This document shows, one piece after another, positions 1 through 64,000 of a stretch of 64,000 bases of DNA. Each line of letters begins with the position of its first letter. The first letter of the stretch is position 1. Made by a program: the position numbers and the translations under genes. The notes under the pieces are model-generated. The model saw only the letters and a program-made list of their open reading frames with translations, was not told the DNA's origin and did no database searches. The DNA is taken from NCBI GenBank assembly GCA_961205875.1, contig OY540810.1:31682001-31746000 (forward strand), written 5' to 3'. Source of the stretch: Sialis fuliginosa. Taxonomy: Eukaryota; Arthropoda; Insecta; Megaloptera; Sialidae.

Positions 1-1980
1 AAAATATTCGATATATCAATAATTATATCATGTAAAACAAATTTGTTTATAAATCATTACAAGTATTTCATCTATACAATTAACTTTCATATCCGATTGT
101 CGATTTGTTGAAAAAGATAATTTCCCGTACATACTAACATCTTCAGATGAAATTTCGTGAATCAATCAATGCCACTTAAAATGCCGCTTCTTCTTAATTA
201 CTAAAACATATTTTCTCTCTCTCTTTTACTAAATGACTTAAAAACTGTTTTTAATTCTAGTAACTAACGAAGTATTGAGATTCTGAAAAGAACTTTAGAG
301 GCAGGGGCGAATTAAGAACAGAATTAACATTTATCTCGGCCATTGAATTCCAATACAATTCTAGTTGAATTATTTTCTGATCTGGAATTGTTAACCTCCT
401 GATGAGGACTTCTTGTGACATTGTTTTATTGTGGTTAAGGTGTATATTTTTAATTTAAGTGACTAAAAAACCACAGTTTCTCCGTTTTTTCAGTAGGTAG
501 TATTTTCTGATTACTCTACTTCTACTCAAAATTAAATTAATTTTTTTTGTTATTTTATTCATTATATATACATATTTTTAATATTATTTTGAAATAAAAT
601 ACTTATATCGTATGACATATTATAATAGTGTTTTATTTTTAAATAATGTCTGAATTCTATATCTTTTTCAAACTAATTAAGCCAATAATTTGTTGATTGT
701 TATTTTACATAAGTATTGTTTAAGTTACTAAAAATTATGTGTTTGATTTATAAAACTAAATGTCAACTAGTTAAGATATCCATTTACACTACATATTTGT
801 CTGAGCCACTTGTACAAACTAGCCGTGATACAAACAATAAGAGCATTATACTAAAACATAAGAGCGATTCTGCACCAACACTTACAAAGAATAAATAAAC
901 AATATTAGCAAAATGTATGTGGGTCAGAAAAATATGTGTAATTTAAGTTAGGTTTAATATGTATTCAATATAGTCTTGGCACAACTGCATTTGCATACGC
1001 TACTCTCGCAGATTTCATATTTTATATTCTCCATTTCTGTATAATAAATAATATAAAAAAGTGAGTTTCTTTTTATTTGTTATACTTTGATTATCAACCC
1101 GAGGCATATCAAAAGGGCAACAACAACGACCGAGCTATCGACAGCTGATATCCTCAACAAGTATATTAAAAATATTATACAATCACGGGAAAAATTAAAG
1201 AACTACTTAAAATCTAAAAAATTGCTCGTTTTCAGAGTAATGTCAATAGGTCAAATATGATCCTTTTTTACTTATAGGGTATGAAAATTGAAGGAAATTT
1301 TGTATTATTTTCGAATTTAGGGGTATTTTTGTATTATTAAACTTGTTTTTGTGACCAATTATAAAAAAATATTTATATTAATTAATTATTTATATAAAAT
1401 TTATTTTAATAAAATCAGTCCAGTCACAGGTTCTTCAATAAAGTATAACTAACAACTAATAAGACCAGTCCATATCTGTCTAAATGTCTATGAATAAATT
1501 ATACACTTAAACTAAAAAAATCATATTGTGCAACGAAAAGAGCACATAAATAAAAACCAAGCGGATATTAAAAAAAATTGTTTTCTAAACAAATTAATAA
1601 TCATTACTATTAAAAAAGTAATCATAAAATCCTATTAATTGACAGTTTTTTATATTAAAATAACTTATAAGTGGACACATAAAATTCATAATATTAAGTG
1701 TTAATTATTTTAAACTTCGTGTTTTTACGGACATCCTTTTTTAGAACTAATTAAAAATATCGATTAAGATAATTTTTCTCATCTAGAGATCTGTAATTTT
1801 ATCTATTTACTTTCATGAAAAAAAATTTTATGGATGCTATAAAGTATAAACTATACGAATATATTGATTAGAAAAATAGTTGATTTCACAAAAATGAAAT
1901 ATTTTATACATTTCCTACACTGTCTTATAGATATTCAAATATTTATAAATAAAATACATAATTAAAAAAGCAATCAATTA
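1..1980. other. AT-rich intergenic DNA, no gene seen
   Basis: No open frame here has a recognisable domain or convincing splice context. The sequence is AT-rich with homopolymer runs. The only structured item is the dispersed repeat segment at 363-455. Confidence 0.6.
363..455 (-). repeat. Dispersed repeat segment shared with the window end
   Basis: The reverse complement of this stretch matches 63787-63850 over about 60 bases, including a block reading ACCTTAACCACAATAAAACA and a nearby CCTCATCAGGAG. The two copies lie at opposite ends of the window in opposite orientation. Family unknown. Confidence 0.6.
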
Positions 1981-1983
1981 TTA

Positions 1984-2745
1984 TTTTGCTCCCTCGTAAT
2001 ATCGAAGATACGAGAAGCATTGTGATCGTTTTAAAATGAGAAAAAAATTGTTCTCCGATTTCAAAATTTTAAATTGATCTTTCCGTTTCAGGTCAAGACA
2101 AAAACTATTCGTTCCGTGTCTGTCAGTCTGTCCGTCCGTCTGTCTGTCATTTGACGTTTGCATAAATTTAGATTTACATACGTTTTAAAATGAGAAAAAA
2201 AATGGTTCACCAATTTCAAAATTTTAACTTTATCTTCTATTTCAGGCCAAGACAAACACTTTTCGTTCCATGTCTGTCTATCTGACGAGTGAATTCTTGT
2301 CACACACATAAGTCATGAACCATTGAACCGATATTAATGAAACTTGGTTGGGCCTGGCTTGAGGACGGTCCATTTCAAAATCATCAAAATCGTGTCTAAA
2401 GAGGAGAGGTGATATCCCAAAATATTTATTTTTCAAAATATCTCCAGAACAACACATGTTACGTGAAAATTAAAAAAAAATATTTTTGTAGAGCATTCAA
2501 TTTTCTATAATATAGGTACATAACATTTGCATTTTAGATTTAGATTAAAATTGTCAAAAAATTAGAAATATACGAAAAAAATCGCAGATGCGTCTTAAGA
2601 AAAATAATATAATATAATATAAATGGTTAACCAATGACAGACAATTTATCTGAAAAATTTTTCGGTTTTTATTTAAATTGTTCAATAAATAACTACCTTT
2701 GGTAAATTTAGCACGAGGAAGAGCTGTGCATTTACTTTATAGATC
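1984..2745 (+). repeat. Interspersed repeat of about 0.75 kb, family A, copy 1
   Basis: It begins near a segment reading TCGTAATATCGAAGATACGA and ends near a segment containing CACGAGGAAG...GTGCATTTACTT. Internally it carries TGTC/TCCG short repeats and a duplicated TTTCAGG(T/C)CAAGACAAA block. The same sequence is present in reverse orientation at about 12901-13712 and in pieces at 57229-57430 and 58558-58605. No protein domain is visible, so it looks like a non-autonomous transposon. Exact ends are unresolved. Confidence 0.65.
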
Positions 2746-3931
2746 TTTTTACTTTTAAATTGACGATCAAATAATTTTACGCACAGTTATAAATTATATA
2801 TTTTTTAATAATTTTATAACTCTTCGGGAAATTAATGAAAATGCCATCTGCAAAAAAACATTGATATATATAATGTACAACCATTTTCACTACAATTACA
2901 GAGCTTTGAATGTTAGCTTGTGTAGAGAAATATTTCGGTCCTTTAAATATTTTATGAGTGTATTAAAAATAAATGGACATGATATTTCTGATGAATAATA
3001 AGAACAATAGTACAAATTATATTTTCGAAATGCTGGTCATTATAAGTTTATTAAAATAGTCGTTAAAATATATGTAATTGGTCGACACAAATGTAATGTG
3101 CCTGCTTCATCTATTTAAAAATGACAGTTTAAAATAATGATCTAATTTAACCAAACTAATACAGTTATTATTCCATACTGAACAACTGTTCCCTGTTCTT
3201 ATAATAATAGACCACACAATACTGAATTAATAAAACCAAACAAACGTGTAATTATTATCAGTTTGATTAAGATGTATTCCGGGACATTAACATTGGGCAT
3301 TAAAGTTTCTATAGTAACTAAATTAATAGTCGTCATTTTTGATTGTAGACTTTCGCAGTAGTTATACTGTATTTTTTTATTTTTCTGCGTCATATTTTTA
3401 TTGCACTTGACGTTGCGAACAACTTCTCAGGTTCTGCAGAACTGAAGGCCACAAAATATAATAATGTTTAATAAGTAGGTATAGAGGTAATAAAGTCATT
3501 TGATATGGAAAATTCCATCATTATAGATATTTGGATACAATTAAAATTTAATAATAATTATGTATTTCATTTTCAGTATTTTTCTCGTAACTTCAATGTA
3601 ACGTGTATCACTGTACCTTACTTACCCAATCTTAATTTGATTTTGGAGAAATGAAAGATTATTTTAATTAAGACGTACATTATTAAAAATGACTAGTCCG
3701 GTATTATAAAGGAATTTGCTAGCTAGCAAGCACTTTCAAATGGGGTATTTATTCTGTAATAGTGGATTAGCTATGGAATTTAGAGCAGTGATACTTCAAC
3801 TTATTGTAACACAGTTAGCGACTCAGACCGTACAAAATAATTTTCATAAAAATGTTTGTTTTTCCAAGTATTTTTTCTACTTTTAAAACGGATGATGATC
3901 AAAGCGGGGCAAATCAGAAGATTACGGTGCA
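2746..3931. other. Intergenic DNA, nothing recognised
   Basis: AT-rich sequence without a supported gene or clear terminal repeats. Position 3931 is the A of the A|T target of the following Helitron array. Confidence 0.5.
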
Positions 3932-3960
3932 TCCTTAATATATATAAAGCTCAACGTCTC

Positions 3961-3994
<34 letters not shown>

Positions 3995-4823
3995 CGTTAG
4001 TTGCCTTATCACTCGAGAACCACTTATCCGATTTACGAGTTTTTTTTTTTAATTCATAGGTACGTTCTCTGGCCAGGTTATAGGCTATATTTTTTTACGT
4101 TAGGTAACATAACAACAAAGCAGTGACGATAATAGTAAATCAAGTCGGAAAAAATTTTGCCGTCGGCGCGCTGTTTTGTAATACGCTGCCTAAACCGTTC
4201 AATATAGAACAAAATAATGTATTAAAGAATTGTGTAGAATCAAAAGTTCTACAATTAAGTCAGCGACACGATATGTCTAACTTTTATATTTAAGCCACAA
4301 TAACTGCTTTTATGTTACAAAAAAAACATAAAATATTTGGGTTTTGTTTACATGGACTTATGACCTGCAAAACATTAATCCTTATCGAAATAAATGATTT
4401 CATCGTCATAAGTACTTAATGTAGATATAGTTTGCCATTTACAGCATCCAATTTGGTCGTATAGTTTAGAAAATATCTTAAAATATATTTATAAAGGTAA
4501 CATTTTAAATGTATGGTGTCGTGCCGCATCGAAGCGATGTACATCAGACTGGATTCGCTTACGTTCGGTAGATATTCGGAGTCCCTCGGCTGACGTTTGA
4601 GTTAATTTTGTTTTCAATAATTAACATTTAAATTTAAACAGAACACAAATTATTTGAATTTTTTTCTTCTGATTCGTTTTTGTTAGGTAATTTAGGTATT
4701 GATAAATTATTATTACAATAATAACTAATCGTGTTTGTACTTAATTAATTAAACTATATTTTTCAAAAATCCTAAACAATAATTCCGTAGTCTACGCGAG
4801 CGAAGCCGCGTGGGCCCAGCTAG
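3932..4823 (+). mobile_element. Non-autonomous Helitron, array unit 1
   Basis: This 892-bp unit starts with TCCTTAATATATATAAAGC and ends with CTAG. Before the end is a 3' hairpin with stem ACGCG/CGCGT around AGCGAAGC, followed by GGGCCCAG. TC at the 5' end, a short hairpin about 10 bases before CTRR, and a host A before the element are standard Helitron hallmarks. Near the 5' end is a (TCTG)8 run. There is no Rep/helicase coding capacity, so it would depend on enzymes made elsewhere. It abuts unit 2 directly. Confidence 0.88.
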
Positions 4824-4852
4824 TCCTTAATATATATAAAGCTCAACGTCTC

Positions 4853-4894
<42 letters not shown>

Positions 4895-5723
4895 CGTTAG
4901 TTACCTTATCACTCGAGAACCACTTATCCGATTTACGAGTTTTTTTTTTTAATTCATAGGTACGTTCTCTGGCCAGGTTATAGGCTATATTTTTTTACGT
5001 TAGGTAACATAACAACAAAGCAGTGACGATAATAGTAAATCAAGTCGGAAAAAATTTTGCCGTCGGCGCGCTGTTTTGTAATACGCTGCCTAAACCGTTC
5101 AATATAGAACAAAATAATGTATTAAAGAATTGTGTAGAATCAAAAGTTCTACAATTAAGTCAGCGACACGATATGTCTAACTTTTATATTTAAGCCACAA
5201 TAACTGCTTTTATGTTACAAAAAAAACATAAAATATTTGGGTTTTGTTTACATGGACTTATGACCTGCAAAACATTAATCCTTATCGAAATAAATGATTT
5301 CATCGTCATAAGTACTTAATGTAGATATAGTTTGCCATTTACAGCATCCAATTTGGTCGTATAGTTTAGAAAATATCTTAAAATATATTTATAAAGGTAA
5401 CATTTTAAATGTATGGTGTCGTGCCGCATCGAAGCGATGTACATCAGACTGGATTCGCTTACGTTCGGTAGATATTCGGAGTCCCTCGGCTAACGTTTGA
5501 GTTAATTTTGTTTTCAATAATTAACATTTAAATTTAAACAGAACACAAATTATTTGTACTTTTTTCTTCTGATTCGTTTTTGTTAGGTAATTTAGGTATT
5601 GATAAATTATTATTACAATAATAACTAATCGTGTTTGTACTTAATTAATTAAACTATATTTTTCAAAAATCCTAAACAATAATTCCGTAGTCTACGCGAG
5701 CGAAGCCGCGTGGGCCCAGCTAG
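4824..5723 (+). mobile_element. Non-autonomous Helitron, array unit 2
   Basis: This 900-bp unit is almost identical to unit 1. I could see about four substitutions, and the 8-bp length difference is explained by (TCTG)10 instead of (TCTG)8. The junction with unit 1 reads CAGCTAG|TCCTTAATA with no extra base, which is an exact end-to-start join. It has the same 3' hairpin and CTAG terminus. Confidence 0.88.
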
Positions 5724-6609
5724 TCCTTAATATATATAAAGCTTAACGTCTCTCTGTCTGTCTGTCTGTCTGTCTGTCTGTCCGTTAGTTACCTTATCAC
5801 TCGAGAACCACTTATCCGATTTACGTGTTTTTTTTTTTAATTCATAGGTACGTTCTCTGGCCAGGTTATAGGCTATATTTTTTTACGTTAGGTAACATAA
5901 CAACTAAGCAGTGACGATAATAGTAAATCAAGTCGGAAAAAATTTTGCCGTCGGCGCGCTGTTTTGTAATACGCTGCCTAAACCGTTCAATATAGAACAA
6001 AATAATGTATTAAAGAATTGTGCAGAATCAAAAGTTCTACAATTAAGTCCGGGACACCATATGTATGTCTAACTTTTATATTTAAGCCACAATTACTGCT
6101 TTTATGTTACTAAGAAAACATAAAATATTTGGGTTCTGTTTACGTGGACTTATGACATGCAAAACATTAATCCTTATCGAAATAAATGATTTCATCGTCA
6201 TAAGTACTTAATGTAGATATAATTTGCCATTTACAGCATCCAATTTGATCGTATAGTTTAGAAAATATCGAAATATATGTTATACGGGAAAATATTATTC
6301 GTGCGATGGTGTATGGCGATGGAACGTACCAACTAGAAGCGCAGGGCAGAGGGAAGGGAACAGGCCGGTATTCTTTTGATTGTCAATTGTTTATTTTGTT
6401 TTCAATAATTAACTTTTAAATTTAAATAGAACAAAAATTATTTATACTTTTTTTCTGATTCGTTTTTGTTAGGTAGGTAATTTAAGTGTTATTTGGTTTT
6501 TATTACATTAATAACTAATCGTGTTTGTAATTAATTCAACTATATATTTTTTAAATCCTAAACAATAATTCCGTAGTTCACGCGAGCGAAGCCGCGTGGG
6601 CCCAGCTAG
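5724..6609 (+). mobile_element. Non-autonomous Helitron, array unit 3
   Basis: This 886-bp unit has the same termini and 3' hairpin, and (TCTG)7. It is more diverged than units 1 and 2. A stretch at about 6266-6390 is replaced by unrelated sequence. It starts exactly after the CTAG of unit 2 and ends in CTAG followed by host T at 6610. The whole array therefore sits in a single A|T target. Confidence 0.87.
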
Positions 6610-6639
6610 TAGGGAACTAATTTTAAGCCATTTTTTCAA

Positions 6640-6930
6640 TTTTAGATGTTGCAATTCGAGTTGAGTGGGCTGGCGCGTTATCGTGATGAAAAATCGGTTT
6701 CAATCGGTCAAACAAATTATCATACTACACCCCGGTTATAATACTACCCTTTGAAAAATGGTCAATGTGACCTGAAAAAATTGACGCAATTACTTTTCCA
6801 GCCGAAGAATCTCTGTGTTTTCATTGTTTGGATTGTTCTTTCATCTTAAGTATGTATATTGATGAATCCATGTAGTGATAAATATCTGCATATAGATTCA
6901 ATCGCTTAGGTTCATGCTAGGAAATTTTGA
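6640..6930 (-). pseudogene. Decayed mariner transposase fragment
   Basis: The reverse strand, read with frameshifts, gives segments typical of mariner transposases. One is a KEQSKQ-like segment preceded by a degenerate W-H-H-Y region. Next comes AGKVIASIF and then FHHDNAPAHS, the block that carries the second catalytic aspartate. Frames are broken by stops and the ends are missing, so it cannot be functional. Assignment rests on motif recognition only. Confidence 0.6.
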
Positions 6931-7149
6931 TTTTTTTCCAAATTCACCACTCGATACCCTCGTTTTAATTAGTTGTAACTCAAAAACTATTCGACAGATT
7001 GAACTGAAATTTTAGCGAAATTTTGGCAAAAGTAGATAATTCGATAAAAGGTCGCGAACTTTTCAAACGTCCTTAATATATATTAAAAACAAAATCGCGG
7101 ACATAAAAACAATCATCGCCAACCAGATCCCAAACCAGGAAAGTGTTAC

Positions 7150-7171
7150 TACACACACACACACACACACA
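7150..7171. repeat. (CA)n microsatellite
   Basis: An uninterrupted CA dinucleotide run of about 11 units. Confidence 0.9.
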
Positions 7172-7188
7172 ACATAATTTATGTGTAA

Positions 7189-7500
7189 TCAAAAAGTTGT
7201 TCTATTCATAGCATCAAAGAAGGCACCACCACCACCACCACGACACCACGGAACCTCTACGGATGCTGTGAACTGGTTAGCAGCAGCGATGATCACGTCC
7301 ATGTTGGAACCGGCACCGCCGCGGGCGTCGCGTATGTGCAGTGCGAGGGGGTGACGGTGACGCGAGAGGGGACGCGGTACGCCGCCGAGTTCATTCATTA
7401 ATCGAGAAGCGGTCGCGTGGCAGCTCGTGACGTCACACACGGGCACACGGTCCACGACCCTGCCGCTGTGCTTATGTTGATCTCTACGGAACGAGGGGGG
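7189..7500. other. GC-rich, CpG-rich patch of unknown role
   Basis: GC and CpG content jump sharply relative to the flanks. The patch includes a CCACCACCACCA run, GCCGCGGGCGTCGCG-type sequence and TGACGTCA-like motifs. An 88-codon open frame exists on the minus strand (7189-7455), and a plus-strand frame ends in a stop near 7402. Neither gives a domain I recognise. It could be an exon, a promoter or CpG island of a gene not otherwise visible, or transferred DNA. Confidence 0.45.
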
Positions 7501-10500
7501 GGGAGGAAGAGGAGTGAGTGATCAGCGGTATGTAATATGTTATGGTAGCGTGTAATGTGGAGTTTTGATGATATAATAATAATATTTATTTTATAAACTG
7601 TGGTACAGTGAAAAATAAATCGAGAAAAAAAGAAATTACAATGTTAATATAAAGAGAGAAATCAAATAATAAATTTTACAAAATTAGGTACTAAATACTA
7701 CCAAAATAAAGACTTATGTAAAGAATAAACAATGAAATATAACAGATATATGTTAAATTATTATAGATGAGAATAAATGTTGAATCGATAGAATTCTTCT
7801 ACAGTATAAAAACTACCGGTTAAAAGTATGAATTTTATTTTATTTTTATATTGAATAGTGGATAGTGTTAGGTATTTTATTATAGATTTTGATTACGTTG
7901 TTGTGAGAGCTTTTATAGGTGGTCTCCAAGCAAGCAAAATTTGTAACTAGCTGAGTTCTATTGCGTTTGGGGTAGTTGTATTTGGTAGTTTTATTTTCGA
8001 AGGATATTTTTTTATGAATAAGGATGTATAAGGAGGTAACAGTGTGTATATTATATTTTCGGGAAAGATTTCGACAAGGTTCACGGGGGCCCTTTATGTG
8101 TGGATGTTTGAAAATTAACATTATTTAATATACCCTGAACTTTTCTAGGTTCCCCATACCAGATTATAAACTAAACACATTATATGATAAGTATTCCATT
8201 TCCAGAGCTGAATTTAAAAAAATATATCAAAAAATAGCTTTCTCTTCGGATTACTAAAAATTTACGACAAAGAAAACAAAAAAACATAATTTTGAAAATT
8301 TAAATTTACTAATGCTTGGTATTCATAAACAATAATTTACCACTTACTATTTGGTAATTATGAATCTGACCAAATTTGGTAAATCAGAGTTCTTAACTGA
8401 TAATGCAAGTTATTAAAGGCTTTGGTTGGGTAAATCAACAGTTACAGGTAAACCGCAGATAACTATTATTTGTGAAACCGAGCATAACAAATATAGTTCG
8501 CCTTTTGTCTTGCAGACTCTTCAAATACATACGTTTATTATCAATTTTATAAAGAAAGCTTTAAAGCCTGCGTAAGGCTTCTAAATATAAGTCGCGTCGT
8601 TTTAGTAATTATCTCAGCCAATATTTCGTTACAAATCAGTATAAAACAAAATTACGCGATTTTGTAACAAAAAGCCAGGATTCAATCAATTAAATTATAT
8701 TTTTTTAATCTCACCCTTTTTTATGTATATAAGCCTCTAATTAACAATTTAAAAAAAATCAACGTATCTTGGGGCCAACCAACCCTTATCACGCACGTCC
8801 CTCCGTCCCTGAAGGTGTTAAAGCGGTGAACGTCCAGCACCCGTCGCGAATAACGACGTAGTAAACATCAAATTATGACCTATGAGGACCAGCCGGCCCC
8901 CACACTACCAAAAATAAAAGCTGTGAATTATTATTTAAATACACGTTCCCACGAACATCGGCTTCTGGTCATAAGCAGTAAGCACTATTTCGTCGCACTT
9001 TTAAAATTATTTCTTGAATAAAAAACTCAAAGCGTAATTAACTATGTATCAGCGAATTTTAGCAAAGAAAAACAAGTTCACCTTTACATTTAAACTCTAA
9101 AATGAACAATAATTTTTTTTCGCAAAAATTAGAAAGTCCTAGTTAATAGATATGTAGCTGTCAGTTTGACAATTAAATTTTATTTACCCTATACATATAC
9201 ACATGTGAACGTATATGCGTGTGAACGCCCATATGTATGTGTGAGTGTAGATGTTTTTGTGTGTGTATATACATATATACCTGTTGCTCAAGTGTACAAC
9301 ATAATGTGTTTGATTAAAGTTTGATAAGAGAACATGAAACCGTTTATAGATTGTCAGTTGAAAATTAGGGTATAGTTGATACACGATTTCATTATATAAT
9401 TAAGTAGTGGTTTTTCTTGTTTCGAGTCAATATATCGCTTTGATATCATGAGTTCGATCTTAAGAATAGTTTCAATTAAATTTATGCATACTGTTTCAAT
9501 TTTAAAATCAATAAAATAGTTTGAGCGAGTTGAGGCTGGAAGATTATTTGTTTAAGATTAAATAAATGATTTAGTCAGAAGCAAAGACGATTAAATCAAT
9601 TTAAGAAACATTCAAGACATTTATGTTTTATATGTATTAATAACAGATATGGTTTTCAATTTATTGGATAGTAAATTTTCTTTCGGAAAGTTATCCACTA
9701 ATCAAGTGCTCTGGTCCAAAATTAAAAAAAATCCTTGTTAATATTTTGTTTATAAACATGCTCGGGCTCTTATTCTTATAGAGTAGAGAATATTAAATAT
9801 TATTAAAATTGAATATGATGTGTTCAAAATAAACTTCTTATAAAAAATAGTTGAGTAAAAATACTGATACTTATAGTAAGAATTTCGACAGCCCGATTCG
9901 ATTTTTAATTGATTGTAGTAGCCAGATCTCAATATCAATTAATAATCATTAAATCTACTTCATATTATTATAAACGTATGTTCATTTTAATTTTATTTTT
10001 TATGTTTGCAAAAAATAATATATAAATAAATTTTTGAATAAATCGCGTCATCATTGGTTTGGCTAAAAATGGCGACGCTGTCATAACTCTTACTGGAGTA
10101 TCTTTAACAATAAGTGAAAGAGCATTGAGTAAATTTACTCAATGCTAAAAGTATACAATTTCGAGTCAATGATGTAAAATACAACAAATCGATATTACAA
10201 GTGGCGCCACACTTTATCAAAACACTGAAGCTTAACTCATAGTCGATGCTACATCTATTGGCCACCGCACGCAATACAGTGATTTAAGCGTAACGCAGAA
10301 ACCTACACTGCAGAGGTGTGTTACTTTGCTAAATGAAGCACGATATTATCGATAAAATTATTTTATTATTTATTGGTAATTTTAATTCATCTGAATTGAT
10401 GTATGAATAATAAATACTAATTTGATTTAATTAAACGTTTGTAATAAATATTTTCAGATTTTTTGAAGTAAATATTAATAAGACGTGATATAAACCAAGA

Positions 10501-11089
10501 AACGTAAATATATTCAGAAAAATCACAAATATAGTAACAATATTTTTTAATCGCACAAAAACTCCTTATTTAAAAATAAAAATCTAAATTTTTATATTAT
10601 CGGATTATAAAGCCAAAATTTCCCCCTTTTTAAAAACAGGTTGAATTACACTAAACATAATGTAAACAAATTTTAACAATAGTACCTGTTTTCTATTATT
10701 TACCTTACATTAACATCGGGGTGAAAAATACCTGCTGACTCTCTAACGCCAGAGGGGTGCAGATCACAAACAAAGAACATTTTTATTACATATAATATAT
10801 AAATATTATGTACATCACATAACAGTACATGTATATATATATATAAAGTTATAAAATATGCAAACGTCAACAAAAATATTTACTGTCATCATTGTGTGGA
10901 TTGACTTTTTTACAATACAATTTAACTTTTTCTGAGAAAATAAAAAACCGTATGTCTGGCGCCTGTTTGTGATCTTTCTACACAGGGTAGAATTACAATA
11001 AAACAGCATGGGCTATCTATCTACATGTCTACTGTGTGTTATGTATATACATATTATGTAATAATATAATAGTAGTGACGTTAAATATA
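7501..11089. other. Intergenic DNA, no gene supported
   Basis: AT-rich, with small open frames lacking domains. A slightly GC-richer block at about 8770-8960 contains short CG-containing words but no recognisable product. TG/TA-rich simple sequence lies at about 9190-9280. Confidence 0.5.
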
Positions 11090-11180
11090 AATAAAAACAA
11101 ACTTGTTTGTTTAAACGTCAAAAAAACATTTCCTCTTCTTTAATAAATTTTGACGTTTAAACAAACAAGTTTGTTTTTAT
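11090..11180. repeat. Small palindromic element with perfect 33-bp arms
   Basis: The arms at 11090-11122 and 11148-11180 are exact reverse complements, with ends reading ATAAAAACAAACTTGTTTGT. The spacer is 25 bases. A single arm of the same family recurs at 57891-57925. This is consistent with a MITE or foldback remnant. Confidence 0.7.
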
Positions 11181-11708
11181 ACATATTATGTATATATAAT
11201 ATTTATTTAATTATATGTTTATCAACATTTATGCATGTAATTTTATCCTATTTTGAAATATAATAAAATTAGTGGCGCGTTATGATAGTAGGGGGCTTCA
11301 GTCCCCCCCCCCCTCTTTTTTTTAATTTAGTAGAAAATTTCAAAAAATAAATTAACAAAACTATCACCATAATATAATGTTTTTTGCTTTTAAAATTTTT
11401 TTCGAGACCTTTTCTTCGATAAAAGCACAAAAAAATCATCGCTAAAATTTTTGTAAGAGCAAAAAAAAATGTTTCATCTATTTTTTCTATTCAGTTCAGG
11501 ACCCCTATTTTAAACGGGTCCCTAGGAAATTACCTAAAGTGACTATACTGTATAAAAAAGCGTAGCTTAATATGATTTAGTTATTCTAGTTATGGATTTT
11601 AGTCTAGAGTGGATGGATATTTTTATTTAGTCCATATCCAGGTATGGTTTATTTAATAATATATTTAAATATTATCTCCTAATCCTATAAGGTTATGATG
11701 AACTCTTG

Positions 11709-11890
11709 GGGTCGATCCAGACTATCGTACCGGTCTCGCTCCAGTCAAATATTCAGTATAGTAATACTGTATCGGAGCGTGATTAGACCGAGACCTGAGT
11801 GATACCTATAGTGTGAATGATTTCATTGTTATTATGTACAATATTTATATTTGACTGGAACGAGACCGGCTCGATAGTCTGGATCGACCC
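11709..11890. mobile_element. Short inverted-repeat MITE
   Basis: The ends are inverted repeats, GGGTCGATCCAGACTATCG at the left and its near complement at the right, extending about 40 bases. Total length is about 182 bp with no coding capacity. I could not define a convincing target duplication, so the superfamily is open. Confidence 0.7.
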
Positions 11891-12350
11891 TTATACAGTT
11901 TGGTTGCAGTGTATATCGTTAATTATATACATAATCTCCCATAGAATTTCCATAGGGGAGAGCATAATTACGTTATTTTAAATCAATCAGTTATAAATAC
12001 AACATAAATTATACTTGATTAACGACAAAAGGTGCATGCATTTTCCTTTATGTTTTGTACTACAAAACATATGTAAAATTTAATGTTTTATTTGTAGAAA
12101 CAGATAGACACTTTATTTATATTTGAATTGATACTTAACGTTTACTTATTTTACTGCAATATCGGTTCAATCTTCAGCTGGTAATTATAATCAGTAAAAA
12201 TTTACTAAAATAACCTTCGGAAAAACTTGTATGGGGCAGACACATAATCATTACGGCGTTAATGTTTTATTTTTATTTATAACGTATATATACGAGTATA
12301 ATTTTAAATATATATAAATCATTTTATTATACTATCCAGTATGAACGTCA

Positions 12351-12381
<31 letters not shown>

Positions 12382-12900
12382 AATAATAATAAATGTTTTT
12401 TTTTATTTATGTATCTGTATTTTATTTATTGTACAATCAAGTACTTGTTTACGTAAGGGCACTTGCCCTGTAGGGCAAATTTGATGTGGGTGACAAACAC
12501 GATCATAAAAACTTTTTTTAACGTAAATTTGTGAACATAAATGCAAGAATTTTACTCGTATGTCATATTTTGAAAGCTGATATCGCCGAAACTAATAATC
12601 ATAGAGCAATAAATGAATTATCAAAAAATAATAAATTTCATGTATTTTGTATTTTTTTCTAAACAAAAATATAAATGTATTGAGTGATGACCATTCTCCC
12701 ATTTCCCCTATCTACTCTACTAATCAATTTCTGAACGTCTATTATATACACCGATGTTTTTTTGTTCTTTAGTAATCTAAGAAGACCCCCATCGTAAAAA
12801 AAATTAGAAACCCCATTATATAAAACAAACGATATAAATATTTGTTCATTCGCCCCAGTTAGAACCCCACAAACTCCAGTTTACGAACATATTGAAAAAA
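11891..12900. other. Intergenic DNA with ATT/AAT triplet run
   Basis: No gene supported. An (ATT)n run passing into (AAT)n at about 12353-12392 forms a perfect self-complementary stretch. Confidence 0.5.
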
Positions 12901-13712
12901 CATCTGCCAAGTAAATGCACAGTGCTTCCTCGTGCTAAATTCACTAAAACCGATAGTGTTCAGATAAATTGCCTGGTATTGGTTAACCATTTAATTTTTA
13001 TACAAATTTTACTAAAAAATCTTAGTTCGAATTTTTTCTTAAAACGCACCTGAATATTTTTTCATATATTTTTAATTTTTTGACAATTTCAATCTAAATC
13101 TAAATTTATGCAAATGTCAAAATGACATTTAAAACGTCAAAGTGACATTTAAAACGCCAAAGTGACATTTAAAACATCAAAATGACACTATATCCAATCA
13201 AATATCAATTTAGAAAAACAAAACACGAATTTTTAAAATTAATTTAGATAAATCTTTGTAAGGGAATATTTTACGTAGTAGACCCATATTATAGGAAATT
13301 TAATTCTCTACAAAAAATATTCTATAAAATTTTCTCGTAACATGTGTCGTTCTTGAGATATCTTGAAAAAATAAATATTTTGGGGTGTCACCTCTCCCCC
13401 TTACACACGATTTTGATTATTTTGAAATGGGACCGTCCTCAAACCAAACCCAACCATCCGACCAAGTTTCAATAATATCGGTTGAGTGGTTCATGAGTTA
13501 TGCGTGTGACAAGGATTCAGGGGACAGACGGACGGACGGACGGACGGACACACGGACACACGGACAGACAGACAGACACGGAACGAAAAGTGTTTGTCTT
13601 GACGTGAAACGGATAAATAAATTTAAAATTTTGAAATTGGAGAACTTTTTTTTTGTCTCAATCTGAAACGATCACATAGCTTCTCGTATCTTCGATATTG
13701 CGAGGAAGCAAT
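12901..13712 (-). repeat. Interspersed repeat of about 0.8 kb, family A, copy 2
   Basis: Reverse-orientation relative of 1984-2745. It starts with AAGTAAATGCACAGTGCTTC and ends with the segment complementary to the start of copy 1, near TCTTCGATATTGCGAGGAAG. It contains GACG and GACA tetranucleotide runs (13530-13580), plus three repeats of an AAAGTGACATTTAAAACG-like unit (13115-13180). The single open frame is a by-product of the tetranucleotide repeats. Confidence 0.65.
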
Positions 13713-14829
13713 ACAAAACATCGATTCCTCTATAATTTTTATTGCGTATATACGGTGACCGGACGGAACACAACCGTCTGCAGCTGTAATTGTGTTGTGT
13801 CGCAGACGTACGTCTGTCTGTCTGTCCGTCAATGGACCCAATCAAGGTGGAAGGACGGGACAAGGTAGTCAGTCCTTTCTCCCAACCGGATTTTCTGCGA
13901 CAGCTGCAAAGTGCATACTTTTATCAAGTTTCTCGCTCGTATTTGCCATCCTGTTATACAGGTCGATTTATTAAAACTTTATTTTATTTATAATAAAATT
14001 TATTTATGATTAATATAAATTTTAAATAAGCCATCAAAAATTCAATTAATGTGCTTTAGTAAAATTAAATTACTTACCTACTATTAAAGTTATTTTATTA
14101 AAATTATAAATAAACATAAAATATTGTTACTTATGTAGATAAGTTAAGTACATAAAATTTTAATTGACATTTAGAGTAACGTTTATCGACCATTTAATAA
14201 CATGAAATGTCGAGTATGTTATTATCTACAATTTATTCCCCATACACTTTTTTCCAACATTTATGATTTAGTCAGAAATAAATTTTTTATATAATTATTT
14301 AGAATCACTATCACAATACTGTTCACTCTCAGTATTACGTATAAGAAAGTCCCATGGTACCTATGGTAGACACGCACACTGTTCAATTTCTGTAATATGT
14401 ATAAGAAAGTCTCATGACACTCATTGCAGATATTTCTTCTCTGTTATGAACCATTTGAATTATAATTTTTTTTTTTATTGTTTCTTCGAAAAAATGAATA
14501 GAAAATAAATAAATTCTTATTCATTTTTCTCTAATTCACACTGTTTCAAAGTAATTCAAAAAATTCAAAAATCGGTGTCAGTAAACATCCGTATCCGGTT
14601 GATAGATCATTTTAAAAATTAGGAGGTTTCTTCCCAAACAAAAACTAATCTTAAATATAAATTTTCACCCTTCTACGGTTTGTCGTATTTCAGTTACAAA
14701 GCTTACAGACAAAGAAAAACACAGACATCATGGCAAAAATAGAATGGATTCAGGGAAGGTCAAAATGGATAATTCCATCAAAATCTGGATTTCGAAAAAA
14801 ATCGGCATCACTATACTTACACTATTGTA
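13713..14829. other. Intergenic DNA with a short direct repeat
   Basis: No gene supported. Two imperfect copies of a unit containing GTATAAGAAAGTC lie at about 14317-14364 and 14379-14426. A (TCTG) run is at 13812-13830. Confidence 0.45.
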
Positions 14830-14991
14830 CAGTGGCGTAGTAACGAGGAGGGGGACGAAACCCCTCCCCGAAATATTCAGTGTTCTAAAAAAAACGTATG
14901 TTTTGAGAAAACATCAGTTCAAAACACCTTCAAAAAATTTAACTCATATGTAGTATCCCCCCCCGAAATTTTTTCTTACTATGCCACTCCG
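14830..14991. mobile_element. hAT-type MITE
   Basis: The left end reads CAGTGGCGTAGTAACG and the right end complements it imperfectly (TACTATGCCACTCCG). It is flanked by CTATTGTA (14822-14829) and CTATTGCA (14992-14999), an 8-bp duplication with one mismatch as expected for hAT. No transposase. It ends 29 bp from the Copia element. Confidence 0.75.
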
Positions 14992-15020
14992 CTATTGCAT
15001 ATTACATATACTTACAATAG

Positions 15021-15238
15021 TGATGACTTTAATGGCACTCTGGTATTCTACGTAACTGAATGTAACACACTTATTATTATTATTAGACAATGTTTTTATT
15101 GTAAATATTATAAAGTTCTATAAACAGACTACATTTAATTTTTCTCAAGCTCAATCACTTGTTTTGTCAACAAGTGACTTCAGTCCTACCAACTTCTTTA
15201 AACATAGATAATATAGTATTACATTTTTTTTATCAACA
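15021..15238 (-). repeat. Copia 3' LTR
   Basis: 218 bp. On the element strand it begins TGTTGATAAAAAAAATGTAA and ends in CA. By eye it is identical to the copy at 19126-19343. Confidence 0.93.
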
Positions 15239-15247
15239 CTTCCCCTT
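15239..15247 (-). other. Copia polypurine tract
   Basis: On the element strand the bases just before the 3' LTR read AAGGGGAAG. This is the expected purine-rich primer site for plus-strand synthesis. Confidence 0.75.
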
Positions 15248-15266
15248 AATACTATATTTCTTACAT

Positions 15267-18200
15267 TTAACAAACCTTTAAACCTATAGTTTCTCTATTA
15301 TAACAAAATACATCTCTACTTAAAGATTTAGTAAACATATCTGCCTTCTGTTCTGTGGAAGGGATATGTTCTATTACTATATCACCCTTTTGAACAATAT
15401 CTCTAATAAAGTGATGCTTTATATCTATGTGTTTAACTCTTTTACATTCTTTGTTCTTTGCGATATGAATACAACTTCTATTGTCTTCAAAGACTAACAC
15501 ATATTTATAATTTAAGCTTAAATCATTCAATAAACCCTTAAACCATAGAGATTCTGACACTAATGAACTAAGTGCCACGTATTCTGCCTCTGCAGTTGAA
15601 AGAGATACAGTTTTCTGTTTTCTAGTAGCCCACACAGCTATATTACCATATAAAAATAGACAAAAACCTGTAACACTCTTTCTATCTATACAATCTGCCG
15701 CCCAATCAGAATCTGTATAACCCGTTACATCATGTTGTTCTTGATTTATATTTGTATAACATAAACCTAATTCTTTAGTATATTGTAAATATCTTAATAA
15801 TCTTTTCAAATAATTCCAATGTGTATTATTTGCGCACTCTTGAAAACGACTAAACAAATTTACAGCATAGCTTAAATCTGGTCGTGTACCCATTACTAAA
15901 TACATTAAACACCCAATAAGTTCTCGATAGGGATATTTAGTTAACTGTTCAACATCTGTTTCTTTTTCAAGTTTTAAACCCCTTTCTACTGGAGTGGCAA
16001 TACCATTGCAATCATTCATATTAAATCTTTTTAGCAATTTCTTAATAAAACATTTTTGATGCACTTTTAAAATGTTATTCTTAAAGTCTCTTTCTATCTC
16101 TAAACCTAAAAACTTTTTCACTGGTCCTAGGCTAACCATTTCAAATTCGGACTTTAACTTCTTTTGAAAAACACTTATTACATCCTTATCACTGTTAAAT
16201 ATTAATATGTCATCGACATATAGGAACACATAAAAACTTGAATCATTATTTCTTGTATAAAGACATGTATCATGCATTGAACTCTCAAAACCATTTTCAG
16301 TCATAAATTTATGAAATACTTCATTCCAACATCTTGGACTCTGTTTCAAACCGTACAATGATTTATTAAGTTTACATACATATTTATCACTCTTCATATC
16401 TTCTGGTAAGTACATGTAGATTTCTTCTTGTAATGTTCCATGTAAGAATGCTGTTTTTACATCCATTTGTTCTATTTCTAAATTTTGTTTGTTTGCTATT
16501 ATTAGCAGTGTTCGTAACGTTGACAGTTTTCCCACTGGCGCATAAGTTTCACTCCACTCACTTGTTTCGTAACCTTTAGCTACCAGTCTTGCTTTGTATA
16601 TTCTATCTTCTTTCTTAGTGAAAACCCAACGACTATTTATTACTTTCTTATCATCTGGCTTTTTCACCTTCGTCCATGTTTTATGTTTTTCATGTGACTT
16701 CAATTCTTCTTCTATCGCATTTATCCATTGTTCTTTTTCATTTGATTCTAATGCTTCTTTCTTAGTTCTTGGTAAATTATAACCTGATGACTTTAATATA
16801 TTTTCTACATTAAAAGCTGAAAACTCACATTCATAGAAATCATCACATTCAAAATCTTGTAAATAAATTGGTTTCTTTCTGATTCTTTTTTCTCTTTGTT
16901 TTATTTCTTCTGTATTTTCTGATTCTATTTCTTCTCTATTCTGTTCTTCGTTTGTAACCTTATTTGTATTTTGTTCTAATGAATCTTGAATTTCTTGATC
17001 TATATAAACAATTTCTTTTGATTTATTTCCTTCATTAAATATCACATCTCGTGCTTTAACAACATTATTTCTGTCTGCATCCCATAATCTATAACCATTA
17101 TCACAATATCCAATCATGTATAATTTCTTTGATTTCTCTGACAGTTTACTGTCCCTTTTTTCTTTGTTTATATATGTATATGCTTCTGATCCAAAAACTT
17201 TAAATTTCTTGTAATCCGGTATCTTTCCATACCACAATTCTGCAGGTATTTTCTTATTCACAGTTGGTAATCTGTTTATTATGTATGTCGATATGTACAC
17301 TGCCTCTCCCCACATACCCTTTTTAAATTCTGTATCGGCCAACAACGTTCTTGCTTTTTCTATTATTGTTCTATTTAGCCTTTCCGCTTTTCCATTCTGT
17401 TGAGGCGTGTATGTTATTGTTGTTTCTATTTGTATTCCTTTTTTGTTGCAATATTCTTGAAACGCATTGTTTATGTATTCTGTACCGTTGTCACATCGAA
17501 ATCTGGATATTCTATTACTAAACTTTGCTTCTACCATTTCTGTATATTTTTTAAAACAATTTAATACTTCCGTTTTGCTTTCTAGTAGATAGACAATAGT
17601 AAAGTGACTATAATCGTCTAAGAATGTTAACATATATCTTTTGTTATCATATGTCACTGGATTTATTGGTCCACACAGATCAGAGTGTATTAATTCTAGT
17701 ATTCTTTCAGTACGCTGACACTCTTTGCTTTCAAATGGTAGTCTCGTTTGTCGACCTTTGATACACGGTTCACATATTATTTCTAGTTCAGATGTCTCAT
17801 CGTTTATTAACCTTCTTTTCTTTAGTTCCTTAACTTTTTCCATTGACGCATGACCTAGTCTTCTATGCCAAATTCTATTTTCTGGTACCGAATATGCTTT
17901 CTGTGCAGATATTTCAACTTTAACAAACTCCATTTCGTATAAACAATTTCTTCTATATCCTTCTTTAATTACCATTCTATCTTTATAAATCGTAACCTTG
18001 TTGTTTTCAAATTTCACTCCAAAACCAGCCTGTTCAATCCGGTTTATTGACAGTAAATTGCTTCTAAGTTCAGGTACATACAGTACGTTTACTAATTTAC
18101 ACTCCTTTGTTATTATTGTTCCAATCTTGAGTGCCATTAAAGATTCCTCTTTCTTAGCAATATTTATCTTTATAGGATTCTTTAAATTTATAAACTGGTG

Positions 18201-19121
18201 AAAATGTTCATCAGTATTTATTAAATGGTCTGAAGCACCAGAATCTGCATAAAAATAAATTGACTGACCTTTATTGTTTTCTAAATTTTTATCACCACCA
18301 ACATTGAAACATATTCCATTCTTTTCGGATTCTGTATTATTGGCTTCCTTTTGAGTAAAGTTATTCTTCTTATACTTCGAAGGTCTAAATTTACATTCTG
18401 ATTTCTTGTGTCCTTTCTTTCCACAATTGTAGCATTCAAAATTAAAAATTTTCTTTTCTGTATTACTACTTCTATTTGTTCTATTCCAAAAGGCTTGCGA
18501 ATTTTCTGCTTCATTTCCTTTTAACCCTTTTCTTTTTATTTCTTCTTCGATCAATCTATTTTTGACGAATTCTAGCGTGAGTTCATTGTTGATTGTTTCA
18601 ATTGCTGTGACGACATTATCGAACGAGCTTGGCATCGCCAGCAACAAATAACAAATAATCTCACTTTCTCCGGGTTTCGCATCAGATCCTTTTAATTCTC
18701 TGACTAGTTTGTCAAACTTTAGAAAAAATACATCAAGCAATTCTTCTTCTTTATATTTCATTGTTAACAATTTCTTTCTCAACAATAACTGAGAAGCGAT
18801 ACCTTTACGTTGGTACATATATGTTAATTTCTGAATTATTTCTCTTGCTGTGTCACATTCCTTTATTATTTCTAGGTGACTGTCCGCTATACACTGTACG
18901 AGGACATTCTTCGCTTTTGTATTCTTCTTCTTTTGATCGTCTGTTAATTCTTCAATTTCCTCATACGATTCTTCCATTGTCTCTAACAATTCTATTTCTT
19001 CCAAAATAAGTTTAACCCTGTACACCCAGTTCCCAAACTCCGAACCGTTGAACGGCGAGACGCCGTACTTATTAATTCTGTATTCCGTTTCCATTTTTCT
19101 ACTCGGCGAGTCTGGGCCCAT
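15267..19121 (-). CDS. Copia gag-pol polyprotein (1,284 aa)
   Basis: Single frame with all expected domains in Copia order. A Gag region is followed by the zinc knuckle C230-X2-C-X4-H-X4-C243. The aspartic protease has DSGAS at D293. The integrase has HHCC residues H419, H424, C450, C453 and catalytic D481, D544, E580 (DD35E). Reverse transcriptase has YVDD at 968-971. RNase H has TDSD near 1137 and STAEAE near 1178. Integrase before reverse transcriptase places it in Ty1/Copia, not Gypsy. Nothing catalytic appears lost. The first ATG lies inside the primer-binding site. A second ATG (codon 10) may be the real start, because conserved Gag sequence begins just after it. Confidence 0.95.
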   Translation of the reverse strand: MGPDSPSRKMETEYRINKYGVSPFNGSEFGNWVYRVKLILEEIELLETMEESYEEIEELTDDQKKKNTKAKNVLVQCIADSHLEIIKECDTAREIIQKLTYMYQRKGIASQLLLRKKLLTMKYKEEELLDVFFLKFDKLVRELKGSDAKPGESEIICYLLLAMPSSFDNVVTAIETINNELTLEFVKNRLIEEEIKRKGLKGNEAENSQAFWNRTNRSSNTEKKIFNFECYNCGKKGHKKSECKFRPSKYKKNNFTQKEANNTESEKNGICFNVGGDKNLENNKGQSIYFYADSGASDHLINTDEHFHQFINLKNPIKINIAKKEESLMALKIGTIITKECKLVNVLYVPELRSNLLSINRIEQAGFGVKFENNKVTIYKDRMVIKEGYRRNCLYEMEFVKVEISAQKAYSVPENRIWHRRLGHASMEKVKELKKRRLINDETSELEIICEPCIKGRQTRLPFESKECQRTERILELIHSDLCGPINPVTYDNKRYMLTFLDDYSHFTIVYLLESKTEVLNCFKKYTEMVEAKFSNRISRFRCDNGTEYINNAFQEYCNKKGIQIETTITYTPQQNGKAERLNRTIIEKARTLLADTEFKKGMWGEAVYISTYIINRLPTVNKKIPAELWYGKIPDYKKFKVFGSEAYTYINKEKRDSKLSEKSKKLYMIGYCDNGYRLWDADRNNVVKARDVIFNEGNKSKEIVYIDQEIQDSLEQNTNKVTNEEQNREEIESENTEEIKQREKRIRKKPIYLQDFECDDFYECEFSAFNVENILKSSGYNLPRTKKEALESNEKEQWINAIEEELKSHEKHKTWTKVKKPDDKKVINSRWVFTKKEDRIYKARLVAKGYETSEWSETYAPVGKLSTLRTLLIIANKQNLEIEQMDVKTAFLHGTLQEEIYMYLPEDMKSDKYVCKLNKSLYGLKQSPRCWNEVFHKFMTENGFESSMHDTCLYTRNNDSSFYVFLYVDDILIFNSDKDVISVFQKKLKSEFEMVSLGPVKKFLGLEIERDFKNNILKVHQKCFIKKLLKRFNMNDCNGIATPVERGLKLEKETDVEQLTKYPYRELIGCLMYLVMGTRPDLSYAVNLFSRFQECANNTHWNYLKRLLRYLQYTKELGLCYTNINQEQHDVTGYTDSDWAADCIDRKSVTGFCLFLYGNIAVWATRKQKTVSLSTAEAEYVALSSLVSESLWFKGLLNDLSLNYKYVLVFEDNRSCIHIAKNKECKRVKHIDIKHHFIRDIVQKGDIVIEHIPSTEQKADMFTKSLSRDVFCYNRETIGLKVC

Positions 19122-19125
19122 AACC
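19112..19125 (-). other. Copia primer-binding site for initiator-Met tRNA fragment
   Basis: Directly after the 5' LTR the element strand reads GGTTATGGGCCCAG. This is complementary to the anticodon-loop region CTGGGCCCATAACC of eukaryotic initiator methionine tRNA. Priming from an internal tRNA fragment instead of the 3' end is the known Drosophila copia mode. The first ATG of the polyprotein frame lies within this site. Confidence 0.8.
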
Positions 19126-19343
19126 TGATGACTTTAATGGCACTCTGGTATTCTACGTAACTGAATGTAACACACTTATTATTATTATTAGACAATGTTT
19201 TTATTGTAAATATTATAAAGTTCTATAAACAGACTACATTTAATTTTTCTCAAGCTCAATCACTTGTTTTGTCAACAAGTGACTTCAGTCCTACCAACTT
19301 CTTTAAACATAGATAATATAGTATTACATTTTTTTTATCAACA
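19126..19343 (-). repeat. Copia 5' LTR
   Basis: 218 bp, by eye identical to 15021-15238. It is followed outward by the AATAG duplication. It should contain the promoter. I did not find an unambiguous TATA box to single out in this AT-rich sequence. Confidence 0.93.
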
Positions 19344-19407
19344 AATAGTGTAAGAAAGTAAAAACGAATAGTATTTTAATAATCAGCAGATCAAAATCTA
19401 ATCTAAA

Positions 19408-20800
19408 GAGTTGAATTCAGAACCGCAATTCCATTTTCCCAATCTATGATACAAAAACAACATTTTATATCTTTATAAACAGCAATGTACATAACATACA
19501 TACATATTAGGGTGCTTTTTTTTTGCGACTATTTTTTTTTTTCACTCCCACCTCAAAATTTTCTTGGAAATACCTCAAAAAAAATTCTCTGAAAATTTGA
19601 GCCCTTAATATTAATATTAAGTACTCGCTTTCAGCGTTTAAAGATTTCCCATTGAAAATACACGTAAACTTGAACTTACTTTTTTTTTACTTTTTATAGC
19701 TCAGAGGCATTTTATCCTATTTGAACGTTTGAAAAACCAAATTACGCAGAATTAAATGTTCTATAAAAGTATTTATTGCAACGAAACTGTAACTTACAAG
19801 GGTGAGACAGTACAGGTGATTAAAGTCAAATTTTTCATGAATTTCTTGTTTTTTCATTGTTATTTCATAAATGGCTGAAAATACAGAAAAAGTTTAAATA
19901 AAAAAGTTGTAGCAAATTCAATTTTCTTCAAAAAAGATCCTGAGCATCAAATCTCTATTATTGATATTTTTCAAGATAATAAGCTTTTTGTTTTTTATGA
20001 TTTACGATTTTCATGAATTCGCGACTCTAATTATTAAAAACAATTTTTTTTTTAAGTTATTATCTACTTTTTCAAAGTCAAGAAGAAAAGAAGAGGTAAA
20101 TAACCTCAAATAGATGTTCTTTATGTTCATGAAAATCGTAAATCATAAAAAACAAAAAGCTTATTATCTTGAAAAATATCAATAATAGGGATTTGATGCT
20201 CAGGATCTTTTTTGAAGAAAATTGAATTTGCTACAACTTTTTTATTTAAACTTTTTCTGTATTTTCAGCCATTTATGAAATAACAATGAAAAAACAAGAA
20301 ATTCATGAAAAATTTGACTTTAATCACCTGTACTGTCTCACCCTTGTAAGTTACAGTTTCGTTGCAATAAATACTTTTATAGAACATTTAATTCTGCGTA
20401 ATTTGGTTTTTCAAACGTTCAAATACGATAAAATGCCTCTGAGCTATAAAAAGTAAAAAAAAAAAGTTCAAGTTTACGTGTATTTTCAATGGGAAATCTT
20501 TAAACGCTGAAAGCGAGTACTTAATATTAATATTAAGGGCTCAAATTTTCAGGGAATTTTTTTTGAGGTATTTCCAAGAAAATTTTGAGGTGGGAGTGAA
20601 AAAAAAAATAGTCGCAAAAAAAAAAGCACCCTAATACATATATTACATAAAGAATTTAGTGAGATAATCAAAAGAGTTAAATTCAGAATCGCAATTCCAT
20701 TTTCCCAAGAAAAAATCTATGATACAAAAACAAAACTTTACATCTGTATAAACAGCAATGTTACATACACTCAATATACATTACATAAAGATTCTAGTGA
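19408..20800 (+). repeat. Local tandem duplication flanking a palindrome
   Basis: A stretch of about 90 bp containing GCAATTCCATTTTCCCA and TAAACAGCAATGT occurs at 19408-19495 and again at 20673-20766. A further block reading TTACATAAAGA...TAGTGAGAT recurs at about 20644 and 20783. The palindromic element sits in the first repeat unit. Confidence 0.7.
19510..20631. mobile_element. 1.1-kb palindromic (foldback) element, TA-flanked
   Basis: The left arm, 19510 to about 20017, is matched by a nearly perfect inverted right arm, about 20126-20631. The spacer is only about 108 bases. Ends read GGGTGC followed by a T run, and both sides are flanked by TA. TA target use fits Tc1/mariner-type MITEs. 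No coding capacity. Arms of about 500 bp would form a very long hairpin. Confidence 0.85.
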
Positions 20801-21334
20801 GATTCGCCAAATCGATATTATGTAAATAATTAACAACATAAATATAGATAATCTCTAATCCAAGAATCCAGTACTTTTTAAGTAAGAGTGTGTGCGCATG
20901 CGTCATCACTCCTACGCACCGCATGTAAATGAAGACAAGGCATGAGTAAAAGTTAAAAATAATTGTCCAGCCAGGAACAGTGACTGGAATACATATTATA
21001 ATGTAAGATATATGCAACGTTCTATGTAACCAGTAGAAAATGTTTCACTAACAGAGAATATTCAAAGGGTTACCTGGTGTAAGTATACTCGAGCTTATCA
21101 ATTCAACAAATTAATAATATTTATAAATTTTAAGTATGTGAATTAAAATTTATAATGTCATAGTTTCTGTAATATTAGACAGAAAATTATTTTTTGTAAA
21201 AAATAATTTTAAAAATCTAATGTATATTTTTGAAAACAACTCTTCTTCTTGTGGTAAAGCTAAAAGATAAGAAGACAATTTAAAAAAACTCATTAGTCTT
21301 AATAAAAATTTCGAGCCTGAAAGTATATTGAGAA

Positions 21335-21892
21335 ATAATATTTAAAAAATGGCTTGGTGAATTTATATTTTCTGATGAGAAGTTATTTGTTCTGAAGCAA
21401 TCTCACAACTCCCTGTATGACAGAGTTTGGTCTGCTAGGATTGAGGACATCTCGGAAGACAAAAGACACGTTTCAAGATTCTAGAATGCTGCATCGATCA
21501 TGGTTTGGGGCGCCATCAGCACAAGAGGCAAATTACCCTTAATTTTTATTTAAAAAGGCGTAAACATCAATGCAAAATACTATTTTCAACAAGATGGAGC
21601 CCCCTCCCACACAGCAAACATTATTCAAGCATGGTGTAAGGATAATTTGGTTGATTTTTTGTTGAAGAATGAATACAAGCTCTCCCGATTATTTTATATG
21701 GTCATATATGTTGTCTAAGCTCCCAGATTACAAATTCTCTTTACATGAATTTAAGAATGTTATTCTCAAAATTTGGAACAAAATGCCAATGGAAACAGTG
21801 TGTACCGCTTGCAATGACTTTAGAAGATTAAAGCCAGTTATCAAAGTTAAAGGAGGAGTTATTCCCAAACACTTATTAATATGTCTACTTTA
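21335..21892 (+). pseudogene. Tc1/mariner-superfamily transposase relic
   Basis: Translating plus-strand frames gives FSDEKLFVLKQ (first catalytic D), then SIMVWGAIS, YYFQQDGAPSHTA (second D) and a C-terminal stretch from about 21669. The usual PSSPDLNPLDY block that carries the third acidic residue is shortened to SSPDYFIW, an apparent loss of about five residues. In-frame stops (for example near 21481 and 21550) and the missing N-terminus show it is dead. Confidence 0.8.
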
Positions 21893-22261
21893 ATAATTGA
21901 ATAAAAACTTAACTAAAACATTATTATAAATTTAATGTTTTCATTCCGCCCCGGGTACCAGCTTTCCTTAGTCCACCACTGAACATAACTACCGCATAAA
22001 CAGGAGCTTGCAGACAAAAAGAACCCACAGCTCAATTAATCATTACGTACATTCAAAGTGCAAATTAAATAGATTGTTTAGCGGACACCAAAAGCATGGC
22101 CTAACAACAGGGCACGGTGAAACAAAAGCATGAACTGATGTCGCCATCTCTTGGCGACCACTAAATAGATATGAATTCATTTAAACGCACCACGTTCAGG
22201 GAATGAGATAAACACTAACATCCTCATTACGCGAGCACACCCGCGCAATGATGCTGCAGAC

Positions 22262-22282
22262 TACACACACACACACACACAC
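22262..22282. repeat. (CA)n microsatellite
   Basis: An uninterrupted CA run of about 10 units. Confidence 0.88.
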
Positions 22283-22515
22283 TTTCATTCACAAGTATGC
22301 GTATATACGATAGGTACACTACCGTACACAATTATTAGCACTTACTGTGCGATTGTATAAGTAAGTTTAATAGCTTCTATGAAATGGCTTTTTGAGTCCT
22401 AGAAAAATATGTAAATAGAGCTGTGAAACTTAAAGGGTTACGTGTAGTGACAGATGCGAGCGTGACACTTGCCACCTGACAATTATCTATTTTGACACTT
22501 GTCAATAGTATATAT

Positions 22516-22704
22516 CAGCGGTTCTTAAACTTATATGGTGTAGGGACCCCCTTTTGAATATTTATTTTTCAGGGAACCTCCTCCCCCGGATAGAAAAACA
22601 ATGAAGGTTGTTAGATACTAATTAATCACTGGTAAATAGAAATGCAAAATTACTTTAATTTATATCAAACATGTTTCACGGACTCCCTAGTTTAAGAACC
22701 ACTG
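22516..22704. mobile_element. hAT-type MITE
   Basis: The ends CAGCGGTTCTTAAACTT and AGTTTAAGAACCACTG are inverted repeats. The flanks GTATATAT (22508-22515) and GTGTATAT (22705-22712) are an 8-bp duplication with one mismatch. 189 bp, non-coding. Confidence 0.82.
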
Positions 22705-23225
22705 GTGTATATCGTTCTTACTTCCGATCTTATAATTTTCTTTTACAATTTATAGACGCTTATATAACTAGTATAATTAAATTATAGCGTCTTTAAAAAT
22801 TACATCAACATTTCTTACGTTAGGACATAGGTGTCAGCTGGGGGGGGGGGGGGATAAGACATAACCTAAAGCTTGTCATCTTGTCATCTTCATAATTTCA
22901 CAAAAATTGTTTCAATAAAATATTATGCATATAGATGTTTTTCTCAGAAAAATACAAAAAATTTAATAAAATCATTTTTTGCCACTAGAACGTTAGTGAC
23001 ATTTCTAAGTGATTTAGACGGGATAATCTGCTCGCCTATAGATATAATATTATATATTAAGTCGTCAAACGGAAATTTTCGAATAACTACTTTGATAAAA
23101 TTTATCTCAAGAATATATATACAATAGTTTGAGAAACGAATTTATAACTTTTCAAATTAAAATCATATAAATATGTTTTATTATTATTAACTTTCACTTG
23201 AATTTATTGAATTTATTGTACTCAC

Positions 23226-23400
23226 CGAGAGATGCCTCTGGATCGGAAAGGTCGCTGAGGGACGGCACCTTCTGCACGGAGCCCAGAGAGCGGGACTGCG
23301 GTAAGTTGGAGGCGACGCTATCGTCGCCATCCTCGTACCCGCACAGCATATTCTCGTGCTTGATGTTCGTTGACAGACCATTTTCAGAGACATCGTCGCT
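23226..23400 (-). CDS. Internal exon of an unidentified gene
   Basis: A 175-bp GC-richer open block with a consensus acceptor (TTATTACAG before 23400) and donor (GTGAGT at 23220-23225). It encodes about 58 residues that are acidic and serine-rich, including GYEDGDDSVASN and VPSLSDLSDPEASL. It enters in phase 0, which fits directly after the exon at 28320-28469, and leaves in phase 1. The next exon would lie left of 23218 and I did not find it. No domain is recognisable. It looks disordered or regulatory. Confidence 0.6.
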
Positions 23401-23449
23401 CTGTAATAAATTAAGCATGAGAATATTAGTAAAATAGATTAAAAAATAA

Positions 23450-25690
23450 TCATTTTCGCTATACTTATATAAAACTAATATTTCTGGTTAAGATAAAAGA
23501 TATACCTACAAAAGTAATGGAACATACATTATATAAAATAACGTTATCTATCTTAGAACGTATATTGTTTCTGTTGTGAACCATTTCAAATATAAATTTT
23601 AGTACATCGACGATTTTCTTTGAAATTTTATGGATAATAATATTCTGATAAAAATAGGGAGATCAAAATGAATATTTTTTACCAAAATCTCGTTTTCGAA
23701 ATAAAACGGCTTTACTATACCTTCTAATACTATTTATTTAAATGACCGTATAAAAAATAATAATAAATATTAAAACTAGTGACAATAAAAAATAAACATT
23801 TAATTATTTATTCAGTACATACCTACTTTATTAATAAAACACGTACGTCATAATAAAAAGAAAACAACAAGCAATATAGTGCAATAATAATCATAACAAT
23901 GGATAGCATAGACTTTATGTCTGAATAAATTGTCACCAATCATAGTGTTCTAGAGAGAGAAGAATTATGACAAGTTCCATCATTTCCACTCTCCCCCTAC
24001 TTGAATTATTGAAAATTTTGAAAAACATGTAAAGACAGAAGTTGTTCTTTACATCATAAGAAATATTTATAACAATTGTTCAAGCTATAATATTTCAATT
24101 CAAATAATTTTGGCTCAATCTACACCTAATTTTCAATGTTCAAGTTTTTTTCAGATTTTTTCTAAGCGATCGTTTTGGTGATAAGGGTAGGGGACAGCAA
24201 TTTTTAAGCGTTTTTCCCGAAAAATATTTTGTACAATAAACTTTCATTTGACACAATGTCCTTGATTATTTTTTCATTTCCCAATTTACCCCCTAAAATC
24301 AACCCTCAGAATCAAAATTGAACTTTTTTTACTTCACGTCTATAATTCGGTCACCACACTATCTCTGGGCTAAATTTCAAATTTTTACGTTGAATACTTT
24401 CAGAGAAAATTACCATGACAGACGGATGGACGGACGCACACCGAAGTGATTCCATAAGTGTTTCATATTCACACTAAAAACGAATACAGTTTTTAAAATT
24501 TATAATTAGAATATAAAATGTTATACCAACATAGCCCCCACATCATAATTATCGCGTGCCCCCATACTAGATTTTTCGGTGAAAGCTTTCCTGCTAAGAA
24601 ATCTAAAAAAAAAATTACGACCAAAAAAGAAACTTGTTGATTCGTCGCGCCGCACCCCCTGGCTAGAGCCTTCCTCACTCCCCCCTTAATGGGGGCCATG
24701 CACAACAATATTATTGATCCTAATCATCCTGCACTATAAATAACATAAACATCACATAAGTAAAGAAATAAGAGTTATAGTTATTTAAAATAATAATATT
24801 ATAAAAGTTAGTATAAACATTGTGAAAAAATTATGTAAATAAATATATAGGATCTTATCAAAAATATAATACGGTAAATAAATAAACATTTAAAATATCT
24901 AACTATTCCTAGAAAATCAAAGAATAAATACCGTTAATAATAAATAATGAATGAAATTGAATTTTATCGTTTATCGGAGTCAAAACATAATTATCATACT
25001 TTATAGCAATAATTTTAGCATTTTAGTGCAGTGAATATATGAATCGTATATAATTATTATCTACAAATGTCTATGAAAAATTCCTCAACATTACCATTAA
25101 AAACTACTGAATAAGTTGAAGCACGTGCTTTATTCATAAAACAATGATAATGAATATTAAATATCACGTTTATCATAGCGTACCTACCTGTTCGTGCAGG
25201 GCCGTAATAATCAGCATACGCTTTCCAATTTTAGTAAATCATACTTATTAAATATGCTTACCTATTGAATATATATACAGTTACTATTTAATTTGTTGCT
25301 TAATTGTAGATATATACTAATGAAAACTTCATATGGTGACGTTTTATGGTAAATCGACTCAATAGTAATTTATTATTGCAACGATTTTTTAGGAAAATTT
25401 TATTAATAAACGTTTACATATTTAAAATCCTTTCATTGGATACCCCACTCGCCAGGAACCATTTGCACCCCCTTCCCCATCAAAAGGCGCTAAAAAAATA
25501 ATATTTTACTTTTATAACTCAAGTCTATTATTTTTCCACCATTTACTACAAAATCTTAGCTTTATAGGTCAAATGGTTCAGTAGCTATAGAAGACTGTGA
25601 CAGACAGACAGACACAGTGTTACCACTGCTTTAAAATATCGAGCAATTTCATAACAATTTGACACCTAGCAGATACATAAAATTAACTGC
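23450..25690. other. Large intron or intergenic DNA, no gene
   Basis: AT-rich repeat-like sequence. The end of a GGACGGACG-containing interspersed repeat is visible near 24420-24435. A small open frame at 24493-24708 has no domain. If the flanking exons belong to one gene, this is intronic. Confidence 0.5.
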
Positions 25691-25699
25691 TGCAGTAAA

Positions 25700-26035
25700 A
25701 CAAAAAAAATACTGGTTTCACTTTATTCATTACTGGAGAAAAAACATAAACGAAATAAAAGGCTATAATTAAAAAAAACTATATTTACGGACTTTTGTAA
25801 TTAAAATGATTAAATAAAAAGTTAGGTACTTGTTTTATTAGTAACATGAGTTCATGAGAATTACAAAAAAGAAGACCGTCAATCACAAAAATAGTAAACC
25901 TTGCTCTTAGAGCGGCCATAACTAGTGCCAGTACCTTATATTTTTTATTATAATTCTTACATAAGATTGCACTATATGTTAGACTTATGTCAGATATTAA
26001 AAAAATAATAATGAGAAATAGGGGGGATCGAACTG
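25700..26035 (+). repeat. Interspersed repeat family B, copy 1 (partial)
   Basis: Shares blocks with 29600-29830 and 32500-32580: CATTACTGGAGAAAAAACAT, GCGGCCATAACTAGTGCCAG, and a following stretch to GACTTATGTCAGATATTA. Non-coding. Confidence 0.65.
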
Positions 26036-26249
26036 CTGCAGTAAAACAAAAAAATATATAAAATGGGTCAAATAAACCAAAAACATGTATACTTACAATA
26101 AGGACAGTATAACCTTGTCATAAGCAGAAAACGTTCTTAAAAGCCAACAAGTGCCTTAATGTACTTATAATTTTAATTTTAAAATGTTTAATTTAAATTT
26201 ATATGTAACAACTATGCTGCATAAAGACAAGTTTCTATTTTCATTAAAA

Positions 26250-26595
26250 TCCCGGGAAAAAATTTTAGATCTAAAGTGATCAAATCAGATCTTGACAGAT
26301 CTGCATTTGGAAACAAAATCATATTTTTTCACTGGTTTTTGATCTGCGGAAACTTGCAAAGATCTACAACGATCTACAAAGTTCTACAACGATCTACAAC
26401 GATCTACAAAGATCTACAACGATCTAAAAAAAATCTATGAAGATCGTAATTTTCAACGTTTCAATCTATAATAAAAAATCTTCAGAGATCTTTGTAGATC
26501 ATCGTAGATCTTTACAGATCTCCACAGATCAAAAATCAGTGAAAAATTATGATTTTGTCTCAAAATGCAGATCTATCAAAAAATTGTTCCTGGGA
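26250..26595. mobile_element. Foldback element rich in GATCT/CTACAACGAT motifs
   Basis: Inverted arms begin TCCCGGGAAAAAATTTTAGA at the left and end AATTGTTCCTGGGA at the right. The centre carries repeated AGATCTACAACG-like units, so GATC occurs more than a dozen times within 350 bp. Non-coding; superfamily unclear. Confidence 0.7.
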
Positions 26596-27650
26596 TGTTT
26601 CTTGTTTTAATTTTTTTACAAATGTAACATTTCGGAACAGATAGAGAGTATACCCCACTCCCGCTTTTGTCGACACCCAAAATAATATTATTTTTATTAT
26701 ATTTCAACGAAATAATCATAATCAAATATTATATTTATATGGTTATTTTTAAACTTAGATTATTTTTAATAAAAATGCAGCAAATATTTGTTTAAAAAAC
26801 GTCATTAATATAATTATAGCATTAATATCTAAAAATAATCTATACATGTGTGCATAAAAAAACGTTATCGTCAATATATTTAATTAAAAATCGATAATAA
26901 TATCAAGTATTATTAAAATCTATTTACATAAATTAATAAGTATGTATTAAGTATAAAGTACATCGTCATCATATTTTCTATTTCTAAACTCTGAATGATT
27001 ATATTATCTCAATCAATTCAAGTATTTGCAAATATTGATTTTTTGGTCGATTAGTGACGTTTTATAAAAAAAATAGCAAATACTGATATCTTATATTTTC
27101 GTACTTTGATATAAATGTATACGCAGTTCTAACTTCAATCTACATTAATCACGAAATAAAGGTAAATAAATGACTAAAGTGGATCTATATTTGGATATAT
27201 CAACGTCATCATTCATCTTATGTCAAAGATTAGCTACTATGTCACTGATTAGTTAATTGTATACAAATATACTTAAAATAATCATTTTGATACTATTTTT
27301 AAGTACTTTTCAGGAAAAAAGCAATAACAAACTTATCTAACAATCAGTTGTGAATTTTAATTATATGAATTTATCTACTGCATCGATCTTTTGTACAAAT
27401 ATACAATTAATAACTCAAAATCAAAAGTACAGCTATAGTTCCTTGCATCTCGGCAAGGCACTGAATATCAAGTAATCTTAATTATTTTATAGACTGTGTA
27501 AACTGCCTAAAATTGTAAATACATACTTTTTGATTAGTTTTTTGATAGTTTTTTTTTTTTTAATTTTGTCAGTCTATTTGTTATAAGTGAACTTAAAAAC
27601 TACTGAACTAATTTTGATGGAACTTATACTATTAAAAAGCAAAACAAACA

Positions 27651-27955
27651 AAAAAACTAGAATTAGTTTAGGACTAAATATCGCCACACTGCTTTATCAA
27701 AAAACTGAGCAGTAACCTGAGCGGTTTTTTGCCCCCCCCCCCCCTCGACCTTGTCACAGGCTGTCACATTTGTTGCCCCCCCCCCCCCCCCCCGTTATGA
27801 TGTAACATAAAAAAAACTAGAATTAGTTTAGGCTAATAAATATCGCCACACTGCTTTATCAAAAAACTGAGCAGTAACCTGGGCAGTTTTTTGACCTTGT
27901 CACAGGCTGTCACATTCGTGTGACCCCCCCCCCCTTGTTGTGACGTAACACAAAT
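27651..27955 (+). repeat. Tandem duplication of a ~160-bp unit with poly-C tracts
   Basis: Two units share AACTAGAATTAGTTTAGG, ATATCGCCACACTGCTTTAT and CTTGTCACAGGCTGTCACAT. They begin at about 27651 and 27808. Each unit ends in uninterrupted C runs of about 10-17 bases. Repeat-derived, non-coding. Confidence 0.75.
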
Positions 27956-28319
27956 TACGAAACAATAATTAGGTACTCAAAATCAACGAAAAAATCCTTT
28001 TTTCATTGCTGTTTATATTATTTTTATTTATATTAAATTTTTGCATGCATGTTTGAAATTTTCCCAATAACTCTTCGCAGGTCTCGAGTTACTAACAACA
28101 TAATTTGTTCTCTCATTTTTTCCCTTAGAATTCATATAAAATTCACTTTTTTGATTTTTTAGATGTGACATCACACAGCTTGTGACTCCTCCCCCCTTGT
28201 CACACCACGTCACACTATATACATTTGTAATTTCCCCTAATGGGGTTTGGTGCCAGCGTGCAAAAAAAATCTTAATAATGAAATGCCCATCTATTACAGA
28301 CAATAAAATGAACTCTGAC

Positions 28320-28469
28320 CTTTAAATGTGACGCCCTCAGTCTGAATGTGACGGTTTTGCGTTTGAGGCCGACCGGGGCTTGCGCAGCGGCCACCGGCTC
28401 GTAGAAATGCTGGTCCTCCAGATTGTAGTCGTCATACGCCTCACAATCAATCTCCAGCTCCATCGTCCA
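28320..28469 (-). CDS. Probable first coding exon of an unidentified gene
   Basis: The acceptor TTGTTACAG precedes TGGACGATG, so the start codon is at 28463-28461, six bases inside the exon. 48 codons follow to a donor (GTCAGA) in phase 0. The peptide starts MELEIDCEAYDDYNLEDQHF and ends in a basic stretch with KRKTVTFRLR. The KTVTF segment fits the consensus of a protein-phosphatase-1 docking (RVxF) motif, which is inference only. GC content is far above the flanks. With 23226-23400 it would form one frame of 106 codons. Confidence 0.62.
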
Positions 28470-29259
28470 CTGTAACAAACAACGATACGTTCATTGATAG
28501 TTTTTCATTCTAAAAAGGTACAAAATTCAAAGCTCTAGTCAAAATAAGATCAAAAGCAGCATGCTTCAGATCATCTGAGAGAGAATTTAAATCGGAATTT
28601 ATTTATGGTTCGAGTTCAATACATATTTGTCGGTTCGATTTCTAATTTTAAACAATTTTTACTGGTTCTAATCATAACATTTAAAAAAATTATCCATTTT
28701 TAAAGATTCCTTATACTAAATTATATTTAATATTCATAAGACTTAAAAATAATTTCTTGAACCTATTTAATTTTTTTTTAATATTACTGGTCAGATTCAA
28801 GCCTCTAATCTATGTTCATAATATTATAAAGCAAGAAAAAAAATATTTAAAATGTTCTTGCAGTTTCAGGTTCGACATATTGTTTTAAATTTTATGTGCG
28901 TTTATTTTTCAATGAATTATTATTTTATTCAGATATAGAATTGACCAATATAGGAATGTATTTTCTCAATGAAAAAGGCATATCTACTCTTTAACATTTA
29001 TAAAAGATAAAGATTTTTTTAAACTTTGAAATCCTGTTTTAAAGCAACCTTGGTACATTTCACAATAATATCAATGTTACAATTCAAAATGTTAAATAAA
29101 CAAGAGAGAAACAATCAATATTGCCACTGGCCATCAGAAATACCGCTCGAAACAAGAAAATGTTGAACTTGCTGATTAAAGAGTATGTCTATATTTGTAC
29201 ACTTTGTTTTAATCCTTCCAATACCAAATAATTACTAGTGTATAGAACCCTTCCAAAAA

Positions 29260-29832
29260 TATATATAAGGTACTGGCATCAGTCTTGGATATACCCCAGT
29301 AATGGCTATTTTTTAATTAAATGTACTGAATTAGAAATATTTGTTGATACTTGATTAGTACCATTTCTGAATATTAATCTATATACATACATTTAACTGT
29401 CTTAATATAACGTGATTTGATGACAATCGGCCAATAGGTGTTAAAATGTTGGACATTTAAACTAATTATTAGTATAATTTATTTATTAATTATTATATTA
29501 TTATAGCAACTGTTTTACACTGTTTCAAATTTGACGATTCTTTCTTTTATATCTTTTGTGTCATAATACTTATCATTTTGTAATCATAAGTGTTAATCAC
29601 TGCGTGCTCATTACTGGTTTTACTTTATCCATACTGGAGAAAAAACATATACAAAATAAAAGGCTATCACAAAACCAGTAAACCTTGCGATTATAGCGGC
29701 CATAACTAGTGCCAGTACCTTATATTTTTTATTATAATTCTTACATAATATTGCACTATATGTTAGACTTATGTCAGATATTAAAAAAAATAATGAGAAA
29801 TAGGTCAACATATTAATGAGGGATCGAACCCT
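29260..29832 (+). repeat. Interspersed repeat family B, copy 2
   Basis: Starts near AAGGTACTGGCATCAGTC. An inverted version of that end (ACTAGTGCCAGTACCTT) lies at about 29706-29722. The first ~350 bp match 32158-32530, and the last part matches 25700-26035. This suggests a non-autonomous DNA transposon, possibly composite. Confidence 0.65.
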
Positions 29833-30212
29833 CAATTTTAACTTTTAAATAAAAAATTTAATTTTATATTTGGTAACCCAATGCTCAATGTAGAACACAA
29901 ACCTATATTATTTTACTTTATAAAGAAAAAAAATAATTCCTATTTTAGTTTTTATATAGATTTTATCATTTAGACTGACAATGAAACTAATATTTTTAAC
30001 GTCCTAAAAATATAATATACATATAAAATACACACAATATTAATAATGCACTTAAAAAAGGCATCTGCATCGAACTGTAACTCCAAATATCTAGGCTACA
30101 AAAAAAGCATATGCACGCAGTGGTGTAGAACATTTTTTTTGCAAAAACAATTTTTAAAATAAGTGAATGGATGATGATAAAGTAAATACATTTTTATAAT
30201 CAAAGGATTTTA

Positions 30213-30630
30213 GACAAGGACTTGAACCGGAATTTATTTATAGTTCGGATTCGGTTCGGGTTCAAAAAACGTTATTTTTTAATGGTTCAGGTTCGAATTA
30301 ACAAATAAAACATTATCTGAAGAAGAAAAAACATTATAGCCATTAAAAATAAAAATCTCTAATTTTCAATTTTTTTGCAAACTGCAATTAAGTTCAGTTA
30401 TAGAATTAAAAAAGAAAGTAAAAATATGTCAATTTTAGTAGTGGATTTGATAACTCACATACAAAAAAATAATTTATTGAACCTTTAAAAATATAATATG
30501 GTTACCGGTTATCCATACGAAAAAGTTCGGATTCAAGTTCAGGTTCGTTGACTTTTAAATATAGCGGTTCGGTTCGGGTTCAGGTTAATGAAAAATACGT
30601 GTTTTTCGGGTTAAGGTTCAGGTCCCTGAT
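30213..30630. mobile_element. Non-autonomous hAT-like element, family C
   Basis: The ends read CAAGGACTTGAACC and GGTTCAGGTCCCTG, inverted to each other. Internal tracts of GGTTCGGGTTC-type sequence occur on both sides. A relative in the opposite orientation lies at 61845-62420, split by a younger MITE, and more degenerate pieces occur near 28590-28810. The 8-bp flanks match only partially. Confidence 0.6.
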
Positions 30631-31121
30631 TATAAATTTAGATTTTTTTAAGAGAGTACATTTATAATAGTAGTTAGAATTTTTTATTTTGTTTAATATT
30701 CTTAAACCCGACACGTACGTCACTGTACAGAAACATACACGGTTGCACGGAGAGAACCCCTATCTGGTGGTTACGGTAACCTAACACCACCTACACTGGT
30801 GGTGCAACAGCCGAGGATAGCTTACAGAAGTCTACAAGTGAGACAGAGACATGGTATGTTGAGATTCGTAGGGTTTCTCGTGAGAGAACGGGTAGCAGCC
30901 ACATGGTCCTTCCATCATCGGAACCTGTCGATTTTGTAACAGATGCAGAGCGCATATATTTATAAGTGTGGGTTAGGTTATGTTCGAGTATGTGTGTATG
31001 ACAGTTGCGAATATGTGCAATTTTTATATGCAGAATTTTTAAATTTCTCTTTGACTTTGGGATGTATTATCGATAGCCCTATATTAGTTCACTATGGTTT
31101 AATTATTAACTTTTAAGCTGC

Positions 31122-31209
31122 TATAGTTAGTAACATGAAAGATGACCGGTTCGGCAATGTAATTAAATTACAATGCTTAGATCGGTCATCTTTCATGTAA
31201 CAAACTATA
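31122..31209. repeat. 88-bp near-perfect palindrome
   Basis: GTAACATGAAAGATGACCG is followed after a short centre (GTAATTAAATTAC) by its complement. The palindrome continues through the flanks TAGTT/AACTA. A tiny MITE is the simplest reading. Confidence 0.7.
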
Positions 31210-32157
31210 TCTAGTTATATATAATATTACAAAATAACAGAAAAAATCATATTCCATGAAATAAATATGAGAATAAAACAGTCATCATAAAAAATAGAGT
31301 ATTAAATATTTCTAGAAAAATAGCATTTTCAAATAAATCATTATAAAATTAACAATTTTACTTTAAAATTCTTTACGCAGATTTAAATTGAGTTCTGGGA
31401 TTATAAAACAAGTTTAAAAAATATATTTTGAAGTGCATGGGGATAAAAAAATACGCAGATAAAATTTGTTAATTAACACAGATATTTCATGTAAAAAACG
31501 TGCATTCTTTGATTTCTTTTGGTAAAAAGAAAGTTTTGTAAAGGACCACTTCAGCGTTATCTTGATCACTATAAAGTTATTTTTACATTTTTATCAAAAC
31601 ACAACTGAAAACATTATTTTAGTCCTGGACTAACATCAAAAAGAAACATTAAAATAATTTTTTTTCATTTCGAAAGATTGCCTAATAGTCTATACATGAC
31701 ATTTCTCAGATCAGTGGAAAGTGTTTATTTTATAATAACCAAAAGTATCTACACAAAGACAAACCACCGACATACCAAGAACAATGAATATATTGTAAAC
31801 AGGGGTTTTATTTGTCGTTCATACGAAACTATTAAAATGAGAATTGCAAGATTTTCTAAAAGTTTTAAAAAGAAGAAATAAACCCATCTTGACGTGCATA
31901 TGTTCAAATACATAAAAATGTTTACACAAAATTATTCACTATTTGTTTTAGTGTAAAGACTCAATAACATACTCATGTAAATATTTGCTTTTAAAGAAAC
32001 ATAAAAAACTAAAATTACAAATAGTTGAAAAAATGTTGACTCTTGTTCATAATTTCACTAATTGTTAATTTGATATTTTAGCCATCAATGGAACAAAAAA
32101 ATGTATATAAAAGTTTTTAAATTCTTCAATGCACGATTATTCTTTTTGGTAAAGAGA

Positions 32158-32580
32158 TAAGGTACTAGCACCAGTCTTGGATATGACCCCAGTAATGACT
32201 ATTTTTAAATTAAATGTATTGAATTAGAAATATTTGTTGATATTTGATTACTACCATTTCTGAATATTAATATATATACATTTAACTGTCTTACAGCGTG
32301 ATTTGATGACAATCGATCAATAGGTGTCAAAATGGTGGACATTTAAACTAATTATAGTGGATATAATTTATTTATTAATTATTATATTATCATAGCAACT
32401 GCTTTACATTGTTTCAAATTTGACGATTCTTTCTTTTAAATCTTTTGTATCTACTTATCATTTTGTAATCATAAGCAAGTGTCCATCATTGCGTGCTCAT
32501 TACTGGTTTTATTTTATCCATTACTGGAGAAAAAACATAAACAAAATAAAAGACTATAATTTAAAAAACACACTATATTT
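32158..32580 (+). repeat. Interspersed repeat family B, copy 3
   Basis: Begins AAGGTACTAGCACCAGTCTT and follows copy 2 closely through TGACGATTCTTTCTTTTA and CATTACTGGAGAAAAAACAT. It stops before the right-hand terminal block seen in copies 1 and 2. Confidence 0.65.
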
Positions 32581-33179
32581 GTTATAAAAGAAAAAAAACT
32601 CAAAGTTTATATAAATCTTTAAAATTATTGAAATTTTGAAGTTTTTGTTTTCTATGAAAATAAAATTAGAAAATCCTCAAAATGTGGAGTTATTTTACCT
32701 GGCACACAAAATGTAAAAATATTACTATACATAAACATACATAGTTGGAATTTTATTTTTTTATTTCCTCTCATATTGAATACGTTTGATATTTGAATTT
32801 TACTTTAATACAAACATTAAAACAATATTTATGCTAATTATAATATTAAAATGTTTTTTACAACTGGTAACCTCATTAAAATTATATGAATGAATAACAT
32901 CCCTACATGAGAAAATATGGAATAAACTGATATACAATAATACACATATATACACGTGATTCAAACAATGTTGGCTCCCAAATAAGACTTAACCATTTTA
33001 TAGAATCAATTTGTACAAATAAAGTTCTTAAGTAAATATTTCAAAATGAATACTATAAAGGCAGATGGTTTAATAGAAAAGATAAAACTCGAGTATTAAT
33101 AGTTTCAGTATTTACAGTAGGTACTGTAGTTGAAAGCTACGTAATTTGAATAATGATGTGTGTATACTATATGCTGTAT

Positions 33180-34459
33180 CAGTGCCGGATTAACCATGTA
33201 GTAGGAGTAGCAAATGCTACGGGCCCCGCGGTTTTTCAGAAAAATATCTCTTATTGGATTTACCATCTTGCTACGAGGTGTCCAAATCTACAGTAATTAA
33301 TAATTTTATTTAGGGTTTCCAATCTCGATTTGATTTAATTGAAAAATCGATTTTTAAAGCTCCGATCTTTAGTTTTTTGAATCGCTGTTTCTAAATTTGC
33401 CATCATTAAACACCCCGGGTGGCACCCGCCTCATTTGTTAATAAAACAAGCCTTGGGTTGGGGTGAGACCCTTTAGGTCCACACAATCAACTTCCCAACA
33501 TGGTATGATTATAAATACATGAATACTGATTATTTATTGTTTCCATATAGCTTATGTGATTTTTTTTTAATATGTATATAACCAATTTTAATGGAATTTT
33601 TCAGAATTTGTCACCGTTGTATTATGAATATTAGTTTTCTAATATCTTAATGTCAATAATATAACACACATTTTTAGAATAACTAATTTGACAATTAGAA
33701 TTAAATTTCATTTGTTTCCAAGACAACATAAAATGTAGACATTTATTAACATTTAAAATTCAAATTTCGAGGGTGGTTTTCACCTTTCACCCCTTCAATG
33801 GCTGTTTAGGCACATTTAACAAAAAAAATACTGAAATACATGTTTCATTATTTGTATTGTAGAATTTTTATGCTAACTATGTTTCAAGTAAATCCAACCA
33901 AAAAAAAACTTTACACCCCTTTTTACGAAAAATCCTTTCTTTCAGATCATATTTACGTCAAAACGCTTCGATTGGCACCCCAATGAAGTCAATAGCATTT
34001 TTCATTTGCGAGATTTCGTGCACGTAAAAAATGACACGTACATACGTACGTACACACACACACATACATCTTTCTAAAAATAAAGTAACCTCGAAACATA
34101 CAAATATGTTGAAATTTTTGATTTTGATTTTCGGACCGATTACAATAACTTCCATTTGGGAAGTTCATAAAACCTATTTACCTCCTTTTTTTGGTTATTT
34201 AAAGTTTCCAAGGGGTAAAATGTCTAATAAATTGAATAAATTTATTTTTTTTGGTCATTATCAAGTCTGATAACCGTCCAATTTATTTAAAAAAAACAGA
34301 GTCCACTGATATTTTTTCTGTCGTAATGTACAAAAAATAAATCATATTGACTTTTGTCGATTTCCGACCTGGGAGTCACCCCCACCCCTAGCGACGCCAG
34401 TGACAATGGCCTCTTTATAACATTTGCTACAGGCCCCGCGCTGACTTAATCCGGTACTG
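33180..34459. mobile_element. 1.28-kb non-autonomous hAT element
   Basis: Termini CAGTGCCGGATTAACC and TTAATCCGGTACTG are inverted repeats. GGGCCCCGC/GGCCCCGCG blocks lie just inside both ends. It is flanked by TGCTGTAT (33172-33179) and TGCTGTCT (34460-34467), an 8-bp duplication with one mismatch. No transposase domain is visible in any frame. Confidence 0.85.
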
Positions 34460-34615
34460 TGCTGTCTGTATCAAACGAATTTAGAAAAAAAAACTTGCAG
34501 ATAAATGTGACCACTGTTTTAAAACGTATCTTCATTATTAATTAAAATAATTTAATTTTAACTTTATGTAGCTATTAAAATAATTCGGACAAGACATACA
34601 CGGGTGTATGCCATA

Positions 34616-34940
34616 AGGGTTCCGAAGTACGTACTACGTGGAGTGTTTGGAGCCACAGGTGCATTTTTGAATTAGAAAATAATATATAAATAGGGTCATA
34701 TTCTACTAATTGAGATCTAAATTTTGACACCCCACAAATAAAAAATAAAAATTCTATGACGCCCCACCCTATTGAAAAATTATTCTTTTAACAAATGTGT
34801 ACATCTTTTACTAGAGGGCATCATTTTACATTCAGTAAAAATTTCAAGTTTCTAGCTTGTATAATTTACGAGATATTTTGCTTTGACTGAAAAGTACGGA
34901 TAGACAGACAACAAAATTAATAGGGTTTTTTCGGAACCCT
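34616..34940. mobile_element. Short element with AGGGTTCCG inverted ends
   Basis: Left end AGGGTTCCGAAGTACG, right end TTTTTTCGGAACCCT. A related end recurs near 60862-60900 (GGATTCCGTT...AGGAACCC). Non-coding; TA precedes the left end only. Confidence 0.55.
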
Positions 34941-36186
34941 AAAAATTCATTTTGGTAGTTTATTTATGCACTTCTTTAACTTAAAATATTGTTATAACAA
35001 GAACAACAGTTTTTAAGCCATGATAGGGTATATTTAAAATAGAGGAGTGGCGGGGAAGCTATTTAAATTCAGTTCTTGTAATAAATTTTATAGTTTTAAT
35101 GCATTTGATTAATTGATACTTTTTTTCGCATATAACCACAGAACATTTCTGAACGGTGGTAATAAGGTCATGACCAATCGTGATCTTTAATTTGGTCCCT
35201 GTATACTCAGAAAAAAGAATTTAATACGTAGAAGCAAATAGCCTGTTTGATTTTTGAATATATTTAAATACATTCGTTCAAAAATAAATATTTCATAAGT
35301 ACTGATCGTTGTTTTAATCATATTTGCAATGGTTTTACATCGATAACTGATTCTAGGTTTCTGGTTGTAGTTCACGTCTTTTTATAAGTATAAAACTTAT
35401 TTCACACAAAAATCTCAATTGTTTCATTCAGTTTTCGTATGTTTACATAAATATTTTAAAGATATAAACATTTCTATTTTTATCTATAGTGTTGTTATGT
35501 CGGTGAATTTCGGTAATGTTAGAAAAACAAATATATTACAGAAAAAAAACATGATCGCCTAATCTAGCTTTGTCTCTAAAATTACCAATTTAAACAAAAG
35601 ATTCCATATGACAACCAATTTTACACGTGAGTGACCAAGATTTAAAAACTGTTTAAGGTAAGGCAACTATGAATTACGAGGGAGTGGTGAAAAAACAATG
35701 TCCTCGAAAAAGTTAAAAAATATGAAATATTTCAAATAAATAGAAACATAATGAGTTTCAAACTAAATACATACATGTTTAGGACAGGTATTACTCGGAA
35801 AAATATAAGGACAGTTAATTTGTTAAAATCGTATTTTTGTTTAAATATTAAAAATAATAATATGATTTTGTTTTTATAATTAAAAAATATATAAAATAGG
35901 TATGGCATATATAAATTTTGCTCAAAATAACTTGTACAAATCTTAAGAATTCTCTAAAATACTGACTGAACAAAATACATCTAAACAAAATAAAATTTTG
36001 AAAATAACTCACACAAAATAAATACAAAATCTTGAAACAGTTTCATTATCTCAATAAGGCACCCTAAAACAAACTGTACTTAACGAACACAGCTGTGCAT
36101 CAGTTACAAATGCGAAGTAAGCAACTTAAAGATTGACAAAAGAAATGTTATAAATACACATTTTAAACATTTCAAAATCAACTCAC
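34941..36186. other. Intergenic or intronic DNA, nothing recognised
   Basis: AT-rich, no supported gene, no clear terminal repeats. It would be the first intron of the unidentified minus-strand gene if the exon at 36187 is real. Confidence 0.45.
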
Positions 36187-36390
36187 CTGCCAGCCAAGTC
36201 AATGGTGATTTCAAATCACTTATCCAACAAATTCTTACACTTAAGCACTCTGATTTTCAATACGAATTCATTAAAAAATACTAACAAATACAAAAAAAAC
36301 ACTCACGACACTAACTAAGCCGGTAAAATCACTGTACTATAACATCAACACAGACGATGGTGCCATTCTGGTGAAGTCCATGTGACGGCC
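36187..36390 (-). other. Putative 5' non-coding first exon
   Basis: The minus strand shows GGCTGGCAG followed by GTGAGTTGA, a strong splice donor at 36186-36181. No long frame runs upstream, as expected for a 5' untranslated exon. The upstream limit is a guess. It could be the first exon of the gene whose coding exons lie at 28320-28469 and 23226-23400. There is no direct proof of linkage. Confidence 0.4.
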
Positions 36391-38098
36391 TAGACAGAAC
36401 CGGACATATATGGCTCACTCTGTTGCACAAAGTTAACAGTACGAAGAACGAATTGACAATATTCTTAATTAAACAAAGATGGTTTTATAGTGTTGTTAAG
36501 TTACATAACTGAGATGATCAGATACAGTGCATGTCTTCACGATACGTTGTACTTACTTATGAATGAATTCAGTCACTGATCTTGCTATAAATATATTCCC
36601 ACTAAACATGTTTTCTTTCATATCAGTTGAATAGATACTACGTCGATAAAGTATCAAATAATTCATTTGTGTCATCACATTTTATTGAATATTAAGTACC
36701 TATTTGTACGTATCGTTTTTTTGCTTGAGAGGCTTGTATTTATCAGCACGAAATTTAATTTTGATTGATTGATTTTTTATTATTACAATATGTAACAGTA
36801 ATGTAGTTTCTTAATTCAAAAAGAATCAGAAAATTAAAATTTTGATTTTTTAGGATATTTTTTTTATATTATAGTTTAGATGAAACCAAATAAAAAAAAT
36901 GATTTTAAATTATATATTTTTATTCGTTATCAGTAGTTTTTTGTTAAAATGTTATTAAAATGTCAATGTACTCATGCCTAAAAACAAGATTAGGTATTAT
37001 GTAATAAAAAAATGAAAATATTCCAATTGACTGGCAATAAGTAAACAGAAATAAAGAGGATACAGGAATACTTCCGGTAACAGGACCGGACCACAATGAT
37101 TCGCAGACGCTCCGAAAAACTAACAATTTTTGAGCTTAAGCACTTGATACACCGAAATACAATGAACGTTATAAATTTTGAACAGGATATGAAGGTAAAA
37201 AAGCAAATAATTTTAATTTGAAGAAGAAAATAAAAACCTTATTTACTTTGCAAGGTAGAAACTCCTAAAGTCTTCCCTGAACAAAATGAGAATGAGAGAC
37301 AATTTTTTTATTAATTAAATTTTGTCTTCTATAAAATCCTTGTTGATCTTTTTAGACAGTTTTTATACTTAATAATGAGAGAGAAATCAAATAATCTTCT
37401 AAGACATAAATAAAACATATATTATTATTATTATTGACAATAGATGTTTGTGGTTTCTTTCAAGTTTGTTTTTTATTAAAACTTTTCAATTTATTAATTA
37501 AAAACTAATGAGTTGTGTCAGTAATAAATTAAATTTACTTTAAAACAAATTAATAATTATGTACTGGCGTATATATCAATATTTTCATTGTCAATAATAA
37601 TATATGTTTTATTTATGTCTAATTTATCGATTTTTACGCAAGTGGGAGAGGTAATGTGTACAAAAAAATAAAAAATTGTAAATAAAAATTAAAAACAAAA
37701 TCTTAAAACCAGGCGAGACGCCAGCGCGTTGACCGTAGGGCCAACACACTTATATTTCGAGCGAACATAATACACGGTTATATTGAATACACAAATTTTC
37801 AAAGTTAATTATCTTTGTAATTAAGGCCTATGAGATTAAATTGTTGGACACGTGTCTTTTTATTTTTGCTCTAGTTTGACATACCACAAGCTCATTGAAA
37901 TTCTCATGGACCGTGCTGTTGCTTCCCCTTGTCAGTAACGGTGAAACATGGGATAATGTCCCTACCGCTCTAGTAGACCATCAAATAACAAAATTTAAAT
38001 TAATATTTTAATCCCTTCACCTTGATGAAAATTAACCCCCATTCCCCTAAAATAATTAAAACATTCCACCACCAATACAGTTACCATACATAAATATG
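36391..38098. other. Intergenic DNA, no gene seen
   Basis: Mostly AT-rich. A short GC-richer piece near 37706-37745 resembles a tRNA-derived repeat remnant (GCGCGTTGACC), but no tRNA fold can be drawn confidently. Confidence 0.45.
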
Positions 38099-39246
38099 CA
38101 GGTGGCCCATTTTATGTGTCTACCCCTTTCAACTTTTTATAGCGAGGTTCAATCGAAAAATATTTCAGACGAAAGTTGCACAGTTGAAGTGAGACATCGA
38201 TGTAGTATGGTTAATTTTTTTAGGTGGCGGTTTCAAGGTCATTTGAAGGTCAACTGTATTTTTTTAAATGGGATTCTCATATTTTTAATGCAGATTCGTG
38301 TACTACATGACAAAATAAGTAGGTTTTGTTGAAAATATTTTTTCCTAAAAATTAAACCAGGTATAGTAAATCCAGTTTTCAAAAAAACATGACAGCCTCA
38401 CCATGCAATACACTAATTTTAAATTTTGCGAAATGAAAAAACTTAATACCGTCGACATTAAGTATTAATATTACGATGTGAACTAATCATAAGAGGAAGT
38501 TACATATCAATTTTCTCTGAAAAGGACCGATTATTATTTACTTTAAGTCAAAAATTTTGAAGGTTCTAATATCAATAATAATTAGAATTAAATTTTTTTA
38601 ATTGTAATTCAAAATTAAGTAGAATTGTCAGTACTAAACCAGCGACAATGATTTTGATCCTTTGAATATTTATTTTATTTTTAGTCGACAGATAAATAGG
38701 CATTTAAACACTCATCGTTATATTTTGTTTTACATTATTTGTAAAAATTATCACTTTCCAGTTCATATAGTAATTCTGACTTTTATCAAAAATAAATTAT
38801 ATTTTTCCATGGTAAAGGGGCAGCAATTTTTTTGCCCAGGGCGGCAATTATTTTTTACCCTGGGCGGCAATTTTTTTTGCCCAGCGCGGCACTTAACGTA
38901 AATACGCCACTCGTATCGAGTAATATTAATGTAGACGCAAGGTAATCTTGTTATGGTTTTTCGAAAACTGAATTTACAGTGCCAGGTTGCATTTTTAGGA
39001 AAAAATATTTCAAGCAGAAGTTACTTAATTTTTCATGTAGTACAAGAATCTGCATTTAAAATATGGAGTACCCATTTAATAAATGTAATTGTCTTTCAAA
39101 TGACCTTGAAACAACCACCTAAAGAAAAATTAGCCACAGTATATCAATGTCCCCCTTCAAACTGTGTAACTTTCGTCTGAAATTTTTTACGATAGAACCT
39201 CGCCATAAAAAGTTAAAAGGGGTAGAAATTTAAAATAGGTCACCTG
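38099..39246. mobile_element. 1.15-kb foldback element, CAGGTGACC family
   Basis: The left end CAGGTGGCCCATTTTATG and the right end, which is the complement of CAGGTGACCTATTTTAAA, start inverted arms of about 300 bp. Both arms contain CTACCCCTTTCAACTTTTTA-like sequence. TA follows the right end; the left side reads TATG. The centre holds a GGGCGGCAATTTTTTTTGCC triplicate (38815-38895), apparently the end of a separate element. A left-arm fragment recurs at 60711-60850. Confidence 0.75.
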
Positions 39247-40305
39247 TATACACGCATGCAACTAATTTTATCAACATAACATTCATTCATAAATGCATGT
39301 TCAAATATCATAAAACTATCTAGTATGTTAATTGAAAGCCAATTAACTATCTTATCTATATATTTTGTACTAAACTTATATTTAGTATAACAGATGAGAA
39401 TATCAACACATTATTTTTTATTCCCTTGTATTTATAACTGGATTTAGAAATCGTTCAAAGTAGGAAATCCTAGATTGGTCGCATTTTTAACTTTCTTTTT
39501 TCAATCGTAAAAATAACATATCTAACATTTTTAACCGACTTCAAAAAAGGAAGGTTCTGTGCTCGTCATGTGTACGATTTTCTCAAGAATTATTGCACGG
39601 ATTTAGATGCGGTTTTCACCGTCTTGTAGGACGGTTCTTCAGAAAGGTTTTTTTAGATGGTGGTTTTCAAAATAACGGTTAAAAAGGTTATAGGTGTCGA
39701 TATTTTTTATGCATGTAATGAAATATGTAAGTATGTATAATATAATAAAAATACTTTTAACGAAATCTAAAATTAAAAAATATTTTGTGTGTAGTTCTCA
39801 GTATCAGTTTTTTCAAAATTTTGGAAAAAAAATCGCCGTAACTTTTATACGGGTGGTTGGATTTGATTTTGGTCGATATATTTGAAATCAGCGTGTAAAA
39901 CTCTATAATGTATATGTAATGTATTTAAATTAATATATTGTTTTTAAAGAATCTTATTTGAAACTTAAATTTCCTTTTTGAAAAATTTCATTGCGTGAAG
40001 CTCAATATTACACATTTTTTAAGATTTTTTTTTACAACCCCATCCCTGCCGTAGTTCTGAAAATCTCATCCACCTTACGGGTAAAATAAAAAGTCGGCGT
40101 CTATGGGTGTAGATAAGTATCATAATATTAAATAATTTATACAATGCTCCCTCCCCACCGAAATCATTTATATCGCCCCGCCCTAAAATATATGTAGGTA
40201 TTTAAAAATAATCAATATATCACCACGAAAGACTCACTTAATTAAAGCCAGAATCAACAAAAAATATTCATTCCTACGAGACAATTTTTTTTCGTCCCAA
40301 TTCCC
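39247..40305. other. Intergenic DNA with a repeat beginning TAACCGACTTC
   Basis: A repeat-like block TAACCGACTTCAAAAAAGGA (39531) followed by TGGTTTTC motifs is of a kind I associate with moth and butterfly genomes. No gene supported. Confidence 0.45.
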
Positions 40306-40650
40306 CAGGGCCGTAACTATCACCGGGCCCCCGCGGCAGCCTAAAATTTTTATTTTTATTTGGTTCTTGAAAATCTTAAATAAATGTTACACAAATTTTG
40401 ATTTTAATGACGTTGTCAACTTGAATTTTAGATTTATTATTCATGAAAATAAAGTTATAGTATAGAAAATGTACAATTACATAAAAAAAAACTTGAGATT
40501 GTCGACCAAAAAAAAGGTCATTAAAATCTAAATTACACTAAGGGGTACATTTCCAAGTTAGGATCAAAAAAAAGTCTTCAATTTTTCATATTTTGGGGGC
40601 CCTCGGTCTCTTCTTGCCCCAAGGCCCCCGAACCTGTAGTAACGGCCCTG
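40306..40650. mobile_element. hAT-type MITE, CAGGGCCGTAACTA ends
   Basis: Left end CAGGGCCGTAACTATC and right end TAGTAACGGCCCTG are inverted. It is flanked by CAATTCCC (40298-40305) and CAGTTCCC (40651-40658). 345 bp with GGGCCC-rich subterminal blocks. A fragment of the same family (CAGGGCCGCTACTAG) lies at about 62004, inside another MITE. Confidence 0.85.
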
Positions 40651-40969
40651 CAGTTCCCCCTTCCCTCGAAATGTTCATATTCCCTCACACTTTCTGGATT
40701 CAACACTGCCAATAAAAATTTAAACAAATCCAAGGCCTCCTCTGTATTTTTAAGATGGTCATCTGATTCGTTAAACACATGTTAACCCATGTATGTACAT
40801 TTATAATATTCATCATCAGTATGCAAAAGATCGTTTGTCGATCACAGAAACTTATGTCTGTATACTGTGTGTAGGTACCTATATATAGTAACGCAAGTAA
40901 TACTAATTGAAAGCACATTGTTTGATTTGAAGATACAGGCAGCCTGGGGATATAATCACCTAAGGTCAA

Positions 40970-41973
40970 TATTATTCAATACATTATAATATATTTAAAC
41001 CGATGATTCACTACAAGTGAAATTAATTGCTTTTTAAATTGGCCTGCGTGAGACCATTTCAAAATTGTAATACGTTAGACACAAGTACGGAATATAGCAA
41101 ATTAAATAGAAAAATGCTTATTAAATATACTGAAGTAACTTTTTTTGTCCATTTCACAGACCATGACTTCCCCCCAATTGAAAATCTAGATCCGCGCACG
41201 GTTAGACAGAGCTGTCACAAGTACTCAATGAAAGTACTGAAAGTACAAGAACCAAGTACTAAGCATAAGAACTTGAAGTAACAAGTATTTTTTTTGTTAT
41301 TTTGAAATGTAGATACTTGTAGTAAATATTTACTTCAAATACATTACTTGTTAAAATCAAGTATTAAATGCAAGAATTATGGAAACGTATTTGAAATATT
41401 GAATACTTCAAACTATTTTTAAAGGTAAAGTATTTGTTCAATACTTTAAGTACTTTACTAGTAAAATTCAAGTATTACGTTCAAAAAGTAATTTAATTAT
41501 CAAGTAATTTTTATTATTTTAAAATGTACTCTATGTACTTAAGTAGGTACTTACAAAAATAATTAATGCGTAAGGTACAAAAAACATAAAAAATATGAAT
41601 GTTTAAAATCATAATTAGAGCTTTTTGAGAAATTATTTTTATTATTACACTATATTTTTAAACATTTACTCGGTTTAATTATACAGTTATGAATTACACT
41701 ATAAATTATTATTATTATTATTGTAAAAACTTATGATGTGAATTGTTTCAAAAGAATACGAAATTTTAAAATTTCCCTCTCAATTAGTAACTTTTATTAC
41801 CAACTGCAATCACTAGCGTTGCCAACTTACTTATATGTCAATTTGACGTAAGAATTCTTACTATCAGACACGTCAATTGTGTGCGGTATGAAAAAATATT
41901 ATTATTAAAACGTGTTAAAACAAATTAATTAAATATTATAGAAATATAATTTTTATTTTTATTTTGAACAAAC
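40970..41973. other. Region upstream of ZFPL1
   Basis: No gene. Contains irregular repeats of CAAGTA and AGTACTTG words at about 41215-41550. The ZFPL1 promoter should lie in the last few hundred bases, but no core element can be singled out. Confidence 0.5.
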
Positions 41974-43654
41974 ATGGGACTATGCAAATGTCCGAAAAGA
42001 CGCGTAACAAACCAATTCTGTTTTGAACATCATGCAAATGTTTGTGAACACTGTATGGTTACGAATCATAAAAAGGTGACTTTATGCGAAAACTACACCC
42101 CAATATTCAATATTAATATTTTTGATGTGTTCTATGTACTTGATATAAAAGAAGTAGAATATTTTTTAATATATTAGTTTTTTATTTCAGTGCATTGTTC
42201 AATCATATTTACAATGGTTACAAGATAGTGATTATAACCCTGTCTGCGAATTATGTTCAAAAGATCTTGGCGCAGAAGATTGTGTGCGGTTAACGTGTTA
42301 TCGTAAGTAATAATGTTTTATCATTCGAATCTTGAAATTTAAATAAAGATTGTGAATTTCAGATGTGTTCCATTGGTGGTGCTTAGACACATGGGCAAGA
42401 AATCTTCCTCCTGATACAGCACCAGCTGGATATACTTGTCCATCATGTCATAGTGCTTTATTTCCAGCTGCTAATTTAGTCAGTCCTGTTGCAGATGTGT
42501 TAAAAGAAAAGTTAGCTGGAGTAAATTGGGCACGCACAGGTCTTGGCCTACCATTAGTAAGTATTTGATTGATAATATATGTTTTGTCAATTTTTTTCCT
42601 TGCTGTATATCGGTGGTCTTCAATGGCCTTTAAAAACCGATGGTATTATTCTAGAAACCTCAATTTTTGAAAATCTTTTACGAAGTAAAAATGTTGTTTT
42701 AATACTCCAAATAATTTTATGGAAAATTTATTTTGTTTAAATATCTAAATGCAGTTGCGTGCTATAGCCAGAAAATAGTCTTGAGCCCCATTGCTTTAGA
42801 GATTTTGTCTAAAAAAAGTTTAAAGACAAACTGTCTTTGTTCTGACCACTCCTCCAGTCAGTTCTATAGAATCCAGGTTGGAAACCACTGCTGTAGATTA
42901 CTATTTTACTTTCAGAAAGCTTAAGTGAGGTTTTTGTGCTACAAAAATAAATAGAAATAAAATGAAAACAAACTTGTGTTAAAAAATCACATTCTAATTA
43001 ATTTAACCAATAAATAAAACAATTTCAGTTATCAGAAGAAGTTAGTCAACCAATAAACAGATCGGTATCTCAATCATCAGCGTTGCCGAATAACATTCCA
43101 ATTTCATCACCTGCGCCTCCGCCACCTCACTCTGTAATACACGTGCCCGATAATACCTTTGCAAGAGTTGAAGGATCTGGGCCTCGAAGAACAACATCTC
43201 ACGATCATCACACTTCAGGGTCTGAAACTTCGACGTTACTGTTTGATCACGATGAAGATAAATACAAACGTAGATCTCCAAGTGAGTGGGTGCTTAGAAG
43301 ATGGAAGTAAGTATTTTTTATATTCTGAAGCAATTCCATAAATTGAATTAGTTATTGTTTTAGTGTCATGAATGATTTTGTGTTAGCATCTCGGATCATT
43401 TTTATTATCTATAATTTGTAACATTCTAAATTCAATGTAACGTTTTATATTTATTAATAAAATCATATAAATTTATTTTCAGAAGTATTTGGTCATCAGG
43501 TCGAAGTCGCCGTCATTGGAGACCTGTAGTTGCTATTTTTGCTGTTGTTATATTTATACTGTTATTAATGGCTGCCCTTGGTCGCAATAATCAAAATAAT
43601 GATTCAGATTTTGATTTTCAAAATAATCCTCACATTCGTAATAATGATGGTTGA
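41974..43654 (+). CDS. ZFPL1: Zinc finger protein-like 1 (285 aa)
   Basis: Integral Golgi membrane protein; in animals it helps keep cis-Golgi structure and binds GM130. Five exons: 41974-42075, 42191-42302, 42363-42556, 43029-43306 and 43483-43654, with matching phases. The protein starts MGLCKCPKR, followed by a B-box-like Cys/His cluster (residues 4-35). A stretch from [17 protein letters not shown] then leads into a RING-like cluster (CELC, then C, H, C and CPSC, to about residue 100). This order is diagnostic of ZFPL1. A proline/serine-rich linker precedes a single transmembrane segment near residues 242-260 ([19 protein letters not shown]), with a short acidic tail. Length is close to the family norm of about 300. 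No defect seen. Intron 3 holds a hAT MITE. Confidence 0.95.
42611..42890. mobile_element. hAT-type MITE in ZFPL1 intron 3
   Basis: Ends CGGTGGTCTTCAATGG and TTGGAAACCACTG are imperfect inverted repeats. The flanks CTGTATAT (42603-42610) and CTGTAGAT (42891-42898) form an 8-bp duplication with one mismatch. 280 bp, no coding. It lies between exons 3 and 4 without touching splice sites. Confidence 0.78.
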
Positions 43655-43697
43655 TTTTCAATTCACAATTTATAATGTATTTTTTTATTTGTATAGA

Positions 43698-43789
43698 AAT
43701 AAAAATAATGTTATTCAAATTTTATTGAGTTTTTACATCAAAAACAGAAGGATTTATTAAATGACTAGGAACAACTAATACTAAATAAA
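43698..43789 (+). terminator. ZFPL1 polyadenylation signals
   Basis: AATAAA occurs at 43698-43703 and again at 43784-43789, 44 and 130 bases after the stop codon. Which one is used is unknown. Confidence 0.55.
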
Positions 43790-43794
43790 GGATT

Positions 43795-44314
43795 TTATCA
43801 TATATTAATCAACTAGTAGATTAATATATGATTTTATAATAAAAATTAATAGGTATCTTAATATTTGAGGGATTTTTTTGTATATTATATATATTTTTCT
43901 TTTTGTTTAAAAAGAGCACTTAAGTTTTATTGTTGATTATAAATATGTTATGAAATTGTGTTTATTATTTAATTTAAAATACAAATATATATATAATTAC
44001 TGTCCATAATCCATACAATGAAAATATATTGCATTTTAATAACATCTATTTATTTATATTTCACCTATTTTTAATTCATATTTATATTATTTTTTTTAGG
44101 AAATTACCGCCAATTTTTAAATATATTGATACCAACAGTAGTTTAGACAAAATACGTAATGTTAATTTGATAATAAAGTGAGTGAATGCATATAATCAAT
44201 CATTAGTAAGAAAGAGAACTACTCATTTAATCACTTTTAAATTATGGCGGGTAAATATTTGACAGCGCATTGAGGTTATGTTCTGTAAATAATAAACATA
44301 AACAATTTTACGTG
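43795..44314. other. ZFPL1-NSMCE1 intergenic gap
   Basis: No gene. It contains a perfect short hairpin (TCATATATTAATC, loop AACTAGTA, complement) at 43798-43831 and a T-rich stretch. The NSMCE1 promoter is expected in the last ~200 bases. Confidence 0.5.
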
Positions 44315-45543
44315 ATGGTTTATTATACAGATGTCCATCGTTATTTGATGCAATATTTTTTAAATGAAGGTTTTATTCACAAACATGATGTTGCAACTGA
44401 ATTTGCAAAATTGCTTGGTAAGTAATTTCATAAATTAACATTAAATACAAAATATAATTATTTACGCTGTACATAATTATAATTGTAGAAAGAGAAACCA
44501 TACAAAGTAATCTGGAACAAGTGATAAAAGAAATCAATAAGAAAATTGAAAGGTTCAAGCAACGCATTGTTTTAGGAACTTGCGAACATACTGGCGAATC
44601 TTATTATATATTATTAAATGAAACTGAAGATAGTATTTCAAAGTATATAAGATCTTAGTTTTATATATTATTTATTTAATACTTACCTCTGTAAAAATTA
44701 CTTTTCAGATTACAAAGTACATTTTCAAAGAATGATATAGAACTAATAAAACTTATTATCGAAGAAATTATTGAAACTGGTAATAAATGTATCCCGTCGA
44801 TAACAGTAATGACATTATTATCAAAGATGAAAACAACTTACAGCCATGATAAAGCAGAAGAATTGTTAAAAAAGTTAATTTCATTAGGATATCTTTATGA
44901 AAATGATAATTCAATAAGTTTTGGCATTAGAACTATATATGAATTCCAAATATACTTTAATGGAATTTATAAAGAGAATACAGACCAGTGTCCACTGTGC
45001 AAATTTGTTGTATTTGTGGTAAGATTTACATAGTAAAATTTTAATATAAAAAAATCAATTTTAGTATTTAAAACCTCAGTAATTAGACTTAGGTCAGGAG
45101 CCAAGTTGAAGAAATTTAGGTATTATAAATTCAGAAATAATTTAGACTGGATATTTTTTTTTTCATGTAATGATTCCTTAGAATGTGGCAATACATTAAT
45201 ACCATACTGTATTCTACAATTTACTGGTGAGAAAAAAATTAGATAATTAAATAAAAGTTATTGACTGAATTTTTTTTTCGGGTGCCCTGCACATATACAC
45301 TACTTAACTGGCATTAGCAAACTACTGTTAACATCGATGTTTAACTTTACGAAAACCCAATCATTAATTTAAATTTTCTTACAGGGTCAGACTTGCAAAT
45401 CTTGTGATCAACTATTTCACAAACATTGCATAAGGACATATCTTGGAGCTAATAATAAATGTCCATCATGTAAGCAGAACTGGTTAGATCCTGAAGAAAA
45501 TACTCCTTCTAGTTCACACACAAAGAAATCTCGAATACAATAA
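44315..45543 (+). CDS. NSMCE1: Non-SMC element 1, SMC5/6 complex RING subunit (241 aa)
   Basis: NSE1 pairs with NSE3 and NSE4 on the SMC5/6 genome-stability complex and has a variant RING for ubiquitin ligase activity. Four exons: 44315-44417, 44489-44642, 44709-45018 and 45385-45543, all in phase. The N-terminus (HRYLMQYFLNEGFIHKHDV) and the middle region with FGIRTIYEF match the winged-helix part of NSE1. The C-terminus carries the variant RING: CPLC near residue 181, then C-X2-C, H-X2-C and CPSC near residue 220. Length is near that of vertebrate NSMCE1. It lies 660 bp downstream of ZFPL1 on the same strand and converges on CLP1. A hAT MITE begins 22 bp after the stop. Confidence 0.92.
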
Positions 45544-45564
45544 TCATTATATGTATGAAATAAG

Positions 45565-45709
45565 CAGGGCTGTGGAGTCAGAGTAATTTTGGGTGTTTTT
45601 ACATACTTATTATTTTTTTAAATAAAATAATAAGTACAGTAAAAGAGTAGAAGTCGGACAGTAGAAAAATAGAGGAGTAATTGGTTTTTATACTGACTCC
45701 ACATGCCTG
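45565..45709. mobile_element. hAT-type MITE in the NSMCE1 3' region
   Basis: Termini CAGGGCTGTGGAGTCAG and CTGACTCCACATGCCTG are inverted. Flanks GAAATAAG (45557-45564) and GAAATATG (45710-45717) form an 8-bp duplication with one mismatch. CAGGGCTGTGGAGTC is a familiar hAT end. 145 bp. It contains AATAAA at 45621. Confidence 0.85.
45621..45626 (+). terminator. Possible NSMCE1 polyadenylation signal inside a MITE
   Basis: AATAAA, 78 bases after the NSMCE1 stop and inside the hAT MITE. A later AATAAA lies near 45753. Usage is inferred from position only. Confidence 0.45.
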
Positions 45710-45717
45710 GAAATATG

Positions 45718-46842
45718 TTACATAGATGCATTATTTTTATCATTGTTTTAAATAAAATTTTAATTTATACATATTTGTAATTTAATACCATTTGGAACCT
45801 ATTTAATAAGCAAATAAAAATAATTATACGACATAGCGTTATGAAAGTATCAATCATAGAAGCTTCATAATGCTCTTAAAAAGTTTCTTTTATAGTTTAC
45901 TATTACATCATTAAGATTTCAATCATTATCAAAAATATAGTAATCTTTTTTTATGCAGTAGATGTTCCACAGAAAATGGCATTTAAAAAAACTGCATGAA
46001 AAAGTACATAGCAAAATAAGAATTACGTTAGTATACTACTTATATATTTTAGACTCGATAATGAAAATGACGAACACCTACTCAAACAAAAAATTGTACA
46101 CTAAACTTCTCGTATTCCCATTCTTTCACTACAATGTAAGAACCCCCGATTTTGCATGAAATATTACATTGCATAACTTCAAAACTGCATTCAAAAGATG
46201 CGCATAAAAAAGACTGTTGTAAAAATATTTAATGAATAATAAAGATTTTCATTTAAATAATTTTGACGGTAATTTAAATTTGATTTACACTTTGTTTTAT
46301 TAGAAATATCTTGTAAATTCTCTATTTTAAAATTAATATTGATCAAAGATGAATGGATTAAGGTTTAAATCATTTAAATAATTGAGAAGCTACTCTTTCG
46401 ATTTTGTAGATTCAAAAACAATTGCATCAACCTGATAACTAAGTACTTTACATAGAGGGATCTAACTACTAAATTACTTATCGAATGATCTTAAATTTTA
46501 ATATGTAATACAAGACTATACAAAACATTTGAAGGTCCTTACGTAGTTTCTGTGGTTTATAGTTCATAAGTACTATGTCGCCAAATAGAAAACTTTTTAT
46601 CCACCTGATATATTTGCAGTAAATGAGTCAATATTTATAAAAACACCCAGTTTAAATTCCTTTCGAGTTCACCTACAGAAATTATTAAACATAAAAAAAC
46701 TTTCATTGCTAAATTTATGTATCAAAATATATTTACATCATAATTCTTACAATTCGAATATAAAAAAAGGTCACAGTTTTGAAAAAAATGTCATCACACT
46801 TTACACAAATTATATAACTTCATAAAGATATCGATTAAAATA
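45718..46842. other. Convergent 3' intergenic region
   Basis: AT-rich sequence between the NSMCE1 (+) and CLP1 (-) stop codons. No gene. It should hold both 3' untranslated regions. Confidence 0.5.
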
Positions 46843-49430
46843 TCAATGACTATCCATAAACTGTAGTTCCGAAAGAAGGAGAAGTGTATTTGGTAACGGC
46901 CTAGGTTGCGGTGATAAAACTGTCATTGTTTGTCTATCTGGATCTATATTCGTTCTGAAAAATGATAATTACAATTTTTAATCATAGAAATTAAATATTT
47001 ATACCTAAAACAGTGTTCATTTCCGAATATAATATTGAGTGACTTAATACTATTTTTAATACACCAAGCATTTCTGATAAAATTTTAATAGTATCTCATT
47101 TTGTGTAGTTAGAGATTTTATATGTTAGAATATAAGTATTCAACAAAACATATAATAACTTACACACAAACAAATCCCGCAAGGTTAGTCTGTATAACAT
47201 CTTCATCCGGACTTTCAGCGAAACTGACTGCAAGTATATGATGTAAAATAGCTGGCCCCGGTTGTACAGGTACCAATTTTAGTAAGTTGTCTTCGGCTTT
47301 CATACCGAGTGGCATACACGAATCGGGTAAAGGAGGAGCTCCGGTTTTGTATATCCGTGTTTCTGACCATTTCACATCAAACGAATGTGGATACAGCGGC
47401 GTTTTGCCTCCATAGAAATATTCTCTAATGCGTGCGTCACGGGCCTCCACACGAATGCTTTTCGTCCTTTCTACTACCTGTATTAAAAATATTGTTAAAC
47501 TGATGCAACAAGAAAAGTAATTTTTAATTTTGATATGTATTTAGCATATATATTTCCTACCATATTTCTAAAAATTTCTTCACGCAAAAATTCTTTCTAG
47601 AGAATATATATATTGACAAGATTTTCAATGTTGCAATAAATAATTTAATTTTATTTAGAAAATTATAATTTTAAAACCTAGGATTTTACTTTAATTTTCA
47701 AAAATTTTGTGGATTTTAATTTGAAAAACAGTCAACACTATATGAAGCATTACCAAATGCAGTCATCGGAAGATTTCAATTTGGTTTTTTATTGTCATCG
47801 TATTTATGTTATGATTTAATTGAGTATTACATAAATCTATATACAATAGTAATATAAAGAGATGAATAATAATAATCTTAAAAACTACTCAATTGATTTG
47901 GATAATTCACACTGCTAGAAAGTTAATTTTTTCCAGTGTGACATAGACTATATTTTATCATTAAGAAAAATGTATCATTAATATTTTCACAGAAAAATTA
48001 AAAGTTAATCAATGATAGTTGACTTTGATATAATAAAACCAAAAATGTATATTGAATAATTATATATTATTATATTAGGTCATGTACATATTTAACATAA
48101 AACAATTGATATTTTTAATAAGATTTGATTTTGAAATCGAAGCCACAGGGAACTGCTAGTTCTTTAATGTTTTTCATAAAGTTTACAATATACTATTTAA
48201 AAATAAAAACTTACTCCTCCGCTTTTTGGTAGAAACACGACTTTGACAAAAGATGGCATATCTCGTACTAATTCATTGTAAAGTCTCTCTTGATCCAAAA
48301 CGAGGATTACATCAACTTCAAAAGCTTGAGCGGAATGTAAAAGTTGTTTATATCCAGCACCTTTTATCCAACCGCAGGTATTAATAACTACTCCAGACAT
48401 TTTTGCTGAAAAACAGTACAGTTTTATTGACAAATAAGTAATCATTTATAAATTTATAAATCGTCCTTAAAATGAAATATTGATTTAATTTATAACCTTT
48501 ACATCATGTATAACATAATAAATAAACTAACCTTTTTTATTTGCTTGCATTCTGTCTTGTATAACTTCAGCTAATCGACTGATAAGTGTATTATAGAGAG
48601 TAACATTTACTTGAGGTGAGTTATGCCCAAAATGAAATACAAGAGGAGCTTCCTGTGAGAATCCTTCTTCAATAGCAGCTGGGCGTTCGACTAACAAAGC
48701 TCCTATAAAAAAATACAAATTGTAAAATACCATAAAGATCATCTTCAATATGTTAACACAAACCTATAGTGCCTGGAATTGATATCTGACCCTGACCAAC
48801 ATCTAAATCTACTAAAATAGGCCGTCGACCACTTCTAACAGCATAATTGAGTAATAACCGACATAACGTAGATTTACCTACATCACAAGGACCAACAACC
48901 ATTGTTATTGGACCTCGACCACCAGTTTGATCAGCAATCACTCGAAGTTGTTCTAAAGCTGCATGGCAATTCAAGTACATTAACTACAAGAACAAATATA
49001 TTAATAAAATTTAAGTATTATTATATGTATTACTGTATACTAACATACCATAGGTGTTTCTTTTGCAACATAACTAACATCTGTTTTTCCACGAAGTTCA
49101 ACTGTACATCCTTGCCAGGTAAAGACGGCAACTTTTGCACCTGCACTGAATTCATATATTTTTCCTTTGACTATTTCTGTACCGAATATTTCAGCATGGC
49201 CAGTTTTAAGCTATAATATACAATAATATATAAATTGCAATTCTATATTTTAATTATAGTTTAAATTTAGTAAAATATAAAAACAACAAAAAGTTATAGA
49301 ATTTAATAAAAAAAGTATATATAACCTCCAAAATAACTTTTTCATTTTTCGTTTCCACTTCAAATCTTAATTCTGTATCTGGTTCTAATTTAAATTCTTG
49401 GACAGGTGCTAATTTTGTATCATCGGCCAT
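46843..49430 (-). CDS. CLP1: Polyribonucleotide 5'-hydroxyl-kinase CLP1 (424 aa)
   Basis: CLP1 phosphorylates RNA 5'-OH ends in the nucleus and is a subunit of pre-mRNA cleavage factor II and of the tRNA splicing endonuclease complex (insect name cbc). Seven exons, 5' to 3': 49430-49326, 49210-49049, 48983-48764, 48702-48532, 48405-48215, 47477-47164 and 46954-46843. All junction phases agree. The N-terminal domain (1-89) starts MADDTKLAP. The P-loop is GPCDVGKST at 120-128, where the common form has T in place of C. A Walker-B-like [15 protein letters not shown] follows. [18 protein letters not shown] and LPKSGGVVER are family signatures, and the C-terminus has [11 protein letters not shown]. 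Length matches animal CLP1 (about 425). A TIR transposon begins 146 bp upstream of the ATG. Confidence 0.96.
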
Positions 49431-49884
49431 CGTAATGATTAATTAAACTGCAATTGAAGAAACTTTAAAAATATTATAAAACATATAGATGACACTGTTG
49501 ACACAGATCTCAATTAAATCAAATGTCAAACAGTATTCCACAGCACAGAATAAAGATACTCCAGAAGCGACACTCATGCCCGGTATTATAAAGAAATTGC
49601 ATGGGTGCAAATTCGCGTCTGCGCACATTAGCTGTCAAATAACGCTATCAATTGGGTATTAAATTGGTACGAAATTGCTCGATATTTTAAAGCAGTGGTA
49701 ATAAATAGACACATAATAATGTAATCGATGCATGTACATTATATGGGTTTACATAAATGTGTATTTTAAGTCTGTGATGTGTTTATACATATTGCCCATA
49801 TTGCATTTAAATTGACACATAACCTAAGTATACGATATTAATGTACAAAAATATAACGTGTTGTGGTAAAAATTGAAAATTAAA

Positions 49885-50205
49885 ATGCCGGTAAGTAGTA
49901 AATATACTTTTATATAACACATTCATATATATCATAGCTCTTTAAAGCAATTCCTGCATTTGGAATTTTTTACAAAACGCTTGAAGATGAAAAACATTGT
50001 TTACTTTTAATTGTCACATAAAATTTATTTTTATATTATACTTTTATAATATATAGTATTTATCTCAACTTTTTGTATATTACAGAAACGTTTCAAAATG
50101 TCATCAATTTCATCTGTATCATCTGGACATTTTATATCACATGAATATTCAGTATTATTTTCAGATAACTTTGAAAATAACATTCAAATACCAAGAGAAC
50201 CTTAG
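49885..50205 (+). CDS. Possible small spliced frame in the TIR element
   Basis: ATGCCG is followed at once by GTAAGTAG. An acceptor TATTACAG at about 50085 leads into AAACGTTTCAAAATGTCA. The joined frame encodes about 41 residues, starting MPKRFKMSS and ending at a stop near 50205. A different frame continues with basic residues, so a frameshift is possible. No domain. Could be the decayed start of a transposon gene. Confidence 0.3.
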
Positions 50206-50743
50206 GTGTTCATAGAAGAAATGATCCAATCCTAATGATTGAAAAAAAGATTAAAAAATGAGCATCAGAAGGTGGCTGGGAAATGATAGATGTTCGAAAA
50301 GTGGTATAAGTATACGGTAAGAAGCGAATTTACAAGCGTCATAAGGTGGTTTGGATACAGCAGAAGCTGATCAAAAAGCAGCATTATGTATATAAAGGAA
50401 TCGAGAGCAGTGGAGAAGATATTCAGCCGTATTCATAGTTCCTCCTTGTTACTAAATTTACGTTTCATAAAACTTCCTTGACTACGAAGGCTTCCTTATC
50501 TCAAGGTTGATCGGAAGCTTTCTTAAGGCAGCTTTGAATACAATTTTAACTGTAATGCTGACAATGTGTATATAAACATAACATAACATAAAAGTAGTTA
50601 CACATTTCAATCTGTAGCTTTGTGCTGTCATTATTTTTTTAGACAAAGCGAATAAAGGAAAAAAAAGATAATGGACAATAAATTTAAAAAAAACACTTTA
50701 TTTATAAACTAAACATTATTAATAACATAACACTAGTAAGTTA

Positions 50744-51545
50744 CTAAAAAGTCCTAAAATATTCATTACTTCTAGAAGGAAACCTTGAGATCTGTCTATG
50801 AAACAAGGGCGCCTTGGATATCTGTGATAGCCTTGATCGAGGTTTTCTCCGACCTTGCGATAAGGAACGATTATGATTACGGCTGATTGGAGATGAGAGT
50901 ACTTGAGATAAAACATAAGTATATTGCGATGCTCTGTTTTGTAAATCAATCTGAAAATAAATGTATAATATTGATTAAAATGTTTTTATTATTGCAATGT
51001 TATGATTGGTCTTACAAATATTATTTCGTTGTCACTGCTTTTCTCTAATAAGGCATCTGAAATAAAGAAAAATTAAATTAATTGATATTTTAATTATATA
51101 TAAATGATAAAAAATTACCAAAAAACAAACCGAAAGATGCACAGCTACCAACAGGATTTTGTAGCTCCCTAGTTTTATTTCCAATTGTATGTAAAAAAAA
51201 TTCGTCTTATAAAATCTATATTTTTTTTAATGCATCTATAAAATTAATTCAATTAGTAATTTGTTAGTAAAACTTATTTTATAATAATTAATTACCTTCT
51301 CATCCGCACAATCTTTCTTGGCTTTTTTTTTAATACTTTCGTGAAGATTTTTTAATTGAATACCATTACGTAGTTGGCCTGTCTTTGTAATATTATTGAA
51401 CTCGCTAGCTATTTCATTCCACGTTTGATTTTTTTAATTTGTAGTTACTAAATCGGTTGTCTTATTTTCGATAATATCTATGCATTTTAACACCGCTTAT
51501 CATTATCACACTGTATCCTTTTTCTCTCATTTTAATTTCTTTTTA
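50744..51545 (-). pseudogene. SANT/Myb-like DNA-binding protein gene of the TIR element
   Basis: Exon-like segments on the minus strand. About 51481-51296 encodes CIDIIENKTTDLVTTN, then a stop, then NQTWNEIASEFN and QLRNGIQLKNLHESIKKKAK. This is the Myb/SANT-like fold of FSBP/zeste-type proteins, and the donor GTAATT follows. Further segments join in phase: about 51191-51131 (weak acceptor), 51056-51016 and 50950-50744. The last encodes a 68-residue arginine/serine-rich tail ending at TAG. The in-frame stop and the doubtful acceptor argue for decay. Such proteins are found in Harbinger elements and as domesticated host regulators. Confidence 0.6.
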
Positions 51546-51884
51546 TATACTTAAATAAACTCTTCATCAAAATAAGTACTTATTATAGTATTTTGATTTA
51601 GTTGTTTATCATAATAAAGAAATGTCAAATTGAATAGTTTCCTTTTAGTGACATTGACTAGAAGTCTATTTTTTCTGTATATCACAAAATCACAACAGCT
51701 TTTAAGACTGCTGATTTCTACTTAATAACACGCATGCGTGAAAGTCATAATATCTACGATTTCATTGGCTACATCTTTGCGTGATTGTCATTTACATTTA
51801 ATACCCAGTAGATAGCGTTATTTGACAGCTAATGTGCGCAGGCGCGAATTTGCACCCATGCAATTTCTTTATAATACCGGGCAT

Positions 51885-52580
51885 CAAACTGGCAATCGTT
51901 TTTACATACACTCTATGGGTATTATGACGTCATCTGACGTTTGGAGTTGACACGTTTGATTGGTCAACCAAAGTAATATTTCAACCAATCATTTTAAAGT
52001 ATCTTTCCTCTGATTGGTTGAATATTACATCATAATATTTAAATTTCATATTAGCACACCCAAAGCATGCTATGCTTTGCAGTGTGGTTTTACTCTCGTC
52101 CCATTTTTTTTTCGTATGAAATTTGATAAAACGAGCATTATATATTAAATTTCTTCAGTAACCCCCTTACATGTTTACATTTTATAAATGAGAACATTAC
52201 AGTCTCCGTATTCACTTAATTTAATATCGATTGGTTTTAATTTTCTGTAATAAAAATATAAACAAAGTTCAATTTGTCGTTTTTGGCCCGTTTTTACACC
52301 TTGTCAACAAACTGCAGCTCGCAATACGTAATAAATTAACACAAAACCTTTTGAAATCGCTTCATCTATTTGCAGAATAGAACCCTATTAAAACTCAACC
52401 AAATCGGATAACTAGAAGTAAGGAAATTTGCAGTTTATTTACATCATTTTGCTTATTTTAACGAATTTCGGAATGATCGAGGTAGTTCGATAAATATCCA
52501 TAGCGAGCGCCACTGAAGTTACTTCATTGTATGTTTTGTGATTACTTCATCTGTCATATTATACTTATTATTATAATTTA
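51885..52580. other. Intergenic DNA, no gene seen
   Basis: Contains repeated GATTGGTTGAA/TTGATTGGTCAA words near 51955-52025 in both orientations, which look like a small inverted repeat. Ends at the A (52580) before the Helitron-like pair. Confidence 0.45.
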
Positions 52581-53350
52581 TCACACTATAATATAAACCA
52601 AAACGTATATATATTTGTTTGTATATCTGTCCGGCGACAATCAATTTATAGCCCGTTAAACCTTTCACTGGATTTTTTTCATACTTTGCCTGTTTTTAGA
52701 TTCGTCCTTTATACAGTGTAATGGATAATTATTTTATTCAAAATATTTATATTTTCCGTGATATGTATTTTTATGCGAGACACTACATGTAAAATTTACA
52801 CGAAATTTTGCTATCTGACGTTTAGTTTGAAATTTAAGAGTTTCGACACTCGGCTTTTGTTTTTGGAATTCTTAGAATTTCGTCGCTGTGATTGGTCAAA
52901 AATTGACATTTCGTATGAATTTTAAACACTCCACGTGGACTTGATATTTGCCTGTCATAAACAGCTGTTTTTTATTTGAAATACGTCAGGGGCGTGTACA
53001 GAAATGTGTCAAATTGGTACATTCCAATTAAATTGTATATAAATGAAAATTTTAACCAAAATTGGTTGGTGTATTGATCTAATTAGTATAATAATTTATA
53101 TTTAATATCAAAACGTTTATATTTAATAAGAATTACGTCAGGAGCGTGGTTACAAGAATATTTTTTATTGATTTTTTCTGATATAATTGTATTAAAATGA
53201 AACGGTTATTTTAGAGATTTGGTTGTTGTGGGGATTGATGTAATTTGCCCAAAAATTTATATTTATTAACCATTAAGTCAGGTGTGCAATGTAAAAAAGA
53301 TTTTAAATTGTTAATTTTTAAGAGTTAATAATACACATTTTTGAAAATCA

Positions 53351-53664
53351 TTTGGTGGTTCAAAGATATATGTAATGTATCGAACAATTTATATTAAATA
53401 ATAATAAAGACAGGGCTGGAGTATTAAAGGGAAACACCAGATATGTTGGACAGGTGCTAATTTTGTATCATCGGCCATCGTAATGATTAATTAAACTGCA
53501 ATTGAAAAAACTTTAAAAATATTATAAAACATATAGATGACACTGTTGACACAGATCTCAATTAAATTTGGTGGTTCAAAGATATATGTAATGTATCGAA
53601 CAATTTATATTAAATAATAATAAAGACAGGGCTGGAGTATTAAAGGGAAACACCAGATATGTTG
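53351..53664 (+). repeat. 98-bp direct repeat bracketing a CLP1-derived insert
   Basis: The block starting TTTGGTGGTTCAAAGATATA is present at 53351-53448 and 53567-53664, and the two copies look identical. Copy 2 of the Helitron has this block only once (about 55108-55196). The duplication therefore arose together with the filler between the two blocks. Confidence 0.85.
53446..53567 (+). pseudogene. CLP1: Captured copy of CLP1 start region
   Basis: 122 bp matching 49398-49519 with a single visible mismatch (GAAAAAAC for GAAGAAAC). It covers the first 11 codons of CLP1, the ATG and about 89 bp upstream, in the same plus-strand orientation as the source. It cannot encode a protein, as it is only a fragment of exon 1 and the 5' flank. 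The near identity shows recent capture. Confidence 0.9.
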
Positions 53665-54353
53665 AAAATTTAATGATTTTTGCGATTTTTTAAATTTATT
53701 TAATAAATTCCTTTAGTATTGTCAGTGGAACCGCATTAAAAAATATTTAAAATTGCTATTTTTTAATCGTGACGAAAAAAATTGAACAAAAGTTAACAGC
53801 TTGAGACATTTATAAAAATAATAAATATGTTAAAGTCAGGGTCGTGGTCTTGAAAATTTTTTTTTGCTATTTTTTCATAAAATTGCGTAAACATAAAACA
53901 AAAATCGTAATAAGATAATTTAACCTAATAAATAACATCGAAAATGCTTCAACGCATTCTTTGAATATGTTGTATGCCAAAAAATGTGGAAAATGATATT
54001 CACAATGATTTTTTGGTAATTTCTCAAAGGCATTATTAATATTAATGGTAAAGGTATAAATTACGAGGGTCGCAGCCGAAGGCTGAGACCCGAGTACGTT
54101 CTGATGTTAGGGTGATTTGTACATGTAAATTGTAATATTACTGGAAAGGTAATAATGATAAATGATTATCCCCGCCAAATTCAGGAATTATTTACTTATC
54201 AGCATTTAAAACAACTACATTGAAATATTTTATGAAAATTTGATATGACAAAAGTTAATATAAAATAATAATTTTTATTTTATCAATCAATATTTTATTA
54301 AATGTGGCACGATTTGGGGTTGGGGCGCGTAGCGCCCAGGGGCAAAGCCCCTA

Positions 54354-55803
54354 TCCCTCTATTATATAAACCGTGAGTATATTTATATATATATTTGTAT
54401 GTCTGTCCGGAAGCAATCAATTTATAGCCCGTTAAACCGTTCACTGGATTTTTTTCATACTTTGCCTGTTTTTAGATTCGTCCTTTATGCAGTTAACAGG
54501 CTTATATTCTTATGCAAAACTAGAATAGTTTCTGTGCTGTGTATTTTTTTCCGAGAAACGACATGTAAAATTGGCACAAAATTTTGCTTTCTGACGTTTA
54601 ATTTGAAATTTAGCAGTTTCGACACTAGGCTTTTGTTTGTGAAATTCTTAGAATTTCGTCGCTGTGATTGGTTGAAAATGGGCATTTAGTATGAATTTTA
54701 AACACTCCACGTGGACTTGATATTTGCCTGTCATAAACAGCTGTTTTTTATTTGAAATACGTCAGGGGCGTGTACATAAATGTGTCAAATTGGTACATTA
54801 CAATTAAATTGTTTATAAATGAAAATTTTCACCAAAATTGGTTAGTATATTGATGTAATTAGTATAATAATTTATATTTAATAAGAATTACGTCAGGAGC
54901 GTGGTAACAAGAACATTTTTTATTGCTTTTTTTGATATAATTGTATTAAAATGAAAAAGTTATATTAGTCATTGGAGATTGATGTAATTTGCCCAAAAAT
55001 TAATATTTATTAACAATTAAGTCAGGTGCGGCGTAGTAAAAAATATTTTAAATGGTTATTTTTTAAGAGTTGTATAATAAACAATTTTGAAAATCATTTA
55101 ATAGTTCAAATATATAATGTATCAAACAATTTATACTAAATAATAATAAAGACAGGGGTGGAGTATTAAGGGGAAACAGCAATGAGATATGTTGAAAAAT
55201 TGATTTTTTTGCGATTTTTTTAATTTATTTAATAAATTCTTTTAGTATTGTCAGTGGCATCGCATTATAAAATATTTAACATTGCTATTTTTTAATTGTG
55301 ACGAAAAAAAATTGATTTGATTGAAATTGAACAAAAGTTAAAAACTTAAGAAATTTATAAAAATAATAAATAAGTCAAAGTCAGGAGTGTGGTCTTGAAA
55401 ATTACTTCAACGCATTCTTTGAATATGTTGTATGCAAAAAAATATGGAAATTGATATTCACAATGATTTTTTGGTAATTTCTTAAAGGTATTATCAAAAT
55501 TAAAGGCATAAATTATGATGTATACGAGGGTCGCAGCCGAAGGCTGAGACCCGAGTACGTCTGAGGTTAGGGTGATTTGTACATGTAAATAGTAACATTA
55601 CTGGAAATGTAATAATGATAAATGATTATCACAGCCAAATTCAAGAATTATTTACTTATCAGCATTTAAAACAATTACAGTGAAATATTTTATGAAAATT
55701 TGATAAGACAAAAGTTAATATAAAAAAATAATTTATATTTTATCAATCAAATGTGGCGCGATAAGGGGTTGGGGCGCGAAGCGCCCAGGGGCAAAGCCCC
55801 TAG
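54354..55803 (+). mobile_element. Helitron-like element, copy 2
   Basis: Starts TCCCTCTATTATATAAACC immediately after CTA of copy 1. Ends with hairpin GGGCGCGAAGCGCCC, then GGGGCAAAGCCCCTAG, followed by T. 1,450 bp, non-coding. It shares TCGCAGCCGAAGGCTGAGAC and most other blocks with copy 1. A degenerate relative is at 62870-63081. Confidence 0.78.
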
Positions 55804-56232
55804 TTATGTATATATAAAGCACAGAATATACTACTAAGCAGAAGAGTCATAAGGATACGATGGCCATGGTCATAAAATTTTACTTCATATGAACTGCTAA
55901 AAAAATCTGTTTAAACTTTGACTATCGTATAATCGTATTCACCAGACAAAGTGTCGTAAGCACCGATATCTGCTTTACAAAATATCGACTATGATATTGT
56001 ATCGTAATGGCACTTAAGATATTTTAAAATATCGTACCTGTTAATTGTGATTTCTGTTATTCAAAGTACATATAGAAAATAAATAAAATTATATCATATT
56101 ATTCAGTTTTTTGTCCCTCCTGTAAAATTAGAAAAATGTCGCTTACGCTACTTTGCCTTGTAGGGGACAATTTGAGGAGGTCAGTTCCAAAACATACAGT
56201 TTTAAATGATACAATTAAATAATTAAATTTAG
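55804..56232. other. Gap between Helitron pair and the truncated P450
   Basis: No P450 5' exons are present. The last ~40 bases (TTTTAAATGATACAATTAA) are homologous to the intron just before exon 6 of the second P450. Confidence 0.6.
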
Positions 56233-57088
56233 GTGATTGAGGCAAAATTAAAAGAAAGAAAATCTGCTGAAAATACTAGAGAAACGTGTTTCCTAGACTT
56301 TCTTCTCGACATGCACGAAAAAGGGGAAATATACATGAATGGTCTTTATGGTGAACTGCAAACCATAGAATTTGCTGTGAGTGAAAAATCACTATAGAAC
56401 TTTTTAGAAAATAAATCAATAAATAAAACTTTCAGGGATTTGAGACAACAAGTTCAACAATCAAAAACATAATAACTCTACTTGCAATGCATCCAGATGT
56501 CCAACAGAAACTATACGAGGAAGTAAAAGACATCTTCCAGGACACAGACAGACCTGTTTGTGTTGAAGACGTTAGGAAGATGGTGTACCTGGAGATGGTG
56601 ATCAAAGAAACTCTAAGGATATTCACTAATGCAGCTAATTTAGTGCGAGTCGTTTCTAAAGATGTCCAAATGACAGAGTACGTTCTTCCTAAAGGAGCTA
56701 ATGTAGCTTTTAGCCCCTATGTTACTCACCATTATCCTGAATATTGGCCAGATCCATATAAGTTTGACCCTGAAAGGTTTTCTGTTGAGAATTCTGTGAA
56801 TAGACATCCTTATACGTTCCTTGCATTTAGTGCAGGACCAAGGAACTGTATAGGTAAGTAGTTTATAATACCCTAGTTTTTTCCTCCAAATAATACGTTT
56901 TCCAATTTCTAGGGTACAAATACGAGATGAACCTGTTAAAAACCTTGATATCTAAACTTGTGTTGAGATATAGTCTACAAACTGAAGCTACAATGTCTGA
57001 TGTTACCCACAGCTTTAGTCTTTCCATAAAATGGAGCTGCAATTATCCAATCATTATTACACCGAGAAATAGTACTATAAAAACATAG
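56233..57088 (+). pseudogene. 5'-truncated cytochrome P450, CYP4-clan type (last three exons)
   Basis: Heme-thiolate monooxygenase fragment. Exons 56233-56376, 56436-56853 and 56913-57088 join in frame and end at a normal stop. Visible motifs: I-helix AGFETTS, K-helix ETLR (ExxR), FDPERF and the heme-binding FSAGPRNCIG with the cysteine ligand. The N-terminal anchor and about 250 residues (five exons in its neighbour) are missing. The DNA just upstream is the end of a Helitron. The remaining frame is intact, so decay is recent or an upstream part has been displaced. AATAAA lies 70 bp after the stop. Confidence 0.85.
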
Positions 57089-57157
57089 TGCTATATCAAA
57101 TCGATTATTTTTAAAAATATCGTTTTTATGGTTCTGTTGTACATTTTTAATATATCT

Positions 57158-57163
57158 AATAAA
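57158..57163 (+). terminator. Polyadenylation signal of the truncated P450
   Basis: AATAAA, 70 bases downstream of the stop codon at 57088. Confidence 0.5.
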
Positions 57164-57228
57164 CTATTTTGTTTTTTAAAATAAAATTAATGTTTGTTTT
57201 TGTACATCTTACGAATCTTAAATATAAA

Positions 57229-57430
57229 CATCTGCGAAGTAAATGCACGGTGCTTCCTCGTACTAAAATTATCAAAGGTCATTAATTATTTATTGAACAA
57301 TTTGAATAAAAACAGATAAAGTATTATCATGAACTAGAATTTAATTTTTATACAATTCTATTAAAAAATATTTATTCGACATTTTTCTTAATACGCGCCT
57401 GATTATTTTCGTATATTTTTAGTTCCGGAA
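57229..57430 (-). repeat. Family A repeat fragment
   Basis: Matches the start of 12901-13712 (AAGTAAATGCACGGTGCTTC, then TTGAACAATTTGAATAAAAA). It breaks off near 57430 at TATATTTTTAG. A piece of the opposite end of the same family is at 58558-58605, inside intron 1 of the second P450. Confidence 0.65.
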
Positions 57431-57599
57431 GATGATATCCACTGCAATATGTGACGAAACGTTGGCCAAAAGTTTCACTTTTCTACTAGCATTTAAGGTT
57501 ATTGGCCTAGCACCCCGTGAATTATTCGTATTTTCAAAATAAAAAAACTTTTTATTAAAAAAAAAATAGTTTTTAATTTATACCTATATAGAACACATA

Positions 57600-57875
57600 T
57601 CAATGAATATGCTTCTCAGTGATATTATATTTTATTTTATAATTATTTTTTTTATTTTATTTTTTTTATTTTTTATATTATTTTTTTTATTTTTATTTTT
57701 TATTTATTTTTTATATTTTATTTTATAATTATTTTGTATTATTGTTTACTATTTCATATACTTTATTTTATTTTCCATTCATTCATATTTTTTTGTGTAT
57801 TTGTATTTGGTTTTTTCCTTCACTTATTCAGCGCTTGTATAAAGTTAAATTGAATAAATTTTATTATTATTATCA
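57600..57875. repeat. T/A low-complexity tract
   Basis: Irregular TTTTATTTT units for about 200 bases, with an (ATT)n run after them. Confidence 0.8.
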
Positions 57876-57890
57876 TATATACCTATATAC

Positions 57891-57925
57891 ATAAAAACAA
57901 ACTTGTTTGTCTAAAGATCAAAATT
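57891..57925. repeat. Single arm of the ACAAACTTGTTTGT palindromic family
   Basis: ATAAAAACAAACTTGTTTGT followed by CTAAAGATCAAAA, the same as one arm of 11090-11180 with a few changes. No matching second arm nearby. Confidence 0.6.
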
Positions 57926-58170
57926 TATTCAAGAAAAGGTAATCGCAAGCTTTCGATTCACAGAATCATCGTCAGATTAAAATATATATACATATTACAT
58001 ATATATACCTTCTGCAACATTGTCTACCAGATTTAGATTTAAGGGACCTCAATTATTTTTTTCTAAACCGGTTCTATTACATCAATAAATAACACTTGAG
58101 TTGTTATCAAAATTTCTTTTCATTCATAGAAAACTATGCCTACCTTGAAGTGATACTTGTAGATTCAAAT

Positions 58171-61100
58171 ATGTTATATTTTCTGTTAAAAATAATTATT
58201 GGAGTTTTCGTGATTCTTGTGTTGAATTATGTTTGGAAAAGAAGACATTTTTATTTACTGGCTTCAAGAATTCCAGGAATATCTATCGGGTTTATCTTTG
58301 TTAATATATTGAAGAATTTTGGAAGTGAAAAAAACATAGGTAAATATTGTCAATTTTTTTCAAGGTAATATTAAAATACGATTTTAAAAATGATTTTCTC
58401 GAATATAATTGCTTTTACAAGTATTAAAAAGGAATATAATTTAATCATGTTAATTTTTTGTGATATCCTAACTTAAAAGGGCAAAATTTACAATTCTTTG
58501 AAACTTTTAAAACTATAAAATATGTCTCATATCTAATATAATATGTCTCATTCTAAAACTATTACAAAGCTTATCGTATCTTCGATATTGTAAGGAAGCA
58601 AAAAAAAATTGTCACGCAATACTTTTTATAAAAACATTTTTCCATGGTAAATTAATAAATTTATTTTCAGACTTTATAAAAATAGCAGACGATATAAAAG
58701 ATGCTATGAATGTGAATAGAACGCCCAAGAAATTGTGGCTAGGCACAAATCTCTTTGTGTATTTGATAAATCCAGAAGATATAAAGATTGTTTCTAATTC
58801 TTTTGATTGTATAGATAAATCTCCACTACTTTATGGAGCTTTAAAAGACATGATTCACAATTCTATTATAGTGAAACCAGGTATGTTATACATGAATTTC
58901 TCTTATCAATTAAATGATTATATATTATACACTCATCCAAACAATTAAAGGAACAAGAATTTAAACATTTTTTTTGGGTGTTTTTTAAAGTGCTGTATCT
59001 TTGTGAAAAATGGTCGTATCGAAATAAAACAAAAAGCATTTTAAAGCTTCAAGTTTCTAGTTTTGAGATTTTTTAGCATAATTTTTTTTGAGTTACGGTT
59101 ATCGCGCAATCAAAAGAAATAGTGCGACACAAAAATTTTCCAATTTTTTACATTTTTTTAAAGGGTCCGCGGGCTTGGGAAATTTTTTTTCAGTTAAACC
59201 AATGCATTGGTCAGTTAACTTGCTTATTCAGCTTTAATTTGTTTTTTTTTTGGTCTCTCTCTTAATTTTTTTGCCGAGATATCTGACTTTAAATGAAAAA
59301 TGATTCTTTTGTCTTCGATCATCAATATATCAGCAACTAATGATTAAACAGTAAATTTAAGGGCAGTTTTAAAAACTTGAATAAATTTCCTACAAGACCC
59401 TTTCATGACTTTATTAGAAAAAATTTTTTTTTACCCTCACCATTAGTTTGAAAAAGTCCAAAAAAGTGACCTTTTATGTTCTTTTAGTAAATCTATCGCT
59501 ACTTTACAAATATTGATGGAAATACTAATGTTGCCAGGTAGTTTTGCAGCTTAATATACCCCCAACAGTCCTGTAAATTTTGAAATTGATCCATCGAACC
59601 GTTTTTCCTGACCGATTGATCAAAGTTTTACAAAACAATTAAAGGAACAGACTGTGTAACAGACTGGAACATAACATTGTGTAATCATCATCAAAATGAA
59701 AAAAACGATTTTCGATTTTTGATTTTTTTTACAGTTTTGCATTAGTTACCTGTTATGTTTGAAATGGAGAAAAAAAATTACAAAAAATTAAAAAAATAAT
59801 TTTTTTTTAAATTTTGAATTTTTTTTTCAAAATTTTTAAAACATTTCAAGAAACAATACTGACTCATTTTTGACACGATTCGGCTTTTGCGTACCATAAT
59901 TTTACTCATCTTGAATTAATTGCATCAATTAATTCTTTCGCAGCGGGAACCGTACGAAATTATAAAATAATTTTGTCTCGCATGCTGGAATCGAATTAAT
60001 ACGCAAGCAAAATTTGATCAATCGGTCAGGAAAAACGGTTCGATGGATCAATTTCAAAATTTACAGGGCTGTTGGGGGTACATTAAGCTGTAAAATCACC
60101 TGGCAACATTAATCTTCCCATCAATATTTGTAAAGTAGCGATAGATTTACTAAAATAACATAAAAGGTCATTTTTTTGTACTTTTTCACACTAATGGTGA
60201 GGGTAAAAAAAATTTTTTTTCTAATAAAGTCATGAAAGGGTCTTGTAGGAAATTTATTCAAGTTTTTAAAACTGCCCTTAAATTTACTGTTTAATCATTA
60301 GTTGCTGATATATTGATGATCGAAGACAAAAGAATCATTTTTCATTTAAAGTCAGATATCTCGGCAAAAAAAAATTGAGAGAGACCAAAAAAAAAACAAA
60401 TTAAAGCTGAATAAGCAAGTTAACTGACCAATGCATTGGTTTAACTGAAAAAAAATTTCCCGAGCCCGCGGACCCTTTAAAAAAATGTAAAAAATTGGAA
60501 AATTTTTGTGTCGCACTATTTCTTTTGATTGCGCGATAACCGTAACTCAAAAAAAATTATGCTAAAAAATCTCAAAACTAGAAACTTGAAGCTTTAAAAT
60601 GCTTTTTGTTTTATTTCGATACGACCATTTTTCACAAAGATACAGCACTTTAAAAAACACCCAAAAAAAATGTTTAAATTCTTGTTCCTTTAATTCTTTG
60701 GATGAGTGTACAAGCTGACCCATTTTAAATGTCCACAACTTTTAACTTTTTTATGGAGAGGTTCTATCGAAAAATATTTCTGACAAAAGTTACACGGTTT
60801 AGAGGAGGACATCGATGTCCTGTGGTTAATTTTTTAAGGTGGCAATTTCAAGGTCATTTTTAGGATTCCGTTGAAAACTAGGAACCCTTTTAGTTTCACT
60901 CTGTCCGTCTGTCTATATAAGTTTTATACTGATAAAGGTGGAATTTAGTATACAGAAATGATAAGATTTTTGGACCCCCTTCCCATGGACTGAAAAGTAT
61001 ATTAAAAAAAAACTCATTTAATCCATTAAATCGGATGTCTTTAGAATGGTCTCCTAAAATGCAACAAATTTTTTTAATTTTAACCCTTCAGTCACGAATT

Positions 61101-63751
61101 ATTTGCTTTTAAATGTCATTATCAGAGCGTCCCCGCCTCCTCTAATTTCTAAACTTTAAAAAATTGAAAAAATTCCAGAATGTAGCTTTTAATTAGTATT
61201 TTCAATAAAAATTATATCTGTAAAAAAAATATTTTTTGAAAGTCGACATTTGTCATGAAAGACCACATCTAATATAATATTTTTACAGGACATTTATGGA
61301 AGGTGCAAAGAAAAAAGTTAATGCCATTTTTTTCGAAATTCTCATGTGATAGTTATGTGGAAACATTTAATAATATCAGCGATAATTTTCTGGAAAAATT
61401 AGGAGAGAAAACAGAATGGTCAGAACATGATCTGGAAATATTTAGTGAGAATATGGCAATGGACACTTTAATAAGTAAGAATTTTATCTAAAACAGGGCT
61501 GGCCAGTCTGTGCAGAAACAAATTAAGTTTTAATAGCGGGTAATTCAAACTGGCTATAACTTCCCGTTGTTTTCAAAAATAACGTTTAAAATATTGTTTT
61601 ATTTATGTAACTTAAATTATTTTAATTGTTAAAAATATTTTTATATTATATTTGGGTTGGCCAGGCCTGTTCTAAAACAGTCTATTGCAATGATTCAAAC
61701 TAATTCTTATATATTTTTTAGAAATATTCACTAAAACGGATGTATTAACTAATGATGACTATCAGAGTTTCGCCAGAAGTGCTAATAAGTAGGTGGATAG
61801 TTTTTTTTTTTAATAAACAAAAGCTTTGTACTGTTGAAGTCAGGGACTTGAACCCGAACCCGAAACTTGTATTTTTCATTAACCTGAATCTGAATCCGAA
61901 CCTTTTCATGGATAACCGGTAACCATATATTTTTAAAAAGTTCAATAAATTATGATTTGCAGTGGCGTAGATTGCTTTTTGCGATGGGGGGGGGGGGTAT
62001 GACCAGGGCCGCTACTAGAAGCTCGGGGGTCCCAAAATATGTAAAATTAAAAAAAATTATTCTAATTTTGAACTGAATGACCTTTTTTTTTTTTTGATCA
62101 TATAATTACATAAACTGTAATTAGTTTACTCGTTATTACTAAAAAAAGGTCATTCTATTGAAAAATAACTGAAGACCTTTTTTTTACCCAATATTTCCTA
62201 TTTACTATTTTGTTCATACTAGGAGAGTTTAAAAAAATTCTGAATTTTCTCATGAGTTGACTCATAGGGGAGGGATTGATCCCCTTAATCCCCCCCACCC
62301 CCTCCCATCTACGCCACTGATGATTTGAGTTATCAAGTCCACTACTAAAATTTACATATTTTTACGTTCTTTTTTAATTCTATAACTGACTTACATTTCA
62401 ATTTGCAAAAAGAACCGAGAAATCTTTAAAAAGTAATTTTATTTTTGGCCTTTTTTCGAGCCATATTTTAATGTTTTTTTTTCGCGTTACGAATATCTTC
62501 GGGTAAACTCGAGGTGTTCGGATGTGATTAATAAGTGTTTTAAAATATTTTAGATTAATTTCACGTAGTTGTTTTTCAATAACGCCAAATATGTATAACT
62601 TCTAATACAAGCACAAACACCCATTTATTTTTTATTTCAGTATCATGAAAATAACGTTCAGTAGAATTGTAAGATTCTGGTTACTTAGTGACTTCTTATT
62701 CCAGTTTTCGAGTATGCATAAAAAATACAGACAAAGTATAGCCAATATAAGAAAATTCAATACAAAAGTAAGATAATCATCACATATTGACATATAATAT
62801 CAAACTAACATTGTATGTGTGTGTGTAAAAATTATCAGATTAAGAAAATCATCATAAAATACTTTAATACAAAAATAACATCGAAGATACTTCTTTGAAT
62901 ACGTTGAAAGCTAAAATGTGTTAATGAATGTTCACAATGATTTTACCTAACATTAAAAATAATGGCAGGGGTACAATATAATATAAGTGTTCATACGAGG
63001 ATCACAGCCGAAGGCTGAGACCCCAACAAATTTAACTATCTAAATATGGTGCGACTTGAGGTTGGGCCGCAAAAGCCCTAGTTTATTATAATATACTGTT
63101 TTAAATGATACAATTATATAATTATATTTAGGTGATTGAAGCAAAATTAAAAGAAAGAAAATCTGCTGAAAACTCTAGAGAAAAGTGTTTCCTAGACTAT
63201 CTTCTCGACACGTACGAAGAAGGGGAAATAGACATGAATGGTCTTCATATCGAACTGCAAACCATGGTATCAGGTGTAAGATTAAAACCAATCTTGAGCA
63301 TTGCAGGAAATAAATCATTAATACAATTTTCAGGGGTCTGAAACATCATGTGCCACAATCAAAAACATAATAACTCTACTTGCAATGTATCCAGATGTCC
63401 AACAGAAACTATACGAGGAAGTGAAAGACATCTTCCAGGACACAGACAGGCCTGTTGGTGTTGAAGACGTTAGGAAGATGGTGTACCTGGAGATGGTGAT
63501 CAAAGAAACTCTAAGGGTGTTCAACAATGCGGCTAATTTAGCTCGAGTAGCTGCTAAAGATGTCCAATTGACCGAGTACGTTCTTCCTAAAGGAGCTAAT
63601 GTAGTTTTTAGCCCTCATATAATTCACCATAATCCTGAATATTGGCCAGATCCATATAAGTTTGACCCTGAAAGGTTTTCCGTTGAGAATTCTGTGAATA
63701 GACATCCTTATACCTTCCTTGCATTTAGTGCAGGGCCAAGGAACTGTATAG
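58171..63751 (+). CDS. Cytochrome P450, CYP4-clan type (seven exons in view, 3' end outside)
   Basis: Membrane-bound monooxygenase. Exons in consistent phase: 58171-58339, 58671-58880, 61289-61474, 61722-61788, 62641-62767, 63132-63275 and 63334-63751. They give about 440 residues. N-terminal anchor YFLLKIIIGVFVILVLNYVW, then IPG. C-helix W-x3-R is in HLWKVQRKKL. The I-helix reads GGSETS, which fits (A/G)Gx(D/E)T(T/S). K-helix ETLR, FDPERF and FSAGPRNCIG follow. The donor after exon 7 matches the first copy, whose last exon encodes about 58 further residues. That exon is not seen before 64000. Exons 6-7 closely match the truncated neighbour, so the two are tandem duplicates. Introns 2, 4 and 5 hold transposons. 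Confidence 0.88.
58930..60708. mobile_element. 1.78-kb palindromic transposon, TA-flanked, in P450 intron 2
   Basis: Ends CACTCATCCAAACAATTAAA and its near-complement at 60681-60708, with TA on both sides (58928-58929 and 60709-60710). Inverted arms of about 695 bp (to about 59627, and from about 60014) match almost throughout around a spacer of about 390 bp. TA target and TIR sequence suggest a Tc1/mariner-type foldback. No transposase frame. Confidence 0.88.
60711..60850 (+). mobile_element. Fragment of the CAGGTGACC foldback family
   Basis: CTGACCCATTTTAAATGTCC through TTCAAGGTCATTTTTAGG matches the left arm of 38099-39246. It directly abuts the TA after the large palindrome. Confidence 0.6.
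61845..62420. mobile_element. Family C hAT-like element, split by a younger MITE
   Basis: Starts CAGGGACTTGAACCCG and runs opposite to 30213-30630. The matching sequence continues on the far side of the MITE at 61960-62319 (ATCAAGTCCACTACTAAAAT). The right end is not clear. It lies in P450 intron 4. Confidence 0.6.
61960..62319. mobile_element. hAT-type MITE with perfect 8-bp duplication
   Basis: Ends CAGTGGCGTAGAT and ATCTACGCCACTG are exact inverted repeats. ATGATTTG flanks both sides (61952-61959 and 62320-62327). Poly-G and poly-C tracts sit just inside the two ends. It contains a CAGGGCCGCTACTAG fragment of another hAT family. 360 bp. Confidence 0.9.
62870..63081 (+). mobile_element. 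Degenerate 3' remnant of the Helitron-like family
   Basis: Retains TTCTTTGAATACGTTGAAAG, CACAGCCGAAGGCTGAGACC and a shortened end GCAAAAGCCCTAG followed by T. It is aligned to the ends of 52581-55803. It lies in P450 intron 5, ending 50 bp before exon 6. Confidence 0.7.
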
Positions 63752-63786
63752 GTAAGTAGTTTATACTATATACTTAAACTAAAAAT

Positions 63787-63850
63787 ATACACCTTAACCA
63801 CAATAAAACAATGTCACTAGACAAGTAGTCCTCATCAGGAGTCTAACAGT
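63787..63850 (+). repeat. Dispersed repeat segment shared with window start
   Basis: ACCTTAACCACAATAAAACA followed by CCTCATCAGGAG. The same blocks occur in reverse orientation at 363-455. It lies in the intron after P450 exon 7, where the short 59-bp intron of the first copy has no such insert. Confidence 0.6.
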
Positions 63851-64000
63851 GATACAGTCTTGGTCAAAACCTATATATTGTAAGTGACTTTTTCTTTAAT
63901 CAGTATCCCTTTAACAAAAGAAAGATTTAAATACATTAGATTTAACATACAAATTATTAATAACATTTTTAATAAGAAGTATTATAAACTAAATGGTCTC

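What the first reader, a model, noticed from the sequence alone, without database searches (positions are those of the whole stretch)
53351..53664. Helitron-like element carrying a fresh copy of the neighbouring CLP1 start region, bracketed by a self-duplication
A 122-bp piece of CLP1 (first 11 codons, ATG and 5' flank, from 49398-49519) is inserted in the Helitron about 4 kb away with one visible mismatch. It lies between two identical 98-bp copies of Helitron sequence. The sister Helitron has that block once and no insert. The structure fits template switching: synthesis jumped to CLP1, copied 122 bp, then jumped back and recopied 98 bp. Short shared bases at the joints (TTG and AAAT/TTT) support this. 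It is a snapshot of how Helitrons pick up gene pieces.
Basis: seen in the sequence. Interest (0 to 1): 0.85.

Follow-up and report, generated by a model that had tools for sequence, protein, structure and literature searches.

The report
Local repair scar inside a Helitron
A young jumping element has had a 117-base piece of a neighbouring gene pasted into it, most likely when the cell copied the wrong nearby template while mending DNA; it is a clear, recent example of a known kind of repair scar and perhaps an early stage of gene capture, not proof that the element grabs genes itself.

Summary
A Helitron copy (52581-54353) carries 117 unambiguous bp (122 with joint overlaps) of the start of CLP1, 121/122 identical to 49398-49519, between two identical 99-bp copies of Helitron sequence. 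In the 392-Mb genome the CLP1 piece was found at two places only: CLP1 and here. The block stands once, without insert, in 56 contiguous placements in 48 of 56 sequences held. The host copy is young (5 private substitutions in 1520 bp).

The donor lies 4 kb away in the same orientation, the insert is single-copy, and the joints share 3 and 2 bp. The best reading is an in-situ repair accident: synthesis switched to CLP1 and came back 99 bp behind its departure point. This is the topology called a cycle of templated insertion in cancer genomes, and it resembles the transposition-independent gap-filling reported for Pack-TIR elements. Nothing shows that Helitron transposition did it. A 4-kb tandem duplication followed by a 3.8-kb deletion would give the same sequence. 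It is a good unmobilised specimen for the filler-DNA model of Helitron capture, but of a known kind. Interest is moderate.

The parts
52581..54353 (+). host Helitron copy (non-autonomous), carrying the CLP1 piece; 5' TC after A at 52580; 3' end CCCCTA, lacking the final G of the family's CTAG
   Evidence: termini read beside family copies and checked
53350..53448 (+). first copy of the 99-bp Helitron block
   Evidence: identical to 53566-53664; block once in 56 contiguous placements in 48 of 56 sequences held
53449..53565 (-). unambiguous CLP1-derived insert (with the TTG overlap: 11 codons, ATG and 5' flank; antisense to the Helitron as written)
53446..53448 (.). 3-bp overlap TTG at the first joint
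   Evidence: sequence, alignment limits
53566..53567 (.). 2-bp overlap AT at the second joint
   Evidence: sequence, alignment limits
53566..53664 (+). second copy of the 99-bp Helitron block
49398..49519 (-). donor: first 11 codons of CLP1 (ATG at 49430-49428) and 89 bp upstream of the ATG
   Evidence: Clp1 domain at 47160-47540 minus
54354..55803 (+). second Helitron, more distant relative, abutting head-to-tail; block once, no insert; complete CTAG end
49575..51885 (.). element with 89-bp terminal inverted repeats lying between donor and insert (PIF/Harbinger-like by TIR and TCA flanks, judged by eye and from recall)
   Evidence: inverted repeat 49576-49664 / 51796-51884, 97%

Best explanation
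A Helitron copy that had already landed about 3 to 4 kb from CLP1 suffered a break or stalled fork inside it. A 3' end ending ...TTG at 53448 (or its equivalent on the other strand) paired with TTG in CLP1, copied 117 bp of it, then let go and re-paired by AT at 53350, 99 bp behind where it had left. The block was therefore made twice with CLP1 between. Shown: the structure, the donor, that no other copy with the change was found, that it is recent, and that the donor is local to the present site. Inferred: that it was one event, that it was templated synthesis (theta-type end joining at a break with long 3' overhangs, or microhomology-mediated replication switching), that it came after integration, and that the Helitron's own machinery was not involved.
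For: The donor is 4048 bp away in the same orientation; a random donor within 4 kb either side has a chance of about 8 kb/392 Mb = 2e-5 (hand arithmetic from the genome size). The insert was found in 2 of 2 candidate places genome-wide, itself and CLP1. Block without insert: 56 contiguous placements in 48 of 56 sequences held, one of them the window's second Helitron; the 18 partial matches hold no second case. The nearest full-length relatives, L024 (13/1518 differences) and L044 (13/1473, sharing a 15-bp deletion with the host), have the block once. Host private substitutions against 44 aligned copies: 5 in 1520 bp, so 0/99 and 1/122 differences fit an event no older than this copy. The joints overlap by 3 and 2 bp. 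[quoted passage not shown]
Against: The microhomology is only marginally more than chance (P 0.029 for one joint at least 3 and the other at least 2 bp; 0.060 for a sum of at least 5). A 117-bp templated insert and a 99-bp overhang are, from memory, long for theta-mediated joining. Sequence alone cannot separate this from a two-step origin. No orthologous empty allele was available (no relatives held), so 'after integration' rests on the locality of the donor, not on an observed intermediate. The 44 aligned copies were picked as unbroken matches to the pre-event model, so they could not have shown the insert; the absence claim rests.
Confidence: 0.72

Rival explanations
1. Two ordinary steps: first a tandem duplication of 49398-53448 (joint TTG), then a deletion of 49520-53349 in the second copy (joint AT). 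The product is letter-for-letter the same as the one-event template switch.
For: The geometry fits exactly (coordinates); tandem duplications and microhomology deletions are common in general (recall). A deletion joining two tandem Helitron copies is the simplest reading of L059 copy a.
Against: It needs two independent events whose second breakpoints happen to leave only 122 + 99 bp of a 4-kb duplicate; no trace of the intermediate was seen in the window.
Confidence: 0.14
2. Transposition-coupled capture: while this Helitron was integrating here, its replication or strand-transfer intermediate switched to target-proximal DNA (CLP1) and back.
For: The insert, the duplication and the copy itself could be of the same age (5/1520 private substitutions against 0/99 and 1/122). 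A possible source of enzymes exists: Helitron_like_N domains, the two best in open frames of 1675 and 1660 aa. The filler-DNA model is invoked for insect Helitrons with 2-13 bp end junctions (PMC6544945, passages), and PMC8277862 states that template switching is commonly observed in Helitron-mediated duplication (passages).
Against: No other copy was found with it; the donor is upstream of the 5' end, so 3' read-through cannot explain it; nothing specific to Helitron enzymes marks the joints.
Confidence: 0.09
3. A small chimeric DNA circle (Helitron block plus CLP1 piece, about 216 bp) integrated by homologous recombination at the block.
For: Integration of such a circle would give block-CLP1-block (inference from the anatomy).
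Against: It needs a two-segment circle to form first and a crossover within 99 bp; more steps than the other models.
Confidence: 0.02
4. Assembly artefact.
For: No reads could be inspected; the family is multi-copy.
Against: The assembly is contiguous (392 Mb in 20 contigs); the insert is CLP1 sequence that carries its own mismatch, and the joints have exact short overlaps.
Confidence: 0.03

Closest known systems
Cycles of templated insertion (human cancer genomes, PMC7025897)
   Same: A copied piece from elsewhere is inserted, and the host locus is rereplicated at the return point, so the insert is flanked by a duplication (passages).
   Different: Here in a reference assembly (germline presumed), very small (117 bp and 99 bp), donor 4 kb away, inside a transposon.
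Tandem duplication with in-cis templated insert at breaks with 3' overhangs (PMC5730883)
   Same: Duplication of the overhang region, microhomology, insert templated in cis (passages).
   Different: Those overhangs were 46 nt, made by nickases in mouse ES cells, and the inserts are reported for theta-made duplications in NHEJ-deficient lines; here 99 bp and natural.
Single-copy Pack-TIR gap-filling (PMC8277862)
   Same: Piece of a nearby locus inside a DNA transposon; of 281 unique Pack-TIRs 160 (56.9%) within 15 kb of the parent, the majority of these under 5 kb; microhomology median 2 bp; breakpoints skewed to the interior (passages).
   Different: Helitron, not a TIR element; here no transposon sequence is lost, instead 99 bp is duplicated.
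Filler-DNA model of Helitron gene capture (PMC6544945)
   Same: Internal capture in an insect Helitron with short shared end junctions (2-13 bp) (passages).
   Different: Those captures define amplified exemplars; here a single copy, with its donor still 4 kb away.

Membership tests
Helitron (rolling-circle transposon) | 5' end TC, 3' end CTRR, insertion between A and T (criteria from recall) | tested here: met
   Of 62 listed 5' ends, 41 show a TC-type start, after A in 31 and after G in 10 (mostly head-to-tail arrays); in 21 no such start was matched. Of 43 listed 3' ends, 41 have CTAG followed by T. The host 5' end is A|TC; its 3' end is CCCCTA|TC, lacking the last G.
Helitron (rolling-circle transposon) | no target-site duplication | not tested
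   No empty sites were compared.
Helitron (rolling-circle transposon) | hairpin near the 3' end | tested here: met
   GGGCGCGTAGCGCCC exact in 38 and GGGGCAAAGCCCC exact in 37 of 43 listed 3' ends; the latter occurs exactly at 2 sites in the window, 0.09 expected with up to 2 mismatches.
Helitron (rolling-circle transposon) | autonomous RepHel partner in the genome | tested here: inconclusive
   PF14214 Helitron_like_N: 30 matches, the two best in open frames of 1675 and 1660 aa. That they mobilise this family was not tested.
Helitron gene capture (filler-DNA model) | internal host piece with short shared bases at both joints | tested here: met
   TTG and AT; weakly beyond chance.
Helitron gene capture (filler-DNA model) | captured piece mobilised with the element | tested here: not met
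   Insert in 2 of 2 candidate places: CLP1 and this copy.
Helitron end-bypass (3' read-through) capture | captured DNA lies beyond the 3' end | tested here: not met
   The insert is internal and its donor is upstream of the 5' end.
Cycle of templated insertion | copied segment inserted with a rereplicated host segment at the return point | tested here: met
   99/99 block copies flank the insert; block once in 56 contiguous placements in 48 of 56 sequences held.
Cycle of templated insertion | single event | not testable with these tools
   Needs haplotypes or a sister species; the genome tool offers no relatives of G000.
Transposition-independent gap-filling | same element without the insert at the orthologous site in an outgroup | not testable with these tools
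   No relatives of G000 are held.

The most novel reading that the evidence does not exclude
Helitrons capture host DNA from the neighbourhood of their target at the moment of integration: the integrating strand primes on nearby target DNA and returns with a short back-step, so captures begin as local, single-copy fillers bracketed by a duplicated piece of the element. This locus would be the first-step intermediate, caught before mobilisation.
Probability: 0.09. Interest if true: 0.65.

Novelty: new member of a known kind. Interest (0 to 1): 0.38.

Why it matters
Captured gene pieces in Helitrons are mostly studied after amplification, when donor, joints and order of events are blurred. Here donor, joints and recipient are all present, nearly unmutated and in cis, and close relatives show the prior state of the element. 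That makes the order 'local repair first, mobilisation later' testable with population or sister-species data, and it extends the Pack-TIR gap-filling picture to a Helitron.

Tried and rejected
Rejected as further instances of the same event: (1) L059 copy a looked like a second case (67-bp Helitron repeat around a 266-bp filler), but the filler starts at the exact joint of a 669-bp transposon in the tandem neighbour (99.2% identical), so a single deletion joining a transposon-bearing copy to an empty copy explains it. (2) L024 carries about 100 bp near its 5' end resembling its left flank, but at 93.75% and also 88% in inverse, as part of a palindromic repeat, so not a fresh local copy. (3) L055 and L060 inserts look like ordinary transposons (inverted ends in both; about 10-bp flanking repeat in L055, by eye). 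(4) Repeats at window 27675, L038 and L045 are tandem units or include inverted repeats, without a traced filler; the 34-bp repeats in L036 and L065 (same offset in both) and the window repeats at 3932-5724 were not followed. (5) The window pair 25882/29666 is 94% identical; its first 57-85 bp also match many places (40 scored of 1098 candidates), while the whole 141 bp matched only these two places among those scored.

A selection effect found on re-reading: the 44 copies aligned were chosen as single unbroken matches to the pre-event model, so a copy with the insert would have been left out; they serve for dating, not for absence. Dating the event more finely was not possible: 0/99 and 1/122 differences fit any time since the copy arose. 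Which side of the CLP1 mismatch changed is unknown. One attempt at a chromosome end printed only N in its first 400 bases, and none of six telomere-type words occurred in 1000 bases.

Literature: 9 of 10 searches used. In those listings I noticed no report of this locus or of a Helitron capture with a flanking rereplicated block, but I read only passages of 7 papers (PMC6544945; PMC13317346; PMC8277862; PMC8355091; PMC5730883; PMC4289320; PMC7025897). The rice study on patch-mediated tandem duplications is known to me only through citations in those papers (not held).

Full report
Observation. The window stretch 53351-53664 was compared with the whole window. Positions 53446-53567 match 49398-49519 on the same strand at 121 of 122 bases; the mismatch is 49459 G against 53507 A. 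Positions 53350-53448 and 53566-53664 are identical over 99 bases. The joints share TTG (3 bp) and AT (2 bp), leaving 117 unambiguous inserted bases (53449-53565). The donor is the beginning of CLP1: read on the minus strand from 49430 it gives [37 protein letters not shown] (the exon end was not tested), and the Clp1 Pfam domain lies further along the same strand (47160-47540, E 1.8e-20). The insert reads [11 protein letters not shown] and then runs into Helitron letters.

What the host is. The window lies in a 392-Mb genome of 20 contigs that could be searched. Searches with the element's two halves scored 40 of 234 and 40 of 402 candidates, so copy numbers are lower bounds; 52 loci were taken out and compared. 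Of 62 listed 5' ends, 41 show a TC-type start, after A in 31 and after G in 10; of 43 listed 3' ends, 41 have CTAG followed by T, with two short hairpins before it in most. This is the Helitron pattern (criteria from recall). The host copy spans 52581-54353; its 3' end reads CCCCTA and is followed directly by the TC of a second, more distant Helitron (54354-55803). The genome also holds Helitron_like_N domains, the two best in open frames of 1675 and 1660 residues, so a possible source of enzymes exists; whether it moves this family is not known.

Private and recent. A genome-wide search with the 117-bp insert at E up to 10 found two candidate places and scored both: the insert itself and CLP1 (the tool skips very common words). 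A query made of 100 bp on the left, the 98-bp block and 100 bp on the right finds 74 matches in the 56 sequences held. Fifty-six of them, in 48 sequences, are contiguous and 271-302 bp long, that is with the block once and nothing inserted; one of these is the window's second Helitron. The other 18 are partial: two are the host itself, two are L055 (interrupted by a transposon), five are copies with deletions (L045, L046, L047, L049, L069), three lie at locus edges (L028, L042, L075) and six are short or diverged (L029, L030, L037, L052, L065, L068). Forty-four other near-full-length copies were aligned for dating; they were picked as unbroken matches, so they say nothing on absence. The host has 5 private substitutions in 1520 bp; its nearest relatives in that set differ at 13 of 1518 (L024) and 13 of 1473 (L044) positions. 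With that rate, 0 differences between block copies and 1 between insert and CLP1 fit an origin at any time since this copy arose; they do not date it within that span.

Why in situ. The donor is 4048 bp from the insert in the same orientation. If capture had happened elsewhere before this copy moved here, landing within 4 kb of the donor would have a chance of about 2 in 100,000 (hand arithmetic from the genome size). The capture therefore most likely took place at this site, during or after integration. It was not end-bypass: the insert is internal and the donor lies upstream of the 5' end.

Mechanism. One template-switching event explains all letters: synthesis leaves the element after 53448, copies CLP1 from 49398 to 49519, and re-enters the element at 53350, re-copying 99 bp. 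In end-joining terms, a break with 3' overhangs of about 99 nt is joined with a templated insert; [quoted passage not shown] Overlaps of at least 3 bp at one joint and 2 bp at the other have a simulated chance of 0.029, and a summed overlap of at least 5 has 0.060, so microhomology is consistent but weak support. A two-step route, tandem duplication of 49398-53448 followed by deletion of 49520-53349, gives the same sequence and cannot be excluded here.

Is it Helitron biology? The evidence does not show that. In animals, captures in TIR elements are mostly local (160 of 281 unique Pack-TIRs within 15 kb of the parent, most of these under 5 kb), have median 2 bp of microhomology, and the single-copy ones are attributed mostly to transposition-independent gap filling; the same paper says that template switching is also commonly observed for Helitrons (PMC8277862, passages). 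The present case matches that pattern in a Helitron, with the difference that 99 bp is gained instead of a gap. For insect Helitrons the filler-DNA model has been argued from amplified captures with 2-13 bp junctions (PMC6544945, passages). A scan of 232,752 bases held (56 sequences, enriched for this family) for exact direct repeats of at least 30 bp within 1.5 kb found repeats in 7 sequences (L024, L036, L038, L045, L059, L065 and the window). Besides the host only L059 has a traced filler, and it is better explained by a deletion within a tandem Helitron array. The sample is biased and too small to say whether Helitrons are prone to such events.

Verdict. It is best filed as a recent, local, templated-insertion repair scar inside a Helitron: a candidate first step of gene capture by the filler-DNA route, so far not found mobilised. 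It is a new member of a known kind.

Noticed in passing
one search list of 5' ends (62 rows), recounted: 14 of 62 listed 5' ends sit directly behind another copy's CCCCTAG (head-to-tail), and several pairs are head-to-head (by eye); the A|T at a resident Helitron's 5' border may be a favoured target, or arrays form by failed termination.
   Followed up: partly
54353-54354: The host Helitron ends CCCCTA without the final G and is followed at once by TCCCTC of the next element; other arrays read CTAG|TC.
   Followed up: no
L059 (whole): Tandem Helitron pair sharing the left joint of a 669-bp dispersed transposon; copy a holds only its first 266 bp and then an empty-site Helitron from 67 bp upstream: probably a deletion within an array of transposon-bearing and empty copies.
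   Followed up: yes
L029, minus-strand copy, consensus position about 1309: A (TTAGG)n run of 31 bp has grown inside a Helitron copy, apparently at a resident GTTAGGG motif (by eye); telomere-type repeat by recall.
   Followed up: no
15021-19343: Copia-like LTR element with a single 1288-residue open frame and identical 218-bp flanking repeats, 15021-15238 and 19126-19343, so very recent; type judged from the translation by eye.
   Followed up: no
49575-51885: Element with 89-bp, 97% inverted repeats and TCA on both sides (PIF/Harbinger-like by eye) between CLP1 and the Helitron; without it, donor and insert would be about 1.7 kb apart.
   Followed up: no
53062-55063 and similar in the family: The Helitron body holds degenerate internal repeats of roughly 130-160 bp around a GTCAGG-GCGTGG motif (families D3, D5, D8).
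   Followed up: no
3932-6610: Tandem duplication with about 892-900 bp offset, 92% identical over 1.8 kb.
   Followed up: no
58925-60713: Inverted repeat of about 705 bp, 96.9% identical, arms about 380 bp apart, near P450 pieces.
   Followed up: no
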